Part shown: one piece after another, positions 1 to 64,000 of the stretch | Layout of the letters: each line of letters begins with the position of its first letter | How positions within the stretch are numbered: position 1 is the stretch's first letter | NCBI RefSeq assembly: GCF_023684405.1 | Contig: NZ_JAGSOI010000003.1 | Coordinates: 1-64,000, forward strand | DNA length: 64,000 nucleotides | Direction: 5' to 3' | DNA from: Methanococcoides seepicolus | GTDB taxonomy: Archaea > Halobacteriota > Methanosarcinia > Methanosarcinales > Methanosarcinaceae | Position numbers and translations under genes: made by a program | The notes under the pieces: generated by a model | The model's input: the letters and a program-made list of their open reading frames with translations, nothing else | The model's database searches: none | Told to the model about the DNA's origin: nothing

Positions 1-1209
1 ATGTCCATTTCGGATACCATCGTGCGTGACCTTTACGGTGAAGCAGGTTATATCGTTGACAGGCTGACCACTCAGGTCGAACATAAGGTCACATTTAAAG
101 AAAGGATCGATTCAGTACTCACTTCAGAATATGTGGGTATTACCGGACTTGTTGCTGCACTTCTATTGACGTTCTTTGTAGTTTTTACTGTGGGCGGTTT
201 TCTCGAAGAGGGCATCGTTTCTCTGTTCGAGATATTTCTTATCTCTCCTGCAGAAAATCTGCTTGCAGGTTCACACCCTGTTCTCAGTAACGTTATCATC
301 TATTCTCTTCTGGGGGTCGAGGCAGGGTTCGCTATCGCTATTCCCTACATTGCGGTGTTCTACGTGATACTGTCACTGTTCGAGGATTCCGGTTATTTGA
401 CAAGGGCAGCTTTCCTGCTTGATAACTGGACGCACAAGGTAGGGCTTCACGGCAGGGCCATCATTCCTCTGGTACTTGGTATGGGTTGTAATGTCCCGGC
501 AATAATGTCTACACGCACCCTGAATACGATCCGTGAGAAAAGGATAGCATCTGTGCTGATAGCACTGACCCCATGTTCTGCAAGGACCGTGATCATAATT
601 GGACTTGTGGGCACCTTTGTGGGATATTGGGCAGCTATTTCCATCTACGTGCTTGAGCTTGTGATCATCTTTGCTACCGGCTGGGTGCTCGGCAAAGGGC
701 TTTCGGGAGAAAAGACCGGTCTTATAATGGAAATGGCCCCATTACGCAAGCCAGACCCAAGGGCTACTTTCCAGAAGACCTGGTTGCGTGTCCGTGAGTT
801 CATGTATATTGCGTTTCCGTTGCTCGTAGCTGGAAGTGCATTACTTGGTCTGATCGATTCCCTTGGTGTTCTGGATGTGTTCCAGAATGCAGTGGAGCCG
901 ATCTCAGTAGGGATCTTTGGATTACCGGCATTTGCAGCAACTGCGCTTATCTTCGGTATCCTCAGGAAAGAAATGGCGTTGCAGATACTGGCGGTGCTTG
1001 CCGGAACTGCAAATTTTGCCATGGTACTCACGCCATTGCAAATGTACTCTTTCGCGGTCATTAGCACCATCTATATCCCATGCATTGCAACCATTGCAAT
1101 ACTAAAGCACGAGCTTGGATGGAAAGACACAACTGTGATATCTCTTTTCACCATTACACTCGCACTGGTCATCGGTGCATTGATAAACATGATCGGAATG
1201 AACTTTTAA
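1..1209 (+). CDS. feoB: Ferrous iron transporter FeoB, C-terminal membrane part (cut by window edge)
   Basis: This is the membrane half of FeoB, the GTP-dependent ferrous iron importer. The two Gate motifs are readable: GCNVPA with Cys163 and PCSAR with Cys192, followed by the REFMYIAFP helix and the FGILRKEMA segment typical of FeoB. About ten hydrophobic helices cover the 402 visible residues. The N-terminal G-protein domain is absent because it lies upstream of the window, so the ATG at position 1 is almost certainly an internal methionine rather than the start. The reading frame closes at 1209 and a short unknown gene follows 73 bases later. Confidence 0.93.
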   Translation: MSISDTIVRDLYGEAGYIVDRLTTQVEHKVTFKERIDSVLTSEYVGITGLVAALLLTFFVVFTVGGFLEEGIVSLFEIFLISPAENLLAGSHPVLSNVIIYSLLGVEAGFAIAIPYIAVFYVILSLFEDSGYLTRAAFLLDNWTHKVGLHGRAIIPLVLGMGCNVPAIMSTRTLNTIREKRIASVLIALTPCSARTVIIIGLVGTFVGYWAAISIYVLELVIIFATGWVLGKGLSGEKTGLIMEMAPLRKPDPRATFQKTWLRVREFMYIAFPLLVAGSALLGLIDSLGVLDVFQNAVEPISVGIFGLPAFAATALIFGILRKEMALQILAVLAGTANFAMVLTPLQMYSFAVISTIYIPCIATIAILKHELGWKDTTVISLFTITLALVIGALINMIGMNF

Positions 1210-1282
1210 GGCTTACATTTTGCATGTATCTATAATATTTACATCTCGGTAGGTTTTAATAGTACAAAACAAACTTATCTAT

Positions 1283-1501
1283 ATGACCCGTATCACAGCC
1301 ACTACTGAAAAGCCAGCAATATCCGCGCTGATGGACATTTTCGAGATGAGCAACCTGCGTGCGCCGGGGTTCGACGAAGTATCTGACATGCTTGAGATGA
1401 TGGGTACGCATGCCTCAATAATGGATGGTGCCGTGTCATATGAGGAAGAAGAGGTTGCCCACGTTCATACACTGAGCATCATGGACGTAAAAAGAAAGTG
1501 A
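1283..1501 (+). CDS. Small acidic protein of unknown function, downstream of feoB
   Basis: A 72-residue acidic protein that I do not recognise. It has no membrane segment and no cysteines. Its middle reads as a methionine-rich amphipathic helix (EMSNLRAP, MLEMMGTH) and it ends in a basic KRK. A TATA-like stretch (TCTATAATATTTACA, about 1230-1244) lies ahead of it and there is no clear Shine-Dalgarno sequence, so it may have its own leaderless transcript. Its position after feoB suggests, but does not show, a link to iron uptake. FeoA and FeoC are both unlikely because neither an SH3-like fold signature nor a winged helix is visible. Confidence 0.6.
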   Translation: MTRITATTEKPAISALMDIFEMSNLRAPGFDEVSDMLEMMGTHASIMDGAVSYEEEEVAHVHTLSIMDVKRK

Positions 1502-1511
1502 GTTATTTTGT

Positions 1512-2297
1512 TCAAAGGGTCGAACTCAGAAGTTCGTCTATTTCTGCATCAATTTTTGCATCCAGGTCCATGTAAAAAGTGTGGTCACGTATAAGGTTGC
1601 CTTCAAATTCTATGGTATCAAGGTGGCCGTACCAGTAGATCACCATTCCTGTGCCATAGTCCCTTTCATAATGCTGGAACTGCTTTTTAAAATAGTAGGT
1701 GTGCTCCTTTTCATCCCCGAACATTGCCTTACTTTCTATCCACTCGATCTCAGTGCCATCAACATAGAGGGTCTTGTCAAGAAAAAAATCAGGTGTCTTC
1801 TGCATTCCTAGTTCTCTCAGGTCTTCTTCAGTGCTGTAACCTAACTTGTAGTGGTCAAGCCATTTGCCTATAATGTCCTCTCCCATCTTCCCTTTTACAA
1901 CCTGAAGTGCATGGGCTTTGGGGGAGAAGAAATGGTCAGAGTTGGTCGCATCTTCTATTTCGATCGCAAGTCTTCTGTTGTCCAGTGTGGACAGATTCTT
2001 GAGGACATGCTTTTTAGAGTAACCCAGTTCCTTGATGATCACACTTGCCATTAAAGTAGCTGGGACATCATTATTCTGTGCCAGCGTATTGATGGTCATG
2101 CCCTTTTCCCAGAGGTATCGGAAGTTCTTTGCTTTATTCTGAAGCTGCCCCATCTTCCTTTTGACCTTTGAGACCGTTTTCTGATTGAGGATCGCTGCAA
2201 TGACCCCTGTGCTTTCTTCAAATTCAATAGCTAATATATCTACATCTTCAAGGGTGTTCGCCCGCTGATATATCTGGAGGTAGGTCTCTTTTTCCAT
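1512..2297 (-). CDS. TPD-motif PD-(D/E)XK nuclease-like protein (CDIN1/C15orf41 family)
   Basis: A 261-residue protein with a helical, helix-turn-helix-like N-terminal half (about 1-115) and a C-terminal restriction-endonuclease-like half. The signature TPD is at 168-170, and a WIESK segment supplies Glu188 and Lys190, so Asp170...Glu188-x-Lys190 makes a complete PD-(D/E)XK site; Glu140 in GEDIIGKWL is a likely helix contributor. This is the architecture of the TPD family, whose human member CDIN1 is mutated in congenital dyserythropoietic anaemia type I. The ATG is preceded by GGAGAGGACTGAAA and lies 2 bases after the stop of the glycosylase gene, so the two are cotranscribed and probably act in DNA repair or processing. 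The substrate is unknown. Confidence 0.85.
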   Translation of the reverse strand: MEKETYLQIYQRANTLEDVDILAIEFEESTGVIAAILNQKTVSKVKRKMGQLQNKAKNFRYLWEKGMTINTLAQNNDVPATLMASVIIKELGYSKKHVLKNLSTLDNRRLAIEIEDATNSDHFFSPKAHALQVVKGKMGEDIIGKWLDHYKLGYSTEEDLRELGMQKTPDFFLDKTLYVDGTEIEWIESKAMFGDEKEHTYYFKKQFQHYERDYGTGMVIYWYGHLDTIEFEGNLIRDHTFYMDLDAKIDAEIDELLSSTL

Positions 2298-2299
2298 TT

Positions 2300-2932
2300 T
2301 CAGTCCTCTCCTTTTGATCCTTTGGTCAGTACACAGTCGTCACACTGTTTCTTTCCGCAGTAGCTCTTAGCATACTCCACTATCAATGCGTGGTATTCCT
2401 TATATAGCGACACATCTTCAGGAAGGTTCTTTTCAAACATCTCCTGAAGTTGCATATAATTGCCTTCAATACCGATACATTTCATGATGCGTGTCGTGTA
2501 AGCATCGATCACGAACTTCGGTTTATCAGCAGCGTAAAGAACAATACTATCAGCAGTCTCATTTCCCACACCATTGAGGGAAAGCATGAGGTTGCGCAAC
2601 TGGGTTGTCGGCAAGGAAAATACATTATCTATTCCTTCCCTGGCAAAGAAGCCTGCAATACCTTTCAGACGTTTTGCTTTCTGTCGGTAAAAACCGCAAC
2701 ATCTGACAAGTTCTTCAATAAGTTCCAGTTCAGCTCTCGCAAGTTTTTCAGGTTCTATCAGATCATATTTCTTCAGACCTTCTATGGCCTTCTCGACATT
2801 GGTCCATTTTGTCTGTTGTGTCAGTATTGTGCCGATCACAACTTCAAAAGGAGTGTCAGCAGGCCACCATTGAAGATGTCCTATCTTTTCGAGGAGTGCC
2901 TCGTAGATATCACTGACATGTTCGTTTTTCAT
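2300..2932 (-). CDS. Endonuclease III-related DNA glycosylase (HhH-GPD family)
   Basis: A 210-residue HhH-GPD protein predicted to excise a damaged or mismatched base. The helix-hairpin-helix is LNGVGNETAD (119-128) and the catalytic aspartate is Asp143 in VIDAYTTR. At the place of the endonuclease III lyase lysine there is Glu125, which points to a monofunctional glycosylase. The WWPADTPFE segment near residue 22-30 is typical of the COG2231 branch rather than Nth itself. The C-terminal cluster has only three cysteines (Cys192, Cys197, Cys200); the fourth ligand of the usual [4Fe-4S] loop is missing, and the protein ends in a short charged tail. It is the first gene of a two-gene operon with the TPD nuclease. 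Confidence 0.88.
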   Translation of the reverse strand: MKNEHVSDIYEALLEKIGHLQWWPADTPFEVVIGTILTQQTKWTNVEKAIEGLKKYDLIEPEKLARAELELIEELVRCCGFYRQKAKRLKGIAGFFAREGIDNVFSLPTTQLRNLMLSLNGVGNETADSIVLYAADKPKFVIDAYTTRIMKCIGIEGNYMQLQEMFEKNLPEDVSLYKEYHALIVEYAKSYCGKKQCDDCVLTKGSKGED

Positions 2933-3054
2933 CTCATTTTATAGATGTTCTCCTATTATATAATCATTAAAGCTCTCTTCAATAAAGGCATAATGGAGGA
3001 AATATCCCTGTGAGATGAAGTTAATAATGAAGAAAAAATTAAGGTGGTAGATGT

Positions 3055-3537
3055 TTATTTCCAAAAATCCTTCTCATAATCTTCGGAAATATCTCCCAAG
3101 TCCATCATCTTGCTTAGCTTATCCTTTTTGTCGGCATCTTCTTTCGAAGGTGTGATCTCCCTGACCATTTCGGTTTTTGGGTCAGAAACATGTGATTCGA
3201 TCACTGTGGTATTCTCTGATTCCATCACAATGGTTTCTCTTATCTCACTAATATGAGGGGCCATCTCTTTCTTCTCTTCAATGGTCTCTTTTTCTATAGT
3301 GAAAAGTTCTGGCGTATGCCTGTCGATCGTTGCTTCAGAGATACTCCCAAGTCGTCTGCGAGTCTCTTCCGCATAGGTGTCGCGAGTAGTTCCTATCTGA
3401 TCGCTTTGTTTGTGAGTCCCGCGGTATCCGATGGAACAGTTCTCCTCGCCTGTACGCCAGTCTATGTGGTAGAGGTAGCATTGCTCTTTCTTACATCGGT
3501 GCTCGTTGTCCTGTGGGCATATATCGGGTAACGCCAT
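3055..3537 (-). CDS. Conserved-looking protein with N-terminal four-cysteine site, unknown function
   Basis: A 160-residue protein I cannot assign. The first 40 residues hold four cysteines (Cys7, Cys15, Cys20, Cys34) around a YLYHIDWRTGEENC segment, a spacing that could bind zinc or an iron-sulfur cluster. Residues 60-160 are highly charged, rich in Glu and Ser/Thr, with little predicted globular structure. Start is ATG at 3537 with only a weak GTGGTTTACC ahead. It sits 29 bases downstream of prs on the same strand and could be read through from it. No membrane segment or signal peptide is seen. Confidence 0.72.
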   Translation of the reverse strand: MALPDICPQDNEHRCKKEQCYLYHIDWRTGEENCSIGYRGTHKQSDQIGTTRDTYAEETRRRLGSISEATIDRHTPELFTIEKETIEEKKEMAPHISEIRETIVMESENTTVIESHVSDPKTEMVREITPSKEDADKKDKLSKMMDLGDISEDYEKDFWK

Positions 3538-3566
3538 GGTAAACCACTTCGGTATGATTATATTTC

Positions 3567-4415
3567 TCAGATGTTCTTCAGGAAATCAGCGATAAGCGGA
3601 GCAACACTGATGCTGCTTTGTGCTTTTTCAAGAGTGTCCGATGCGATGATCTCATGGACGCCAGCATTGTAAAGCCTTAAGACACCGTTCTTGGTAAGCA
3701 CAGGATGCACGCATGCGATGTAAACATCTTTGGCGCCCTGGCTACGAAGCAGTTTTATGGACTCTGCCATAGTGCCTCCTGTGGCAATCATATCGTCTAT
3801 GAGAATGATCTCTTTCCCTGTGACATCGATGTTCTTCGTCTTGATAGTTACAGTGTCCCCGGAATGTCTGGTCTTTTCAAGGTAATCGTACTCGATCCCT
3901 ACATCCGCTGCGGCACTTTCTGCAAGGGCAATAGCTCCTTTGTCAGGTGCGATGATAAGCGGATCTTCCAGACCCAGTGATCTGATGTAATTCCCTATCA
4001 AATGGGATGCGTCAAGGTCAAAGGAATCCGCATTGAAATGTTCTAGTACGCTCTTCTCATGAATATTGACCGTGATGACCCTGTCAGCATGGATAGTCCG
4101 TGCAATAGCACGTGCACTGATAGCTTCTCCAGACCTGAACGCCTTATCCTGTCTTGCATAACCCATGTAAGGTATAACCACTGTGATCGTGGGTGCATCC
4201 TCACAGGCATCGATAAGCTGTAACAGAGATACAAGGTCTGCGTCTGTGGGTGTGCTCTGTATAATGGTCACATCATCGACAATATCTTCGAGTATCCTTG
4301 TATAGACCTCTCCGTCGGGGAAACGGTTGAATTCGCAAAGGGTTGGTTCCATATTTAGTTCTCTTGCCACACGTGATGCAAGTAACTGTGATGCAGGTCC
4401 TGCTATGATCTTCAA
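3567..4415 (-). CDS. prs: Ribose-phosphate pyrophosphokinase (PRPP synthetase)
   Basis: Makes phosphoribosyl pyrophosphate from ribose 5-phosphate and ATP, feeding purine, pyrimidine, histidine and, in methanogens, methanopterin synthesis. The 282 residues match the short archaeal form. Visible motifs are RFPDGEVYTRI near residue 27, the flexible-loop region PYMGYARQDKAF, and the PRPP-binding loop LIDDMIATGGTMAE near residue 207. The start is TTG at 4415 with GAGGTACATCAT ahead of it. hisE and purH, both users of PRPP or its products, occur elsewhere in this window but in other transcription units. Confidence 0.96.
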   Translation of the reverse strand: MKIIAGPASQLLASRVARELNMEPTLCEFNRFPDGEVYTRILEDIVDDVTIIQSTPTDADLVSLLQLIDACEDAPTITVVIPYMGYARQDKAFRSGEAISARAIARTIHADRVITVNIHEKSVLEHFNADSFDLDASHLIGNYIRSLGLEDPLIIAPDKGAIALAESAAADVGIEYDYLEKTRHSGDTVTIKTKNIDVTGKEIILIDDMIATGGTMAESIKLLRSQGAKDVYIACVHPVLTKNGVLRLYNAGVHEIIASDTLEKAQSSISVAPLIADFLKNI

Positions 4416-4497
4416 ATGATGTACCTCTCTTGTCTCGTTTTGTAGTAATCGAATTATCAGCCAATGAACTTTCCTATCTACATTGAACCATTAAAAG

Positions 4498-4983
4498 TCA
4501 TTGGTTTGTAATGATCTCTTTCACTTTCCTTACAACATGGATGTTCTCAATTGCAGTTGATGGGTAATTGCCGGTATTGTCCTTTTCAGCAGACTTTACC
4601 ATGTCCCATACCGTGAGAAGTGCAACTGAAACCCCTGTAAGTGCTTCCATTTCAACACCTGTTCTGCCCACGGACCTTACTTCAACATTGGCAGTAACAT
4701 CACCTTCGCCGATCTCAAATTCCACATCTACGGAAGTTATCGGTATCTGGTGGCACATCGGAATCAGGTCCGGCGTTCTCTTTACTGCAAGTATGGCAGC
4801 GGTCCTCGCTGTGGCAAGGACGTTTCCTTTTTCCACACTTCCACTGCGTATCTTCTCGGCAGTTTCTCCATGAAGTTTTATTTTTCCGGAAGCTGTCGCA
4901 TACCTGACAACCGTGTCTTTGTTACTTATGTCGACCATGTAAGCACGGTCATCTTTAATGTGACTGAATTCCTGCATTAACAT
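4498..4983 (-). CDS. moaC: Cyclic pyranopterin monophosphate synthase MoaC
   Basis: Second step of molybdopterin synthesis, forming cyclic pyranopterin monophosphate from the MoaA product; needed for the molybdenum or tungsten formylmethanofuran dehydrogenase. The family motifs MCHQIPIT (about residue 76) and MEALTGVSVALLTVWDMVKS (about 112-131) are intact, including the active-site Lys and Asp region SAEKDN. Length (161 aa) is normal. Two starts are possible, ATG 4983 and ATG 4977; GGAGAA upstream is better spaced for the second. It follows the 59-aa ORF by 11 bases and is the last gene of the nnr-ORF-moaC operon. Confidence 0.95.
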   Translation of the reverse strand: MLMQEFSHIKDDRAYMVDISNKDTVVRYATASGKIKLHGETAEKIRSGSVEKGNVLATARTAAILAVKRTPDLIPMCHQIPITSVDVEFEIGEGDVTANVEVRSVGRTGVEMEALTGVSVALLTVWDMVKSAEKDNTGNYPSTAIENIHVVRKVKEIITNQ

Positions 4984-4994
4984 TTCTCCAATAT

Positions 4995-5174
4995 TTAATC
5001 GATACGCACCTGTTTCCTCTGGTCATAATCAAGAATTGCATCCTGCATTTTTGACATGAGTTCCCGTGCTTCAGGGATCGAGAGCTTGACAATTTCCTCG
5101 TCCTCTCCATGACTTACTACTACACGAAGCCGGTTCCTTTCGATATCGACTATTATTTTTCTTTCTGTATCCAT
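4995..5174 (-). CDS. Small 59-aa protein between nnr and moaC
   Basis: A short gene of 59 codons plus stop. Evidence that it is real: ATG at 5174 with AAAGGGAGTGGGAAT ahead, 13 bases after the NAD(P)HX gene and 11 bases before moaC, so it fills the operon exactly. The product starts MDTERKIIVDIERN, continues with a short beta-like LRVVVSH segment and then a charged helix (IPEARELMSKMQDAILDY). No cysteines and no membrane segment. The pattern of beta hairpin plus helix could be a small binding domain, but I do not recognise a family and propose no function. Confidence 0.78.
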   Translation of the reverse strand: MDTERKIIVDIERNRLRVVVSHGEDEEIVKLSIPEARELMSKMQDAILDYDQRKQVRID

Positions 5175-5187
5175 ATTCCCACTCCCT

Positions 5188-6660
5188 TTATTTCATTACT
5201 TCTGTTATCATATCAATAATATCTGTTGCAAGCAACCCGTGCCCCCACCTTTCAAAAGCAAGGTCTCCGGCTACTCCATTGATATAAGCTGCACCACATG
5301 CCGCATCCATCGCAGGCGCAATTGCAAAAAGAGCCCCTGTTATTCCGGCAAGAACATCTCCTGTGCCGCCGACCGTCATTCCCGGATTTCCGGTATGATT
5401 GATGGCGACCCGCTCTCCGTTGCTTATGTGGTCCTCTTTACCCTTAAGCAGGACAGTTACATTGTTCTTCTTTGAGAACTCAAGTGCGTCCTCTTTACCA
5501 TTTCCGCCCAGTGCAGTAAATTCTCCTGCATGTGGCGTGATGATCATCTCAATGTCTTCTGGCACAGGAAGGGCTATCCCGTAAAGTCCGTCTGCATCGA
5601 CAACCACTTTTTTGCAAAGGGGAACGATCTTCGAGACAGTATCTTTCGTCCGCTCGTCCCTTCCGAGTCCCATTCCCATGACCACTACGTCATGGCCTTC
5701 TATGAGTTTGGCAACGGTGTCAATATCCTTCTCACACAGGATATTGGAAGAAAGAGCTTTCACAATGATGTTCGGTGAGAAGGAAGCTATGATGTCTGCA
5801 ACATTTGCAGGGGCTGCCACTGTCACTATGTCTGCACCGGTACGCAATGCTGCCATGGCAGTGAGTGCAGGAGCACCGGAGTAAGGCCCGCCTCCGATAA
5901 TGAGCATCCTTCCATGTTGCCCTTTGTGGCTATCCCTGGATCTTGTTCGGAATGCAGCGATATCCCCTTTTCCAACGTATGTCTCAGCATCCTCACAAAC
6001 TCCTATGTTGATGACCTTGACCTCGGATGTGTATTCTTTAGCATGGTCTGATGCCAGTCCCTTTTTCATCCTGTGAAAAGTGAGAGTAATATCCGCACGT
6101 ACCGATCTATCGAATTTCCCTCCCTCGGGATCGAATCCTGAAGGTACATCAACAGCAACTACCGGGACCTTTGAATCGTTGATAAGGTCTATCACTGTTG
6201 CTTCAGTTTCCCTTAACTTTCCGGTGATGCCTGTTCCCAGTAATGCATCCACTATCAGGTCTGCGTCGTCAAGCCATCTAGTTGCTTTAAGCTGTTGGGG
6301 ATCTGTTATCTCAATGAACCCCTCAATTCTACAATGTTCAAGAAGAGCGAAATTGTGCATTGAATCCTGGGTCCTTATTCCCGAAGCCGATCCAATGAGT
6401 GCAATATTGACTGTAATTGCAGGGTCGTATACCAGATGTCTGGCAGCAACAAAAGCATCGCCTCCGTTATTCCCCCTTCCTGCAACGATGAGCACATTTC
6501 CTTTTTGAATGCGTTCCTTCACTTCATGGGCAATGGCAGCTCCGGCATTTTCCATAAGCTGGAGTCCTTTTAATCCCAAGTGCTCGCAATTCTCATCGAT
6601 CGTTTTCATTCTTGAAGTTGTGATCCCCTTCATGTTCTTCATATATTCTTCTGTTTGCAT
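5188..6660 (-). CDS. nnr: Bifunctional NAD(P)HX epimerase / ADP-dependent NAD(P)HX dehydratase
   Basis: Repairs hydrated NADH and NADPH. The N-terminal YjeF domain (about 1-220) is the epimerase, with QLMENAG and GRGNNGGDAF motifs. The C-terminal ribokinase-like domain is the dehydratase, with GGGPYSGAPAL at its start and the catalytic GGTGDVLAG loop; the aspartate is about 55 residues from the C terminus. Upstream starts are unclear: ATG 6660 is given, but an in-frame TTG at 6678 and ATGs at 6642 and 6633 are possible, and none has a strong ribosome site. It leads an operon with a 59-aa protein and moaC, divergent from the RCK-DHH gene. Confidence 0.93.
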   Translation of the reverse strand: MQTEEYMKNMKGITTSRMKTIDENCEHLGLKGLQLMENAGAAIAHEVKERIQKGNVLIVAGRGNNGGDAFVAARHLVYDPAITVNIALIGSASGIRTQDSMHNFALLEHCRIEGFIEITDPQQLKATRWLDDADLIVDALLGTGITGKLRETEATVIDLINDSKVPVVAVDVPSGFDPEGGKFDRSVRADITLTFHRMKKGLASDHAKEYTSEVKVINIGVCEDAETYVGKGDIAAFRTRSRDSHKGQHGRMLIIGGGPYSGAPALTAMAALRTGADIVTVAAPANVADIIASFSPNIIVKALSSNILCEKDIDTVAKLIEGHDVVVMGMGLGRDERTKDTVSKIVPLCKKVVVDADGLYGIALPVPEDIEMIITPHAGEFTALGGNGKEDALEFSKKNNVTVLLKGKEDHISNGERVAINHTGNPGMTVGGTGDVLAGITGALFAIAPAMDAACGAAYINGVAGDLAFERWGHGLLATDIIDMITEVMK

Positions 6661-6821
6661 CGTATTTAGTTCTATCAATCTGGTTATTTTGACTTCAATG
6701 AGTACGGATTGGGTATGTCTTCATTTCCGGTGGAAGCGTTCATGTATATATACGTTTTCCGAAAGACGCTTAATAGCGAACAATTAATTATAGCTTACGA
6801 GGAGGTATCAATATACCCACT

Positions 6822-8279
6822 TTGAAAGAAATAGATGTCCCGGACAAGAAGTGGCAAAATCCCACTTATCTGATCTTGGGAAGTGGCAGTATCGGTTTTG
6901 CTGTCGCAAAGGAGCTCCGTGAGCTCGATAAAGACCTTATAATCGTTGATAAGGATTCGCAAAAAGTTGAAACGTTACGCGAAGATGCGTATGAGGCCAT
7001 TGCAGGGGATATTTCTGACCCTGAGGTCTACAAACAATTGAACCTCAAAGAGCTTACAGGCGTTCTTGTTCTTAGTTCTGACAATGAGGCCAACAAAAAG
7101 GCACTTGAGATAATACCCACTTTGGGTATAAATGATGCTTATTGTGTGGCAAGGGCATCTGATGCCATCAATCTGCAGGAGATGGAAGCTCTCGGTGCAG
7201 ACCTTGTGTTGATGCCATCCCGATTGGTTGCAAAATCGCTTGCAAGATCGCTTGGACGTGCAGAGGTTGTTCACCGTGGGAACAAGCTGTCCCAATGGTT
7301 CAAGGATATGTCCGGCAATGCACTTGCTATCGTAGTTCATGACAATCCCGATCCGGATGCTATTTCCAGTGCACTTGCACTGCAAAAGATCGCGGATTCA
7401 TTTGATGTTAAGTCCTCTATATTGTATCATGGTGAGATCGGACATCAGGAGAACAAGGCATTCGTGAATCTACTGGGTATCGACCTTAACAGAATGGAAG
7501 AGCATAGCCTTTCTGATTTTTCTGATATCGCAATGGTGGATTGTGCGGTTCCGGGAGCTAATAATATGTTATCTCCTGGAATGCATCTCGGTATCGTTCT
7601 GGACCATCATCCACTGGGGGACTCGGATATCGATGCTGATTTTGTGGATATTCGTCCTAATGTGGGAGCATCTGCAACGATCCTTACCAAATATCTGCAG
7701 GAATTGAACATCGAGATCGAACAGGTTCTTGCAACTGCTTTGCTTTACGGTATCAGGACCGATACCTTGGATTTCAAGAGGAATACCGATTCAGCAGATC
7801 TTTCTGCAGCTGCTTACCTTTACCCATTGGCGGACCATGAAATACTTGACCAGCTCGAACGCCCTTCAATGTCGATCGAGACGCTTGATATTCTGGGAAA
7901 GGCTATTCTTAACAAGCAGGTCATTGGTAGCTATCTGTTGTCGAACGTTGGTGTCATAAGGGACCGCGATGCCCTTCCGCAGGCATCGGATTACCTTCTC
8001 AGCCTTGAAGGCATCTCCACGTCTATTGTTTTCGGTGTGTCCGATGACCGTATCTTCATCTCAGGTCGAAGCAATGACATCAGGATAAATCTCGGGGAGG
8101 TCCTTAGGCGTGCGTTCGGAGAAAAGGCTGCTGGAGGTCACTCCAATGCAGCAGGGGCCCAGATCCCGCTTGGTGTGTTCAGTGATATAAAGGATAGGCA
8201 GACACTTCTCAGACTTGTCAATGAGGCGGTTGTTAAGAAATTCCTTAACGCGGTCGGTGTTGATGAGAATACGGAATGA
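6822..8279 (+). CDS. RCK/TrkA-N plus DHH-DHHA1 phosphoesterase
   Basis: A 485-residue protein in three parts: an N-terminal Rossmann RCK domain (LILGSGSIGFAVAKEL at 17-32, IIVDKD after the second strand), a DHH domain with HDNPDPDA (about 173-180) and LDHHPL (about 260), and a DHHA1 domain with GGHSNAAG (about 438). DHH-DHHA1 enzymes hydrolyse nucleotide phosphodiesters; in archaea cyclic di-AMP or short oligonucleotides are plausible substrates, and the RCK part could sense a nucleotide. This is inference. The annotated TTG start at 6822 lies 15 bases beyond the strong GAGGAGGT at 6799-6806, an awkward spacing discussed in the findings. Confidence 0.88.
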   Translation: MKEIDVPDKKWQNPTYLILGSGSIGFAVAKELRELDKDLIIVDKDSQKVETLREDAYEAIAGDISDPEVYKQLNLKELTGVLVLSSDNEANKKALEIIPTLGINDAYCVARASDAINLQEMEALGADLVLMPSRLVAKSLARSLGRAEVVHRGNKLSQWFKDMSGNALAIVVHDNPDPDAISSALALQKIADSFDVKSSILYHGEIGHQENKAFVNLLGIDLNRMEEHSLSDFSDIAMVDCAVPGANNMLSPGMHLGIVLDHHPLGDSDIDADFVDIRPNVGASATILTKYLQELNIEIEQVLATALLYGIRTDTLDFKRNTDSADLSAAAYLYPLADHEILDQLERPSMSIETLDILGKAILNKQVIGSYLLSNVGVIRDRDALPQASDYLLSLEGISTSIVFGVSDDRIFISGRSNDIRINLGEVLRRAFGEKAAGGHSNAAGAQIPLGVFSDIKDRQTLLRLVNEAVVKKFLNAVGVDENTE

Positions 8280-8303
8280 GCTTGAATAATTTGTAGGCTG
8301 ATC

Positions 8304-9014
8304 ATGTTCTCGGATTATAGGCAGCGTCTTGTCAATGAACTCAAAGAAGAGCTTGAAGCTGCCGAAAATATTTCTTGTGAAGATCTGGCATCGCAGATAC
8401 GTAGTATCGGTTTTACCTGTTCCATGTGTGGTAAATGCTGTAGGCGTTCCTGTGGGGACAATCGCGTTTTTTTGACATCTTCTGACATTCGTTCATTGCA
8501 GGACTGCTCCCTTGACGATGCGGTCTTCCCAATGTTGCCTGATATGTCTGATGTTTCTTTTGCAGATGCTGTGAATGAGTATTCACATGAGTTAGAAGTG
8601 GACTCTCAGGGCCGGTATCATACGTTTGGATGGATGCTGAAAAGGAAGGCGAATGGCAATTGTTCTTTTATTGGTGAGGATGGTAGCAACAGGTGTGGCA
8701 TCTATGGTAGCAGGCCGATGCTTTGTGGGACCTATCCTTTCTATGTCGAGTGTGGCAAGTTGCTGACCTCTGAATGTGAGGGGTTGGGAAAGCCTATTTC
8801 CGATGAGGATGCTGTTTTGCTCGCAAAGGGCCTGCTGGACAGGTATGTTACTGAGCTGAAAGATACTGTTCTCCTTTATGAGAAATTCGAGGCCAATGAT
8901 GCCTCTTCTCATACTATCGCCATCTCTAAGGGTTCTTCAGATGTCGATGAGGTCCTTTTTATTGTGCACGATCATAATGGGAACTCGGAGTTTGCAATTA
9001 AATTGAATAAGTGA
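8304..9014 (+). CDS. YkgJ-type CxxC-cluster protein (predicted Fe/Zn binding)
   Basis: A 236-residue soluble protein of the PF03692-like cysteine-cluster family. The N-terminal cluster reads CSMCGKCCRRSCG (about 38-50) and a second set follows in NGNCSF, NRCGIYG, PMLCGTYPF, VECGK and SECEG (about 115-155). Such spacing is thought to bind zinc or an iron-sulfur cluster; the molecular role of the family is unknown. The start is ATG 8304 with AGGCTGATC just ahead. It lies 24 bases after the DHH gene and is likely in the same transcript. Confidence 0.85.
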   Translation: MFSDYRQRLVNELKEELEAAENISCEDLASQIRSIGFTCSMCGKCCRRSCGDNRVFLTSSDIRSLQDCSLDDAVFPMLPDMSDVSFADAVNEYSHELEVDSQGRYHTFGWMLKRKANGNCSFIGEDGSNRCGIYGSRPMLCGTYPFYVECGKLLTSECEGLGKPISDEDAVLLAKGLLDRYVTELKDTVLLYEKFEANDASSHTIAISKGSSDVDEVLFIVHDHNGNSEFAIKLNK

Positions 9015-9068
9015 AGCTGCTAATCGATTGTTTTATTTATAAGGTACTCATTAAATGCAGTGATTACC

Positions 9069-10355
9069 ATGTCCAATACTAATGATCATCCAATGACGAT
9101 CTCTGAGAAGATCTTTTCAAAAGCTTCAGGAAAAACGGTTAAAGCCGGGGATTTCGTACTTGCGAACATCGACCGTGCAATGACTCACGATATCACTGGT
9201 CCCCTTGCAGTAGATGGTTTTTATGACATCATGCGTGACAAGGAAGAGAAAAAGGTGTGGGACCCAAGCAAGATCGTGATAGTCTTTGACCATCAGGTTC
9301 CTGCTGATTCTCTCAATGCTTCTGCAAACCATATCATGCTCAGGAAGTTTGCAAAGGAACAGGGAATTCTGAACTATGATGTCTATGAGGGCGTATGCCA
9401 TCAGGTCATGCCTGAAATGGGTCATGTAAGGCCTGGTGACCTTATTGTGGGGTCTGATTCCCATACTTGTGCATACGGGTCTCTTGGTGCATTCTCTACA
9501 GGTGTCGGTTCTACTGATATGGCAGCGGTGTTTGCATCAGGTAAGCTCTGGTTCAGGGTCCCTGAGACCATCAGGTTCGAAGCCAATGGAAAGCTTCCAA
9601 AACACGTCTATTCAAAGGACCTTATACTGCACATGATAGGTGATGTCGGTGCAGAAGGTGCAAGATATATGGCTGCTGAGTATGCGGGTTCCACCATTGA
9701 AGGCCTTACGATGTCCGAGCGTATGACCATTTCCAATATGGCAATTGAAATGGGCGGTAAAGCAGGTATCATTGAAGCTGACAAGACCACAGAGGCATAT
9801 CTTAAGGAGCGCATTCCTGACTATGAGTTCGATCCATACTGGAAGTCCGATGAGGATGCCGAATATGCTGAGTTCCATGATTATGATGTTTCCGATCTTG
9901 AGCCACAGGTGGCATGTCCTCACAACGTGGACAATGTAAAACCGGTCTCTGAAGTGGAAGGTACAAAGGTCGATCAGGTATTCGTAGGTTCATGTACCAA
10001 CGGTCGCTTTGAGGACATCAAGATCGTGGCTGAGATGATGGGTGACGAGCCTGTTGCAAAGGATGTACGTCTTTTGATCATCCCTGCATCAAGGACCGAG
10101 TATATGAAAGTGCTGCGTGCAGGATACGTGGAGCAGTTCATGGAAGCCGGTGCAATTGTGGAATCACCATGCTGTGGACCATGTATGGGCGGTTCCTTTG
10201 GTCTGCTTGGTGACGGTGAAGTGGGACTTGCAACATCCAACCGTAACTTCAGAGGAAGGGAAGGCAGCCCTGAATCATTCGTATATCTTAGTTCACCTGC
10301 AACAGCTGCAGCATCTGCACTGACCGGTGTGATAACTGACCCAAGAAATATCTGA
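9069..10355 (+). CDS. leuC: 3-Isopropylmalate / homoaconitate-type dehydratase large subunit
   Basis: Aconitase-superfamily large subunit that isomerises a malate-type substrate through a [4Fe-4S] cluster. The cluster ligands are visible: Cys309 in VGSCTNGR, Cys369 and Cys372 in [18 protein letters not shown] is the substrate-binding loop. Methanogens carry two paralogues, one for leucine/isoleucine and one for the homocitrate route to coenzyme B; I cannot tell which this is from sequence alone, and the small subunit is not in the window. The in-frame GTG at 9060 is less likely than ATG 9069, which has AGTGAT just ahead. 428 residues, normal length. Confidence 0.92.
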
Positions 10356-10424
10356 GATATCTCTCAGTTCTTTTTTATAAGTTGACCAAAAAAGATATAT
10401 TAGAATATTGATAATTGGGGGTTC

Positions 10425-10484
10425 GACGTTGGTATAAACCAACAACAATTCCGTCATATTGTGTTCGGATTACACACCAACGTC
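10425..10484. other. Nested inverted repeats in convergent gap (possible structured RNA or terminator)
   Basis: In the 175-base gap between the convergent leuC and CBS genes, GACGTTGGT (10425-10433) is repeated inverted as ACCAACGTC (10476-10484), a 9-bp arm pair. The first copy can instead pair locally: GTTGGT (10428-10433) with ACCAAC (10438-10443) around the 4-base loop ATAA. The two foldings exclude each other. No gene or T tract typical of an intrinsic terminator lies directly after the outer arm, although CCTTATTTTATTTC begins about ten bases further on. Confidence 0.5.
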
Positions 10485-10530
10485 AATACACCTTATTTTA
10501 TTTCTTCATTATTTTAGCGAGCTGTTTCTT

Positions 10531-10992
10531 TTATTTCCAGAACAGCTCTTTTATGATATCGCTGGAGCTGATGATGCCTATTGGTCTGTAGGATGCTCCA
10601 ACAGTCTCTTCTGACATGACTATCAGGCGGTGTACTCTTTTATCGACCATCATGTCAGCAACATCGTGAACGGTTGCATTTGGACTGACGGTTTCAACCG
10701 AATCTGACATCAGGTCTTCCACAGATGATAGTTCCCAGTTCTTATCCTTCATCCGTCCTAAGATGTCAATATCAGATATGATCCCAAAGGTCTCACCGCC
10801 GTCCTCTATGGCCACAACTGTGGATACGTTCTGGTCAGCCATCACCTTTGCTATCTCTACCGCATTCGACTCAAAAGGTACCGTCACTACTCCCCTTGTC
10901 ATTACGTCCTTAACCTGTATACTTTCTGCTATCAAGATATCTTCCTCCCTTGTGTCTAAAAACGATTTGTCTGCCAATACGGGTGGCTTCAA
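10531..10992 (-). CDS. Two-CBS-domain protein
   Basis: A 153-residue stand-alone CBS pair. The first repeat begins at VKDVMTRGVVTV (about 27) and ends at GIISDIDIL; the second begins at VEDLMSDSVETV (about 91) and ends at GIISSSDII. CBS pairs bind adenosine nucleotides and usually regulate a partner protein. No catalytic domain is attached. The only in-frame start upstream is TTG at 10992, giving a 26-residue leader ahead of the first repeat. It faces leuC across a repeat-bearing gap; its upstream side is shared with the hisE promoter region. Confidence 0.86.
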   Translation of the reverse strand: MKPPVLADKSFLDTREEDILIAESIQVKDVMTRGVVTVPFESNAVEIAKVMADQNVSTVVAIEDGGETFGIISDIDILGRMKDKNWELSSVEDLMSDSVETVSPNATVHDVADMMVDKRVHRLIVMSEETVGASYRPIGIISSSDIIKELFWK

Positions 10993-11203
10993 AAATACTA
11001 CAATATTTATTTTGAGAGTTTAGCTATAAATAAACATCGGATAGTTGCATGATGTCTTCAATGGCATATTGGGGAATATTATATGTGGGAGGGGGATGAT
11101 ATGCGTAAATATCATTGAAATCCTTTTTAATGATGTAATCCTATTAGCTAAATAGACTGGGTACTACGATCCTAAAATTTATGTTCAATATAGAGGTTTT
11201 CCA

Positions 11204-11503
11204 ATGACTGATGCAGATATGTCTGTTCTGAACGAAGTATTCGATGTGATAATGGACCGCAAGAACAATCCTGTGGAGGGTTCTTATGTTTGTTCTCTTC
11301 TTGATCACAGGAAAGGTATAAACAAAGTGCTCGAAAAAGTAGGTGAGGAAACTGCTGAAACGATCCTTGCTGTCAAGGATAATGACCGGGCTGAGATAAT
11401 CTATGAAACCTCTGATCTGTTGTTCCATCTGCTGGTAATGCTTGCAGCTACTGACATTACTCTTGAGGATATTGCTGAAGAAATGAAAAAAAGAAGGCAT
11501 TAA
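11204..11503 (+). CDS. hisE: Phosphoribosyl-ATP pyrophosphatase HisE
   Basis: Hydrolyses phosphoribosyl-ATP to phosphoribosyl-AMP, the second step of histidine synthesis. The 99-residue protein has the MazG-like all-alpha fold with the metal-binding [13 protein letters not shown] helix (about 44-56) and [13 protein letters not shown] (about 68-80). The start is ATG 11204 with GAGGTTTT eight bases ahead. It stands alone, without other his genes, and ends 7 bases before the convergent HTH-CBS gene. Confidence 0.96.
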
Positions 11504-11510
11504 GGTCATA

Positions 11511-12386
11511 TCAGTATATGACCAGTTCATGCAATACATCTGTTCTTGATATCATTCCTCTTGGAACTCCATCAATGGTTACGATAAGCCTTCCAATGTT
11601 GTGTTCATCGAACATATGAGCTGCATCACTAAGGGATGATTCGCCATCTATTGTAATGACATTCTTTGTCATTATGTCCTTTATTTTCAGGGTCATCTTC
11701 CCGCTTGCAAGGGTTTCTCCTATGTCCATGAAAGTTACTATTCCAACTATCTTTCCATTATCTTCCACTGGGGCGCCGTGTATCTTGTTCGTTATAAAGA
11801 TCCGGGCAGCTTCTTGTATAGTGGAATTCGGTTCTACCGAAATGGTGTCTTTTTTAATATAATGTTTGATGGATTTCTTTGGTAGGGATACCATTTCCGT
11901 TATTTCAAAAAGAAGTAAGTTCTCAGTATCGTCCCGGCCAACTACATCTCCCCTTACTATAAGTCGGTTCACAGGGGTTGGTCCTACTTGGACTCGATCT
12001 CCACTGTTGAATGCCTTGATGTTCCCAAGCACTTTTATCCTGCCATTGCACAGGTCAGGATGCCTCACTGTTGTAAAACTGATCTCTGCAACAGTGGCAC
12101 CTTTTACTATCGTTTCATTTTTGTAGATGGGAACTTCTGCTTCCTTGTCCATTGCAGTGACGTTCAGGGCTTCGTATGCATCACCGGTTGCTCTGTATCC
12201 ACCTTTTGGACCCGGAACTCCCTCTACAAGTCCCAGCATTTTTAGTGATTGCATCTGATTCCTGACAGTCCCCGGATTCCTGTCTATTAACTCGGCGATC
12301 TCCTCACCTTTAACTGCTGATGCCTTCTGACGCTGAAGGTTGATCAATTCAATGATTATCTCTTTTTGAATGGGGGTTAATTCCAT
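11511..12386 (-). CDS. Winged-helix and CBS-domain transcriptional regulator
   Basis: A 291-residue predicted DNA-binding sensor. Residues 1-70 form a winged helix (EEIAELIDRNPGTVRNQMQSL recognition region, then a GPKGGYRAT wing). A middle region (75-170) is beta-rich and of unknown role. Two CBS repeats follow, starting at IKKDTISVEPNS (about 178) and IKDIMTKNVITI (about 238). This HTH plus CBS layout is archaeal (COG2524-like) and implies a regulator that reads adenylate or SAM levels. Start ATG 12386 has GGTGAGCTT ahead. The target genes are not evident; divergent NOG1-like GTPase is the nearest. Confidence 0.87.
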   Translation of the reverse strand: MELTPIQKEIIIELINLQRQKASAVKGEEIAELIDRNPGTVRNQMQSLKMLGLVEGVPGPKGGYRATGDAYEALNVTAMDKEAEVPIYKNETIVKGATVAEISFTTVRHPDLCNGRIKVLGNIKAFNSGDRVQVGPTPVNRLIVRGDVVGRDDTENLLLFEITEMVSLPKKSIKHYIKKDTISVEPNSTIQEAARIFITNKIHGAPVEDNGKIVGIVTFMDIGETLASGKMTLKIKDIMTKNVITIDGESSLSDAAHMFDEHNIGRLIVTIDGVPRGMISRTDVLHELVIY

Positions 12387-12563
12387 AAGCTCACCGTTAT
12401 CTCCTAGTGGATTTATCTGAATAGGACTATATATACATGTTGTAAGAATTGCAATGAATGATAATTAATAATCTTTTTATTTAGAGGGCTATACTTCGAG
12501 GAACACTAATATATAGCTTATGCGAGTTTGAAGCTGATTATAGCTAATTATAGGTAAAAGATC

Positions 12564-13646
12564 ATGATATTTGAGAAGATTCACACGGTTCCGACTTCGG
12601 ACGAGCTTATTGATAAAGCATTTCGGAGAGCAGCGCGTGCAAAGGCAGGAAAGACGGTAAGGGATAGGGACGGTGCAATGAAAGCACATGAGTCTATGAT
12701 AATGACCTCTGGGAATATCCTATCTGATAATCTTGCAAATACTGTCAGGCGTTTTCCAAACTTTGATGATCTTTCGGATTTTTATTATGAACTTACTGAT
12801 ATCGTAGTAGGTATCGATGACCTTCGTATCGCTCTTGGTTCTGCTGACTGGGCAAGTAACAAGATCCATGAGATCTCAAGGGAATATGTGGGTAAGATAA
12901 GAAAAAGCAAGGACCCGGTTAAGACCCGAAAAGAGGCATTTGGCCGTATGAGTTCTGTGATAGGTTCTATTAGTAAGCATCTTATTTTCCTGAACGAAGC
13001 CCGTAATATCATGAGGAAGTTCCCGGATGTACGGGAGGAACCTACAATTGTAGTCGCAGGTTATCCTAACGTTGGGAAATCAAGCTTTGTTGCAATGGTC
13101 ACCGGTGCAAAGCCGGAAATAGCTTCCTATCCTTTTACGACAAAGGGTGTTCTTATCGGACATTTCGAAAGGAACCATGACAGGTATCAGGTAATTGATA
13201 CTCCTGGTCTTCTTGACAGGCCGATGTCTGAAAGGAACGAGGTGGAACTTCAGGCGATCACTGCGATAAAACATCTTGATGCAGTTGTACTTTTCATTCT
13301 CGATGCAAGTGAGACATGCGGTTACGAGATCGCTGATCAGAAACGTCTTCTTGATGAAGTCGTGGCAAACTTTGAAATGCCGGTCTATGTTGTTGCGAAC
13401 AAGTGTGACCATGATCTCTTCAAAATACCTGATTTCGTTGATGTGAAAATGTCAACCGCAACAGGTGAGAATCTCGATTCTATCGTCGACAGGCTAGTTG
13501 AGATGATCGAAGAGACCAAAAATGAGAAGGAAGCAAAAGAAGCGGCTGAAGAAGCAGCTAGAGAACTAAGCGAAGAAATGGCTGAAGAAGCAGCTAAATT
13601 AAGCGAAGAATTGGGTGAAGAACTCGATAAAGCCGATCTTAAATGA
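12564..13646 (+). CDS. NOG1-family GTPase
   Basis: A 360-residue GTPase of the NOG1/Obg-related group, associated in eukaryotes with 60S ribosome assembly and likely ribosome-linked here. After a helical N-terminal domain (1-160), the G1 loop is GYPNVGKS (166-173), G2 SYPFTTKG, G3 DTPGLLDRP, and G4 NKCD. The last 45 residues are an Ala/Glu-rich helix built from an imperfect duplicated unit. Start ATG 12564 with AGGT ten bases ahead. It ends convergently with the aminotransferase gene at a shared hairpin. Confidence 0.92.
   Translation: MIFEKIHTVPTSDELIDKAFRRAARAKAGKTVRDRDGAMKAHESMIMTSGNILSDNLANTVRRFPNFDDLSDFYYELTDIVVGIDDLRIALGSADWASNKIHEISREYVGKIRKSKDPVKTRKEAFGRMSSVIGSISKHLIFLNEARNIMRKFPDVREEPTIVVAGYPNVGKSSFVAMVTGAKPEIASYPFTTKGVLIGHFERNHDRYQVIDTPGLLDRPMSERNEVELQAITAIKHLDAVVLFILDASETCGYEIADQKRLLDEVVANFEMPVYVVANKCDHDLFKIPDFVDVKMSTATGENLDSIVDRLVEMIEETKNEKEAKEAAEEAARELSEEMAEEAAKLSEELGEELDKADLK
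13545..13610 (+). repeat. Imperfect duplication in the NOG1 C-terminal tail
   Basis: A unit beginning GCTGAAGAAGCAGCTA and ending TAAGCGAAGAA occurs twice, at 13545-13577 (33 bases) and 13581-13610 (30 bases, one codon shorter), separated by ATG. It encodes AEEAARELSEE then AEEAAKLSEE. The in-frame length difference suggests slippage or unequal exchange that keeps the helix register. Confidence 0.8.
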
Positions 13647-13666
13647 ACTTCAAGATCTAATAAAAA

Positions 13667-13693
13667 TGAACAGGTCCTTTATAGGACTGTTCA
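13667..13693. terminator. Hairpin terminator between convergent NOG1 and aminotransferase genes
   Basis: TGAACAG-G-TCC, loop TTTATA, GGA-CTGTTCA forms a 10-bp stem with one bulged G. On the minus strand it is followed by TTTTTATTAG, so it best terminates the aminotransferase operon; its inner arm includes that gene's stop codon (13691-13693). Confidence 0.72.
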
Positions 13694-14803
13694 GAGTACT
13701 TTTTCCATTATCTGTAAAGCTCTTTTTATCTCATCCATTGATGTTGCATAAGACATTCGTATGTAGCCATCTCCGTTCTCACCAAAAGCTGTTCCTGGTA
13801 CGACAACTACTCCGTTAGCTACCAGCTTAGTGGCAACTTCGGTGCTGTTCTCCACTTTTGGGAATATGTAGAATGCGCCTTTTGGGGGTTCACATTCCAT
13901 TCCCAGTGCATTGACGCCTTCAACAAGGAAATCCCTGCGTCTTTTGAACTCATCGCGCATTGTATAAACAAAGTCCTGCGGGCCGGTAATGGCGGCAAGA
14001 GCTGCTTTTTGTGCAATGGAGTTCGCGCATGCCTGCACGTATTGATGGACCTTTAGCATCTGCTCGGTATATTCTTGGTTCGCAGCAGTGTATCCGACAC
14101 GCCATCCGGTCATTGCATATGTCTTTGAGACCGCATTGACCGTTATGACATTGTCAGTGAACTTTGCAGGGCTGACGTGCTCTCCTTCGTAAAGGAAATG
14201 CTCGTAGACCTCATCGGAGATCAGCGTGATGTCATTATCGTCTGCTATCTCGGCATAGGCCTTGATGTCGTTTTTTGAAAGCACTCCTCCGGTGGGATTG
14301 CAAGGGGAGTTCACGATGACCGCCTTTGTTCTGGGGGTGATCTTCTCCATTACATCTTCCGGTCTCATGGTAAGACCTTCTCCCAGCGGGACTCCGATTA
14401 CCTTTCCGCCCATGAAGCCTGCAAGGGCATTATAGGATACGAATCCCGGGTCGGAGATGATTATCTCATCTCCCGGATCAACGAGTGCTGCGATGGCTAT
14501 TTCCAGCGCTTCGGATGCACCTGAGGTAACGATAATACCGTCAGTACTCACCTCGAAACCATTCTCTTCCCGGAACTTCTGGCTTAACGCTTCCCTTAGT
14601 TCAATGATCCCGGCACCGTACGTGTATCCGGTAAATCCTTCGTTAATGGCATCGATGGCCGCTTGCCGAATATGGTCGGGCGTATCAAAATCCGGTTGCC
14701 CAAGTCCCAGATTGACCGCATCTGAACCGGCAGCCTCGAACATCTTTCTGATACCTGATATATCAACATCGAGAACACGTTGTGCAAATCCTCTGCCGCT
14801 CAT
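13691..14803 (-). CDS. aspC: Class I/II pyridoxal-phosphate aminotransferase (aspartate aminotransferase-like)
   Basis: Transfers amino groups between amino acids and 2-oxo acids. The PLP lysine is Lys227 in NAVSKTYAMTGWRVGY, and the cofactor- and substrate-contacting NSPCNPTGG (165-173), DEVYEHFLY and the C-terminal GYIRMSYA arginine are present. At 370 residues it fits the archaeal aspartate/aromatic aminotransferase group; exact substrate is not certain. Start ATG 14803 has GGGGAAGACATC ahead. It is the last gene of a five-gene leftward operon, 12 bases after hxlB. Confidence 0.92.
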   Translation of the reverse strand: MSGRGFAQRVLDVDISGIRKMFEAAGSDAVNLGLGQPDFDTPDHIRQAAIDAINEGFTGYTYGAGIIELREALSQKFREENGFEVSTDGIIVTSGASEALEIAIAALVDPGDEIIISDPGFVSYNALAGFMGGKVIGVPLGEGLTMRPEDVMEKITPRTKAVIVNSPCNPTGGVLSKNDIKAYAEIADDNDITLISDEVYEHFLYEGEHVSPAKFTDNVITVNAVSKTYAMTGWRVGYTAANQEYTEQMLKVHQYVQACANSIAQKAALAAITGPQDFVYTMRDEFKRRRDFLVEGVNALGMECEPPKGAFYIFPKVENSTEVATKLVANGVVVVPGTAFGENGDGYIRMSYATSMDEIKRALQIMEKVL

Positions 14804-14815
14804 GATGTCTTCCCC

Positions 14816-15424
14816 TTACTCAAGTTTAGCATGACGTGACTTAAGATCGTCCTCGGATGCTCCGGTAATGGAGATAAGCTCTGCAATAACGGCATCAAGG
14901 AATACCATGGATGATATCTCAAAAGAAGTTCCCAGGGGCGTGAGATTTGAATAGTCTCCGCGCATATGCCTTTCAAGGTATCCGCCAGTATCTTCCTTTG
15001 TCCTCCCCTTGATTTCCATGGTGACATCTGAAAGATTGCCGAGTGTGGAATCGCTGTTGGATGTAATGGTGATGAGCTTTGATCCGATATCCTTTGTGAT
15101 CTTTCCAAGATTGGAGATCGATTTCGTTTCTCCTGATCCGGATATTGTGACAACTACGTCTCCTGGGTGAACCGCAGGTGTAGTGGATTCTCCGACCACG
15201 TAGGACTTCAGACCAAGATGCATCAGACGCATTGCAAATGCCTTTCCTACAAGACCTGATCTTCCCGCACCCATCACGAATATGCCGTCCGCATCAAGGA
15301 TGGTTGCTATCATATTTCTGATACTTTCCTTGTCAAGGTCGCTGGCAACACTTTCGAGGTGGTGTGCCATAAGCTGCATGGATGAGACCAAATGCTCACA
15401 TTTTATTGAAGATACGTCTTTCAT
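14816..15424 (-). CDS. hxlB: 6-Phospho-3-hexuloisomerase
   Basis: A 202-residue SIS-domain isomerase that interconverts fructose 6-phosphate and 3-hexulose 6-phosphate; in archaea lacking the oxidative pentose pathway it works with hexulose-phosphate synthase to make ribulose 5-phosphate. Characteristic segments are GAGRSGLVGKAFAMRLMHLG (about 53-72), VGESTTPA, and TISGSGETKS (the sugar-phosphate loop). ATG 15424 has AAAGGAATGAATATTT ahead. The synthase partner is not in the window. The neighbour upstream is a protein of unknown function, 15 bases away. Confidence 0.93.
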   Translation of the reverse strand: MKDVSSIKCEHLVSSMQLMAHHLESVASDLDKESIRNMIATILDADGIFVMGAGRSGLVGKAFAMRLMHLGLKSYVVGESTTPAVHPGDVVVTISGSGETKSISNLGKITKDIGSKLITITSNSDSTLGNLSDVTMEIKGRTKEDTGGYLERHMRGDYSNLTPLGTSFEISSMVFLDAVIAELISITGASEDDLKSRHAKLE

Positions 15425-15439
15425 AAATATTCATTCCTT

Positions 15440-15967
15440 TCATGGTTTAGGGGCATCTCTGTGCTTGCCCTCATCTTTATATGTAATATCCTTTACTTTC
15501 CATCCCTCGATATTCTTGAATTCCTCAGATAATCGATCGATGTCTGAATCGTCACCGTTCCAGTAAATGTCAAGGTGCACATCATCCTTCTTCAAATCTT
15601 CGATGATGGACTCTGCCAGATGGTAAAGTGCTTTGTTACTGTAAAATGGGATGTTGAACATGGCCCGATATCCATTATGTGTCTTCGCATAGGATACCAG
15701 GATATAGCCACTACTTTCATATTCAGTGATCTTATCGAAGTCACATACGAGCTCAGTTTCATGGACCGCTGTTTTGTCTATCTTTGAGATGCTGATGAGG
15801 GTTTGCCCTACAATGACAGCGGCTGTCTGGCGTCCGTACCAGATGGATATCTTTCCATAGGTGCAGACAATGTTGACCTCATCTGTCCCCATGGCATAAG
15901 AAGACAATGAATGAGTGGCTTCTATTGCTTTTTGTTTTTTTTCAGCGTTATCCATTCGGTGTCCCAC
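15440..15967 (-). CDS. Unknown protein in GTPase-DUF2073-hxlB operon
   Basis: A 175-residue soluble protein that I do not recognise. It looks alpha/beta, with beta-rich middle segments (VNIVCTYGKISIWY, AAVIVGQTLISISK, SSGYILVSYAKT) and a helix near ALYHLAESIIEDLKKD followed by LDIYWNG. One cysteine pair is too far apart for an obvious metal site. Start is GTG 15967 or ATG 15955; neither has a strong ribosome site. Gaps of 6 bases to DUF2073 and 15 bases to hxlB make cotranscription near certain. Confidence 0.78.
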   Translation of the reverse strand: MGHRMDNAEKKQKAIEATHSLSSYAMGTDEVNIVCTYGKISIWYGRQTAAVIVGQTLISISKIDKTAVHETELVCDFDKITEYESSGYILVSYAKTHNGYRAMFNIPFYSNKALYHLAESIIEDLKKDDVHLDIYWNGDDSDIDRLSEEFKNIEGWKVKDITYKDEGKHRDAPKP

Positions 15968-15973
15968 TTATGA

Positions 15974-16333
15974 TTATTTGCTTGAGACGAGTGCACTTAT
16001 CATGTCACGGTCTTTCTTCAAGGTTTTCAGCTTGTTGGCAGGCCCTATCACAGTAAGTCGGGTTCGAACTACGTTCTTCTTGAGCAGCTTTCCAAGCAAT
16101 GATTTATCTGTCTGGCTCGGATAACTTTCCATCTCGATCCCTGCAAAATCATCAGGCTCGATCTGTGTCATCGTCATTTCGATAAGCGTTGCTTCTTCTT
16201 CAGGGGTAAGCCCCTTTTCAAGAACGAGGATCTTCCCATCCTTAACTTCATCAATAATAAATCGAATCTTTTCCACAGGTTGCATTTTTGCGAGTTTGTC
16301 CTCTGAGACCAGGTCCATTTGAATTCCCTGCAT
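15974..16333 (-). CDS. DUF2073 protein
   Basis: A 119-residue archaeal protein of the DUF2073 family, function unknown, which in euryarchaea usually accompanies an Era-like GTPase as it does here. It is acidic in the middle (GLTPEEEATLIEMTMTQIE) and more basic near the C terminus (LLGKLLKKNVVRTRLTVIGP), suggesting an RNA- or ribosome-binding face. ATG 16333 is preferred over the overlapping GTG at 16342 because GGGTGATC lies just ahead of it. The start is coupled to the GTPase stop codon. Confidence 0.88.
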   Translation of the reverse strand: MQGIQMDLVSEDKLAKMQPVEKIRFIIDEVKDGKILVLEKGLTPEEEATLIEMTMTQIEPDDFAGIEMESYPSQTDKSLLGKLLKKNVVRTRLTVIGPANKLKTLKKDRDMISALVSSK

Positions 16334-16338
16334 ATCGA

Positions 16339-16962
16339 TCACCCAAACCTTTTTGCAACTTCATCGTAGAAAGTATCGATGTTCTTTCCCTCAAGGGCAG
16401 ATATGGCTACCATTGGATGCTGTGGGAATGCTTCTCTTATTGAAGTAGCTGAGGATTCCGGAAGGTCTGTCTTGTTAGCAACGATAAGTAGCGGTAAGTT
16501 CCTTGCTTCCATATTCCCAATGACCGTAACATTGACCTGGGTATATGGGTCTTCAGTTGCATCCATTACCAGTATGACCCCGTCAAGGTTCTCCAGCCAC
16601 TTTACTGCTTCAATGACCCCTTCGGTTGCTTCCTTTGCCCTTCTTTTGGATTCTGCTTCGTTCATTCCCAGTTCCATGAACTCATGGAAATCGATCTTTG
16701 TTGCAAGTCCGGGTGTATCAATGATATCAAGACTTATCGATCCACCGTTTGATTGGATGGTAACTCCTTCTCGTCGTCTTGCACGGCGGGTTTCGTGAGC
16801 AATGTGGGATACTGAGCCCATGGCATCGCCTGTCCAGTCTCTGAGTATCCGGTTTGCAAGTGTGGTCTTTCCTGCATTGGGCGGACCATAAATACCGATT
16901 CGTGCATTCTTTTTGTTAAACATCCTTTTGAAGAATTTCTTAAATGATCCCATTACGCCCAT
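16339..16962 (-). CDS. Era-like small GTPase
   Basis: A 207-residue GTPase. G1 is GPPNAGKT (26-33), G3 IIDTPGLATK, G4 ANKTDLP, and G5 VAISALEGKN. A short basic N-terminal helix (FKKFFKRMFNKKNAR) precedes the domain, suitable for RNA or membrane contact. ATG 16962 is chosen over 16998 because GGAGGGAACTT sits at ideal spacing. Era-type GTPases act in small-subunit ribosome assembly in bacteria; an analogous role here is inference. It is the first gene of the operon with DUF2073, an unknown protein, hxlB and aspC. Confidence 0.92.
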   Translation of the reverse strand: MGVMGSFKKFFKRMFNKKNARIGIYGPPNAGKTTLANRILRDWTGDAMGSVSHIAHETRRARRREGVTIQSNGGSISLDIIDTPGLATKIDFHEFMELGMNEAESKRRAKEATEGVIEAVKWLENLDGVILVMDATEDPYTQVNVTVIGNMEARNLPLLIVANKTDLPESSATSIREAFPQHPMVAISALEGKNIDTFYDEVAKRFG

Positions 16963-17103
16963 AAGTTCCCTCCGATGTGATACGGGAATTCCATTCAAAT
17001 ATATACGTTTTGATATTACTCATGCCTTATAAATAATAGCCTGAGTACCATTATTCTAATTATGGATTATTAAATACGTCATAATAAATAATCATTCTGG
17101 ATT

Positions 17104-18117
17104 TCATTTGTTTTGAATGAGTGCCATTGATAGATTTATTGCGAGTTCTGCAATGTTGGACCCATAATCCCCTATCCTGTCAAGACTGTCTGCCACAGTG
17201 CCAAGTGCAACAATGGATTCAGGTGACTCAAGCGTTAAAAGGGATGCATCAAGTGCATTGATCTTAACCTTTGTATCATCTGCCCTTGAGATGACCATAT
17301 TTGCAAGTCCCGTGTTCTGGGTGTACAATGCCTCGATGGCATCCTCTACCATTTTACTTGAGGCTTCTGTTGAGGCCTCTATAAGGTCCATTGTTTCCGC
17401 AGGGATCTGGATCTCCAATGTCGGTACTATCGCTGCTATCTTTGCAGCGTGGTCAGCAATACGCTCAAGAGAACTTGCAGCGAGTCTCAGATCGTGATAC
17501 TCATCGATCGTTGTCTCGGATGCATCGGGGACACGCTTTCCACGGAGCACTGATCTGAACTGCTTTGATATCAACAGGAATAAACGGTCAACTTCATCAT
17601 CACGCTCTACTACATCAATGGCGAGGTCATCGTCCTGTGTCTTTAATGCCTGTATGGCATCCTTTAGCATGGAATTGGAGATAAGGAATATTCGGCGAAC
17701 ACTCTTTTTAATGGATACTTCGTTCGGGTTCAAAAGGTCCTGAATGAGTACCGTTTTTGCGGTCTCTTCGATTATCTCCGGTCCGATCAGCTTATAACAA
17801 ACATTTCGGATGGTCTTCTTCTGTTCCGCCTGTATCCTGTTTGCACGAAGTTCAATAAGGTCAGACCCGGACAGGTATGCAGCAATAAGGGTGCGTATAA
17901 GCTCGTCTCCAGTGTGGCCGCTAACATCTATCACATTCTTTTTCTGGGCAGGTGTCTCACTGTCCATTGGAGCGATCGTAAGCGAACCGTCCGATCGTGG
18001 CAGAAGTGTCACCTGTGACCCGGTCTTTATTCCAGCCCCTTCAGCCCATTTTTTTGGGAGTGATACGATGTATGTGGACCCGCCCGTCTGCTGTATCTTT
18101 CTCGTTTCTATGTTCAT
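17104..18117 (-). CDS. AbrB-PhoU fusion regulator
   Basis: A 337-residue fusion. Residues 1-50 form an AbrB/MazE-type swapped-hairpin DNA-binding domain (RKIQQTGGSTYIVSLPKKWAEGAG), and about 95-335 contain two PhoU-like helical repeats, including HDLRLAASSLERIADHAAKIA and VADSLDRIGDYGSNIAELA with the ERIADHA/DRIGDYG metal-binding signatures. It likely senses phosphate status and regulates transcription directly. No pst transporter gene is nearby. ATG 18117 follows AAAGGAG closely; an upstream GTG at 18132 lacks a ribosome site. Confidence 0.9.
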   Translation of the reverse strand: MNIETRKIQQTGGSTYIVSLPKKWAEGAGIKTGSQVTLLPRSDGSLTIAPMDSETPAQKKNVIDVSGHTGDELIRTLIAAYLSGSDLIELRANRIQAEQKKTIRNVCYKLIGPEIIEETAKTVLIQDLLNPNEVSIKKSVRRIFLISNSMLKDAIQALKTQDDDLAIDVVERDDEVDRLFLLISKQFRSVLRGKRVPDASETTIDEYHDLRLAASSLERIADHAAKIAAIVPTLEIQIPAETMDLIEASTEASSKMVEDAIEALYTQNTGLANMVISRADDTKVKINALDASLLTLESPESIVALGTVADSLDRIGDYGSNIAELAINLSMALIQNK

Positions 18118-18215
18118 CTCTCCTTTCTGCACATTTCTATGTAGTGCTATATACGAAGGGGCATGTATATAGTTTTATTCAGGAGATATAAATATATTTA
18201 TGCATTATCCATAGT

Positions 18216-18851
18216 TCAAAAGCCGTATTTTCCAATAAGGGGTACAAATATGACCTCTCCCCATGTTCTATAATTGATGTTGCCTTCGTTGTCTTTCCTT
18301 ACGATGACAAGGTTTTGATGCCGTGTTCCTACTGGGACCACCATTATCCCGTTGTTTGCTAACTGTTCCCTGAGCGGCTGTGGTACTTCGGGGGCTGCGG
18401 AAGTCACAGTGATGCGTTCGTATGGGGCGTGTTCAGGTAGGCCGCAGGAACCGTCATCATGTATCACAGTGACGTTTGAATATCCTGCTCTTTCAAGATT
18501 GCTTCTGGCAAGCTCGGCAAGTTCTGGAATTCGCTCTATTGTGTAGATATTCCCGTTCTTACCTACAAGTTCAGCCATCACAGCAGCATTATATCCAGAT
18601 CCGCTTCCAATCTCCAGAATGGTCATACCTTCGGTAATTTCCAGAAGATCGCACATTATGGCAACCATATGAGGTGCGGAGATCGTCTGATCATGTCCGA
18701 TGGGTAACGGAGTGTCTGCATAAGCAACACTTTGCATATCCTCCGGAACAAAAAGGTGTCGCGGGACCTTTTTCATGGCATTGAGCACTCGCTTGCCAGT
18801 CCCGTTCAATTCCAGTGCTCTTATTAATATCTCTTGTCCCTTTGGCTCCAT
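18216..18851 (-). CDS. pcm: Protein-L-isoaspartate O-methyltransferase
   Basis: Methylates L-isoaspartyl residues so that damaged proteins can return to normal aspartate. The SAM-binding motif I is [18 protein letters not shown] (about 78-95), with the upstream family motif [19 protein letters not shown] and motif [24 protein letters not shown]. 211 residues from ATG 18851, which has GGGAGAAGGGAAAA ahead; an alternative ATG at 18872 is weaker. It overlaps the preceding zinc-finger gene by 28 bases, so translation is probably coupled. Confidence 0.95.
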
Positions 18852-19471
18852 GAGGTTTTCCCTTCTCCCCATCCTGTCCTGCGCTTTTCGATCGAATAGA
18901 TACGTTTGATATACTTGGCAGCAACACTATCTCCCTTTCGTGATCGGAATCCGCCATCTCTGATCTTTATCTTGGTGATGTGGAACGACTTTCCGCCGGC
19001 GTTATAGTCTCCACCGACAACGAACTCAAATTCTCCCGGGACTTTCTTTTCCAGAGATGTTGAGCCGTTCCTTACCTTCAATGATATCTTTGCAGTAACC
19101 TCGTCTGTGGCACGTCCCCAGACCACATCGATCTTCTCGACTTGCTGGCGGTCCACACGGCGACCTTCGGATTCAATGGCAGTGACAATTATTGGATATA
19201 CTTCGTCAGAGTGCTCATCATCGACCACAAGTTCATCATCGATATATAGCATATCCTCTGAGTCGATAGGTGCGTGAAGGGTAAATGAAATATCATCCTT
19301 GCTAACAATTATTTTTGTAATGATCGGCTTTTTCTCTTCAATTATGGTTGTGTGGACTGCTCCACATTCCTGACATTGTACGACGGGATTCTGTCCCGCT
19401 CTCATTATCTCGTGTTCTACTGGCTCTTCAGGTGAGCATACAGGACACTCGACTATTACTTCTTCGTTCAT
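18824..19471 (-). CDS. HVO_0476-like archaeal zinc-finger protein
   Basis: A 215-residue archaeal protein with an N-terminal zinc ribbon: Cys9 and Cys12 in CPVC, Cys33 and Cys36 in CQEC. The rest is beta-rich ([25 protein letters not shown] region, then [25 protein letters not shown]) and ends in a basic tail [14 protein letters not shown] take it as the HVO_0476 family, whose function is unknown; nucleic-acid binding is plausible. ATG 19471 is chosen over 19528 since the ribbon begins right after it. It sits between agmatinase and pcm in one leftward transcript. Confidence 0.85.
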
Positions 19472-19524
19472 GGTATCTGAGCATATGATTGTTAGATGTG
19501 TGTATAAACTTAACCATGAACGTT

Positions 19525-20394
19525 TCATCTAATTGAGGCAGCATGTGCAGCGATGAACTCGCGGATATATTTTGCACCAAGTATTGCAGTCTGCCCGTTA
19601 TCATATTCCGGAGAGATCTCCACCACATCAAAACCTCTGGCAATGGGTGCTAATTTCCTTATGATGTCTCTCACTTGTACCGATGAAAGTCCAAATGGTT
19701 CAGGTGTTCCCAGTCCAGGTGCAAACGCGGGGTCAAGTGCATCCATATCAAGGGAGATGTAAATATTCTCACAATCAAGATATTCATTGATCTCCTCAGT
19801 GAGTCCCTTTATCCCCTTCTCTGTAACATCTTCGGGAGTATAATAACGGACGTTGTTCTCTTTGGCATAGTCCCATTCTTCCTTTGGACCGCTTCGAATG
19901 CCTATGCTGACATAGTTCTCAGTGACCTCTTCGAGAATATGGCGGGAAACACATGCATGATTGTACTTCATTCCCTCAAACTCATCCCGAAGGTCAAAAT
20001 GTGCATCCAGTACAACGATTCCGAGATCCTCTCCTGCATGTTTTGCACAGGCTTTCACACATGGCAGTGTCAGTGAGTGTTCCCCGCCCATCATTATCGG
20101 GATCTTTCCGTCATCAACGATGTTAAGGATATCGAGATAAAGCTCATCAAGGACATCGTCCACAAGAGCCCCTGCTTCGAAATTTCCTGCATCATGGGCC
20201 GGAACGTCTGATATATCAATATCAAAAAAAGAGTTATAACTTTCAAAATTTGCAGTGGCGCTCCTTATGGCATCAGGAGCCCATCTGCTTCCAGCCCTGA
20301 ACGATGATGTGCGGTCAAATGGTACTCCAAATATGACATAACTGGCAGAATCGTAGTCTGCCAGTGCATCCATCATGCCGGGCTGATAGAACAT
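19525..20394 (-). CDS. speB: Agmatinase-type ureohydrolase
   Basis: A 289-residue arginase-family enzyme predicted to release urea from agmatine. The binuclear manganese site is intact: GGEHSLTLP, DAHFDLRDE and SLDMDALDPAFAPG all carry their His/Asp ligands. Start ATG 20394 has AGGAATATT ahead, 15 bases after the eIF5A stop. Immediate linkage to eIF5A is telling: in haloarchaea an agmatinase takes part in the hypusine modification of eIF5A, acting after an agmatine moiety is attached. The same role here is inference from context. Confidence 0.92.
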   Translation of the reverse strand: MFYQPGMMDALADYDSASYVIFGVPFDRTSSFRAGSRWAPDAIRSATANFESYNSFFDIDISDVPAHDAGNFEAGALVDDVLDELYLDILNIVDDGKIPIMMGGEHSLTLPCVKACAKHAGEDLGIVVLDAHFDLRDEFEGMKYNHACVSRHILEEVTENYVSIGIRSGPKEEWDYAKENNVRYYTPEDVTEKGIKGLTEEINEYLDCENIYISLDMDALDPAFAPGLGTPEPFGLSSVQVRDIIRKLAPIARGFDVVEISPEYDNGQTAILGAKYIREFIAAHAASIR

Positions 20395-20409
20395 AATATT
20401 CCTAAGGGT

Positions 20410-20793
20410 TTATCTAAGGTCTATCTTCATCTTACCCATGGCTTCAAGGTATGTGATATCTTTACCTTCAGTGACCCTGTCCTTGTAGTCTTCAGGGATG
20501 GTAAGTTCGAATGTAGCGTAGGTTTCCATGTCCATGAGCTGTGCGATGTTGCCGGAAATGGATAATACCTGTGCACTCTTACGCTCGACGATAGGTACGT
20601 AGGTCTTAGCGGAAACTGAGCTTATGATGGAACGTTTCTGGCCATCGAATATGCCAACTGCCTCTATCCTTGCTTTTGCTGATCCGTGCTTACCTGGCTT
20701 TGATTTTTGTATGCTCTTGATGACACATGGCTCATCATCGGCAAGGACGTATTTACCTTCTTTAAGTTCTTTAACCTCTACCTGCTGTTTCAT
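20410..20793 (-). CDS. eif5A: Translation factor aIF5A (eIF5A)
   Basis: The 127-residue archaeal homologue of eIF5A/EF-P, which relieves ribosome stalling. The hypusine loop is KPGKHGSAKAR, with Lys35 as the modified residue, and an OB-fold C-terminal domain follows. It has one of the best ribosome sites in the window, AGGAGGATTATAA before ATG 20793, and a TATA-like ATTTATAACC on the minus strand at 20851-20860, giving a leader of about 35 bases. It leads an operon with agmatinase, the zinc-finger protein and pcm. Confidence 0.97.
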   Translation of the reverse strand: MKQQVEVKELKEGKYVLADDEPCVIKSIQKSKPGKHGSAKARIEAVGIFDGQKRSIISSVSAKTYVPIVERKSAQVLSISGNIAQLMDMETYATFELTIPEDYKDRVTEGKDITYLEAMGKMKIDLR

Positions 20794-20964
20794 TTATAAT
20801 CCTCCTGTAATCGCAAAAATGTAATGTTTTTTATTAATGGATGAATGTGTGGTTATAAATCTTTATTCTATATATCAATCTAACGAACAAAGAAATTCAT
20901 GGGCATGGATGTTTCAAAACTATTTAAATGCATATCCTATGGATATATTCCAATGTTCTGCAAT

Positions 20965-21660
20965 TCACTTTTTAAAGTGTTTATCCTCAAGGCTCTTTAT
21001 CTTTTTGTGATAGCGCAGCCATCCTGTTCCCAAATATCCCAGAACGCCTATGGCTATCAATACAATTGCAATTATTATCGGATACGTCTTTTCCAGAAGC
21101 AAGGGATTCACATTCTCCCTCTGTTCATACGAGGGATACATTATGTCCTTCTTGTCATTACTATGGTCAAGCCCAAGGGCATGTCCGAACTCATGTATGG
21201 CGATCTGTTCCATGTTCGCATCTCCATATTGCTGCCAGGAAAATCCTCTTTTATCGCCGACTTCCAGAACTATACTGACACGAACGAATCTGCCAGCAGC
21301 TATTTCCGGTCGGCAGTATCCTGCAACACCATCCTCTGCACCGGTGGCCTCTTCCATGGTCTCGACCCACATGACGTAAATATCTGCATTAGGGTTATCA
21401 ACTATCTCGAAATCGGGGTTATAATACAGTTTACCGTTCCCTCCGTTTTCCCAATACTTCGTTGCATCCACAATTGCTGTCCGATATGTATGGCTGTAGT
21501 GGAGGGGGGTATTCACATCATCTATATACACTGTTATGGGAGAATGGTCCCAGGGTTCGTCAAAGAATCTCGGATATTCCTTTTCTCCAAGAGCTCCGAA
21601 TGCAGGAGTCACAAGGGTGCATATCAGAAGAATGCTGATAATCGTAAATTTGAGCTTCAT
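20965..21660 (-). CDS. Secreted, membrane-tethered metzincin metalloprotease
   Basis: A 231-residue predicted extracellular protease. Residues 1-22 are a signal peptide, the zinc-binding HEFGHALGLDH is complete at 156-166, and the Met-turn IMYP is at 173-176, which together define a matrixin-like metzincin. A single membrane segment (about 194-214) near the C terminus followed by a basic tail WLRYHKKIK anchors it to the membrane with the catalytic domain outside. Start ATG 21660 has GTGAGATGAA ahead, 19 bases after the histidine kinase gene, so the two are likely cotranscribed. Confidence 0.92.
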   Translation of the reverse strand: MKLKFTIISILLICTLVTPAFGALGEKEYPRFFDEPWDHSPITVYIDDVNTPLHYSHTYRTAIVDATKYWENGGNGKLYYNPDFEIVDNPNADIYVMWVETMEEATGAEDGVAGYCRPEIAAGRFVRVSIVLEVGDKRGFSWQQYGDANMEQIAIHEFGHALGLDHSNDKKDIMYPSYEQRENVNPLLLEKTYPIIIAIVLIAIGVLGYLGTGWLRYHKKIKSLEDKHFKK

Positions 21661-21679
21661 TTCATCTCACTTGGGAATG

Positions 21680-23119
21680 TTATCTATCTTTGAATGTGAT
21701 AGTTATTTCTGTTCCATTACTTCTGTTAAGATGTACATTTCCACCGATCTGGTCCACCAGTTCGTTCACCAGTTGCATGCCTAAGGTATTTGTTTTGCCT
21801 ATCTCTATCCCTTTCGGGATGCCTATCCCATCATCGGCAACAATGAAAGTGAACTGCTCTTCCTTTTTGTGGAAAGCAATGGATATGTTCCCTTTTCCTT
21901 CTGGGAATGCATATTTGAAAGAGTTCACAATAAGTTCATTAAGAATAAGCCCGAGGTGGATGGCTTTGTCAACGTTCAAAAGAATATCCTCGACATCCAT
22001 ACTTAGTTCAATATCTTTTCCCTGCAGGTCATTCATCTGGTACAGATAATTTGTAACGTCATTCACATAATCCCGGAAAGCAACGTTTGTCATATCTCTT
22101 GAACGGTACAGTTCTTCATGTGCAATGGATATTGAATGGACGCGGTTCCTGCTTTCTTCAAATGCATCTATCACACGGGGGTCTGTGAAATTGCTGGCCT
22201 CAAGGTCCAGCAGACTGGCGATTATCTGAAGATTGTTCTTTATACGATGGTGTATCTCTTTTTCATGTGTCTCTTCAGCCTTCGCAAGTGCTTCTTCTGC
22301 TCTCTTTTTCTCAGTAATATCTTCCCCGGAAGATAACATCCCTGTTATTTTTCCATCCTTATCTTTTAACAGGGTGTTGTGCCAATTTATGATCCTTTCT
22401 TCTCCATCCGGTCTTAGCAGTGGGGATTCAAAGTTATCAAGGCCGTCCACTTTTCCAGAGATAAAGGTGTCAAAGTCTGAGATCTCCTTTTCCCTAAATC
22501 TTTCCGGTATAAGCGTTTTGAAGAAATCAGTTCCTATAAAGTCCACTTCCTCGCAACCTATGATCTTACAACCTTTCTTGTTGATCAGCTTGAGCTTATG
22601 GTCGGGGTCTATCACTGTGAGCATGACATCGGCGGTTTCAAGATATTTTTTGGCAAGATCCTTTTCCGCGATGTTCTTATCGTAAAGCTCTTTGAGTCTC
22701 AACAGGGATTTGACCCTTGTTTTCAGTTCGATCTGATCGATCGGCTTTGTCAGGAATTCATCTGCGCCGGCTTCAAGGCCCTGGATGCGGTCCTTTCTTC
22801 TGGAAAGGGCTGAAACAATGATGATGGGTATGAATTGAGTATTCTCATTTTCTTTGAGTTTAACACACACTTCATAACCTTTCATATCCGGCATCATCAC
22901 ATCAAGTAGAACAAGATCTATCTCCTCTTTTTCAAGGATCTCAAGTGCTTCTTTTCCCCGGTATGCAGGAATCATCTCATAATCGGGAGAGAGGTACGCT
23001 TCCATTAGTTCTACATTTTTTTGGTCATCATCCACGACCAAAATTCTTGGTAAAGCATTTTCCTGCACTTTGGATCCCATTCCTTGAGAATTGACTTGTT
23101 TGAAGACAAATATTGTCAA
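21680..23119 (-). CDS. Hybrid receiver-PAS-histidine kinase (HisKA_2 type)
   Basis: A 479-residue soluble signalling protein in the order receiver, PAS, kinase. The receiver has Asp73 (LVLLDVMMPD) and Lys125 (TKP). The PAS region spans about 160-275 and ends in the usual GEDITEKKRAEE. The kinase core is of the HisKA_2/HWE-like kind, with His291 in EIHHRIKNNLQ, and an HATPase with NSFKYAFPEGKG and DDGIGIPKG. No membrane segment, so it senses an internal signal. TTG 23119 is the longest start; ATG 23080 just before the receiver is an alternative. It precedes the metzincin gene. Confidence 0.92.
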   Translation of the reverse strand: MTIFVFKQVNSQGMGSKVQENALPRILVVDDDQKNVELMEAYLSPDYEMIPAYRGKEALEILEKEEIDLVLLDVMMPDMKGYEVCVKLKENENTQFIPIIIVSALSRRKDRIQGLEAGADEFLTKPIDQIELKTRVKSLLRLKELYDKNIAEKDLAKKYLETADVMLTVIDPDHKLKLINKKGCKIIGCEEVDFIGTDFFKTLIPERFREKEISDFDTFISGKVDGLDNFESPLLRPDGEERIINWHNTLLKDKDGKITGMLSSGEDITEKKRAEEALAKAEETHEKEIHHRIKNNLQIIASLLDLEASNFTDPRVIDAFEESRNRVHSISIAHEELYRSRDMTNVAFRDYVNDVTNYLYQMNDLQGKDIELSMDVEDILLNVDKAIHLGLILNELIVNSFKYAFPEGKGNISIAFHKKEEQFTFIVADDGIGIPKGIEIGKTNTLGMQLVNELVDQIGGNVHLNRSNGTEITITFKDR

Positions 23120-23223
23120 TCACATCCATCTTGATACTCTTCTATATAAAATGACCCATCTTTTCATTCATTTATATAATTCATTCAGAAAATGTTATAA
23201 TGTTCTTCTATAGTCTTCCCTCC

Positions 23224-24000
23224 ATGAATAAATATGTGGCTCTTCTTTTGGTCATTTTATGCCTTGTCGGATCTTCAGGTTGTGTGGGGTCGGACATCGA
23301 TTCATCGGCTCATACCCTTGAGTTTGTGAATGTGACGGAGGTTATAGATGGTGATACGATCGTGATCTCTTCAGGTGAAAGAGTAAGGCTTATAGGAGTT
23401 GATACTCCTGAGGTCGGAGAACCTTATTATTCCGAAGCGAAGCAATATATGGTGCAAAGGGTCCTTGGCAAGGTAGTCGGGCTCGAAAAGGATGTTAGTG
23501 AGACCGATCATTATGGCAGACTTTTAAGGTATGTCTGGGTGGACGGTGAAATGGTGAACAAAGAACTTGTCCTTTCAGGACTTGCTTTCTCAAAGACCTA
23601 TAGGCCGGATATTTATTATCAGGACATTTTTGACAGTGCGGAGATAATGGCAAAAGAGAATGGTGTCGGGCTCTGGTCGGTTCCTGCCATGGCGGAGGAT
23701 GCTGTCACTATCTCATATCTGGAAGCAGGACGCTACATCGACCAGGTCGTTACAGTTGAAGGCACGATAGTACGGACCACAAAAAAAGATGATTCGGGGA
23801 TAGTCTTCCTTAATTTCCATGACCCTTATGAGGGATATTTCACTGTGGTCATATGGAGTGATGACTGGGATCGTTTTTCACAGGACCCTGATATCATGTA
23901 TGGGGGAAAACACGTGTTAGTGACCGGAAAGGTGATCGAGTACAAAGGAAGTCCTGAGATCATCGTTGAAGACCCTTCACAGATCGTTATCATTCAATGA
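23224..24000 (+). CDS. Secreted SNase-like nuclease with C-terminal OB fold (lipoprotein)
   Basis: A 258-residue exported protein. From ATG 23224 the signal peptide ends in LVGSSGC with the lipobox cysteine at 20. The thermonuclease (SNase) domain follows with GDTIVI, Arg55 and Glu63 in RVRLIGVDTPE, and Arg99 in DHYGR, matching the catalytic Arg-Glu-Arg set. The last 85 residues look like an OB fold (VVTVEGTIVRT, FTVVIWSDDW, LVTGKVIEYKGSPEIIVEDP). An alternative ATG at 23200 adds eight residues. It may scavenge extracellular nucleic acid for phosphate or nucleotides. Confidence 0.9.
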   Translation: MNKYVALLLVILCLVGSSGCVGSDIDSSAHTLEFVNVTEVIDGDTIVISSGERVRLIGVDTPEVGEPYYSEAKQYMVQRVLGKVVGLEKDVSETDHYGRLLRYVWVDGEMVNKELVLSGLAFSKTYRPDIYYQDIFDSAEIMAKENGVGLWSVPAMAEDAVTISYLEAGRYIDQVVTVEGTIVRTTKKDDSGIVFLNFHDPYEGYFTVVIWSDDWDRFSQDPDIMYGGKHVLVTGKVIEYKGSPEIIVEDPSQIVIIQ

Positions 24001-24088
24001 AGGGGGTCCTTTTGTTCTTTAGCCTTCTTCCTCTTCTTCTTTTTTGAGAACACAAGTTTAATAATCTGGTAAGCTGAATCATATCATT

Positions 24089-24889
24089 ATGCAAAAGAAC
24101 GTAGCTGTGGTCTTTGATAGTGCTGGAACTCTACTGCATATGTATCGCGTTGCAAAGGATATGGGGACCGGTCAGATCATTACGGGCATAGATAGTACCG
24201 GACTTGTTGCACAACGAAAGGGGCGGGCACTTATCGTTCTTCATACTGAACCCAGTGTGGTATTGAGTGCCGACCATAGCATGCGTGTTAGTGATTTTAT
24301 CGATGAGTATGGTATAACTATTGCTATCAGTTGTGCCAGCGATCCGTTCTCTGTTGATGAAGCCTATGATATTATTAAAGGAAGCGAACTGAGGATCTCT
24401 GATATACTTCAGGTAGTTGACAGGGTAAAAGCACGGTGTCCAAACATCTTCTATGTCGCAGCCGGGATCATAGTGGACAGGAACGATTATTCGGTCCCTT
24501 ATGTATTGAGTACGGGGGGACGTTTGTTCCACGATACAAAAGATACCATCGAAAAACTTGAAGAGCGCGGGGCTGATATCTATATTGCTTCGGGTGACAG
24601 TATGCGCAATCTCGAACAGCTTGCAAAATGTCTTGCTATTCCTATGGATAGGGTATTTGATATTGCCACCACCCGTGAAAAAGAGCGGATCATCCTTGAG
24701 CTGAAAGATAAGTATGAAAAAGTTCTCATGGTGGGCGATGGGATGAATGATATTCTTGCTCTCAGGGCAGCTGATGTCGGGGTGATGACCATACAACAGG
24801 GGGATGAACGCCCGGAAAAGTTGATGAAGTCTGCAAACGTTATTATCAATTATATTAAAGAAGTAGTTGACCTCATTGACAGGGATTGA
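24089..24889 (+). CDS. HAD-superfamily protein related to P-type ATPase catalytic domain
   Basis: A 266-residue soluble HAD protein. Motif I is VFDSAGTLL with the nucleophile Asp10; at Asp+2 there is Ala, as in P-type ATPases (DKTGT) rather than phosphatases (DxD). Motif II is IASGDSM, and motif III/IV is LMVGDGMNDILALRAADVGV. Between them there is a cap-like insertion at about 30-145. Similar soluble P-ATPase-like proteins lie beside methanogenesis-marker genes in other methanogens, so a role near Mcr maturation is possible but unproven. It has its own gap of 265 bases before atwA. Confidence 0.86.
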   Translation: MQKNVAVVFDSAGTLLHMYRVAKDMGTGQIITGIDSTGLVAQRKGRALIVLHTEPSVVLSADHSMRVSDFIDEYGITIAISCASDPFSVDEAYDIIKGSELRISDILQVVDRVKARCPNIFYVAAGIIVDRNDYSVPYVLSTGGRLFHDTKDTIEKLEERGADIYIASGDSMRNLEQLAKCLAIPMDRVFDIATTREKERIILELKDKYEKVLMVGDGMNDILALRAADVGVMTIQQGDERPEKLMKSANVIINYIKEVVDLIDRD

Positions 24890-25054
24890 ATCCTAATCAT
24901 CTGGCGGTTGGTCACCTTTTGGGTCGATGGTATCTGTTTTTTAATGTTAACACTGATACGGCAATACGTTATATTTATGTACTGCATTATGTAACTCTGT
25001 GTATCTACTGAGGATAAATTCTTGGTGATGTTATGCACAAAATGAAGTTAATTC

Positions 25055-25112
25055 GGTTTTGATATTTATATACAAAACCATTAAGTAATATTGAAAATCA
25101 ATATATCAATAT
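25055..25112. promoter_or_regulatory. atwA operon promoter with two nested inverted repeats
   Basis: GGTTTTG (25055-25061) and CAAAACC (25073-25079) are 7-bp inverted arms enclosing the TATA-like TATTTATATA (25063-25072). About 10 bases on, ATATTGA-AAA-TCAATAT (25088-25104) forms a second inverted repeat with an extra half-site TCAATAT at 25106-25112. The expected transcription start, roughly 25 bases after the TATA box, falls in the second repeat. Both look like regulator sites on the Mcr-activation operon. Confidence 0.62.
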
Positions 25113-25154
25113 ATAAAAATGGGTACTTACGCTAACCATATCGGAGGAAAGCAA

Positions 25155-26771
25155 ATGTCATTGTTCATCGAGGTCAAAGATCTAACTATCACTTACGACG
25201 GTGTTAATGTTCTGAAGAATATCAATCTTAACATCAATGAAGGTGAGGTTATTGGAATTCTGGGGCGCAGTGGTGCTGGGAAAACAATTTTGATGCACGC
25301 TCTGCGAGGTGCTGAAGAATACGAGAACATTTCCGGTTCCATCATTTATCATCTTGCGAGATGCGATAAATGTGGTCATATCGACCCGCCAAGTAAAGTA
25401 GGCAAGCCTTGCCGTCTCTGTAATCATGAGGATATGAAGGCATTTGATGCGGATTTTGTAGCTCTGTCTCAGCATGATCATGAGCGCAGGAGCGTTTCCA
25501 TGAGAATTGCCATTATGTTGCAGCGTACATTCGCCCTTTATGGCGATGATCAGGTAGTTGCAAATGTGATGAACTCTCTGAAAGAGATCGGATATACAGG
25601 TCCTGATGCGATGTCAAGGGCTATGGAACTTCTTGAAGATGTCTGTCTGTCTCACAGGTTGATGCACGTTGCGCGTGATCTGAGTGGTGGGGAGAAACAA
25701 AGGGTGGTTCTTGCAAGGCAACTTGTGAGAAATCCAATGTTTTTGCTTGCGGATGAACCTACCGGCACGCTCGATCCAAGGACTGCCGATATCGTCCATG
25801 ATGTTATTGAAAAGGCCGTGAAAGATTATAATATGACCATGGTCATCACATCTCACTGGTCTGAGGTCATCGAGAAGCTTGCAGATAAGGCTATCATCCT
25901 TGAAGATGGTGCGATAATCAGTGAAGGTGAGCCTTGCAAGGTTGCTAAAGAGTTCATGGGCATGGTGTCCAGCATTGAGAAGAATGTCAAAGTTCCTCTT
26001 GGTGCTCCGATAATCGATGTCAAGAACCTTGTCAAGAAATATATCTCTGTAACAAGGGGCGTTATACATGCGGTAAATGATATCTCCTTTGATGTGAAGG
26101 AAGGTGAGATATTTGGTCTTGCAGGCACAAGTGGTGCAGGAAAGACAACTACCTCCGAGATGCTCATGGGAATCGTTGCACCTACAAAAGGGGATATTCA
26201 GGTCCGTGTGGGCGATGAATGGGTGGACATGACCAAACCGGGTCCTGATAACAGGGGACGTGCCACTAAATATATGGGTATTCTGCATCAGGAATATGGG
26301 CTTTACACTCACAGGACGATCATTGACAACCTGACGGAGTCAATAGGTATCGACCTGCCTTATGAGCTTGCAGTACGCAAGGCCATTAAGACGCTTGTAA
26401 CTACTGGTTTTAGCGAGGATAAGGCAAAATCCATTCTTCCAAAGATGGCAGATGATATCAGTGAAGGTGAAAGGCACAGGGTTGCTCTTGCTCAGATATT
26501 GATGAAGGAACCTAACATCATTATCATGGACGAACCTACCGGTACCATGGACCCTATCACAAAGATAGAGGTCACAAGGTCCATTCTCAAAGCACGTGAA
26601 GAAATGGGTGATACGTTCGTTATCGTATCTCACGACATGGACTTCCTGCATGAAGTATGTGACCGTGTTGCACTGATGAGAGATGCTAAGATCGTGTCGA
26701 TCGGTGAGCCGGCAGAGGTGCTTTCTCAACTTACTGAAGAAGAACGTTTGCTTGTTGCTCAGGGAGCATAA
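25155..26771 (+). CDS. atwA: Methyl-coenzyme M reductase activation component A2 (tandem ABC ATPase)
   Basis: The ATP-dependent factor that helps reduce nickel cofactor F430 of methyl-coenzyme M reductase to its active Ni(I) state. Two ABC ATPase halves are present: first Walker [10 protein letters not shown] (38-46) and signature LSGGEKQR, second Walker [10 protein letters not shown] and signature ISEGERHR. The first half carries an inserted four-cysteine cluster (Cys70, Cys73, Cys86, Cys89). ATG 25155 is chosen over the upstream ATG 25119 because GGAGGAAAGCAA precedes it. 538 residues, no membrane segment. It is the first gene of an operon with six methanogenesis markers. Confidence 0.96.
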
Positions 26772-26800
26772 GTTTAACATTTAGCTTCTTATATTATGTA

Positions 26801-28372
26801 ATGGAGGCGATAGGCCTGAGCGGCGAGATTAGTGTAGAGGTCAATGATCATCGCATAGCAATGCCCCCAAATTCTACATTGGGGGATGCTATACAAGCAT
26901 CTGAAACTCCTTATAGGGAAGGTTCTGCCATAGGTCTTCTCAAGAAAGATGAGGGCGGTAGAAGCGGTGCTATTATCGATTATGTCGTTAAGACCTCTAA
27001 AGGTGAATTTAAAATAGAACTCAATGGTGGGTCTGTATCCTCAGGGATATGGGCAGACCGTTTTAAAGATTATGAAGGTGTCAGTGTACGCTGGGATTCC
27101 AGGGATGCAATAGCTTTTGGTCCTTTCGAGGCGGATATTGTTCCTGGTAAAGGCTCAGTATCACTTGAGAAATATGATGTGATCTTCGGTGCGGGTGGTC
27201 TTGATCCCGGTAATACTCATTTGATCATCGCATTGGATGATCACTCCTCGGAATACGGTGCACCTGAAGATGGTTCCTTTGGAAAGGTGATCAGTGGTAT
27301 CAATGTCCTGAAAGAACTTGGAAGCGGGGATAGTATCCTTTCCATCGAACCTGTTCTGGAGTGGGAAGAGACAGGGGAGCATATCTGTACTTCCGATCTC
27401 TCCACAGTACTTGAGGACGGATACCGTATATTCACTTATGTGGAAGTGGAGCTTAATCCGGAAACTCCTGAGGGGGCAGAACACTTTTTTGCTTTGATCC
27501 GGGATGGGACCTTCGAGGTGGACTTTGTTTCCAGCTCTTTTATTTCGGATAGTTCCTTGCACGGTGAGATGTGCAAGTATGAAGGTTTTGACCCGCGGGA
27601 TAAAGGTTCAGTATGGGTAAGGACAGTAGGGTATGGTTCCGGCAAGGTCTTCATTGCCCGCGATGACCGTCCGGCAAGTGTCATGCATTCCGTTATAGGA
27701 CATTTGTCGCATGGCATGGAGCTTGTGCAGATGGCGGAAGCCGGTCAGAAATTGATGGTAAAGACTGATCCGGAACCGATCTGGTTATTGGGTCTGTCTT
27801 TCAAAGCTGCAGAGGAAAAGCTTTCTGCACTTGGTATCGAGATTGTTAAGAAAGGATACGTGGAAGAAGATGCTGTTGTTGTGAAACAGGATCCCCCGCA
27901 CAGCATCGATGTTATGCGACAGGGATCTGTGGAAGTTATCGGTGTTCCGGATTCAAAGCTTGTTAGCATTGAACTTTATGATGATCTGGCTCCAAAAACG
28001 CTTGATTTCTTCAGACATGCTATCGATCTCCAGTTCAAACCCGTTGGGGCATTGCCGGTCATGATGACCTACGAGAACACGTATATATTCAAGGCGGAAA
28101 AGGCTGCGGAAAAATATAAGGAGATCATGCCTGAGAACGTTCCCGTAGGCAAGGTAAATGCAGGTGATATCGGTGTCACCAACCAGGCGGCTAAAAGGCA
28201 TGGTATGGTTGGTGTAAAACTGGACGATGATGATATGTTCGGTCCTACGGGTGAGAAGTTCCTGAGCACAAATATCATTGGTCATATCCTTGAACCTGAG
28301 AAACTTAAAGGGCTTAAGGATGGGGATGTTATGTACGTTATTGAAGTAAGGGGAGTGATAATTGATGGCTGA
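26801..28372 (+). CDS. mmp3: Methanogenesis marker protein 3
   Basis: A 523-residue protein of the marker 3 family, one of the proteins found with Mcr activation component A3a. The N terminus resembles a small beta-grasp fold (VEVNDHRIAM then NSTLGDAIQAS), and the C-terminal part contains a cyclophilin-like region (KLVSIELYDDLAPKTLDFF and later GDIGVTNQAAKRHGMVGV). The PASTA-like WLLGLSFKAAEEKL segment sits between. The ATG 26801 has no good ribosome site, though GGAGG falls just inside the gene. Spacing of 29 bases to atwA and an 8-base overlap with mmp6 support one transcript. Confidence 0.94.
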   Translation: MEAIGLSGEISVEVNDHRIAMPPNSTLGDAIQASETPYREGSAIGLLKKDEGGRSGAIIDYVVKTSKGEFKIELNGGSVSSGIWADRFKDYEGVSVRWDSRDAIAFGPFEADIVPGKGSVSLEKYDVIFGAGGLDPGNTHLIIALDDHSSEYGAPEDGSFGKVISGINVLKELGSGDSILSIEPVLEWEETGEHICTSDLSTVLEDGYRIFTYVEVELNPETPEGAEHFFALIRDGTFEVDFVSSSFISDSSLHGEMCKYEGFDPRDKGSVWVRTVGYGSGKVFIARDDRPASVMHSVIGHLSHGMELVQMAEAGQKLMVKTDPEPIWLLGLSFKAAEEKLSALGIEIVKKGYVEEDAVVVKQDPPHSIDVMRQGSVEVIGVPDSKLVSIELYDDLAPKTLDFFRHAIDLQFKPVGALPVMMTYENTYIFKAEKAAEKYKEIMPENVPVGKVNAGDIGVTNQAAKRHGMVGVKLDDDDMFGPTGEKFLSTNIIGHILEPEKLKGLKDGDVMYVIEVRGVIIDG

Positions 28373-28799
28373 AGAAACTGAGGATAACATCACGAAGATA
28401 GTTGTCATAAGTTCGGACAGCATCCTGCCCACGGACGCAGCTATGAAGGTTTACGAATCGGAAGATTCCATCACCATCAAGGAGACCTGTTTTGGTACGA
28501 TGGTGAATGGTCCGAGAGAGGCTGTGCTCAAAGTGGTCGAAACCCTTCGTTCAATGGACCGTAATCATATATTTGTAAAGGAAAGGGGCTTTAAGCCAGG
28601 CGCAGAGGTTCGATGCCGGGCGGGAAGAGGAGGCGGTCCAAGACCAGGTTTCCATTTCCTGAGGGAAGAGGTGAATATGCTTCCCATGATAGGCAGAGCA
28701 TTGGACAAATATGAGGCTGGCGAACCCCTTGAAGAGCATGAGGCTCCGAAAAAACTTGATATATCGAAGTTGAAGAAGATAATTGATTCAGAATTATGA
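28365..28799 (+). CDS. mmp6: Methanogenesis marker protein 6
   Basis: A 144-residue marker 6 protein, part of the Mcr activation set. The core reads IVVISSDSILPTDAAMKVY, then ETCFGTMVNGP and a basic glycine-rich loop CRAGRGGGPRPGFHFLREE. The loop includes one cysteine and several arginines and could contact a cofactor or partner. ATG 28365 has GGGAGTGAT ahead and overlaps the mmp3 stop by 8 bases, so the two are translationally coupled. Confidence 0.94.
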   Translation: MAEETEDNITKIVVISSDSILPTDAAMKVYESEDSITIKETCFGTMVNGPREAVLKVVETLRSMDRNHIFVKERGFKPGAEVRCRAGRGGGPRPGFHFLREEVNMLPMIGRALDKYEAGEPLEEHEAPKKLDISKLKKIIDSEL

Positions 28800-28808
28800 G
28801 GTGTTACA

Positions 28809-29264
28809 TTGGCAAAAGTTATCATTTATCCTACGAACAGCCTGATACTTTCCGATATGGTGGAAAGGTTCGGACATGAACCTCTTGCTATGATGGAGAA
28901 GATCAAGGAGATAATAAACACGGTTGGTGTTGATTCCCCTCCTTTGAACATTACTCCGGAAGGCCCAAAACACGGTTTGAAATATGCTGCGGTGGAAGTG
29001 CCTGCAGGAGTTCGCGGAAGGATGTCCCTTATTGGTCCCATGATCGATCTTGCAGAAGCTGGCATAATCGTTGGCGATTCATCTATCAGTTTTGGATGTA
29101 TGGGCTGTGCCCGTACCAACGAACTGACAAAGTTCCTTATCAGGGAAAAGGACATCCCCATACTTGAGATCCAGTATCCTCATACCGAGGAAGAAGGGCA
29201 GGATTTCGTTTACAAGATAGCAGAGTTCTTGAAGTCCCTGCCATCCGGGAGTGATGAAAAATGA
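28809..29264 (+). CDS. mmp5: Methanogenesis marker protein 5
   Basis: A 151-residue marker 5 protein. Visible family segments are [17 protein letters not shown] at the N terminus and [15 protein letters not shown] (about 93-107), where two cysteines in GCMGC may bind a metal or react with a thiol. The start is TTG 28809 with GAGGTGTTACA ahead. It overlaps the next gene, mmp15, by 4 bases (ATGA), implying coupled translation and a fixed ratio. Confidence 0.94.
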
Positions 29265-30505
29265 GCGATAAAGGAGATCCGGTACTGATAGCCCTTGTTT
29301 CCTGTGGAAGTGAGTATGCTGGTGTCCAGAGCGAGCTGGAAAAAGCCGCAAGTATGTTGAATGCCAAGCTTGTTTATCCTGAGATGGATGTTGCGACCCT
29401 CGATACCATCGGTATGGAGTTCGGGTTGGAAGTGGCAAGTCCTGACCTCAGACTTATGATGGCAAGGGCGAAAGCGGTCGTTGAAGGCGTTGCAAAAGTG
29501 GACGGTGTTTTCGTGACATCATGTTTCCGTTGCGCTGAAGCTGCAATCGTGAGGAATGAGTTGAGGAGGTACATCTTCGAGAAATCCGGTTTGCCTGTGA
29601 TAAGCTATTCTTTCACTGAGCGTACCACTGCCGCAACTCTGCTTACACGTCTGGAGGCTCTGACGACCATTGCTAGACGGAAACACCTGCTTGCGAGAGT
29701 GAAACAGTCCGGTATCACCGCAGGTGTCGATTCCGGTTCAACTACTACCAAAGCGGTCGTTATGAAGGACAACGAGATCGTCGGGGAGGGCTGGGTACCG
29801 ACCATAAAAGTTATTGAAAGTGCAGAGACTGCATTACAGCAGGCACTTGATCAAGCTGGTCTCAAAAGAGAGGACATTCAGGCGATCGGTACTACCGGGT
29901 ATGGTCGTTTCCTGATAGGCGAACATTTCAAGGCGGACCTGGTGCAGGAAGAGATCACAGTGAACTCAAAAGGAGCTGTCTACCTTGCAGATAAACAAAA
30001 AGGCAGTGCCACTGTTATTGATATTGGCGGAATGGACAATAAAGCTATTTCCGTACAGGACGGTATTCCCGGAATGTTCACCATGGGCGGTATCTGTGCC
30101 GGAGCATCAGGTCGTTTCCTTGAAATGACCGCTAAACGCCTCGGTGTGGAGATCACGGACCTTGGCGATCTTGCTATAAAAGGCATGGAGAAGAACGTTG
30201 AAATGAACAGTTACTGTATCGTTTTCGGTATTCAGTCACTGGTCAATTCGCTTGCAAAAGGTTCCTCGCCGGAAGATGTTGCAGCAGCAGCTTGTCATAG
30301 TGTTGTCGAGCAGATATTCGAGCAACAGCTGCAGGAAGTCGAGGTAAAGGAACCTCTGATCCTCGTTGGAGGTTCATCCCTTATTGCAGGGGTTCCAAAG
30401 GCCCTTGGTGACCTCCTGAAAATAGATGTCATAGTGCCACCGCATTCACAGCTTATTGGTGCTGTGGGTGCAGCCCTCCTCGCATCAGGCTATGTGTCGG
30501 AGTGA
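29261..30505 (+). CDS. mmp15: Methanogenesis marker protein 15 (BadF/HgdC-type ATPase)
   Basis: A 414-residue ASKHA-fold ATPase related to HgdC/BcrA activators that drive electrons to low potential with ATP. The phosphate loop is [14 protein letters not shown] (about 152-165), followed by [16 protein letters not shown], and the cluster-region motif [13 protein letters not shown] plus MNSYCIVF, whose cysteines match the bridging [4Fe-4S] ligands of that family. An N-terminal 145-residue domain with SCFRCAEA precedes it. This gives a plausible energy-coupled electron donor for Ni reduction. ATG 29261 has GGGAGTGATGAAAA ahead. Confidence 0.95.
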
Positions 30506-30510
30506 TTCTC

Positions 30511-31104
30511 ATGGAACCTCTTGAGATATTCACTGTTGAAACTACGGAACCTTCCGAGGCTGCAGCTTATGAGAGCATCCTTAAGGATATCATCTCCGAG
30601 CTTGCATTCTCCCGCACCATAGGCAGGATAAAAGTGAGGATAAGGCCGGAGGATTCGCTGTTCATGATGGTCATACTCCTTCGCAGAGGTCTTCCTCCTA
30701 TTAAGGCAGGTGAGATCTCGGATACTGAGTTCGACAGGGAACACGCAAAGGTGGTCATCACTGTCAGGGATGAGAAGACCATTCCTCAGTTTCTGGACAG
30801 GCTCTGGGAACAGTTTGGAAGGCAGAACGTTATACAGCCAGAACGGAACATTATCGAGGTTGCTTCAGATCTTGAGACCGTGGATAAGTTCATCGCTGAA
30901 CTTATCGTGGATGATCCTGAGAAAACGATCCGGGAAAGGCTTGCCGACATGGCCATACGTGCCACCCCGGAAGGGTTCAGGATACGTTACCATTCCCTTG
31001 ATAGCGGCAAATTCGTTTTCGTGGCATCGGAGGATACGATGCAGCAGGATTGGATCGATGAGGCCAATGTTATGTTGAAAGAACTGGAAGGGGATGATTC
31101 CTGA
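30511..31104 (+). CDS. mmp17: Methanogenesis marker protein 17
   Basis: A 197-residue marker 17 protein of the Mcr activation complex. It is alpha/beta and charged, with motifs RTIGRIKVRIRPEDSLFM, RRGLPPIKAGEISD and a C-terminal VASEDTMQQDWIDEANVM. No cysteines at all, so it is likely structural rather than cofactor-binding. GTG 30502 is in frame, but ATG 30511 with GGAGTGATTCTC ahead is the better start. Its stop overlaps the ATG of mmp7 (TGATG). Confidence 0.94.
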   Translation: MEPLEIFTVETTEPSEAAAYESILKDIISELAFSRTIGRIKVRIRPEDSLFMMVILLRRGLPPIKAGEISDTEFDREHAKVVITVRDEKTIPQFLDRLWEQFGRQNVIQPERNIIEVASDLETVDKFIAELIVDDPEKTIRERLADMAIRATPEGFRIRYHSLDSGKFVFVASEDTMQQDWIDEANVMLKELEGDDS

Positions 31105-32036
31105 TGGCAGCAGTACTTGAACCTTATATCTATGAAGGAGGTATTCACAAACACAGTCTGATCCTTGAGCTTCTGGAAGACCTTGGCGGTTATCTCGTTC
31201 AGAAGACCTCTGCTTCAACAGAGGTCACTCTTGTTATGCTCATTCCGAAAAAGGATGTCCATCTTGTCGAGGATCTCTGCAAAAAGCTTCTTGGTAAGCT
31301 GACCTCGGCACCGCTTACTGGTACTGAAGTAGCGGTAGTGTCTCCTACACTCGCATCCCATCATCTTCCACATTCAGCATGTGATATTGCGGAATATCTC
31401 CGTCGCGGAGGGGCGAATACCAATATGATCGGGCTTGCAAGGGGAATGGGGCGAAGGGTCGCATTGTCTGCTGATTATGAGAGAAGGCTCATTAATGAGC
31501 ATGATGTTGCTGTTTTCTCGTTCGGCACTTTCAAGGATTGTATCATTAACAAGAAGCCAAAGCTCTTCGAAGGCATCGAGATACCTATCGTGGTGACCGG
31601 TGGGCCTAACATCAGAACTGAGGAAATTTCCGGAGCTGACATATATGTTGGTGGCATCGGGCGTATTGCTCACAGGATGAGGAAAGGTTCTGAACTGGAT
31701 GCAATGGACGTTCTGAATGAAAAGGTGGGTGAGATCGTGAATCTCAAGAGGGAAAATATCGCAAAGGACCCGCTTGCAGTTCTTCCTGCAAGGCTCATGA
31801 AAGAGGTTCAGGAACAGGTTCCTGATATTCTTAATGTGCTGACACCTGCTCCGATCACGCTTCAGCTTGACGGCATGAGGATAAAACTGCCTTATGATAG
31901 ATACCATGAAGCTGTTGGAAATATCGAATTCGATGAAGGCTTCCTCCTTTCGGATGCGGCGAACATACTTCCTTCCAAGATGAAGGATTACATTCTTGTA
32001 AAGATAAAACGCAGGTCTGAGGTAGTAAATATTTAA
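31104..32036 (+). CDS. mmp7: Methanogenesis marker protein 7
   Basis: A 310-residue marker 7 protein, one of the core proteins reported in Mcr activation complexes. Key segments are HSLILELLEDLGGY at the start, the SPTLASHHLPHSACDIAEYLRRGGANTNMIGLARG region (split here in short pieces: SHHLPHSACD, YLRRGGAN, MIGLARGMG), and GGIGRIAHRM. Cys96 region and the central FGTFKDCI carry the only cysteines. ATG 31104 is coupled to the mmp17 stop with GGGGATGATTCCTG ahead. It is followed 27 bases later by an AhpD-like gene. Confidence 0.94.
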   Translation: MAAVLEPYIYEGGIHKHSLILELLEDLGGYLVQKTSASTEVTLVMLIPKKDVHLVEDLCKKLLGKLTSAPLTGTEVAVVSPTLASHHLPHSACDIAEYLRRGGANTNMIGLARGMGRRVALSADYERRLINEHDVAVFSFGTFKDCIINKKPKLFEGIEIPIVVTGGPNIRTEEISGADIYVGGIGRIAHRMRKGSELDAMDVLNEKVGEIVNLKRENIAKDPLAVLPARLMKEVQEQVPDILNVLTPAPITLQLDGMRIKLPYDRYHEAVGNIEFDEGFLLSDAANILPSKMKDYILVKIKRRSEVVNI

Positions 32037-32063
32037 AATATCTGTATTTAAGTGAGGATTATT

Positions 32064-32513
32064 ATGGACATTGAGAAGATCCGAGAGATCATCGAAAAAG
32101 AGCCTGATGAGGCAGTTTCTGATGTACTGGAGGGTGTGAAGGAGCGTTACGGTGAGATCCCATATATTCTGGAGTTCATGCGTGATATGCCGGATCTCCT
32201 TCTCCCTAAGGTAATGTATGACAATTCGATCATGCGTGAATTCGAAAGGCTTGATCCGAAAACGATCGAGCTGATCTGTATAGGTGTTTCATCTGCCCTT
32301 CGGTGCGACCATTGTATGAATATGCACATCCGTGTGGCAAACAGGCTTGGGCTTACCAAGGAAGAGATCTTTGATGCTGTTCTGATCGCTGGTGCTATTT
32401 CCAATGCATCCGTACTTGCGGAAGGCACACGTGCTCTCGATGCAGAGTTCAATGGTCGGAAATGTGATGGCAACGATGATTGTGATGTTTGCAAGATCGC
32501 GAATCACGATTAA
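32064..32513 (+). CDS. AhpD-like (carboxymuconolactone decarboxylase fold) protein with extra cysteine tail
   Basis: A 149-residue AhpD-fold protein. The active-site CxxC is Cys81-Asp-His-Cys84 followed by His88, matching the thiol-redox site of AhpD. Unusually, the C terminus adds Cys134, Cys140 and Cys143 (KCDGNDDCDVC). Start ATG 32064 is preferred over GTG 32052, with GAGGATT ahead. It lies 27 bases after mmp7 and before the terminator at 32523, so it is the last gene of the Mcr-activation transcript. A role as thiol reductant or thiol protection for Mcr activation is inference. Confidence 0.9.
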   Translation: MDIEKIREIIEKEPDEAVSDVLEGVKERYGEIPYILEFMRDMPDLLLPKVMYDNSIMREFERLDPKTIELICIGVSSALRCDHCMNMHIRVANRLGLTKEEIFDAVLIAGAISNASVLAEGTRALDAEFNGRKCDGNDDCDVCKIANHD

Positions 32514-32522
32514 AAAAAGCAT

Positions 32523-32546
32523 GATGATGCTGTTTTAAGCATCATC
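32523..32546 (+). terminator. Terminator of the atwA-mmp operon
   Basis: GATGATGC, loop TGTTTTAA, GCATCATC (8-bp stem) starts 10 bases after the AhpD-like stop and is followed by TATATTTAATTCAATTTGTTTTTT. Confidence 0.72.
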
Positions 32547-32633
32547 TATATTTAATTCAATTTGTTTTTTACAATTTTATCTTATTGGCATCTATATTCA
32601 ATCTAGCCTATCTTATCCCAGAAGCGGGGTTCC

Positions 32634-33512
32634 CTAAAGAAGTGCACCTGCAAGGTATCCAAGGATCACTCCACTGTTCAGGAATGGAAGTCCTGCCTGT
32701 GGTTTTCCTTTCATGACGAATATTGTAAGCCCGATGAATCCGGTAAGTGTTCCTATTATTGCTCCAAGGGCGGGGTATGATATGAACCCTGTGTGGGCAA
32801 TGAAAACGTTTGCAGATACCACCAGGACGGTTGGCATGACCGCATCCCCAAGTCCCATGAAGAACGCATCTCTTTCGCCTTCCTTTTTCATGCCGTCCTT
32901 TATGAATGAATAGTTCAGCTTTTTCGGGATGATAAAAAGTATTGGCAATCTGAGGTCCATCACACCTTCTGCAAGATCGATCATGTGCTTTGTCTTATAG
33001 ACCGATATGGCATCGTATATTGCAAGAAGTGATAACAGGACGATTGCTGGCAGGATCCCAAAGGATATTCCGAATATTGAACTGGCAGCAGCTCCGATTA
33101 TTATGCCGATGGTATCTATGACATACCATTCAGGGAACTTGTAAAGGACGATGCTGAGTGCAATTGCCAGTATAATTGCCAGTGTACTGCTCAATGTCTC
33201 ACTTATTCCAAGCATATACAAGATCGGATAGAATCCGTAGAATATGGTGGCACCTACTGCAAGCAATATCGTTAGTTGTATTACCCATTTCATGTTACGT
33301 TTGATAGCAAGCAGTAACAGGAATGTGAATGCGAGGATGAATCCTATGTAATAGAACGAATTGGCAGTCGATTCGGGATTCTCTACGGCTTGCATTCCAA
33401 GTTCATCCATTGGGGATGCCAGCACTAATGCGAGAACCTGTACTATTAGGATCAACCCGGCCATTGCGACCATTGGAAAATAATCTTTGAATGTGTCTTT
33501 TTCGGAACTCAA
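32634..33512 (-). CDS. Presenilin/signal peptide peptidase-type GxGD aspartyl protease
   Basis: A nine-helix membrane protease of the archaeal presenilin homologue (A22-like) group. The paired aspartates are Asp167 in LAIYDAISVY and Asp223 in MGLGDAVMP (the GxGD motif); GLPFL near the C terminus and YPAL just before it are candidates for the PAL motif. It should cleave substrates within the membrane, for instance signal-peptide remnants. TTG 33512 with GGGAGAATTATA ahead is a better start than the longer TTG at 33551 (no ribosome site). 292 residues. No partner gene is adjacent. Confidence 0.9.
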   Translation of the reverse strand: MSSEKDTFKDYFPMVAMAGLILIVQVLALVLASPMDELGMQAVENPESTANSFYYIGFILAFTFLLLLAIKRNMKWVIQLTILLAVGATIFYGFYPILYMLGISETLSSTLAIILAIALSIVLYKFPEWYVIDTIGIIIGAAASSIFGISFGILPAIVLLSLLAIYDAISVYKTKHMIDLAEGVMDLRLPILFIIPKKLNYSFIKDGMKKEGERDAFFMGLGDAVMPTVLVVSANVFIAHTGFISYPALGAIIGTLTGFIGLTIFVMKGKPQAGLPFLNSGVILGYLAGALL

Positions 33513-33589
33513 TATAATTCTCCCTGTGCCCAAAATATCTATGTAGTGCAAATTTGAAATATCGGCACAGTATTTAATAGTATGTAATT

Positions 33590-33643
33590 GTTATAATAGT
33601 TATAATAGGTGTTATCAGTTAATATATCGATGTTGTTATCGAT
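33590..33643. promoter_or_regulatory. Divergent intergenic region with direct and inverted repeats
   Basis: Two tandem copies of GTTATAATA (33590-33598, 33599-33607) and ATCGAT-GTTGTT-ATCGAT (33626-33643) lie between the presenilin gene and the 108-aa membrane protein gene. They could be promoter elements or regulator sites for either side. Confidence 0.45.
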
Positions 33644-33675
33644 AGGATTGCTGTACGTTTAATAAATGAGGTAAA

Positions 33676-34002
33676 ATGATGGATCCCCGGGACATTGTAT
33701 TTTCGATCGTGATGGTTGTATCTTCTTTTGTGCTGACCTATGAATGGCTTGGCAGGTTCAAACCCAACTCCGCTAATTCTTTGATCATACTTTCTGCTAT
33801 TGTAATGGTAGGTGCATTAGCTGCGATGATCCTTTCTCTGGATATCAGGCTTCGGAGGATCGAAAAGACGCTGGATGATAAGGAACGTTCTCTTCGTATC
33901 AATATACAGAGCATTGAGAGTTCAATGGACAGGAAGATGAACGAAGTTATCACTGTAGTGGATGAGGCAATGGACGTAGTTAATAGGAAATCATATCGTT
34001 AA
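33676..34002 (+). CDS. Small membrane protein with C-terminal coiled coil, unknown
   Basis: A 108-residue protein with two membrane helices (about 8-24 and 36-53) separated by a short loop ERLGRFKPNS-type turn, followed by a basic, heptad-like helix (RLRRIEKTLDDKERSLRINIQSIE). It should be an inner-membrane protein with a cytoplasmic coiled coil. I do not recognise a family. GAGGTAAA precedes ATG 33676; ATG 33679 is equally possible. It is divergent from the presenilin-type protease. Confidence 0.75.
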   Translation: MMDPRDIVFSIVMVVSSFVLTYEWLGRFKPNSANSLIILSAIVMVGALAAMILSLDIRLRRIEKTLDDKERSLRINIQSIESSMDRKMNEVITVVDEAMDVVNRKSYR

Positions 34003-34153
34003 TTCCCTCTCTTTTTTTCTTTGAAATAAGCAGAATCGCATTCATTGTGAACTGTTACATCAAATTCGGCCTGTCGACATCTGCCGAAACCAATATATGT
34101 GTACCAGTATATGTGGAACTTGTAATATTGCTAAGATTCAAGGGAGTGCGTAT

Positions 34154-34468
34154 ATGCGCATCAATTTAGAACCAATTGGCATAATTAAAAAGGCTGGAAA
34201 GTATTCAGAAATATTAATATATTCTGAATTTGAGCAGATCATAAAAAATCTGGTCTCAATGGTGGGAAAAGGCTCTGTTGGTGGTCAGGAGCTCCTAGTG
34301 GTGCATAAGAACTATACTAGTAGCGATGGACACCAGGTTGAGGTGACCAAGACAGAAGTAGTTGAAAGGGATGGTAATGTCCTTAAAGTTGGGAAAATGA
34401 ATGCAAACGATGATTCTGTCATCGATATCAGACTTTCCATTACCGATGGTCTCTCTGGAGATCTATAA
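34154..34468 (+). CDS. Small unknown protein upstream of fen
   Basis: A 104-residue soluble protein. It begins MRINLEPIGIIKKAG, which superficially resembles the opening of TrmO-type tRNA methyltransferases, but the rest (EFEQIIKNLVSMVGKG, VVHKNYTSSDGHQVEVTKTEVVERDGNVLKVGKM) does not continue that family, so I leave it unassigned. ATG 34154 has AGGGAGTGCGTAT ahead, so the longer reading frame from 34097 is not needed. It precedes fen by 18 bases and is likely cotranscribed. Confidence 0.75.
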   Translation: MRINLEPIGIIKKAGKYSEILIYSEFEQIIKNLVSMVGKGSVGGQELLVVHKNYTSSDGHQVEVTKTEVVERDGNVLKVGKMNANDDSVIDIRLSITDGLSGDL

Positions 34469-34486
34469 TATTTACATCATTTGAAC

Positions 34487-35503
34487 ATGGGTACGGATAT
34501 TGGGGATCTACTTCTTAAAGATGCGATCGAGTTAGCTGGGCTTTCAAATAAAGTAGTGGCTATCGATGCGTATAATACTCTTTATCAGTTCTTAAGTATA
34601 ATCAGGCAACGTGACGGAACCCCTTTAAAGGATTCCAGCGGTCAGATCACTTCTCATCTTTCGGGTATCCTTTATAGGCTTACCAGTCTCATCGAAGCAG
34701 GTGTCAAACCTATTTTTGTCTTTGATGGTAAACCTCCTGATTTCAAATCAGATACTCTGGCAAAACGCCATGAGGTCCGGGAAAGTGCAACTGCTAAATG
34801 GGAAGATGCAAAAGCACAGGGACTTGAGGAAGAAGCCTACAAGTATGCACAGGCCTCCTCAAAAGTGACCCGTGAGATGATTGATGATTCTGTCAGACTA
34901 TTGGAATTGATGGGTATCCCTTATGTGAAAGCACCATCCGAGGGGGAGGCACAGGCCTCATACATGGTCCAAAAAGGGGATGCTGATTATATCGGTTCAC
35001 AGGACTATGATTCATTTCTTTTCGGCGCACCACGAGTGGTTCGAAATCTCACTATTACCGGTAAGCGAAAGCTTCCGAAAAAGAACATCTATGTGGATGT
35101 TAAACCTGAGATCTTATCCCTTGAGGATTCCCTTGGGGAACTTGGCATTACAAGACAGCAATTGATCGATATTGCTATGTGTGTAGGCACAGATTATAAT
35201 ACCGGTCTCGAGAACATCGGTCCGAAAAGGGCGCTTAAACTGGTGAAGGAACACGGCGATATAAAAGCTGTACTCGAAGAACTTGGAAAAGAGATCGAAG
35301 ACCTTGACGCTAAAAGGGATTTCTTCATGAACCCGCCGGTAACAGATGATTATGAACTGAAATGGATCAAGCCTGACCGTGCCGGGGTAATTGATCTTCT
35401 CTGCAAAAAACATGATTTTTCAGAGGACCGGGTCAATAAAGCACTTGACCGCCTTGAAGCGAACATGGGTGGCAGTCAAAGCACTCTTGATCAGTGGTTT
35501 TAA
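34487..35503 (+). CDS. fen: Flap endonuclease 1 (FEN-1)
   Basis: Structure-specific nuclease that removes 5' flaps during Okazaki fragment processing and repair. The N terminus MGTDIGDLL is essential and sets the start at ATG 34487 rather than the in-frame TTG at 34481. FVFDGKPP, the EGEAQASYM helix, and [13 protein letters not shown] provide active-site acidic residues, and CVGTDYN begins the helix-3-turn. The C terminus QSTLDQWF is a PCNA-binding (PIP) box. 338 residues. Its stop overlaps the stop of the convergent phosphoglycerate mutase gene. Confidence 0.96.
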
Positions 35504-37056
35504 CTGTTCTTTATTAAAGGAACACCGGTCATTTCCGGTGGCTTTTCAATGCCTATTATCTTCAGTATGGTGGGTGCAACATCTGAAAGCCTTCCTTTTT
35601 GAAGTTCAACTCCCTTTTCCTGTGTCACATAGATACAGCGGACCGGATTTGGCGTATGGGCCGTGTGGCATTGCCTGTCCGTATTGTTGCAGAACTCTAC
35701 CATCTTTTCGGCATTGCCATGGTCTGCCATTATCATGGCTTCGCCACCTGCTTCCTTTATTGCAGTAATTATCTTTCCTACACAATCATCAACGACCTCG
35801 ACCGCTTTCACGGCCGCTTCCATTATGCCGCTATGTCCTACCATGTCCATGTTGGCAAGATTGAGTACGATCACATCATACTTTCCAGATCCTATCCTCT
35901 CTATCAGCTCTTCGGTGACCTCATAGGCACTCATTTCCGGTTTCAGGTCATAGGTTGCCACCTTTGGGGATGGGATAAGACACCTGTCCTCTCCTTCGTT
36001 CTGCTTTTCAACACCGCCATTGAAAAAGAATGTCACATGTGCATATTTTTCGGTCTCAGCTATACGCAACTGCTTAATTCCCTCTTTGCTGAGCACCTCT
36101 CCCAATGTGTTCTTCAGTTCTTCCGAAGGGAATGCTATGGGGACATCCAGCTTCTCATCGTATTCGGTCATGCATAAAAAATGCACTTTTGGATGACTTT
36201 TGCGTTCAAAATTGTCAAATTCATCATTCACGAAAGCATAGGTCAATTGCCTTGCACGGTCAGGGCGGAAATTGAAGAAAATGACCGTATCTTTTTCATT
36301 CACAGTTCCTATGGGTCTACCATTTTCATCGACGATCACCGTAGGTTTGATGAATTCATCATTCTCGTCTCTCTCATAACCTTCAGAAATGGCATCAATG
36401 GGCTCCTTTGAATAATATAATCCCTCTCCCAGGGTGATCGCATTGTATGCATCTTCGGTCCGGTCCCAGCGGTTATCCCGGTCCATGGCATAATAACGCC
36501 CTGAAACCGTGGCTATCTTTCCGACCCCCAGGTTGTTGCAGTATTCCACATGTTCCTTCATATCCTCAAGTGCCGCTCTTGGGGGAACGTCCCGGCCGTC
36601 AAGGAATGCATGGACGAATATATCGGTAATACCTTCATCCTTTGCAAATTCAATAAGTGCACGAAGATGCTTCATGTGGCTGTGAACACCTCCGTAAGAG
36701 AACAACCCCATAAGGTGTAGTGCAGAACCCTGTGCTTTTGCATTTTCAATTGCTTGCTTCAATACAGGGTTCTTGAAAAAGTCCCCGTTTCCGATATCCC
36801 GGTTGATGCGTGTAAGGTCCTGATAGACAACACGTCCTGCACCTATGTTCAAGTGTCCGACCTCTGAGTTCCCCATCTGTCCTTCAGGAAGTCCCACATC
36901 CTCTCCTGAAGCGCTGAGGAGTGTATTCGGATATGTCTCCAGCAAATCATCAAGGTTCGGGGTGTTGGCTGCACTGATGGCATTACCTTCCACTTCGGGG
37001 GAATATCCCCAGCCATCAAGTATGGTCAACAGAAAAGGTCTTTTGGTAAAATTCAT
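35500..37056 (-). CDS. gpmI: 2,3-bisphosphoglycerate-independent phosphoglycerate mutase
   Basis: Interconverts 3- and 2-phosphoglycerate in glycolysis/gluconeogenesis. The alkaline-phosphatase-superfamily metal ligands and phosphoserine are visible: [10 protein letters not shown] at the start, [12 protein letters not shown] (serine nucleophile), [21 protein letters not shown] and MADHGNAE. From ATG 37056 it is 518 residues; an upstream ATG at 37122 would add 22 residues that do not look conserved, and neither has a clear ribosome site. The four-base overlap with fen at the 3' ends is convergent. Confidence 0.95.
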
Positions 37057-37138
37057 GCGAAGTAGATTATCCTGATGGTTATTAAATACGCTGATTTGCA
37101 GGTAGTAAGAAAATAGTGACAAATAAAAGAGTAGTGTT

Positions 37139-37158
37139 CCTGCCAGTTTTTTGGCAGG
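37139..37158 (-). terminator. Terminator of the ABC exporter operon
   Basis: CCTGCCA, loop GTTTTT, TGGCAGG gives a perfect 7-bp stem 24 bases after the permease stop. On the minus strand it is followed by AACACTACTCTTTTATTTG. Confidence 0.7.
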
Positions 37159-37182
37159 GACTATGTAATGTCTACAGTCTGT

Positions 37183-38427
37183 TCATTCATATCTCAAAGC
37201 ATCTACCGGCTTCATCTTGGATGCACTGTATGCAGGGATAACGCCGGAAATAACTCCTATCAACATTGCAAGTCCTATTCCAAGGATCATTAGTTCTGGG
37301 GACAGGCCGGTTGCTGAACTCGTGGCAGTACGTCCGATCTGCAATCCGCTCATGGGTATGACAACTCGTGAAACGATCTCTCCAAGAACGATTCCTAAAA
37401 AGCCACCTACAAAACCCACAAGTGCGGAATTCATAACGAATATCCTCATGATGTCCCTGTTCTTCGCACCAATGGCTTTCATTGTGCCGATCTCTTTTGT
37501 CTTTTCCATTACGGAAGTGAACATTGTATTTGCAATTCCCACTGCGCCTACTAAAAGAGACACTCCTGCAATTGCACCAAGGAAGAACGTCATTGATGAT
37601 ACCATATCAGATACTCCGTCCATCTGTGATTTTGAATCTGTTACTGAAAAATCCCTATCCTTTTCATCAACATGACGTGAGATAAGAAGGGTACTCTCTA
37701 TCTCTTCAACAGCCGATTCCACGACCTCTTCATCTTCAACCTTTATCACAATTGATCCGTACACGTCCTTTTCTGCATCTTCGATAACATTTATTGCAGC
37801 ATCTATCGGCATTATTACTGCATTATTGCTCTCGCCGTCTTCCAGTATTCCTACCACTCTTACAGATCTATCTTCTATGGTGATAACTCGGTTCACTCCA
37901 ATTGGCTGGTCGAACAATTCATTTGCGACATTGTATCCGATCATCGCTACATACTTGTCCGATGGCTCAAGGGCACGGCCCGAATCGTAGTCCATATTAG
38001 ATGTGTACTTCCATACTTGTGTATCCACGCCGGTAACTGACAGGGATGCGGTCTCTCCCGTGAATTCCACGTCGGCTTTCCCACTGATCTGGCCGTACAT
38101 ATACTCAATCTCTTCGATCGATCGGAGTGCCATTATATCCTTATCTGTAAGCTCGTCTTCATCAATAGTAGCAGTAGTACCTCCGCCTCCGCCTCTGCCT
38201 GGTCCCATTGAGGACTGAGCACCGGAATAACCGGGAGTGACGGTGATTATCGTAAGGTCCATATCCTCAAAGCTGCTCTCAACACTTTCCGTCATTGCAT
38301 CTCCAAGAGCAACTATACTAACCACTGATGCAACACCTATGACGATGCCAATGATAGTCAGCCAACTTCTGATCTTACTGTGCAGAAGGATGTTGGTCGC
38401 AAGTTTAAGAGATGTTTTGTACCTCAT
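37183..38427 (-). CDS. MacB/FtsX-type ABC transporter permease
   Basis: A 414-residue permease with an N-terminal membrane helix (about 20-40), a large external domain (40-285, including a low-complexity GRGGGGG stretch near 75) and three C-terminal helices, the FtsX/MacB layout. This class moves lipoproteins or peptides or transmits force across the membrane rather than importing nutrients. ATG 38427 overlaps the preceding CARDB gene stop by 4 bases. With the adjacent ATPase and CARDB protein it forms a three-gene operon. Confidence 0.93.
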   Translation of the reverse strand: MRYKTSLKLATNILLHSKIRSWLTIIGIVIGVASVVSIVALGDAMTESVESSFEDMDLTIITVTPGYSGAQSSMGPGRGGGGGTTATIDEDELTDKDIMALRSIEEIEYMYGQISGKADVEFTGETASLSVTGVDTQVWKYTSNMDYDSGRALEPSDKYVAMIGYNVANELFDQPIGVNRVITIEDRSVRVVGILEDGESNNAVIMPIDAAINVIEDAEKDVYGSIVIKVEDEEVVESAVEEIESTLLISRHVDEKDRDFSVTDSKSQMDGVSDMVSSMTFFLGAIAGVSLLVGAVGIANTMFTSVMEKTKEIGTMKAIGAKNRDIMRIFVMNSALVGFVGGFLGIVLGEIVSRVVIPMSGLQIGRTATSSATGLSPELMILGIGLAMLIGVISGVIPAYSASKMKPVDALRYE

Positions 38428-39725
38428 TGTTCCCTTTCCTTGTCCTTTCTCTTTTTATATACTGCAGCAGCTCCTACAACGATTGCGGCGAGGATCAGAA
38501 GGTATGTAGTAGTGCTGGTCCCACTACTTGCATTCCTGTTCTTGGCGTATGCCACATCATTTTCTCCAGTTGCACCCGAGGTAAATGAAATATCAACGTT
38601 TTTCTCAACTGAAAGCCTCTGACCCGTTGAATCAGTATATTCGATAATGGCTGTCAGTTCATTACCTGAACTTCTGCTGGCAGATCGGCCTGCAGGTATA
38701 TTTTCTCCAGTACCAGTTTTTTCATCATCACTATTTTCGTCGATTGCAACATTTGCGGATTGAACAATGTTGAAAGAAGTGATCGTGTAATCTCCTTTTT
38801 CCAGGTTTCCTACAATGGTCGAGGAACTTCCTGTCACTTTGTATCCATCCTGCTCAGGAATTGATACTTTCACAGAATATGCTTCATTGTTGCCCACATT
38901 GGCAACAGAAAGTGAGACTTCCCCACTTGCACTCTCGGAGAACGAAACATCAAAATCGGTTTCTCCTCCTACAAAAAGCCCGGCTTTCGTAGTTATCTCA
39001 TTTATATTTGAGTCATAATCCTCAAAACTCAGGCAGATATCCAGCTGATAAAGCCCGGGAATCGCATTCACATCAGCCATAACGGTGTAGCTTACAGTTG
39101 CAGATTCACCGGCATCGAGGTATGCGATATATTTGGTGTTATCTGAATATACCGGGAGGACAACTCCACTTTCTTCATCCCATGATATTACCATGTTCTT
39201 CAGGGGTGAGTTTCCAGTGTTGGTCACAATGAACTCAAGCGGTTCTTCGGTTGCTATGTCGATGTTTGATTTAGTAATAGTGACGATCTGTGCGTATTCC
39301 TTTCCACGGACGTCAATATTGACGGTTGTTGTGATCGTACCACCGTTCTCACTGTCAGTTACAACTATATCCAGTTCATACAGGTCTTCTGGCGCATCAT
39401 TATCTATAAATAGTTTATATTTGAGTATGGCAGCATCATCTTCGTCCTGCCGTGAGTTCAGATATGGTATTGTCTGGGTCAGGGATTCACCGGTCACTTT
39501 TGAGAATGGATACTCCGGTCCAATGGTAACTGTAACGTCCTCAAGGTCTGAATTTCCATCGTTCATCACGCTAAGGGTGATCTCCATAGTCTCTCCCGGC
39601 CTTGCAGGATCAGGGTTTTGATTTAACATATTAACCGTTATCATTGAGGAATCCACATAAACTGCTGCAGAAGCACTTCCAGCGGTCATGCAGACAAGTA
39701 GTAGTAATAGTATCATTTTTTTCAT
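38424..39725 (-). CDS. CARDB-repeat surface protein anchored at the C terminus
   Basis: A 433-residue exported protein. Residues 1-20 form a signal peptide (MKKMILLLLLVCMTAGSASA). The body holds three or four beta-sandwich modules of CARDB/NPCBM-associated kind: NPDPARPGETMEITLSVMND, then EPLEFIVTNTGNSPLKNM, then VSLSVANVGNNEAYSV, each an extracellular cell-adhesion-like domain. A single C-terminal helix (about 405-422) plus KKRKDKE tail anchors it. It is encoded between ATPase and permease genes, spaced 1 base and overlapping 4 bases, so it is likely a fixed part of the exporter. Confidence 0.92.
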   Translation of the reverse strand: MKKMILLLLLVCMTAGSASAAVYVDSSMITVNMLNQNPDPARPGETMEITLSVMNDGNSDLEDVTVTIGPEYPFSKVTGESLTQTIPYLNSRQDEDDAAILKYKLFIDNDAPEDLYELDIVVTDSENGGTITTTVNIDVRGKEYAQIVTITKSNIDIATEEPLEFIVTNTGNSPLKNMVISWDEESGVVLPVYSDNTKYIAYLDAGESATVSYTVMADVNAIPGLYQLDICLSFEDYDSNINEITTKAGLFVGGETDFDVSFSESASGEVSLSVANVGNNEAYSVKVSIPEQDGYKVTGSSSTIVGNLEKGDYTITSFNIVQSANVAIDENSDDEKTGTGENIPAGRSASRSSGNELTAIIEYTDSTGQRLSVEKNVDISFTSGATGENDVAYAKNRNASSGTSTTTYLLILAAIVVGAAAVYKKRKDKEREQ

Positions 39726-39726
39726 A

Positions 39727-40464
39727 TCAATTCTCCATCTTATTTCTGTATTCTATTTTCTCGACCTGTCCGTCCCTGATGTAGACTATCTTGTCTGCAT
39801 ACTGTACCGGTTCGGTATCATGTGTGACAATAATGATCGTTTTCTTCTCTTTCTGGTGCATCTCGTTCAGGAATTCCAGTATGTATGTTCCGGTTTTACT
39901 GTCGAGGTTGCCGGTTGGTTCATCGGCAAGAATGATCGGTGGATCAATGGCCAGTGATCGCGCAATGGCCACTCTTTGGCGTTGTCCTCCGGAAAGCTGG
40001 GAAGGCAGGTTTGTAAGTTTATCTCCGAGACCCACGATCTCCAGAAGTTCCTGCCCTCTCTTTTTAGCAATATCGGGGTCTACTTCCTGAAACTCGAGGG
40101 GTAGTATGACATTTTCTAAAGAATTGAGTGTGGGGATCAGGTTGAACTGCTGAAAAATGAATCCTATGCTTTGCCCCCTGATCTGTGCAAGATCGGACTC
40201 CTTTAACTTTGATATGTCTTGATCATCAAGCCGTATGATACCTTTACTTGGAACATCAAGGCAACCTATCAGGTTCATCATTGTACTTTTCCCGCTTCCG
40301 CTGGGTCCAAGGATCACAACAAATTCTCCACTGTATATGTCCAGATCCACATTTTTCAATGCATCAAATTCAATTTCTCCCATCTGGTATGTTTTCCAGA
40401 CATCACTGAGCTTTATCAGCGGGGTATTGTTCTCCTGCATTTCAACACGCTCTGTTCCATTCAT
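39727..40464 (-). CDS. LolD/MacB-type ABC transporter ATPase
   Basis: A 245-residue ATPase with Walker [10 protein letters not shown] (about 54-62), signature [16 protein letters not shown], Walker [13 protein letters not shown] and switch [10 protein letters not shown]. The sequence places it with LolD/MacB ATPases, partners of FtsX-like permeases. ATG 40464 has no ribosome site; ATG 40440 is also possible. It leads the exporter operon and is preceded by a 397-base AT-rich gap. Confidence 0.94.
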
Positions 40465-40861
40465 ATTTTCAATCGTCTCGTCTCTTTTTTTGTTTTCATG
40501 GGGGTACCTGTAGGATCGATCGGTGATAGGTTACAGATGCCATTCCTGGGGTGGGTGTGGTACTAATGGCACTGTTTCAATGCCACTTTGTACAACTCTG
40601 CACTAGTGGTCTTGAATATAAGTATACTTTATAATCTAAGTGAAAAATATGATTTAAATTTATAATGAAGCTTTTTCAAGGCTTTTAATTCTTAAAAAAA
40701 CTATTTCATTGCATTAAAATTAGATTATAACTATTATTGTGCATCTAATTCAAAAAAATATGCTGTTTGCGGTATGCTGTAAATCATAAAAAAATGCTGA
40801 TAATAGAAGGGCGTAAAAAAGTGCAGATCTGTCCAAAAGCAGGCGGATGTAGGACAATTAA
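40465..40861. other. AT-rich gap upstream of the exporter operon, with one inverted repeat
   Basis: No gene seen. GTAC-TAA-TGGCA / TGCCA-CTTT-GTAC (40560-40593) forms an interrupted inverted repeat with a 9-base loop. The rest is A/T-rich with several TATA-like stretches on the minus strand, appropriate to the exporter promoter. A short plus-strand frame at 40767 runs into the antisense end of the regulator gene and is treated as a shadow. Confidence 0.5.
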
Positions 40862-41653
40862 TTATTCTCGTTCATGCTCATCTTTCAGGAATATGATATT
40901 TCCCCTTCCCTGCTTTATTTTTTCAACCCATCCTTTCTTCTCAAGGTCGTTTAGCATCATACTAACCTTTCCTTCTGAATAATCGATCTTGCTTCGAAGC
41001 TCCTTTTGTGTAATACTGCCATCATTGGATAGGAGTATTTTCACAATTTCCTGCAGGTCGGAAGGTAGGTCCTTCATATCTTCAGGATATGTCATATTCT
41101 CGTCTTCCGATAGAACTTCTTCAGCATGGTCAGGTGCTGAATATTCTGTTATTTCTATTTCCGGTTCAACGTGGTGCCTTTTTTTATCTTTTTTAGCTTT
41201 TGATGTCGTTCTCTCAATCGCTACCATTAGTACGATCGCAAGTAACAGGTAGGAGACTATTGAAATGCTGCTGGTCTGTGTAGCTGGCTGTTTCTCATTT
41301 TGTTCACTCTCCACAATGTCTGAATAAACAGGCATAAGCAAAAGATCGATCACATAGGTGCCATTGTCAGTGATAGTCAGTGGAACTTCTGTGGAATATT
41401 CAAGGTTGTTCTCTTTGTATGAAGTAGCTGTGATCAGGTAATTTCCCGGAGGTAATTCTAATGAGTAGATGCCGTATTGTGGAACTATGGACTGGATGGG
41501 CGTGGTGTTTATCTCTATATATGCATTATCAGTCGGTTCGAACGTGTCCCATTCATAAACCACTCCATGTATGGTGGCAGTGCTATCCGCACCTGCTAAT
41601 GGCATTGATGCCAGGATGATGGCTATCCAGAATATAAGTGTGATGGGCTTCAT
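40862..41653 (-). CDS. Membrane-anchored winged-helix regulator with external beta domain
   Basis: A 263-residue one-component regulator: signal-like helix (1-22), an external carboxypeptidase-regulatory/PEGA-like beta domain (25-108, ATIHGVVYEWDTFEPTDNAY), a membrane helix (about 133-150), a long charged linker, and a winged helix (about 196-258, GSITQKELRSKIDYSEGKVSMM). Such proteins let an external signal act on DNA at the membrane; archaeal COG2512-like. ATG 41653 has no ribosome site; it follows the lipoprotein gene by 7 bases, in the same operon. The exporter lies directly downstream. Confidence 0.9.
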   Translation of the reverse strand: MKPITLIFWIAIILASMPLAGADSTATIHGVVYEWDTFEPTDNAYIEINTTPIQSIVPQYGIYSLELPPGNYLITATSYKENNLEYSTEVPLTITDNGTYVIDLLLMPVYSDIVESEQNEKQPATQTSSISIVSYLLLAIVLMVAIERTTSKAKKDKKRHHVEPEIEITEYSAPDHAEEVLSEDENMTYPEDMKDLPSDLQEIVKILLSNDGSITQKELRSKIDYSEGKVSMMLNDLEKKGWVEKIKQGRGNIIFLKDEHERE

Positions 41654-41660
41654 TTTTTAT

Positions 41661-42584
41661 TTAAGTGGTTTGACGTTTACTGGCAAATCCATGTTTCATC
41701 CATTCCATTGGAATTGTTCCATTCCCTTCTTCGTAACTGTAGGTCCCGTTTCCGGATAGTGCTGCAAAGCCATCTCCTATGGCCTTGAAATTAATACTCT
41801 GTCCGCGTACCATCACTATGGTGGATGTTCCGGTGATGTCCATTGTGCCGTTTACATTGCGGTAAGCCACGATTTTAGGATCGATATTGCTTTCCGGTTT
41901 ATATTCTCCATCGATGAAAATGATCTTGTCATTATTTTCATCCCTGATAGTGACCACAGCATTTTGGACCGAAAGGGTCATTTCGATGTTTCCTGAAAGA
42001 ACCGCAGTTCCATTTCCACTTGCATTCAGGTATACTTTATCCTTTAGTTTAACCTGTCCAGGTTTCATTATTCGTTCGTCATTGAATATCTGTGGCACTA
42101 TCTCATGAACAATTCGGAGTTCTTCAATTGCGTTGAAAAGATACTCTTTCTGTTCTACGCTAATGGTCGTGTAGCTTTCATTATTTTGCGAAAGTTCATC
42201 CGAAAGGGTCTTGTTCATCTTAGCATTTTCGAGATGCTGGTGAAATTCTCCTATTCTATTGGTCAGTAAGTTAACATCCTCTCCTTCATTTTCCAGCCTC
42301 TCCACTTCTTTCTCGAAATGGTAAAGTGCACCTTCGGATCTTTCGATATCCCTGTCTATGATATTGACAATATCCTGTTCATCTACAAAAAATAGTGTTT
42401 TATGTTTATATGGTGGTTTATGTTCGCTATCAAATGGCCAGTAACTGTTGTCATGGCCTATGTCCGATGTGAACCAGATGGGTTTTACGACCTCGTGTTG
42501 TAATTTATCCTGTCTATCAGCACAACTGGAAGTCAGTAGTATGAATGTCAGTAAAGCTAAGGTAATGCCTAATACCTTTTTCAT
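41661..42584 (-). CDS. Lipoprotein with helical hairpin and beta-rich C-terminal domain
   Basis: A 307-residue exported lipoprotein. From ATG 42584 (GAGGATTATCAAA ahead) the signal peptide ends in TSSC with Cys21. Residues about 70-140 form a charged helical hairpin (ALYHFEKEVERLENEGED, LTNRIGEFHQHLENAKMNKT). The C-terminal half is beta-rich with two related modules, GNGTAVLSGNIEMTLS and GDGFAALSGNGTYSYE. I do not recognise a family. It is cotranscribed with the membrane winged-helix regulator and faces two other secreted helical proteins across an AT-rich gap. Confidence 0.82.
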   Translation of the reverse strand: MKKVLGITLALLTFILLTSSCADRQDKLQHEVVKPIWFTSDIGHDNSYWPFDSEHKPPYKHKTLFFVDEQDIVNIIDRDIERSEGALYHFEKEVERLENEGEDVNLLTNRIGEFHQHLENAKMNKTLSDELSQNNESYTTISVEQKEYLFNAIEELRIVHEIVPQIFNDERIMKPGQVKLKDKVYLNASGNGTAVLSGNIEMTLSVQNAVVTIRDENNDKIIFIDGEYKPESNIDPKIVAYRNVNGTMDITGTSTIVMVRGQSINFKAIGDGFAALSGNGTYSYEEGNGTIPMEWMKHGFASKRQTT

Positions 42585-43090
42585 TTTGATAATCCTCTTT
42601 CCCAGATAAATGCGATCAATGAATACTTCCAGTTCTGCTATTGAAGATATAAACATACTTTATGAAGGGGATGTATTTTGTTTTTTCGTATAATGAAATA
42701 TGCATTTTGTGAGCCTCTTTAACTTCACAATCCTTTTTTTATCCTTCATTGATAAAAAGAGAGTTTAAATATGTATAAAATTCATTTTTATATCTGTATT
42801 ATTTATTTATTCAATTTATATCTCTTTTATTCGTATTTATTAAGTTTCTTCGATGATCGATCAATATGATCTTATTCAAATTATTCTACGCACAAAAATA
42901 TCGATTTTTTGTATTATATTATAAATTTAAAGGCTTATTAATTCCAAATAAGCTTTTTAGGGCTCTAATAAGCTTATTTTTAAGAATTAAATGCTTTAGA
43001 TATCTTTTATCTGAAAGTATGCTTATATTCTCGACTGCCAGTGGATGCATTGTGAATACTCGGGTATTGCCGGGACACAGAGATGATAAT
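42585..43090. promoter_or_regulatory. Long AT-rich divergent region with AATAAGC/GCTTATT repeats
   Basis: No gene seen in 506 bases. Clear repeats: GCTTATT (42933-42939) inverted to AATAAGC (42947-42953), then the palindrome AATAAGCTTATT (42967-42978). A TATA-like ATTATATTATAAATTT at about 42913-42928 lies just ahead of the first repeat on the plus strand. The region separates the lipoprotein/regulator operon from the secreted 181-aa gene; the repeats suit an operator for the latter. Confidence 0.55.
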
Positions 43091-43636
43091 ATGAACAATA
43101 AAACATTGAAAACAATTGGTTGCTTTGCAGCTATCCTGATGGTATTCAGTTTGTTTCCAACAGGTGCGCTCGCGGTAGAAGACAGTACGACAAAAGATCT
43201 CCCAATGATGAAGTTCGGCGAAAATAATAGGATGGGACATGGGATCGGTGGAGGATTTTTCCTTTCTGATGGCCGTCCTGTATGTCCAGTGGAGTTCGAA
43301 AGTGAAGAAGATGCATTTGAGTTTCAAAAAGAACGTTTGATCACTTCCTTTGATAAAAAGATCGAAAGGCTGGAGACTCTAAAAGAGAACCTCGATGACA
43401 TTGGTAACGAAGAGATCACTGAGGAACTTATAGATGAGCACATAGTTCAGCTTGAAGACGCAAAGGAGCTCATATCTTCTGCTGAGGACAAAGAGGCAAT
43501 TAACGAAGTAATGGGATCATTGTCTCCTCTATTTGAAGATATGCCTGAAAAACTTAGAAGATCAAATGCCAAAATACATTTTCGTGGACCTATGAACGGT
43601 ATGCATTCAAGGGGCATGGTTTCAGTTGAAGAATGA
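43091..43636 (+). CDS. Secreted small helix-rich protein (181 aa)
   Basis: An exported protein: signal peptide MNNKTLKTIGCFAAILMVFS to about 29 with cleavage after GALA. The mature part is an acidic helical hairpin, KKIERLETLKENLDDIGNE and EHIVQLEDAKELISSAEDKE (about 88-140), with a short Gly/Met-rich start (MGHGIGGGF) and end (GPMNGMHSRGM). ATG 43091 is preferred over earlier in-frame ATGs in the long frame because it begins the signal peptide. It shares its hairpin pattern with the lipoprotein at 41661 and the protein at 43760. Confidence 0.78.
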   Translation: MNNKTLKTIGCFAAILMVFSLFPTGALAVEDSTTKDLPMMKFGENNRMGHGIGGGFFLSDGRPVCPVEFESEEDAFEFQKERLITSFDKKIERLETLKENLDDIGNEEITEELIDEHIVQLEDAKELISSAEDKEAINEVMGSLSPLFEDMPEKLRRSNAKIHFRGPMNGMHSRGMVSVEE

Positions 43637-43759
43637 GTTTCGTTCATTGAATTAAAAACACTTTTCAGTCAAAAATGGGGCAAATAGCTCCATCTTTATT
43701 TTTGTGTGTTTGATGTTTGTTCTATGATACAATAAAGAATTGCTATAATGGTGTTTAAT

Positions 43760-44362
43760 ATGAAAAAAGGTCTGGCAACTTTCTCCATACTGCTAATTTT
43801 GTTATGTTCAATATCGGGGGGTGCTTATGCAAGGGGGAATATGTCTGATAAAGCCGGATTTGGCCCCAGAGTCAATGGATTTACAAACCTTATAGATTCA
43901 AAAATAGAGCTCCTTGAGAACGAGATCGAAAACAGCGATGATCTATCGTTCATTGAAGAAGCTGGGATCATGATATTTGAGCTGGAAAATGTCAGGGATG
44001 AAATCCAGGAAGCTTCTAATGAGCACGAATTTGCATCTTCACTTAATAAGTTCAATTCTCTAATGGAAAACTCTTCAGAATCTCTCAAACAAATTTTTAT
44101 GAGCAACCAAGAAACGTCTGTTGCTCGAATTGATGCTTTAAGAAATGTAAGTGTGTCAATGAATGATGTAAGAAATAAAAGTGTACAAATGAATAATGCA
44201 AGTGGCGATATGAAGTCTTCAATTCTGAAGGCCGAAAGAGAGAATCCTATTAAGAACGTTTCCTCGATATCTACAATAGTTAATGGAAATAAAAATAAAG
44301 CTTCAAGTTCCAATTCTAATTTCTTAACCAGCTTTGTGAATAAAATAATGTCTTTCTTCTAA
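43760..44362 (+). CDS. Secreted helix-rich protein (200 aa)
   Basis: An exported protein from ATG 43760 (or 43748), signal peptide MKKGLATFSILLILLCSISG with cleavage near AYA. Two helical stretches, LIDSKIELLENEIENSDD and FELENVRDEIQEASNEHE (about 35-95), repeat the hairpin pattern of its neighbours. A serine/asparagine-rich C-terminal half (ASGDMKSS, KASSSNSNF) ends in a short hydrophobic tail FVNKIMSFF, perhaps a membrane or partner contact. No known family. It follows the 181-aa gene by 123 bases. Confidence 0.75.
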   Translation: MKKGLATFSILLILLCSISGGAYARGNMSDKAGFGPRVNGFTNLIDSKIELLENEIENSDDLSFIEEAGIMIFELENVRDEIQEASNEHEFASSLNKFNSLMENSSESLKQIFMSNQETSVARIDALRNVSVSMNDVRNKSVQMNNASGDMKSSILKAERENPIKNVSSISTIVNGNKNKASSSNSNFLTSFVNKIMSFF

Positions 44363-44397
44363 CTTACATTTTTTCGATTTAAGAACATTTATGCAAT

Positions 44398-45267
44398 ATG
44401 AGTTCAATTCAATTTCTTATGAAACTGAATAAAATTGACTGGAACGATGTCTGGAAAGAACAGATGAGGATTTATAATGAGGTGGAGGGAACTCTGGAAA
44501 AAGTTGATATCTGGGAAAGTAAGGAAAATGCCAGAAGATACTGGGAAATGTCACAGAACAAGGGTGCTGACCGCATTGAACAGACTTTGAGTGAGCTCGA
44601 TCTTAAAGCTGATTCGCGCGTTCTTGATATTGGTTCCGGGCCAGGTGCTCTTGCAATCCCGATCTCAAAACGTGTTCGGGAAGTGGTTGCAGTTGAACCC
44701 TCGGACGGGATGATGTCAGTATTGCAGGAAAATCTCGAGGAGCTGGGGATCAGCAATGTCAAGTGCATTCACAAAGGCTGGGAAGATCTCGATATTGATG
44801 AACTTGGTGGAAAGTTCGATGTCATCATTGCTTCTTATTCGCTGAATGTGCCCGATATAAGGCAAACGTTCGAACAGATACAGGCGGTTTCCAGTGGTTC
44901 TGTTTATGTTTACTGGTTTGCAGGGGAAACATCCTGGGATGATCAATACCGTGCCATATGGCCTGCTCTGCATAATGAGGAGTATCACAGTTCCCCGAAA
45001 TGCAATATCATGTACAATGTCCTTTATAATATGGGTATATTCCCCAATATGGAGGTATTCCCCATGCAGAGAAGTATGACCTTTTCTTCCATGGACGAAG
45101 CGGTCAAACACTATGTTCCGCATTATAGGGCATACACTGATGCACAGGTCTCAATACTCAGGGAATATCTGAAAGAGATCCTGCCTGTCAATGAAGATGG
45201 TTCTATACTGCACTTTGGGGATACCACGCGGGTCAGGATGTGGTGGGACAACGCTTCTGATGATTGA
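44398..45267 (+). CDS. Class I SAM-dependent methyltransferase
   Basis: A 289-residue methyltransferase of unknown substrate. Motif I is VLDIGSGPGALAIPI (about 75-89), the acidic loop VVAVEPSDGM, and motif IV FDVIIASYSLNV. N-terminal helices KIDWNDVWKEQMRIY resemble methyltransferases of the UbiE/ArsM kind with a helical lid, and WWDN near the end is aromatic. Start ATG 44398 or ATG 44419; no ribosome site at either. It ends 7 bases from the convergent MATE gene. Confidence 0.85.
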   Translation: MSSIQFLMKLNKIDWNDVWKEQMRIYNEVEGTLEKVDIWESKENARRYWEMSQNKGADRIEQTLSELDLKADSRVLDIGSGPGALAIPISKRVREVVAVEPSDGMMSVLQENLEELGISNVKCIHKGWEDLDIDELGGKFDVIIASYSLNVPDIRQTFEQIQAVSSGSVYVYWFAGETSWDDQYRAIWPALHNEEYHSSPKCNIMYNVLYNMGIFPNMEVFPMQRSMTFSSMDEAVKHYVPHYRAYTDAQVSILREYLKEILPVNEDGSILHFGDTTRVRMWWDNASDD

Positions 45268-45274
45268 AAAAGGT

Positions 45275-46642
45275 TCAGGAAAGATCCGGATGTATATCCT
45301 TTTTGAAAAGACTGTATTCCTTTGCCAGCATGACGAAGGTCACCAGAAAAGACAGTCCGTCAGATAATGGGAACGCCATCCATACTCCCTGAAGTTCAAA
45401 GAAACGAGGAAGTATAAGGACAAGCGGTATCAGGAAAAGCACCTGTCTGCTGATCGACAGGAAAAATGCTGGTTTCGCTTTTCCCAATGTCTGATATATG
45501 GATGCTCCTACTATCTGGAATCCGACCAGGGGTAGTGCAAGTGCCATTATCCTCATTGCTGCTTTTCCTGCCTCTATCAACTGTTGGTCAGTGGTGAATA
45601 TGCTGAACAACTGGTTTGGGAATATGAAGAGCAGTAAGAACCCTGCAATTGATACCACTGTAGTTATTTTCATGGCCAATGCTGTAGAACTGATGACCCT
45701 TTCGTAGTTCTTTGCACCATAATTGAACCCCACTATAGGTTGTAAACCCTGCACAATGCCTATCATTGGCATGAAAGTGAACATGAACAATCTATTAACG
45801 ACACCAAATACTGCTATCGGGATATCTCCTCCGTAAACAGCAAGCACATTGTTTATCACTATCACCATAAGGCTGCCCGATGCACTTCTTGCAAATGAGG
45901 ACGTTCCGATGGTGACCATCTCTTTCAGTATCTCGGGGTGGGGTACGAAATACCTTATGTGGAAATGAAAACTGCTCATTCCCTTTGTGAAATAATATAG
46001 AATGTAGAGGGCACTTACCACCTGTGAAATAACGGTTGCAATAGCTGCACCTTTTATGCCCATATTCAGTCCAAAGATGAATATGGGGTCAAGGATTATG
46101 TTAAGCCCTGCTGATATTACCATTGTAAACATGGCCACTCTTGCATTTCCTTCCGCACGAACAATGTTATTTAGTGTCATGGAAAATGCAAAGAATATCG
46201 TGCCGTAGAGGATTATCTTTGTATAATCGTATGCAAAAGGCATGATCGTTTCTGTGGCACCGAACATTCTCAGCAGGGGTTCAATGTAAATGACACCTAA
46301 TATCGTCATAACGATGCTAAGTGCAAGTATGGCAGTTATGGCGTTTCCGAGTGCGATATCTGCACGTTCGTGTATCCTTGCACCTAAGCTTCTGGAGATA
46401 ATGGACGCACTTCCTATGCCTATTGTGAGTGCTATTCCCATGATTATCATCTGGATCGGGAATGCAATGGTTATCCCTGCAATACCCTGTACACTTTCCG
46501 CTCCAAGTGCCCGTCCTACGAAAATAGTATCTACAAGACTATAGAGGGCCTGGACTATCATTCCAACGGTCGCAGGCAGTGAAAGCTTAAAAAGGACCTT
46601 TTTAATGCTATCTTCTGAAAGCATTCTGGATCTCTCGTTCAT
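45275..46642 (-). CDS. MATE-family multidrug/efflux transporter
   Basis: A 455-residue twelve-helix MATE exporter, driving out organic cations with Na+ or H+. The N-terminal LSLPATVGMIVQALYSLVDTIFVG is the family signature region; internal helices repeat as two six-helix halves. Start ATG 46642 with GAGGAAATACCT ahead. Divergent from the UbiA prenyltransferase gene across a 180-base region with two inverted repeats. Confidence 0.93.
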   Translation of the reverse strand: MNERSRMLSEDSIKKVLFKLSLPATVGMIVQALYSLVDTIFVGRALGAESVQGIAGITIAFPIQMIIMGIALTIGIGSASIISRSLGARIHERADIALGNAITAILALSIVMTILGVIYIEPLLRMFGATETIMPFAYDYTKIILYGTIFFAFSMTLNNIVRAEGNARVAMFTMVISAGLNIILDPIFIFGLNMGIKGAAIATVISQVVSALYILYYFTKGMSSFHFHIRYFVPHPEILKEMVTIGTSSFARSASGSLMVIVINNVLAVYGGDIPIAVFGVVNRLFMFTFMPMIGIVQGLQPIVGFNYGAKNYERVISSTALAMKITTVVSIAGFLLLFIFPNQLFSIFTTDQQLIEAGKAAMRIMALALPLVGFQIVGASIYQTLGKAKPAFFLSISRQVLFLIPLVLILPRFFELQGVWMAFPLSDGLSFLVTFVMLAKEYSLFKKDIHPDLS

Positions 46643-46749
46643 AGGTATTTCCTCAGAAGTCTGTGGGATGAAATGAAAACACCTTATAAATCAGTTCCGT
46701 ATTTATCTCTTTTAGTGTGACTTTTAGGATTATGACTTAACCAGTCGGC

Positions 46750-46785
46750 ACTACTAAAGTAGTTCAATGGTATAATAGTATACCA
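46750..46785. promoter_or_regulatory. Two inverted repeats between MATE and UbiA genes
   Basis: ACTACT-AA-AGTAGT (46750-46763) and TGGTATA-ATAG-TATACCA (46768-46785) lie side by side in the divergent region, 38 bases ahead of the UbiA start. The second resembles a TATA box embedded in a dyad. Likely a regulator binding site. Confidence 0.55.
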
Positions 46786-46822
46786 AATTACTAATATCAG
46801 GAAGTTGTGCAATTTTATATCC

Positions 46823-47746
46823 ATGGGTGAAAAAACATCTTTCTCATTAGATAATGTCAGATTTCCGAAAAACAACCAAAATTCATACCATTTCCCGGAC
46901 ATTTCAAGTCTGTGGCCAACGCTACACCTTTTGAACAGTTCTACACTGGTGTCGATTTCCGGCGCTTTAAGGATATACCTTGCTTTCCTTTTGCTGCAGT
47001 TGCAATTCAATATCCTTTCCTGTATAGGTGGCGGCCTGGTGGTATATTCTGTCTATACTCTCGATCGTGCACTTGATTCTGAGGAAGATGCGGTGAACAG
47101 GTCTGAGCTTACTGGGGCAAGAAGGGATATTGCACTTTTTGCATCAGTGCTGACATTCCTTATTGGTGCTTATTTCCTGTTCCTTGACGGTTTATTGCTT
47201 CTTGCTTTTTTGCCCCTGGTGACCGGTTTCCTTTACAGTAAAGGGATCAAGGTCGGAACACATCATCTCAAGCTCAAAGGCGGTCTCGGTGTGAAAAATC
47301 TGGTTGTCGGCATAACATGGGGTGCATTCATTGCCGGTATTGCAGGTTGGTATGCAGAAAGCATATTGCCGGTGTTTGCTGTATTCCTTTATTTTGGGTG
47401 CAAACTTTTCGTAAACTCTTCAGTGTATGATTTCAAAGATCTCAAAGGCGATGCACTGGCAGGAATAAAAACACTTCCTGTAAGTCTTGGCGAACAAAAG
47501 ACACGTGACATCCTTCTGGGTATCCACTTATTCTCTCATTCACTTCTGTCAATTCTGATAATGTCAGGTCTTATTGCCTATGAGCCGATGGTGCTGGTCT
47601 ACAGCTTCATTGCTGGTATCGTCTGTATCGATCGCTTTGCAGCACCGGTTGAAAAAGAGTCAAAGAACAGGTTGTACAAACGACTGTTCGTTGTGGATGG
47701 CGAATCGAGTATGGTAGTAGGTCTAAGAGCAATTATGGGAGTTTGA
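46823..47746 (+). CDS. UbiA-family prenyltransferase
   Basis: A 307-residue membrane prenyltransferase with about eight helices. The first aspartate-rich region is YTLDRALDSEED (about 79-90), rather divergent from the NDxxDxxxD norm, and the second is YDFKDLKGD, the usual DxxxD. Members transfer isoprenoid chains to quinone-like, lipid or haem acceptors; the acceptor here is unknown. ATG 46823 is chosen over TTG 46805. No biosynthetic partner is adjacent, although mevalonate genes lie 7 kb away. Confidence 0.88.
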   Translation: MGEKTSFSLDNVRFPKNNQNSYHFPDISSLWPTLHLLNSSTLVSISGALRIYLAFLLLQLQFNILSCIGGGLVVYSVYTLDRALDSEEDAVNRSELTGARRDIALFASVLTFLIGAYFLFLDGLLLLAFLPLVTGFLYSKGIKVGTHHLKLKGGLGVKNLVVGITWGAFIAGIAGWYAESILPVFAVFLYFGCKLFVNSSVYDFKDLKGDALAGIKTLPVSLGEQKTRDILLGIHLFSHSLLSILIMSGLIAYEPMVLVYSFIAGIVCIDRFAAPVEKESKNRLYKRLFVVDGESSMVVGLRAIMGV

Positions 47747-47762
47747 TTGTATGGAAGGGATG

Positions 47763-48563
47763 TTAAAGGGATTTGATCTCCTTTGCTTTCTCTTTATAAT
47801 GCTCAAATAGTTCTTTTCCCCATTTGACGGCAGCTTTGTCGTGTCCTATTAAATCGTTTTGTGGGTCATATGTTCCGTTCTTGAAGAACAATGACATGGA
47901 AAAGAACTGGTCGGTTACAACGAATGCGACCTTTGCTTCATCGATCAGGTAGAGCTTTGTATTATCAGAGTTCAGATACGTCTCTAGTGAATCTCTGTAT
48001 TCGTTCTTCACCTTTTCAAAAACATTTTTTGTCAAAACGAGCTTTGTAGGAACATCATTTTTGGCGAGACTGACAAAGAATTCCGGATATCTTGGGATAA
48101 AGATGGTGGAAACCCCATATATCTCGCTTGAGTTATTGATGTCATCAAGAAAATTCTTATGGGAATCATATATGTTTTCCAGACCTTCCTGGTGGACAGA
48201 ACATTCACCAAGGTCACCGATCCTATCAAGAAGCTTTTGTGGTATTCCATCAAGTAAGTGTTCTTTCCAGAAATCTTCGTTCCTTTCGATGGCATCAAGG
48301 GTTTTTATCAGTGGTTTTAGATACTTGGATGCCACTCTTCCGATTGGTGTAATGTAGTACTTTTTTTCATCTTTACATATAAGGTTTGAAGCTTCCATCT
48401 CTTTTATTCGGGGTGATATCTCTGGCGAGCTCACCTTGAAATAATCCTTTATTTGTGATAATGTACGAGGTTCTTCTTCTATGAAGAAAAGAAGGTCTTT
48501 TCTTTTTTCTGAAAATGTGAGAACGCTTAGCAATCCACTTGATTTCATTTCCCTTAGCTCCAT
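47763..48563 (-). CDS. FilR1-like winged-helix transcriptional regulator
   Basis: A 266-residue methanogen regulator: N-terminal winged helix (about 8-75, EEEPRTLSQIKDYFKVSSPEI) and a FilR1/DUF1724-type middle and C-terminal sensing domain (IFIPRYPEFFVSLAKNDVP, then FFSMSLFFKNGTYDPQNDLIGHD). Such regulators occur in multiple copies in Methanosarcinaceae and some control methyltransferase genes. ATG 48563 or ATG 48548; GGAG precedes the second. It faces the purH terminator across a 279-base AT-rich gap. Target unknown. Confidence 0.9.
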   Translation of the reverse strand: MELREMKSSGLLSVLTFSEKRKDLLFFIEEEPRTLSQIKDYFKVSSPEISPRIKEMEASNLICKDEKKYYITPIGRVASKYLKPLIKTLDAIERNEDFWKEHLLDGIPQKLLDRIGDLGECSVHQEGLENIYDSHKNFLDDINNSSEIYGVSTIFIPRYPEFFVSLAKNDVPTKLVLTKNVFEKVKNEYRDSLETYLNSDNTKLYLIDEAKVAFVVTDQFFSMSLFFKNGTYDPQNDLIGHDKAAVKWGKELFEHYKEKAKEIKSL

Positions 48564-48842
48564 AGTGTTGGGTGTACCGATTGCATATATAATTGGTGGG
48601 ACACTTTTTAAATATTTACTTTCACATACTTGTATTTTTTAAAACCCTGTCTTCCTTTTTTTCTAAGTTTTGATAAAAATACAACTTATAGGTCCGTATT
48701 AATGGCTCCTACTCCCATACTCGCCAAATATACAAATCCAATTAATATTAAATTTATTATAAATATATACTGATATGTGTTGTGGCAGAATAAGTCCTAA
48801 AAAAGAAGCGAATGTGTGCAAAAGCACACATCCGGGATCTGA
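48564..48842. other. Gap between purH end and FilR1 regulator
   Basis: 279 bases, no supported gene. It holds the purH terminator (48812-48831) and an AT-rich stretch with TATA-like sequences suited to the regulator promoter. A 23-codon plus-strand frame at 48702 has no ribosome site and is dismissed. Confidence 0.6.
48812..48831 (-). terminator. purH terminator
   Basis: ATGTGTGC, loop AAAA, GCACACAT is a perfect 8-bp stem 12 bases after the purH stop. On the minus strand it is followed by TCGCTTCTTTTTTAGG. Confidence 0.78.
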
Positions 48843-50459
48843 TTAGTGTAGGAAGTGTCTCATTCCAGTGAACACCATTGAGATGTTCAGACGATTTGCA
48901 GTAGCTATGACCTCATCGTCCCTTATGGAACCGCCTGGTGAAATTATGTATCTTATCTTGCTTTCATCAGAATAGATTATACTGTCATCGAATGGGAAGA
49001 ACGCATCAGATGCCATGACCGACTCTGAAAGTATTGATTGCCAGTATTCTTCAAAGCTCATATCCGGCTTTTCCCTTTCATAGATGATCTCAAGGTTCTC
49101 TTTTGCTTTTGTTGCTGCAAGTTTGCGTATGGAATCAACACGGTTTGGCTGTCCTGCTCCCATTGCTATCATAACGTAGCATCCGTCCTTGTATTCGTAT
49201 GCAAGTGTCACGGAATTGGATTTTGTGCTCTTGCAGGCGCAAATACAGAATTCGGACAGTCCGCGTTTCTCTTCAGGGTATGCAGTTTCAGTAACACAGT
49301 CCCACTTCTCGTAAAGCCCGATGTTCCTTGTCTGTTTCAGCATTCCGCCGATCACATATTTGTATGTGGTCTCGGTATCAAATGCATCATTGAACTGTGG
49401 CAATTCAAGAAGGCGAAGATTTGAGCTCTTATCTTTCAGATATTCAAGGGCATCATGCTCGAATCCTGGTGCGAGTATGATCTCCACGAACTTACCCTTG
49501 AGGAACTCTGCGGATTCAAGGTCGAAAACGGTATTGGTGCAAATTATACTGCCAAATGCGGATATGGGGTCGCCGTCCCACGCATGCTGCAAAGCTTCGC
49601 AAAGAGTGTTACCGGTTGCCAGTCCGCATGGGTTGTTGTGTTTAACAATGGCAACTGCGGGGTTTTTGTTGCCTACCTCTTTGATGGTCTGGAGTGCATT
49701 GTCCGCATCTACATAGTTGTTGTACGAAAGTTCCTTTCCATGCAATTGTTTTGCATTTGAGAGTGCAGGACCAATGATCGCCTCATCTTTATAGAATGTA
49801 GCTTCCTGATGCCAGTTCTCTCCATATCTGAGCTTTGTACCCTCAGTGAAGTTCATACGCAGGACATCTTCATCGAGGAGGGTCTTGCTCAGGTACGTAT
49901 CAATATTGCTGTCATAATTTGCAGTGTGCCTGAATACTTTGACCGCAAGTTTCTCGCGGGTGGTGTCAGAGACCACGCCGGCAGACCTCAATTCCTTGAG
50001 GACTTCTCCATAGTCTTCAGGGTCTGATATTACTGTTACAGACTTGTAGTTCTTAGCGGCAGAACGAAGTAAGGTTGGTCCTCCGATATCGATGTTCTCG
50101 ATAGCTTCGTCAAGGTTCACACCCTCTTTCGAGACTGTTATCTCGAAGGGGTAAAGATTGACAGCTACCATGTCGATAAGCTCGATGGATTCCTTCTCAG
50201 CTTCTCCCATGTGTTCAAGATTTCCTCTCATACACAGCAATCCGCCGTGTATTCTTGGGTGGAGTGTTTTTACACGTCCTCCCATCATTTCAGGGAAACC
50301 GGTAACTTCTGAGACGTCGATCGTCTCAATACCCGCATCGCGAAGCATCTTCGCAGTTCCGCCAGTCGATATAATCTCTATGTTCAGTTGCTCTAGTCCC
50401 CGTGCGAAATCCACGATTCCAGTTTTGTCAGAGACGCTTAGCAGTGCCCTTTTTACCAA
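48843..50459 (-). CDS. purH: Bifunctional AICAR formyltransferase / IMP cyclohydrolase
   Basis: Last two steps of purine synthesis. The N-terminal IMP cyclohydrolase domain shows RALLSVSDKTGI, STGGTAKML, GRVKTLHPRIHGG and the C-terminal transformylase domain shows LSYNNYVDADNAL, VKHNNPCGLA and DAFFPFDDSI. It is full length at 538 residues. The start is TTG 50459 with GGTGATTTT ahead. It stands alone, without other pur genes, and ends at a strong hairpin terminator. Confidence 0.96.
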   Translation of the reverse strand: MVKRALLSVSDKTGIVDFARGLEQLNIEIISTGGTAKMLRDAGIETIDVSEVTGFPEMMGGRVKTLHPRIHGGLLCMRGNLEHMGEAEKESIELIDMVAVNLYPFEITVSKEGVNLDEAIENIDIGGPTLLRSAAKNYKSVTVISDPEDYGEVLKELRSAGVVSDTTREKLAVKVFRHTANYDSNIDTYLSKTLLDEDVLRMNFTEGTKLRYGENWHQEATFYKDEAIIGPALSNAKQLHGKELSYNNYVDADNALQTIKEVGNKNPAVAIVKHNNPCGLATGNTLCEALQHAWDGDPISAFGSIICTNTVFDLESAEFLKGKFVEIILAPGFEHDALEYLKDKSSNLRLLELPQFNDAFDTETTYKYVIGGMLKQTRNIGLYEKWDCVTETAYPEEKRGLSEFCICACKSTKSNSVTLAYEYKDGCYVMIAMGAGQPNRVDSIRKLAATKAKENLEIIYEREKPDMSFEEYWQSILSESVMASDAFFPFDDSIIYSDESKIRYIISPGGSIRDDEVIATANRLNISMVFTGMRHFLH

Positions 50460-50534
50460 AAAATCACCAAGTTAGATTGTTATATATGTTGTATAAATGT
50501 TCTGGTTGGCCATTATGACCGTCAATTCCAAAGT

Positions 50535-52436
50535 TCACCCAAATTTCACAACCGGGCAAATTGTAACACAAGCACCACAATGAGTGCATTTACTGCTTAT
50601 GATCGCCTTTCCGTCTTCTATATTGATACAGTCTTTAGGACACTTTCCTACGCAGACCCCACACCCCATACATTTCAAAGACCGTCTTACAGCTCTTTCG
50701 ATCTGGGTCATGAACTCTCTTGCGTCTGTTTCGTTATTGCCTCTTGCAGTTACTGTCCCTGATGCGAATATCTGTGCACGGTCATCTTCGTGATGCACAG
50801 AAGCAACACCCTCGATATAGGCAACTTTACCTGCTGCACGGAGCAATCCGGTGGTTTCCAGAAGTTCCATGTCCAGTGCAATACCAAAACTGCCTTCAGC
50901 TGACATTCCACCTTCGCGGCATGGTCTGTATCCTGAGGTTACACTGAATTTCAGCTCACCTTTAACATCACTCTTTGGTATGATATTGATTCCCTTTTCC
51001 TCTGCTACTTTTGCAATAGCGGGTGGGAGGGTCTGCCATCTCCATAGTCCGTGCTCTACCCACTCTTTCGACAGTCCCATCTTCTCCGCATATTCAAGCA
51101 GATGGTCATTAAGTCGTTTTTCCAGCTCAGGATGTGTTTCTTTCAGCCTGTACAGGTCTGACAATGAGGACGATGGGCATAACCAGCATCCTATACGGTC
51201 GAATCCCCTCTCGTACATTACATTATAGGGTACACCGGTCTTGAAGATATAGAGCCAGACATGCATTGCTGTCCAGTCCTGTATGGGTGACGCTCCGATC
51301 TGGTTGCCTACCCACGGGTTCTTCCAGATCCGTTCACTGTTTGCCCTTGCAGCGGATTCGTACTTTCTCTGCCCGATAAAAGTGAGACAACCGTTCTCAT
51401 AATTGTCATTGATTATCTGTGCGATAGGTCCAAGTTTACAGACCTTGCAACACCAGCGTGCTTCCACTGAAGGAGGTCCGAAGTTCCCGACAGATTCCCA
51501 GAACGCTTCTCCTGCATTCTTTGTTCGAAGCGGGCGCTGATAATGATCCACTATGTCCTTCACATTCTCTATGGTTTCAGGGAATTCAAGCCCGGTGTCA
51601 GCGAAAAGGAGTTCGTAATCATCAAGGCACTCACTGACAAGCTGTAATACTGCAAGGCTGTCCTTTCCTCCTGAATAGGACACGCTAACCGGCCGTTTCA
51701 CAGTTTCATTGACCTGTTTGATGAATTGGTGTGCTTTATCCTCGAAGAGCTCAAGTATTTCGGAATTCGCTTTGACCGCATCATCCCATGTCTGTCCGCC
51801 TTCAGGCACATCTATCTTTTCGGGTTTGCCTTTCCATCTGTTCTTGACACCAACACCCTTTTTCTGCTCGATCATATCCGCACCGGTCATGCGTGCTCTT
51901 CCGACTGCAACGATCTCGCCTTCGGGTGTAAGTACAACGGTCTCGTCCGAGACCTGTATCTGTGGGTCGGCATCTACGATTCCCGGGGCCAGTACGCTTG
52001 CCCCTTTCAAGATAAAACTGACCGCACCGCTATCAAGCACTACCCAACCTTTCATCTCTTTCAGGTCCTTGCTTTCAAAAAGGCGTCTTGCACCGGCCAG
52101 TCTTGGCAGGAGTACCCACTTCAGGCTGTCCATTTCAAAACGGAAACTTGCAAGGACTTCACCATCAACGATCACTTCTTCCATTCTGTCATCGTAGGGT
52201 GCTTTGTTGAGTACCGCTAAGTGCCCTTCAGGTATCAGGGGTGCATTGAACTGTTCCAATGAAACTGTGTTTATATTGTCTATATCATACTGAAATGCTG
52301 GTCTGATGTCGCCAGGCGGTGTAACACCCACTTTCGTAGTTGCCTTGCCACAACTGCATTTTTTCCCGAGTACGGGGACATTACAGTCTTTACACCAGTG
52401 CAGAAGCAGTTTTCCCAGATATACAGGTTTTGACAT
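50535..52436 (-). CDS. Zinc ribbon-PUA-PAPS reductase-ferredoxin fusion protein
   Basis: A 633-residue multidomain protein. Domain order: zinc-ribbon (Cys15, Cys18, Cys27, Cys29); a PUA-like domain (about 135-205, VVLDSGAVSFILKGASVLAPG); a PAPS-reductase-type ATP-pyrophosphatase domain with PP loop SGGKDS (255-260) and the cysteines of ARWCCKVCKLGP; and a C-terminal 2x[4Fe-4S] ferredoxin (CMGCGVCVGKCPKDC, CTHCGACVTICP). PUA suggests an RNA substrate, so a sulfur- or adenylyl-transfer reaction on RNA is plausible, but sulfur assimilation is also possible. ATG 52436 has no ribosome site; the longer frame to 52508 is less likely. It follows the Cas4-like gene by 52 bases. Confidence 0.88.
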   Translation of the reverse strand: MSKPVYLGKLLLHWCKDCNVPVLGKKCSCGKATTKVGVTPPGDIRPAFQYDIDNINTVSLEQFNAPLIPEGHLAVLNKAPYDDRMEEVIVDGEVLASFRFEMDSLKWVLLPRLAGARRLFESKDLKEMKGWVVLDSGAVSFILKGASVLAPGIVDADPQIQVSDETVVLTPEGEIVAVGRARMTGADMIEQKKGVGVKNRWKGKPEKIDVPEGGQTWDDAVKANSEILELFEDKAHQFIKQVNETVKRPVSVSYSGGKDSLAVLQLVSECLDDYELLFADTGLEFPETIENVKDIVDHYQRPLRTKNAGEAFWESVGNFGPPSVEARWCCKVCKLGPIAQIINDNYENGCLTFIGQRKYESAARANSERIWKNPWVGNQIGASPIQDWTAMHVWLYIFKTGVPYNVMYERGFDRIGCWLCPSSSLSDLYRLKETHPELEKRLNDHLLEYAEKMGLSKEWVEHGLWRWQTLPPAIAKVAEEKGINIIPKSDVKGELKFSVTSGYRPCREGGMSAEGSFGIALDMELLETTGLLRAAGKVAYIEGVASVHHEDDRAQIFASGTVTARGNNETDAREFMTQIERAVRRSLKCMGCGVCVGKCPKDCINIEDGKAIISSKCTHCGACVTICPVVKFG

Positions 52437-52488
52437 TGTAGATGGACACTGGAAGAATACATAAATAGGTGTTGGGTGCTCGGATATC

Positions 52489-53307
52489 TTAGAAGAATTT
52501 AGAGGCAAGAGTGGACTTGGTTGTGCATAAATGTGTGAAATTACAATGTTCGCAGATCTTCCCTTCTTTACGTTCAGGTAGGTTTCCGTCTTTTATTCTG
52601 TCGACACGGTCGCGTATCTTAAGCACCTGTCTTCTATCCTCAGGTCTGACCTTCACTTTTCGTATCTTTCCTTCCTTTGCATATTCCACAAAACCGAACT
52701 CTACTATTTTCCCGCCGTTTTCCTCTACCAGCATTGAAAGAGCTGCAATATGTATCCTATCGTTTCCCCAAACTCCGTTTTCCGGGCATCTTCCGGTTCT
52801 GATGGAAAGGGGTACCATCCTTTCTCCATATTGTACTATGGCAGAAGGAATACCTGTCAGTTTCAATCTGTCAGAATGAAGTACAGGTTCCGTTCGATGA
52901 GGCATTATACTTTGTATGATGTCAACTTCGTTGCTCTTGAAGACCGCATCGGAAAGGTTTGTTGCAATATTATCAAGCAGTTCAAATACGTTCTTTTCAG
53001 CAGTCTCTATCACATTAAAAGGGACATTTTTTAGCTCAGTGGAGTAGATGAAGTCAAGTTCGCTCTTTACACGTTCGAATTGCGCACTAAGTTCTTCCAA
53101 AATGCTTTCTTTTGTGGGCTTTGCTTTTTTGATAACATCTGCATAACCCATGGCTAGCTCCTTTAACATCATATGTTCAATATATCCTGAACTGATGGTT
53201 GGCATAAGCTCCTGCTCTCTGTATGTATAATATACTTGTCTGGGACATTTTAAGTACAGAAGAAGTTCCGATACATTAGCATGCAATTTCAGATCTGCCA
53301 GGGACAT
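52489..53307 (-). CDS. Cas4-like protein with apparently inactive nuclease site
   Basis: A 272-residue protein with the Cas4/AddB iron-sulfur layout: Cys21 in LKCPRQVYY near the N terminus and Cys252, Cys255, Cys261 (CEHCNFTHLC) near the C terminus. The nuclease core between looks degraded: at the usual GxxD motif there is TGIPSAIV with Ser155; at the E-x-K motif there is LSIRTG with Ser168 and Arg170; and the usual Gln is His186 in DRIHIAAL. No CRISPR array or other cas gene is in the window. It starts at ATG 53307 without a ribosome site, divergent from the XRE regulator, across a 16-bp palindrome. Confidence 0.84.
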   Translation of the reverse strand: MSLADLKLHANVSELLLYLKCPRQVYYTYREQELMPTISSGYIEHMMLKELAMGYADVIKKAKPTKESILEELSAQFERVKSELDFIYSTELKNVPFNVIETAEKNVFELLDNIATNLSDAVFKSNEVDIIQSIMPHRTEPVLHSDRLKLTGIPSAIVQYGERMVPLSIRTGRCPENGVWGNDRIHIAALSMLVEENGGKIVEFGFVEYAKEGKIRKVKVRPEDRRQVLKIRDRVDRIKDGNLPERKEGKICEHCNFTHLCTTKSTLASKFF

Positions 53308-53363
53308 GGTTTATAACAGATTATCGGCATTTTATAAATAGTTGAACCATATAATAGGTTTTA

Positions 53364-53379
53364 TTCGACAATTGTCGAA
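53364..53379. promoter_or_regulatory. Perfect 16-bp palindrome TTCGACAATTGTCGAA
   Basis: A perfect dyad in the 122-base divergent region between the Cas4-like gene and the XRE regulator. It lies 66 bases upstream of the regulator start and just ahead of a TATA-like, itself palindromic, ACATATATATGT (53392-53403). Best read as the operator of the XRE regulator, acting on both sides. Confidence 0.7.
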
Positions 53380-53429
53380 AGAGCGTTCGGTACATATATA
53401 TGTGTGACACTCATACAGTTTATTGAAGC

Positions 53430-54170
53430 ATGACCAAAGATATGGCCAATGAAAATATTCGTCAGCGTCTAGCTGAAAAAATGGCAGGCGAGATCACTTT
53501 ATCCGAGAAACCCGGTGAGGCGCTGAAAAAATGGAGACTTAACTTCGACATTGCCCAGACTGATCTTTCGGGCTATCTAAAAGTATCTCCTTCTGTCATC
53601 AGTGATTATGAAAGTGGACGGCGAAAGTCTCCAGGAACTCTCATTGTCAGCAAGATAGTCGATGCTCTTTTGGAGATCGATACTTCAAAGGGCGGACAGA
53701 AAATACACAGCTACGAAGGCATGCTTTATGCCAATCCGGGAGCTAAGGCGGTGTATGCGACCTATGAATATACATATCCTATGCAGCTCGCCAAACTTGC
53801 AACCCTGATCGAAGCGGATGTTGTGAACAAGGGTGTGGAAAAACCTCTTTACGGTTTTACGGTTGTGGATAGTAAGAAGGCCATCCTTGAGCTTTCTTCC
53901 CATGAGTTCCAGAAACTCTATGGGTGGAGTACCGAACGTGCATTGATATTCACCAAGGTATCCACAGGAAAATCACCACTGGTGGCTATTCGCGTGACCA
54001 ATCTGAAACCGGGAGCGGTTGTCATCCATGGGATTCGTGGCAACCAGGTCGATCCGATGGCAAAGAAGATGGCAGAGATCGACAGGATACCACTTCTCGC
54101 AACAACGATGGACATTGATGAACTGGTCGAAGTGCTGAAAAAGTACAGCCAGTATCATGTGATCGAATAA
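53430..54170 (+). CDS. XRE-family transcriptional regulator leading the mevalonate operon
   Basis: A 246-residue DNA-binding protein. The HTH lies at about 29-90, with AQTDLSGYLKVSPSVISDYESGRRKSPG as core (read as DLSGYLKVSPSVISDYESGR). The C-terminal domain (100-246) is conserved-looking with IHGIRGNQVDPMAKKMA and could bind a metabolite of isoprenoid synthesis. No ribosome site is seen and the TATA-like box lies about 27 bases before ATG 53430, so a leaderless transcript is likely. It is 56 bases ahead of HMG-CoA synthase. Confidence 0.9.
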   Translation: MTKDMANENIRQRLAEKMAGEITLSEKPGEALKKWRLNFDIAQTDLSGYLKVSPSVISDYESGRRKSPGTLIVSKIVDALLEIDTSKGGQKIHSYEGMLYANPGAKAVYATYEYTYPMQLAKLATLIEADVVNKGVEKPLYGFTVVDSKKAILELSSHEFQKLYGWSTERALIFTKVSTGKSPLVAIRVTNLKPGAVVIHGIRGNQVDPMAKKMAEIDRIPLLATTMDIDELVEVLKKYSQYHVIE

Positions 54171-54226
54171 TGATCGCTTTGTGATCGATTTTGAAAAACT
54201 TGAACATATAAACAGGTGAATGATTA

Positions 54227-55276
54227 ATGAGTGTAGGAATTGTTTCTTACGGTGCTTATATCCCCAAATTCAGGATAAAAGTAGAAGATATTGCCCGCGT
54301 ATGGGGAGATGATGCGGATATTCTCAGTGCAGGTCTGATGGTATATGAAAAATCAGTTCCTGACCTTGATGAGGATACTGCGACCATTGCAGTGGAAGCT
54401 GCAAGGTCTGCGGTTTCACGCCATAATATAGATGCTAAGCGTATAGGGGCTGTTTATACGGGTTCTGAAAGTCATCCGTATGCTGTAAAACCCACCAGTA
54501 CGATCGTTGCTGAAGCTATTGAAGCAACTCCTGTATTGACCGCTGCAGATTTCGAGTTTGCATGTAAGGCAGGTACTGCTGCTATGCAGGCATGTATGGG
54601 ATTGGTTGGCAGCAAAATGGTTGATCTTGGAATGGCCATTGGTGCCGATGTATCCCAAGGTGCTCCGGGGGATGCACTGGAATATACTGCAGCTGCAGGT
54701 GGGGTGTCCTATATCATCGGTAACAAGGAATCTGAGATGATCGCAGTTATCGAAGACACATTCTCATTTACTACCGACACTCCTGATTTCTGGAGACGTG
54801 AAGGTATGCCATATCCGGAACACGGCGGCAGGTTCACAGGCGAGCCCGGTTATTTCAAGCATGTGACCGGTGCTGCAAAGGGTCTGATGGAAAAGATGGG
54901 TACAAAACCTTCTGATTATGACTATGCTGTTTTCCACCAGCCAAATGGAAAGTTCCCTTCAAGAGTGGCAAAGATGCTGGGATTCACTAAAGAACAGATC
55001 AAGCCCGGTCTGGTTGTTCCAAGACTTGGTAATACATATTCCGGTTCATGCATGATGGGTATTGCCGCAACACTCGACCAGGCAAAACCAGGTGACAGGA
55101 TATTTGCAACGGCATTCGGTTCCGGTGCAGGCGGAGATGCGTTCAGTTTCAGAGTGACCGATAAGATAGATGAGGTCCGTGATGCTGCGCCAAAGGTTGA
55201 AGATCTTTTGAAAGATCCTGTCTATATGGATTATGCAATGTATGCCAAACACAAAGGTAAGATAAGGCTTGCATGA
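54227..55276 (+). CDS. Archaeal hydroxymethylglutaryl-CoA synthase
   Basis: Condenses acetoacetyl-CoA with acetyl-CoA to HMG-CoA, the second step of the mevalonate route to archaeal membrane lipids. The nucleophile is Cys113 in [10 protein letters not shown], with Glu81 in [11 protein letters not shown] and His in [11 protein letters not shown]. 349 residues, typical archaeal length. ATG 54227 has AGGTGAATGATTA ahead. It overlaps the frame of the thiolase gene at the 3' end; thiolase, synthase and DUF35 proteins form a stable complex in methanogens. Confidence 0.95.
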
Positions 55277-55286
55277 GGGTGTTGAT

Positions 55287-56459
55287 ATGAGAGACGTAGC
55301 AATTATTGGTGTTAAGAACACAAATTTCGGTGAGATGTGGGATAGATCCTTCAGGGACATCGTTGTCGAAGCAGGTGTCGGAGCTATTGAGGATTCCGGT
55401 ATATCCGGTGAGAAACTGGACGGCATGTACGTTGGTAACATGAGCGGAGGGCAGTTTGTAGAACAGGAGCATATTGGGGCTCTTATAGCTGATTATTCCG
55501 GTCTTTCCTTAGACCTTCACATTCCATCCACACGTGTCGAGGCAGCATGTGCTTCAGGCGGTCTTGCGTTCAGGCAGGCTGTAATGGCAGTAGCTTCCGG
55601 TCACGAGGACCTTGTGATGGCAGCGGGTGTGGAGAAGATGACCGATGTTTCATCAACGGCAGCTTCAGCAGCACTGGCGGCAGCAGCAGACCGCGAATGG
55701 GAAGGCATCATGGGTGCGACATTCCCCGGTCTTTATGCAATGATAGCAAAGATGCACATGCATCAGTATGGTACCACAAGCGAACAGCTCGCGGCAGTTG
55801 CTGTGAAGAACCACAAGAATGGATCAATGAACCCGATAGCACAGTACAAGAATCTTATCACTGTAGATAATGTACTTAACTCCATTATGGTAGCTGACCC
55901 ATTGCACATATTCGATTGTTCACCTATCACAGATGGTGCATCAGCGTTGGTACTTGCTCCTGCGGATATTGCACACGAGTACACTGACACTCCCATCTAT
56001 GTGAAAGCGACAGCACAGGCAAGCGATACAATTGCTTTGCATGACCGCCGTGATATCGCAACACTGGATGCATCCGTAGCAGCAGGAAAGCGTGCTTATG
56101 AGATGGCGAAGATGACCCCTGCGGACATTGATCTTGTGGAAGTTCACGACTGTTTCACAATTGCAGAGATTTGTGCCATCGAGGATCTTGGCTTTGTAAA
56201 GAAAGGTCTGGGTGGTAAGATGACCGAAGATGGTGAGACTGCTATTGGCGGAAAGATCCCTGTGAACACCTCAGGTGGTCTGAAAGCATGTGGTCATCCG
56301 GTCGGTGCTACTGGTATCAAACAGCTCGTAGAGGTCACTCAGCAACTTCGTGGAGATTCAGGTCCTCGTCAGGTCGATGGCGCAGAGGTCGGAATGACCC
56401 ATAATGTCGGAGGGTCCGGCGCGACAGCAGTTGTAAACATCTTAGCGAGGAAGAGGTGA
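55287..56459 (+). CDS. Acetyl-CoA acetyltransferase (archaeal thiolase)
   Basis: Makes acetoacetyl-CoA from two acetyl-CoA. The nucleophile is Cys88 in [10 protein letters not shown], with His in [11 protein letters not shown] and the CGHPVGATG loop. 390 residues from ATG 55287, chosen because GAGGGTGTTGAT precedes it; the earlier TTG at 55269 is not needed. It belongs with HMG-CoA synthase upstream and DUF35 downstream. Confidence 0.95.
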
Positions 56460-56465
56460 TTAAGA

Positions 56466-56867
56466 ATGTCTGTAGCAAGATTTTGGAGAAAGCAGATCAA
56501 CCGGTATAATATTGTGGGAACACACTGCAAGACCTGTGATACGCACTACTATCCGCCACGCAACGTTTGCCCGAAATGCAGGCGTGATGGCGATATCGAG
56601 TCCTACAAGTTCGCTGGTCCGGGCGAGGTCGTGACTTATACTATAATCCACACCGCAGCGGAAGGATTTGAAATGCAGGCACCGTATGCGCTTGCCATTA
56701 TCGAACTGGATGAAGGTCCAAGGTTCACCAGTCAGGTGGTTTGTGATCCAGTGGAAGTTTCCATTGGTCTGAGGGTCAAGCCTGTGTTCAGAAAGCTCGG
56801 CGAGAGCGGTGACAAAGGTATGATCTATTACGGAACGAAGTACGTGCCGGATAATGATCGAAATTGA
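56466..56867 (+). CDS. DUF35 zinc-ribbon/OB-fold bridging subunit of the thiolase/HMGCS complex
   Basis: A 133-residue DUF35 protein: rubredoxin-like zinc ribbon with Cys21, Cys24, Cys35, Cys38, then an OB fold (VVTYTIIHTAAEGFEM, FTSQVVCDP). In methanogens this protein bridges thiolase and HMG-CoA synthase and channels CoA. ATG 56466 has GAGGTGATTAAGA ahead, overlapping the thiolase stop. The next gene overlaps its end by 14 bases. Confidence 0.93.
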   Translation: MSVARFWRKQINRYNIVGTHCKTCDTHYYPPRNVCPKCRRDGDIESYKFAGPGEVVTYTIIHTAAEGFEMQAPYALAIIELDEGPRFTSQVVCDPVEVSIGLRVKPVFRKLGESGDKGMIYYGTKYVPDNDRN

Positions 56868-57369
56868 AGTAAAAGTGCGTGCCGAACACGCTCCTGTAAA
56901 GGACAGGGTCATAAAGCTCGGTGCGCAAAAAGTTCGTACGGAAGATCACGTTGATGTGTACTACAATTCACCTCATCGTGATTTTGCCAAAACGGACGAA
57001 GCATTGAGGTTGCGTAGTGTCGATGGTGGCACACGAATGACCTATAAGGGTAAGAAACTCGATGAGGTTTCCAAGACGCGGGAGGAATTTGAGACTCCTG
57101 TGGATGGTGTGGCCGCCCGGGGCATCCTCAATGCACTTGGTTTTTTTAAGTCAGGTGTCGTGAAAAAGACGCGTGATATCTACAAATACGACGACATAAC
57201 TATCTGTTTTGATAATGTCGAAGGTCTCGGCGAGTTCGTGGAAGTTGAACTTGTTGCGGATTCGGATGTCCAAGGCCATAGGGAAAAGCTCTTCGGCTTC
57301 CTTGAGATGATCGGGTCAAAAAAAGAAGATTCCATCAGGACATCTTACCTTGAGATGCTGATGGATTGA
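56854..57369 (+). CDS. CYTH-domain protein (class IV adenylate cyclase / triphosphatase)
   Basis: A 171-residue CYTH protein. The opening EIEVKV matches the family's ExExK signature, followed by YYNSPHRDF, EALRLRS, and the arginines and lysines of RMTYKGKKLDE. Members hydrolyse thiamine triphosphate or polyphosphate or make cAMP; which applies here is unknown. It overlaps the DUF35 gene by 14 bases and ends the mevalonate operon. That placement is odd, and it may be only cotranscribed. Confidence 0.9.
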   Translation: MIEIEVKVRAEHAPVKDRVIKLGAQKVRTEDHVDVYYNSPHRDFAKTDEALRLRSVDGGTRMTYKGKKLDEVSKTREEFETPVDGVAARGILNALGFFKSGVVKKTRDIYKYDDITICFDNVEGLGEFVEVELVADSDVQGHREKLFGFLEMIGSKKEDSIRTSYLEMLMD

Positions 57370-57382
57370 GTTCATTTTGTTA

Positions 57383-57404
57383 AGGGGGAAGTCCCCCTCA
57401 TTTT
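57383..57404 (+). terminator. Intrinsic terminator of the mevalonate operon
   Basis: AGGGGGA-AG-TCCCCCT hairpin followed directly by CATTTTTTC, 14 bases after the CYTH stop; convergent with metG. Confidence 0.85.
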
Positions 57405-57405
57405 T

Positions 57406-59460
57406 TCAGTGTATGCAGGTTCCTGGATTTGTTTCCTTTTCCGGCTGTAAAAGGATGGCGTTATCAGCAGCATCCACTCCTGCGAGTACCATTCCGTTGG
57501 ATTCGACACCACAAAGTTTTGCAGGTGCAAGGTTTGTGAGGACAGCGACCTGTTTTCCTATAAGCTGTTCAGGCTCATGTGATTCTTTTAAGCCTGCAAC
57601 TATCTGGCGTGTTTCCTCTTCCCCAAGGTCCACCTGAAGTTTTAGTAATTTCTTTGATTTTTTGATAGCTTCAGCGGATACGATGGTTCCAATGCGTATA
57701 TCCATTTTTGAGAAATCGTCGAATGTGATCAAATCTTTCATCTCCTCTATTTCTTTTACTTCTTCTACTTCTTCTGTGCCACTTTCCTTTGCAATTGCTT
57801 CCTTTACCCTTGCAGCAGATATGGTTTCCATCTCTTCGGTCTTCTCATCTTCTATCTTCTCAAAGAGTATGGATGGTTTTTCAAGTGTGGTTCCACTCTT
57901 TACGAGTTCAGTGGCTTCCATATAATTTGTTTCATGGACGTCTGTTTCCATGCCTATCTGTTTCCATGCCTCTTCCATCTTTTCCGGAAGTATGGGTTCA
58001 AAGAGCAGACAGAGTGCTTTTGTGATCTGGGCGCAGTTCTTGACAACTTCTCCACATGCTTCCTTGTTCTCTTTTATGAGCTTCCATGGTTCATTCGACT
58101 GGAAATATGTGTTTCCATATGAAGCAAGTGCCATTACAGTGTCCGCATATTTCTTGAACTCGTAGTTCTCCATGGCCTCTTTTGCATTTTCAATGGTTGT
58201 GTTGATCTCGTCAAGGATGTCCTGCTTTACCTCTCCTTCCGGTATCTCTCCGAAGTTCTTATGTGTGAACAGCAATGTCCTGTACAGGAAGTTTCCGAAA
58301 ACACCTACGAGTTCGGTGTTGACCTTATCCTGGAACACTTTCCATGAGAAATTGAGCTCCTTTGTATGTGAGGTATAACTTGCAAGATAGTAGCGTAGCA
58401 GGTCCTGGTGGAATCCGTGGTCAAGGTAATCCTCGTCCACCCAGACAACATATCCGCGGCTCTTGGAGAATGTCCTGTCCTCGATCTTTACCATTCCTGA
58501 AGCGACGACCGCATCCGGCTGATTGTATCCGGCACCTTTGAGCATTGCAGGCCAGAATATGCAGTGGTGGTAGATGATATCCCCTCCTATGAAGTGGATT
58601 ATACTTCCGTCATCTTTCCAGAACTTCTCCCAGCTCTCATTATTTGCTTCTGCCCATTCTTCTGTGAATGCGATGTATCCGATAGGTGCATCCACCCAAA
58701 CGTATACCACAAGGTCCTCATGTCCCGGGAACTTGATTCCCCAATCGAGACTCCTTGTGATGCACCAGTCTGTAAGTTCCTGATTTACCCAGCCGAGGGC
58801 ATAATTTCTTGCATTGAGGGTTCCGCCAAGCCCTTCAAGATGTTCCAAAAGGAAATCCTTGAACTGTGAAAGCTTGAAGAAGAAATGCTCTTGTTGTTTA
58901 TATTCAGCAGGTCCGTTGCATGTGGTACAGGTGGGATGTTCAAGTTCTCCCGGTTCAAGATGTTTTCCACACCCCTGGTCGCATTCGTCTCCTCTTGCTT
59001 CTTTTTTGCAGTGAGGGCATGTTCCCTTTACGTACCTGTCCGGAAGGGAACGGTCGCAGGAAGGGCAGTATGCTATCTCGATGGTCTTTGGGTAAACATA
59101 ACCGTTCTCTATGAGTTTGCTTACTATTTCGGTTGTACGGTTATGGTTGGTGGGGTCATCTGTGGTGCCGAATGCATCGAACATAACTCCCATTTTCTTG
59201 AAGGTCTCATCGAAGTGTTTGTGATATACCTTTATGATCTCGGTAGGCGTCGTTTTAAGTTCCTCTGCATTGAACACTATGGGAGTTCCGTGTGTATCGG
59301 AACCACAAACGAATGTGACTTCCTGTCCTGTCTTTTTTAAGGACCTTGTGAATATGTCTGCGGGAACATATGTGCGTAAATGACCTACATGCGCCTTTCC
59401 ATTGGCATAAGGCAGTCCGCATGTGACAAGAACTGGTTTCTCTGATGGGAATTTGGACAT
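57406..59460 (-). CDS. metG: Methionyl-tRNA synthetase with C-terminal tRNA-binding domain
   Basis: Charges tRNA-Met. The HIGH-type site is HVGH (24-27), the zinc knuckle cysteines are in CPSCDRSLP and GTCPHCKK plus CDQGCG and CTTCNG, and the KMSKS counterpart is TFSKSRG. An EMAP-like OB-fold domain ends the protein ([20 protein letters not shown]). A glutamate-rich linker ([12 protein letters not shown]) joins it. ATG 59460 has TGGAGACCAATA ahead. 684 residues, full length. Confidence 0.97.
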
Positions 59461-59592
59461 TATTGGTCTCCATGATCATTAGTTTTCTTTTGCATAGTGT
59501 GCAATCATAAAATATATTTCGCTTATATGTGTCCATAAGAGAAGCTTTTTGAATGGTCAGGTACAATTTACAATATATATTAGGGGTGTTAG

Positions 59593-60825
59593 ATGACCTA
59601 TAACACAGATCCAGAAAATGAGAATGAGGATAACGATGAGCTTATGGAAGAGCTCCTTGAAGAATCCGTATTGGGAGCTCCCGATCTTGGTGCATTGGAA
59701 TATTCGCCGGAGCCTGAATATACGGAGGTACTGGACAATGTTCATGAGCAAGGGGGCTCAGTGGATAATGTTGTTGTGGATACTTCCGAACCCTCGGATG
59801 CTGGTACTGTGAAGAAGGTCCCTTACGTTGATATGGGGGATAAAAGGGTTCCATATGGAAATGAACCGATTTCATCCAGGGAACCGCCCCAGTACGCAAC
59901 TCCTGAAAAGAAGGACCGCAAATGGCAATATATTGCGGTCATCTCAGTACTGATGTTAATTATAGGCGGCAGTTTCGCAGTTATCTATCTGTCATTCGGC
60001 GGGGACCTCTATACTACCGATGAGCGGGTCGCAGTTATCTATGTGCAGGGTTTCATGCTGACAGGAAACCTCCCCTCTGGCTTTGGTTATGCTACTTCTG
60101 AAGATGTCTGTAACAGTCTGCGTAAAGCAACCGAGGACGATAGTGTAAAAGCCATTGTACTTAGAGTAAATAGCGGTGGTGGATCTCCTGTGGCCGCAGA
60201 AGAGATAGTCACTGAGATCAAGAGAGTACAGGATATGGGTATCCCTGTGGTCATCTCCATGGGTGACGTGGCGGCGAGTGCTGCATATTATATCTCTGCA
60301 CCTGCGGATCTCATTGTTGCAAATCCTTCCACGACCACTGGAAGTATCGGTGTCATCAGTGTCTACACAAATAGGTCTGCGTACTACGATGACGAAGGTA
60401 TTGAGTTCTATGTCTCCAAATCGGGTTCATTCAAGGACGTGGGTGGCGATTGGAGGGGACTTACTCCTGAGGAGAAAGAATATGTGGATAATGTTGTGCT
60501 TGACGTCTATGACCTGTTCATTACCAGTGTTGCGGAAAACCGTAATATGACAAAGGGTGAAGTGAAAGATATTGCAGATGGTCGTATCTACATTGGTAAG
60601 GAAGCACAGAAGCTCGGGCTTGTGGACGAGCTTGGTAATTTCTATGATGCTATTGATGCAGCGGCTGAACTTGGTGGTATGGAAGGCGAACCTTCGGTGT
60701 ATTACATTAACAAACCATCTCTTTCAAGTATCCTGTTCGGTTCAGAAGAAACGATGTCTCCTCAGAATGCAGAGCGTCTGGCAAGCTATTATACTGAAAG
60801 TCCGGTGGGATATTTGATCGAATGA
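59593..60825 (+). CDS. sppA: Signal peptide peptidase SppA-like serine protease (S49)
   Basis: A 410-residue membrane-bound S49 protease. The acidic, probably disordered N-terminal 110 residues precede one membrane helix (about 115-135), and the protease domain lies outside. The Ser-Lys dyad is Ser229 in GDVAASAAYY and Lys281 in SGSFKDVG, which fits family spacing of about 52. It degrades released signal peptides or tail fragments. ATG 59593 has GGGGTGTTAG ahead. Divergent from metG. Confidence 0.94.
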   Translation: MTYNTDPENENEDNDELMEELLEESVLGAPDLGALEYSPEPEYTEVLDNVHEQGGSVDNVVVDTSEPSDAGTVKKVPYVDMGDKRVPYGNEPISSREPPQYATPEKKDRKWQYIAVISVLMLIIGGSFAVIYLSFGGDLYTTDERVAVIYVQGFMLTGNLPSGFGYATSEDVCNSLRKATEDDSVKAIVLRVNSGGGSPVAAEEIVTEIKRVQDMGIPVVISMGDVAASAAYYISAPADLIVANPSTTTGSIGVISVYTNRSAYYDDEGIEFYVSKSGSFKDVGGDWRGLTPEEKEYVDNVVLDVYDLFITSVAENRNMTKGEVKDIADGRIYIGKEAQKLGLVDELGNFYDAIDAAAELGGMEGEPSVYYINKPSLSSILFGSEETMSPQNAERLASYYTESPVGYLIE

Positions 60826-60851
60826 TGTAAGTTCATCTCTGGGGGATATGG

Positions 60852-61385
60852 ATGTTGGAAGGTGCTCAGTTCGGAACGTTCCTTTTTGGTGCGTTTGGTG
60901 CTCTATTGCTGGTTTATATATCCAAGGATGTGGCCATTCCTGAATTCCGTCCTCTTTATGATATTTCTGATATGCAAAGAGAAGCTCGCAGACATCGCAA
61001 GCATATAGAGAAAACCGAGTCGGACCTAGATTCTTTGCAGGATCGTTTGAAGGCTGCTTCGATATCCGATGATGCACAGGTCCTATCTCGTGTGTTGGAA
61101 AGTTATCTGACGGAAGTGGAAGCTGAAAGGGCCCGTTTGCATGTTCTGGAAAAAGAGATAAAGAATGGTCAGCTTCTCTCTCGCGGGCTAGGATTCTTCT
61201 TTTATATCGTTCTGGGTGGCGTATTTGGAACCCTTCTTTCCGGTCAGGTGGATATTATGTTCATTTCTGAGGGCGTGTCCAATTTTCTAGAGTCATTTGT
61301 TATTGGTGCCACCTGGACAAGTTATCTTTCTTCTATAGGTATCCGTTCTACTCAAAAGAGAGTAGGTGGACAAGCTAAGGGATGA
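60852..61385 (+). CDS. Membrane protein with central coiled coil, unknown
   Basis: A 177-residue protein: one N-terminal helix (6-20), a long charged coiled coil (about 40-100, REARRHRKHIEKTESDLDSL, RARLHVLEKEIKN), then two membrane helices (110-127, 138-158). I do not recognise it. ATG 60852 has GGGGGATATGG ahead. It overlaps the next small gene by 20 bases and follows sppA by 26 bases; all three may be one unit in membrane protein quality control, which is inference. Confidence 0.8.
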   Translation: MLEGAQFGTFLFGAFGALLLVYISKDVAIPEFRPLYDISDMQREARRHRKHIEKTESDLDSLQDRLKAASISDDAQVLSRVLESYLTEVEAERARLHVLEKEIKNGQLLSRGLGFFFYIVLGGVFGTLLSGQVDIMFISEGVSNFLESFVIGATWTSYLSSIGIRSTQKRVGGQAKG

Positions 61386-61608
61386 GTTCTCACGTGATAT
61401 GGAACGATATAGGAAAGACCTTAAGGAACAGATATTTGAGACCGCGAACAGGGTGAATGCTGATGTGGATAAGGAAAAAGAAGGCTCGAGCTATGAGCTC
61501 CTTTGGTCTGCAGTTTCAGAAAAGCTTGATGATACCGGGCTTAAGTTTGTTGATGAACTGGATGAAACAAAACGTGTTATTGATAATGATGTAAAAGGTC
61601 TCCTTTGA
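61366..61608 (+). CDS. Small charged helical protein, unknown
   Basis: An 80-residue charged, cysteine-free protein that is almost wholly helical (MDKLRDEFSRDMERYRKDL, then LLWSAVSEKLDDTGLKF). The start is GTG 61366, within the preceding gene, with only a weak AAGAGAGTAG ahead. Overlap of 20 bases with the upstream gene suggests coupled translation. No family is recognised. Confidence 0.7.
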   Translation: MDKLRDEFSRDMERYRKDLKEQIFETANRVNADVDKEKEGSSYELLWSAVSEKLDDTGLKFVDELDETKRVIDNDVKGLL

Positions 61609-61622
61609 GACCTTTGACCCTT

Positions 61623-62549
61623 TCAGCCCATTTTTGTAAATTCCCATCCGAGGTGCTCTTTGATGATGGTGTAGGCCATCTGTGGCGGGAATGCACCTAC
61701 CTCTGTTATTATCATGTCAATATACTCTGCAGGGGTTATGTCGAATGCAGGATTTTTGACCTTCACATTTGGCATTCCTGCAAGAACCTCGGTGTCGATG
61801 ACCTCTTCCGGTGACCTTTCCTCAATATCGATAAGATCTCCATGAATGGTCTTCGGGCTGAACTTGAAAGTCTCTGCCGCGCATAAGAGGTTCTTCCTTG
61901 CTTCATTTGCGGCAAGTGCAAGCTGGGATGTACCCACTTTGTTCACAAGTGCGCCGTTGATGGTTATTGCATCCGCACCTACTATTACGGTGTCAACATC
62001 CTTCATACAATATCTTACTGCGGAATCCACGATCAGCGTGGTTGGGATGCCATGATCGTTAAGTTCCTTTATGGTAATGAGTCCCTGCCTTCTTGGTCTT
62101 GATTCGGTGGCAATGACTGATATGTCTTTACCCTGTTCAAAAGCGGTTGTTATGACCGAAAGGGCAGCATGGGAATTGCAGTGTGTCATTATGACATCGC
62201 CGTCGCGTATCCTCTTTGCACCGATCTCCCCCATCTTCTCAAGGGCCTGGCCTGCCTGTTCCAGGAACTTGTCAGCGTTACGGAGGATCTCTTCCCTTGC
62301 TTCCGAGACTTCTGTTGCAGTGTGGCGCTTTGTAAGCTGGACTGCATTCGGGAGGGATACTGCTGTGGGTCTGGTCTGGATAAGTATACTGGCAGCTTCA
62401 TCGACTTTTTTATTAAAGTCCTTGATGTTCGTCACCTTTATGTTGAGCACATAATCACGAAGTGCTGCAGATGCTGCTTCAGCTATCCTTCCGGCTCCCC
62501 TTATTTCCATCGTTCGGATATTTTCCGCGGTATCAAGTAATTGCTGCAT
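61623..62549 (-). CDS. Ribose-1,5-bisphosphate isomerase (eIF2B-alpha-like)
   Basis: A 308-residue eIF2B-like isomerase predicted to turn ribose 1,5-bisphosphate into ribulose 1,5-bisphosphate for type III RuBisCO in the archaeal AMP pathway. Family signatures are EIRGAGRIAEAAS (about 14-26), SHAALSVITTA, TESRPRRQG, and VGADAITINGALVNKVGTS near the active-site Asp. ATG 62549 is chosen because the extended frame to 62654 overlaps the next gene without homology; no ribosome site, likely leaderless. No RuBisCO gene is in the window. Confidence 0.9.
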   Translation of the reverse strand: MQQLLDTAENIRTMEIRGAGRIAEAASAALRDYVLNIKVTNIKDFNKKVDEAASILIQTRPTAVSLPNAVQLTKRHTATEVSEAREEILRNADKFLEQAGQALEKMGEIGAKRIRDGDVIMTHCNSHAALSVITTAFEQGKDISVIATESRPRRQGLITIKELNDHGIPTTLIVDSAVRYCMKDVDTVIVGADAITINGALVNKVGTSQLALAANEARKNLLCAAETFKFSPKTIHGDLIDIEERSPEEVIDTEVLAGMPNVKVKNPAFDITPAEYIDMIITEVGAFPPQMAYTIIKEHLGWEFTKMG

Positions 62550-62589
62550 ATCAATATATTTGAAGTGAATGCATTTATATGTATTCGCT

Positions 62590-62955
62590 TTATGCAACTT
62601 CCGATGCTTGTATACGTTTTCCGATGTAGTAGGGGATTCCCAGTAACAATGCATAGTATATCCATACCGAGAGATATGAATAGTAGTCCTTGTCGTATAT
62701 CGTCAGGTACATCGCAAGGTCAAGTGCCAGATTCGTCATAAGAAATGTGATGCCAAGCAATTTTGCTTCTTCAGCTTTGTCTTTTGTATCCTTGAGATAT
62801 GCCTTTGTGAAATATATTGCAAGAATGGGCAGAACAACGAATAACAGTAAAGTTATCGCAGGCATTTTTGAGATGTATTCTATTGACGGGATCGCTGAAA
62901 GCGCAGGTGTACTGAATACTATACACCCCCAGATAAAACCGATTATCCAGATCAT
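62590..62955 (-). CDS. Small four-helix membrane protein, unknown
   Basis: A 121-residue hydrophobic protein with four predicted membrane helices (about 2-20, 28-48, 63-82, 92-110) and a basic C-terminal YIGKRIQASEVA. I do not recognise a family. ATG 62955 has no ribosome site. It lies upstream of the ribose-1,5-bisphosphate isomerase gene on the same strand, 40 bases ahead, and may share a promoter, divergent from the aldehyde dehydrogenase gene. Confidence 0.72.
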   Translation of the reverse strand: MIWIIGFIWGCIVFSTPALSAIPSIEYISKMPAITLLLFVVLPILAIYFTKAYLKDTKDKAEEAKLLGITFLMTNLALDLAMYLTIYDKDYYSYLSVWIYYALLLGIPYYIGKRIQASEVA

Positions 62956-63095
62956 TAATGACTATCTAGTTGCGGAAAGTGGCCTATATGGAATATTAAT
63001 CAACTACGTACCTCCGCCCTCTAATCAGTAATCTCATATTTAAATGTTAGCTTCCATCCCACTTATTTAAATCAAATCAGAATTAATTACCCTCC

Positions 63096-64000
63096 ATGAA
63101 AAAAATAACATCTATCAATCCTACAAATGGGACTGTTAATGGTGAATTCGAATTTCATTCTCTTGATAAGATCGACCTTATCCTTAAAAGATCGAACGAA
63201 GCATTCCAGTACTGGAGATCTCTGGAAGGGGCTGAAAGGGCTGTGTATCTTGAAAATGTTGCAAAGGTACTTCGAAACGATAAGCGTGAACTGGCAGAGA
63301 CCATCACAATGGAGATGGGGAAGCCTATCAGACAGGCACTTGCAGAAGTTGAGAAATGTGCCGGCATGTTCGACCACTTTGCTGCTAACATCTGTTCTTT
63401 CCTTGAACCTGATATTGTGAAAGAGAGTCCTTCCGCCTTTATCTCATACGAGCCAATGGGGGCCGTGCTTGCTATCAAGCCTTGGAATTTCCCCCTCTGG
63501 CAGGTATTGAGTGCTGCTTCACATATTCTTGCAGGCGGGAACACGATGGTTCTAAAACACTCCGGTTATGTTCCGATGTGTGCTCTTAAGATCGAATCTG
63601 TTTTCGAAAAAGCCGGATTTCCAGAAGGTGTTTTCCAGACACTTCTTGTGGATGGCCCTACTGCTTCTTCGTTGATATCGAGGCCGGAAATTGCAGCGGT
63701 AACCTTTACAGGAGGGTTGCCTGCCGGTCAGAAGGTTGCTGAGGTCGCGGGTCGCAACATGAAGAAATGTGTGCTCGAACTTGGGGGTAGCGATCCTTTC
63801 ATTGTGCTGGGGGATGCAGACATTGAAAAAGCTGCAAAGGCAGGGGTTGCCGGAAGGTTCCTCAATAGCGGACAGACCTGCATCTCTTCCAAACGTTTCA
63901 TCATTGAAAGTTCAATAGTTGCTGAGTTCACATCTGCATTTGTGGAAAATACACGTAAGCTCAAAATAGGCGACCCCCTGGATAAGGACACTGATATTGG
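63096..64000 (+). CDS. NAD(P)-dependent aldehyde dehydrogenase (cut by window end)
   Basis: The first 301 codons of an aldehyde dehydrogenase. The cofactor motif PWNFPLWQVL is present, then LELGGSDPFIVL with the catalytic glutamate, and GQTCISSKR with the catalytic cysteine. The substrate loop reads FTGGLPAGQ where FTGSTxxG is usual. Closest in style to succinate-semialdehyde or lactaldehyde dehydrogenases; in methanogens a related enzyme makes lactate for F420, but I cannot assign this one. ATG 63096 has no ribosome site. The frame continues beyond 64000. Confidence 0.93.
   Translation, partial: MKKITSINPTNGTVNGEFEFHSLDKIDLILKRSNEAFQYWRSLEGAERAVYLENVAKVLRNDKRELAETITMEMGKPIRQALAEVEKCAGMFDHFAANICSFLEPDIVKESPSAFISYEPMGAVLAIKPWNFPLWQVLSAASHILAGGNTMVLKHSGYVPMCALKIESVFEKAGFPEGVFQTLLVDGPTASSLISRPEIAAVTFTGGLPAGQKVAEVAGRNMKKCVLELGGSDPFIVLGDADIEKAAKAGVAGRFLNSGQTCISSKRFIIESSIVAEFTSAFVENTRKLKIGDPLDKDTDI

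Follow-up and report, generated by a model that had tools for sequence, protein, structure and literature searches.

An AhpD-like protein with a second cysteine pair, encoded at the end of a predicted MCR activation operon, is probably an overlooked helper of MCR

What does a small thiol protein do at the end of a set of genes for activating MCR, the methane-making enzyme? The question arises from the 64,000-nucleotide stretch of Methanococcoides seepicolus DNA analysed here (the window), part of a 2.8 Mb genome. It is still debated where cells obtain the electrons that reduce MCR's nickel, and the conserved redox gene ending the activation operon, which has no name of its own, is a concrete candidate. 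In the open-licence literature we found no report tying this gene to MCR and no biochemistry of its product. The gene has long kept its place beside MCR activation genes in many methane archaea, and the protein is therefore probably an overlooked MCR helper.

A thiol-protein gene in the activation locus

The genes for A2, Mmp3, Mmp6, Mmp5, Mmp15, Mmp17 and Mmp7, all assigned by NCBIfam models above their curated cut-offs, follow one another in that order on the forward strand as a predicted operon, with the thiol-protein gene, here called ahpD, in last place (Table 1). A preliminary description made from the sequence alone had drawn the same picture, and both the translation and the NCBIfam calls agree with it: the 149-residue reading frame does encode Cys81, Cys84, His88, Cys134, Cys140 and Cys143 (together with Cys72 and His83), and its ATG lies 27 nt beyond the end of mmp7, closing the run of Mcr activation genes. 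That description also put the gene before an operon terminator, and here the agreement is partial. The 9-bp hairpin is present, and two terminator-like sites were found where 0.5 were expected, but because its T-tail is weak on the forward strand it is only plausible, from the sequence, that the hairpin ends transcription of the operon.

Table 1. Positions of genes, codons and sequence signals at the activation locus, numbered along the window
Feature	Position	Strand	Remarks
A2 component (AtwA) ATPase gene	25119..26771	+	TIGR03269 862.8 bits, above cut-off
mmp3	26801..28372	+	TIGR03268 579.4 bits, above cut-off
mmp6	28362..28799	+	ORF from TTG; TIGR03272 188 bits, above cut-off
mmp5	28809..29264	+	TIGR03271 248.4 bits, above cut-off
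mmp15	29261..30505	+	TIGR03286 722.8 bits, above cut-off
mmp17	30502..31104	+	TIGR03291 160.9 bits, above cut-off
mmp7	31104..32036	+	TIGR03274 434.4 bits, above cut-off
Shine-Dalgarno-like GTGAGG	32052..32057	+	6 nt upstream of the ahpD ATG; read from sequence
AhpD/CMD-family thiol protein gene (ahpD)	32064..32513	+	149 aa; carries conserved C-terminal cysteine pair
Glu69 codon	32268..32270	+	Glu in 95/95 aligned rows; equals Glu118 of M. tuberculosis AhpD by spacing
Active site Cys81-Asp-His83-Cys84-x3-His88	32304..32327	+	Cys81, Cys84, His88 in 95/95 rows; His83 in 92/95
Cys134 codon	32463..32465	+	Unconserved; Cys in 8/95 rows
Tail pair Cys140-Asp-Val-Cys143	32481..32492	+	Pair in 95/95 rows
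9-bp hairpin, possible terminator	32523..32546	.	Between convergent genes

Downstream of ahpD lies a convergent gene for a PSH intramembrane protease (32634-33551, reverse strand). On which side of the activation operon this presenilin-type protease gene lies depends on lineage: in Methanococcoides, Methanohalophilus and others it is convergent and downstream of ahpD, and in two genera of the family (g5 and g13) and several Methanosarcinaceae MAGs it is upstream of the A2 gene (loci with this flank noted overall: L045, L046, L050, L100, L102 and L105). Within the operon, the mmp6 reading frame begun at TTG overlaps the end of mmp3 (28362-28372); the TIGR03272 match begins at residue 13 of Mmp6, so the true start is probably further downstream.

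Two cysteine pairs on a CMD/AhpD fold

The protein matches the CMD domain PF02627 (E = 8.5e-15; 55 bits against a curated cut-off of 23) and, above its cut-off, the AhpD core domain TIGR00778. The model for the AhpD subfamily proper, TIGR00777, scored 23.8 bits, far below its cut-off of 191.95, the other specific NCBIfam models listed also fell below theirs, and no NCBIfam equivalog reached its cut-off. To judge conservation we aligned the window protein with 94 distinct proteins with complete C-termini, taken from 132 loci with a member, giving 95 rows (locus L001 is a repeat of the window protein). The active site had been described as intact, and so it is throughout the alignment: Glu69, Cys81, Cys84 and His88 are present in all 95 rows, and position 83 is His in 92 and Tyr in three. 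In the proton relay of Mycobacterium tuberculosis AhpD the corresponding residues are Glu118, Cys130, His132, Cys133 and His137 (PMC3141380, in excerpt), and the spacing of Glu69, Cys81, His83, Cys84 and His88 is identical to it. Conservation is otherwise sparse, with just 15 invariant columns among 33 diverse members, four of them cysteines.

The AlphaFold2 model, of moderate quality, is all-helical (mean pLDDT 75.1, pTM 0.52), and both Foldseek and VIA rank CMD/AhpD entries at the top, among them 2af7 (Z 13.3, rmsd 1.1 over 71 residues); the Foldseek E-values are weak, 3.6e-03 at best. As modelled, the fold is the all-helical CMD/AhpD fold. VIA-align also gave rows from outside CMD/AhpD, such as B12-binding helical domains, at Z <= 9.3; we read these as the likeness that helical proteins share in general.

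The C-terminus had been described as an extra three-cysteine tail, with bound metal in mind. Two of the three cysteines stand: Cys140 and Cys143 are matched by a cysteine pair in 95 of 95 rows (88 CxxC, five CxxxC and two Cx5C). Cys134 is a cysteine in only eight, and since it is not conserved we dropped the three-cysteine metal tail as stated; what the tail carries is more aptly called a second cysteine pair. Between residue 126 and this pair the linker varies from 4 to 18 residues, and residues 130-149 have low model confidence and are predicted to be disordered, so that the tail is variable in length and probably disordered. One cysteine pair in the AhpD site and another on a flexible tail of variable length together suggest a tail relay, an arrangement known from other thiol oxidoreductases. 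At L032, L033 and L049, from Methanohalobium and relatives, the tail pair is Cx5C in place of CxxC.

For comparison we took 48 CMD matches in 10 genomes and obtained the loci of 30, of which seven held family members and one a second match in the same reading frame, leaving 22 other CMD proteins. Cysteine-rich tails occur in two of these 22, both from one genome (G074); these two proteins (L151 and L161) have CxxCxxxH sites and C-terminal runs of 3 and 5 cysteines.

Overall, judged by its sequence, the protein is a new variant within the AhpD/CMD fold family, found in a conserved functional setting.

Linkage to MCR genes and its exceptions

Whether ahpD follows mmp7 elsewhere was the question on which the supposed link to Mcr activation turned, and within the host phylum the answer is strongly positive. 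In all 47 Methanosarcinaceae loci (some genomes being represented twice, from two collections) mmp7 lies directly upstream of ahpD on the same strand. In an even sample of 392 genomes, drawn from the host phylum only, the family profile matched 181 at E <= 1e-15 and mmp7 was found in 237 at E <= 1e-20. Among the matches listed, 130 genomes carried both genes, and these were adjacent in 111 (mmp7 then ahpD on the same strand, with a gap between matches of at most 250 nt), within 6 kb in 12 more, and apart in seven (three of family f3, three of f5 and G464). Linkage to mmp genes is thus conserved. From 40 fetched regions we chose 29 linked loci; mmp7 had an ORF call in 28 of them, and there 0-144 nt separate its stop codon from the start of ahpD. 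The order is conserved across families f1, f4, f6, f8, f16, f19 and f25-f27, and the genes are near-adjacent in f14.

Co-occurrence is also tight: among 167 genomes that carry a typical member, 166 possess mmp7 as well (Fisher p = 1.2e-51, with relatedness ignored). The sole carrier without an mmp7 match, G472, is an assembly of about 400 contigs. Its family member (L181, L200) is split by a frameshift, reflecting either an assembly error or decay.

A second context of the gene also involves MCR. In Methanoperedens and its close relatives (we take f5 to be Methanoperedenaceae) ahpD lies away from mmp7 and adjoins mmp10 in 16 of 19 loci, with mcrB called in four of the 19. Since mmp10 and ahpD are convergent in Methanoperedens, they are adjacent yet not co-transcribed there. 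In both of the f3 loci read mmp10, mcrB and mcrC all lie beside ahpD, and one f14 locus (L112 of G192) has the intermediate order mmp7 ... ahpD ... mmp10. If the gene had no role connected with MCR, its move from one MCR-related cluster to another would be hard to account for.

The protein is accessory and not indispensable, as many genomes with mmp7 do without it. Six small-genome relatives of genera g6 and g7, all bearing mmp7, have no member beside mmp7 or, at E <= 1e-20, elsewhere; the two of these scanned with PF02627 held one CMD protein each, lacking CxxCxxxH. Across the sample, a typical member is missing from 71 of the 237 genomes with mmp7, mostly those of f10, all of which lack it; the only relative found in one of them (G409) has no Cys81. 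With mmp7 as a stand-in for MCR, these 71 also mean that the protein does not track MCR as closely as a methanogenesis marker would.

The count of 167 is strict, being the 181 profile matches less 14, of which eleven had their proteins read and three of f7 (G212, G220 and G226) were left out by family. Weak matches in f7, f12, f28, f32 and G409 were at first counted as members; those read proved to be relatives without Cys81 or His88 and without the tail pair. Among 14 distant relatives (including those of G240 and G258), 13 lack Cys81, and the other, L193 of G240, has CxxC and no His88; the tail pair is found in none. These proteins (L182-L193, L196 and L201, from f7, f9, f10, f12, f20, f28 and f32) mostly retain the second active-site cysteine, and the short stretches flanking their genes showed no mmp7. 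That the tail was lost together with Cys81 is suggestive only, because a tree built without the tail gave no clean split: the smallest clade with all members also held seven distant relatives and one paralogue (support 0.967).

A probable accessory role and its competitors

Earlier biochemistry leaves room for such a protein. MCR can be activated in vitro by DTT in combination with A2, ATP and component A3a (PMC9081873, in excerpt), a result obtained in Methanothermobacter marburgensis, where nifB follows the mmp cluster (PMC12176620). The complex purified from Methanococcus maripaludis is unresponsive to DTT, its authors suspecting that auxiliary proteins are missing (PMC12176620), and the Nature 2025 structure paper notes that further factors might be needed. 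A thiol protein encoded in the operon would, by analogy, fit the gap left by the DTT-unresponsive complex. Against this we count that M. marburgensis, the organism of the DTT activation, is one where the mmp7-ahpD linkage was not seen. The published account of the M. maripaludis complex contains no mention of AhpD or carboxymuconolactone (PMC12176620), and no co-purification of such a protein is reported there.

The reading that we favour, with somewhat better than even confidence, is that the protein is a dithiol oxidoreductase of the AhpD/CMD fold and a dedicated accessory to MCR activation, re-activation or repair, or maturation. The tail pair would act as a mobile thiol-disulfide relay that carries electrons from the AhpD pair to a partner or the other way. 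Candidates for this partner are McrC, Mmp7 or A2, through one of their cysteines or persulfides, CoM-S-S-CoB remaining in the site, and some oxidised thiol. The protein may thereby keep the activation machinery reduced, or it may supply electrons at thiol potential, the role of DTT in vitro. We infer such a partner, as well as the way in which electrons flow and any share of the protein in forming Ni(I).

In the preliminary description the protein was linked to Mcr activation from its position, as a thiol-redox partner in a reaction needing a low-potential reductant. The link itself has been strengthened by the gene order, by the co-occurrence with mmp7 and by the move to mmp10 and mcr genes; the low-potential part stays conjectural. 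A CxxC dithiol is expected to fall far short of the Ni(II)/Ni(I) couple in reducing power, and some lineages with mmp7 lack the protein. For free F430 this couple is quoted at -650 mV (PMC12176620, in excerpt), which is beyond a simple dithiol unless ATP-driven changes assist. In a narrower version contained within the favoured reading, which takes the preliminary interpretation to its boldest form and is by itself quite improbable, methanogens and methanotrophs of this branch would use the protein as their physiological dithiol donor for MCR activation, doing in the cell what DTT does for component A3a in vitro. Its mobile tail pair would dock on the McrC/Mmp7 part of the activation complex and feed electrons at thiol potential into an ATP-driven reduction of F430.

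A possible but rather unlikely alternative is an AhpD of the peroxidase type, which would destroy peroxides and so protect MCR or the oxygen-sensitive activation complex, with the tail pair as resolving or recycling thiol and the operon position serving co-expression rather than direct delivery of electrons. All five relay residues of M. tuberculosis AhpD at identical spacing (PMC3141380, in excerpt) speak for it, as do the antioxidant or oxygen-detoxification descriptions carried by the solved relatives and the absence of the gene from the small-genome relatives of g6 and g7. However, the neighbours are MCR genes in the contexts read, the same genomes hold several other CMD proteins, some with CxxCxxxH, and the excerpted source, in describing the residues of classical AhpD, names no such tail pair (PMC3141380).

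We consider it very doubtful that the protein carries metal, Fe-S clusters or persulfide, with iron, zinc or sulfur bound by the tail pairs of an AhpD-type oligomer that helps to load clusters into McrC and Mmp7. A fold known to form trimers and hexamers (PMC3141380, in excerpt), with one cysteine pair on each chain, and the unusual Fe-S clusters borne by the activation complex (PMC12176620, in excerpt) would suit such a carrier, but just two tail cysteines are conserved, a pair spacing of 2, 3 or 5 residues on a linker of 4-18 would be unusual for a metal site, and the pair is absent wherever the active site is broken, in the 14 distant relatives. Finally, that this is a passenger gene of general thiol function which simply stayed beside mmp7 is scarcely credible: lineages with mmp7 and no member do exist, but the order is kept across so many families, with a second MCR location in f3 and f5, and 166 of 167 carriers have mmp7.

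If the protein is indeed an MCR accessory, it may be relevant to making active MCR in other hosts. Its tail pair is a simple target for mutation, and a deletion is feasible to attempt in Methanosarcina acetivorans.

Among known systems, M. tuberculosis AhpD (PDB 1gu9/1knc) shares the five-residue relay spacing and gives a profile match (1gu9, E = 1.7e-05); it differs in being about 180 residues long with a different topology, and no C-terminal cysteine pair is described for it in the excerpted report (PMC3141380). By sequence and fold the closest solved relatives are TM1620 (1vke/1p8c), RclX (7y4r), MTH O27018 (3bey) and TTHA0727 (2cwq). The CxxCxxxH site is common to the alignments of 1vke, 1p8c, 7y4r, 3bey and 2ouw, and matches to the small CMD/AhpD-like structures stop at or before model position 129, with the tail pair outside every one. 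The M. maripaludis activation complex consists of McrC, Mmp7, Mmp17, Mmp3, A2 and a DUF2098 protein (as given in excerpt), and in the host phylum it is the equivalent genes that cluster with ahpD.

Follow-up and report, generated by a model that had tools for sequence, protein, structure and literature searches.

The window analysed here, a stretch of 64,000 nucleotides of a contig of Methanococcoides seepicolus (NZ_JAGSOI010000003.1), carries an open reading frame for a protein of 272 amino acids, which was confirmed on the minus strand (Table 1). The protein matched the Pfam family Cas_Cas4 (PF01930) with 42.2 bits (cut-off 22.7) and PDDEXK_1 with 27.1 bits (cut-off 22); with 57.8 bits, it stayed narrowly below the cut-off of 65 of TIGR00372, the NCBI equivalog model for Cas4. 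Its closest named relatives are Methanococcoides proteins (92% identity), and it is a single chain lacking the helicase fusion that marks AddB or Dna2. A search of the PDB with the window protein alone gave no useful match, and a structure prediction with this protein and three relatives of 92% identity reached a mean pLDDT of 33.9, which was too low for use or for a structural search. Searches of viral contigs and plasmids yielded no clear member of the protein family: the viral contigs gave one short weak match, and the matches on plasmids were ordinary cas4 genes.

The earlier note had described the gene as standing alone, upstream of a PUA/PAPS-reductase fusion and divergent from a mevalonate regulator, with no CRISPR nearby. 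Both neighbours were confirmed, and no cas gene occurred among the identified flanking genes; neither cas1 nor cas2, the usual companions of a CRISPR-associated Cas4, was found beside the gene. The gene is solitary in this respect only, as the PUA/PAPS-reductase gene follows about 52 bp downstream on the same strand, so that the two may be co-transcribed. In the taxonomic family to which the window's genome belongs (f1), the divergent HTH-HMG-CoA synthase cluster was present at nearly every long locus and the PUA/PAPS-reductase gene downstream at most of them; the fusion is a possible operon partner in f1 only.

Table 1. Features of the Cas4-like gene and its neighbours (positions in the window).
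Feature	Position	Strand	Basis
Cas4-fold, predicted iron-sulfur protein, 272 aa (solo-Cas4 subfamily without motif-III Glu)	52489..53307	-	ORF translation, profile searches, profile-profile comparison
Codon of Cys21, first predicted Fe-S ligand	53245..53247	-	invariant in alignments
C-terminal cysteines 252, 255 and 261, predicted Fe-S ligands	52525..52554	-	invariant in alignments
Codon of Ser155, opposite motif-II metal-binding Asp of Cas4	52843..52845	-	profile alignments
Codon of Ser168, opposite motif-III Glu (E-x-K); Glu in no family member	52804..52806	-	profile alignments
Codon of Arg170, opposite motif-III Lys	52798..52800	-	profile alignments
Codon of His186, opposite Gln of QhXXY	52750..52752	-	profile alignments
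Signature P175-x-x-G178-V-W180-x-x-D183-R184, not in Cas4 paralogues	52756..52785	-	alignments
PUA / PAPS-reductase / ferredoxin-domain fusion, downstream gene	50535..52436	-	Met25 of the listed ORF taken as start
Divergent HTH regulator heading HMG-CoA synthase gene cluster	53430..54170	+	profile matches; linkage conserved in f1

The four-cysteine Fe-S staple of Cas4 (DUF83) is complete in the window protein (Cys21, 252, 255 and 261), and all four residues are invariant in the orthologue alignment, as had been claimed. The proposed replacement of the catalytic residues was likewise borne out by alignment to true Cas4s. When the profile of 33 orthologues (A1) was compared to that of 18 Cas4 paralogues of related genomes (A4; probability 99.7%, E = 1.6e-25; repeated with other settings), Ser155, Ser168, Arg170 and His186 came to lie opposite the Asp of RecB motif II, the Glu and Lys of motif III (E-x-K) and the Gln of the QhXXY motif, respectively. 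Two alignment methods assigned these positions alike, and the paralogue profile itself matches the solved Cas4 structures 8d3l, 7mi4, 4r5q and 4ic1. Instead of QhXXY, the window protein has His186-Ile-Ala-Ala-Leu190. A motif-I His is not conserved family-wide; Lys49-Glu50 is found near the expected place, in a segment that is not firmly aligned. Replacement of the corresponding residues by alanine almost abolished activity in Pcal_0546 (4r5q; Asp, Glu and Gln) and in SSO1391 (Asp, Glu and Lys); the Q131A mutant of SSO0001 retained significant activity (PMC4176176).

The gene is carried by 175 of the 186 genomes of the order, mostly in single copy, and profile searches detected it in other families of the class and phylum-wide, with 282 of 392 genomes of the phylum matching the family profile at an E-value of 1e-15 or better. 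These 282 matches may include other Cas4s, and the residue counts are therefore restricted to sequences that were actually read; the counts include all aligned sequences without correction for relatedness, and the same residue pattern was obtained with a set of 86 sequences sharing under 72% identity. The motif-III Glu was present in none of the 124 readable family members from across the phylum and in none of the 86. The motif-II Asp occurred in 1 of 53 sequences of f1 versus 63 of 70 outside it (sister families f2-f5 19/22; other orders of the class 12/12; elsewhere 32/36). Position 170 is mostly occupied by Lys or Arg, with Ser, Ala, Gly, Leu or Phe in 13 of 36 sequences of other classes, and the window's genus is uniform (Ser155, Ser/Thr168, Arg170 and His186 in 11/11).

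Among 21 Cas4-type paralogues obtained in the same genome searches, the Asp (21), an Asp or Glu at 168 (21), the Lys (21) and the Gln (20) are kept, sequences with an acid at 168 having been classed as paralogues. The distinction does not depend on this residue only, since the paralogues also show far lower scores with the family profile, do not possess the GVWxxDR signature and group largely separately on the tree. In a quick tree calculated without columns 150-192, the residue states are clustered, with 8 changes against 41 after shuffling. Because of its long branches and many open forks, this tree was used for the clustering of states only, not for rooting, and no stronger claims on the history of the states are derived from it. 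According to the earlier note, orthologues keeping Asp and E-x-K at these positions would have spoken against the loss; the Glu is never kept, whereas the Asp is mostly kept outside f1, so that the loss is general for the former residue only. It is likely that the site was lost stepwise, in a putative order read from the sequences, with the Glu absent phylum-wide, the Asp lost mainly in f1 and the Lys changed to Arg in a patchy manner.

Several other positions are conserved in the family and not in the paralogues. In the 86-sequence set, these are Pro175 (84/86), Gly178 (83/85), Trp180 (75/86, Tyr in 8), Asp/Glu183 (81/86), Arg184 (78/86), Arg216 (82/86) and Lys/Arg49 (82/84), and each cysteine of the staple is found in 85/85. 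Residue 183, located 13 residues past 170, takes the position of the Cas4 His in H-x-x-Q, beside the catalytic Gln. The conserved P-x-x-G-V-W-x-x-D-R signature points to a changed function and not to decay. In addition, dN/dS ratios among the Methanococcoides orthologues ranged from 0.08 to 0.24 in most computable pairs, which corresponds to purifying selection; higher ratios (0.27 to 0.41) were confined to comparisons between the three closest relatives, for which the estimate is least reliable. The loss common to the orthologues, the selection and the newly conserved positions support the suggestion that this is a repurposed family if orthologues share the loss. The support is partial: the Asp is mostly kept outside f1, and a rebuilt site is possible in the lineages that keep it.

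By PF01930, the window's genome contains only one other Cas4-type match, a UvrD-Cas4 fusion on another contig (L082, G000:C24), and two Cas1 matches, of which the listed one is also on another contig, in a frame of 409 amino acids with the size of a casposon integrase. With regard to CRISPR INDEPENDENCE, a Cas1 match is missing from 27 of the 123 near-complete genomes in the order, and the gene is present in several of these (e.g. G077, G079, G114 and G015). No cas gene was found among the recurrent annotated neighbours across the family loci. Purifying selection, near-universal retention and the presence in genomes without cas1 argue for a housekeeping role that is independent of CRISPR.

These observations favour, with a probability of roughly 55%, a solo-Cas4 subfamily that spans the phylum, was passed on mostly by vertical descent and no longer has an intact canonical metal site; its members would bind nucleic acids without cutting them by the usual chemistry and independently of CRISPR adaptation. 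The PD-(D/E)XK site would have been dismantled by exchange of the motif-III Glu for a hydrophobic residue or Ser, the neighbouring helix would have been rebuilt around P-x-x-G-V-W-x-x-(D/E)-R, and f1 would in addition have lost the motif-II Asp. The four-cysteine staple with its predicted Fe-S cluster presumably continues to hold the fold together, and basic and aromatic residues are kept (Lys/Arg49, Arg184, Arg216 and Tyr209). The protein may bind DNA or RNA at ends, flaps or branched structures, like active Cas4s, and act as a structural or regulatory subunit in genome maintenance, in which neither cutting by the usual chemistry nor CRISPR adaptation would be involved. We infer the Fe-S cluster, the nucleic-acid binding and the biological role of the window protein in this way; for the protein of f1, a nucleic-acid-binding Fe-S protein is most likely. 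For the phylum as a whole, the subfamily appears as a repurposed or rebuilt, CRISPR-independent solo-Cas4, the repurposing being partly supported.

The window protein resembles Cas4 (DUF83/PF01930; Pcal_0546, 4r5q; SSO0001, 4ic1; 8d3l) in the RecB-type fold, as judged by profile, in one N-terminal and three C-terminal cysteines, and in Tyr209, conserved in its family, whose counterpart in the alignment is the essential Tyr166 of Pcal_0546. It differs by the absence of the motif-II Asp, the motif-III Glu, the QhXXY Gln and a conserved His, by PxxGVWxxDR and Arg216, which are specific to its subfamily, and by the absence of identified cas neighbours. The UvrD-Cas4 fusion of the same genome shares the RecB-type domain and the cysteine staple, but is fused to a helicase and has D, E-x-K and Q intact. 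Archaeal solo-Cas4s as described by Hudaiberdiev et al. (2017, PMC5704561) are likewise found outside CRISPR loci, are vertically inherited at the level of orders and show similar dN/dS ratios (0.06-0.18). However, conserved catalytic motifs led these authors to suggest that all Cas4s are active, and the subfamily described here does not fit this statement. A precedent for a Cas4 fold without catalysis, likened here by description alone, is the nucleocapsid protein of TTV1, cited in the same article as an inactivated Cas4 derivative; unlike the window protein, it is a viral structural protein.

According to an editorial (PMC13383573) on the study of Rentz et al. (2025, doi 10.1093/femsml/uqaf024), Solo-Cas4 of Methanosarcina mazei is a metal-dependent nuclease that forms higher-order complexes and affects growth; a citing paper (PMC13034035) states that micromolar enzyme is required for its activity. 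In 15 Methanosarcina-like genomes (g13), all other Cas4 matches lie within about 2 kb of cas1, are fused to cas1 or belong to a frame of 937 amino acids, which is taken for the UvrD fusion. The orthologue of the window protein is the sole remaining match, and therefore the M. mazei protein is very probably this orthologue. Three Methanosarcina-like orthologues possess Ser155, Met/Ile168, Lys/Arg170 and His186. These sequences would predict an inactive protein, in contrast to the reported activity, which, if it belongs to the same protein, cannot stem from the canonical site as aligned. The view that the FeS-fold is kept for something other than cutting DNA is thus contested: the loss of the residues and the new signature speak for it, and the activity given in the editorial summary speaks against it.

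In restriction enzymes of the NgoMIV/Cfr10I type, the catalytic acid has moved to the next helix, 12-13 residues after the Lys. A comparable relocation is thinkable in the lineages keeping the Asp, due to the near-invariant acid at the position of the Cas4 His; Asp155, Lys170 and Asp/Glu183 would then constitute a rebuilt nuclease site, and the window protein would descend from such a nuclease as a late, weakened or dead form. The spacing between 170 and 183 is exactly 12 intervening residues, as in NgoMIV/Cfr10I, and position 183 is acidic in 81/86 sequences. It corresponds to the His three residues before the Gln (His146 and Gln149 in Pcal_0546), and the abstract of PMC4176176 calls His146 a metal ligand, but the body text considers His94 instead of His146 for the role of a possible fourth ligand. 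The activity of the M. mazei protein, as reported in the editorial (PMC13383573), would also fit. However, Asp155, Lys170 and the acid at 183, i.e. the relocated pattern (Asp ... Lys-x12/13-Glu/Asp) at sequence level, occur together in only 19/86 family members, one clade with Asp155 and the acid has Ser, Ala or Gly at 170, and f1, including the Methanosarcina-like genomes, does not possess Asp155. Both sites, the canonical and the rebuilt one, are incomplete in the window protein (Ser155, Arg170). A rebuilt nuclease is therefore regarded as a tentative alternative, and a series leading from a permuted nuclease with the acid moved to Asp/Glu183 to a pure Fe-S nucleic-acid binder after the loss of the Asp in f1 is rather doubtful.

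It is improbable that the protein is an ordinary active solo-Cas4 with misassigned canonical positions, even if the editorial summary of the study of Rentz et al. (PMC13383573) and the Pfam match above the cut-off are in line with this. The two alignment methods concur on the positions, and the 33-sequence alignment contains neither a conserved acid at or beside 168 nor a conserved His; furthermore, with the micromolar amount of enzyme mentioned in PMC13034035, the activity might come from a contaminant or be a weak side reaction. Alternatively, the protein might assist CRISPR or casposon integration, handling prespacers after loss of its ability to cut; in favour of this, the best profile matches are Cas4 profiles, and Solo-Cas4 of Pyrococcus furiosus is cited in PMC12538437 as processing one prespacer end. 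This is hardly probable, because many genomes of the order keep the gene without any Cas1 match and the recurrent neighbours do not include cas genes. Least of all can a decaying remnant heading for loss be expected. Such a remnant would agree with the N-terminal half-proteins of one genus (G102, G103) and with the partial extra copies downstream in three Methanosarcina-like genomes, but is already largely refuted by conservation: dN/dS is about 0.1-0.2 at ordinary divergences, 175 of the 186 genomes of the order retain the gene, and many positions are conserved at 90% and above.

Solo-Cas4s are widespread in archaea. If the catalytic Glu is missing from the version of a whole phylum, it would be wrong to state that the catalytic motifs are retained in all Cas4s, and annotation models of the TIGR00372 type would mislabel part of the subfamily as CRISPR nucleases. 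Several relatives without the Glu exceed the cut-off of TIGR00372, and databases will consequently label them as CRISPR-associated Cas4. The sharpest point would be that the activity which the editorial reports for the M. mazei protein needs explaining, either by a rebuilt site or by a contaminant.

Outside f1, no single pathway emerged from the conserved context of the gene, and the neighbours elsewhere in the phylum give a hint of genome maintenance. A HesB/IscA-type gene is a neighbour at L045-L047. In two genomes, an Orc1/Cdc6-type gene overlaps the start of the Cas4-like frame (L144:4905-6032, L148:6731-7885), and in one family a gene for a HerA-like helicase and a DUF555 gene lie upstream of the Cas4-like gene (L154, L159), with a HerA-like gene also nearby in L160. 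At nine loci from several families (L152:4946-5887 and eight others), a conserved protein of about 315-390 amino acids is encoded beside the Cas4-like gene or close to it. It gave no Pfam or NCBIfam match and possibly carries a nucleotidyltransferase motif; a Sua5-type gene is also present in four of these loci.

Some family members deviate in sequence or length. In one clade (L195, L197, L198 and L199), His is found at 155 and Gln at 183; the Asp was lost separately, and the DR pair is also gone. One genus (g8; genomes G102 and G103) encodes the N-terminal half only (L181:6001-6465, L241:2431-2856), without the three C-terminal cysteines, and neither genome has a Cas1 match. In three Methanosarcina-like genomes, partial C-terminal extra copies (L238:5279-5623, L239:2194-2436, L240:5024-5440) are located 2-4 kb downstream of the full gene, and one of them is interrupted by a stop codon.
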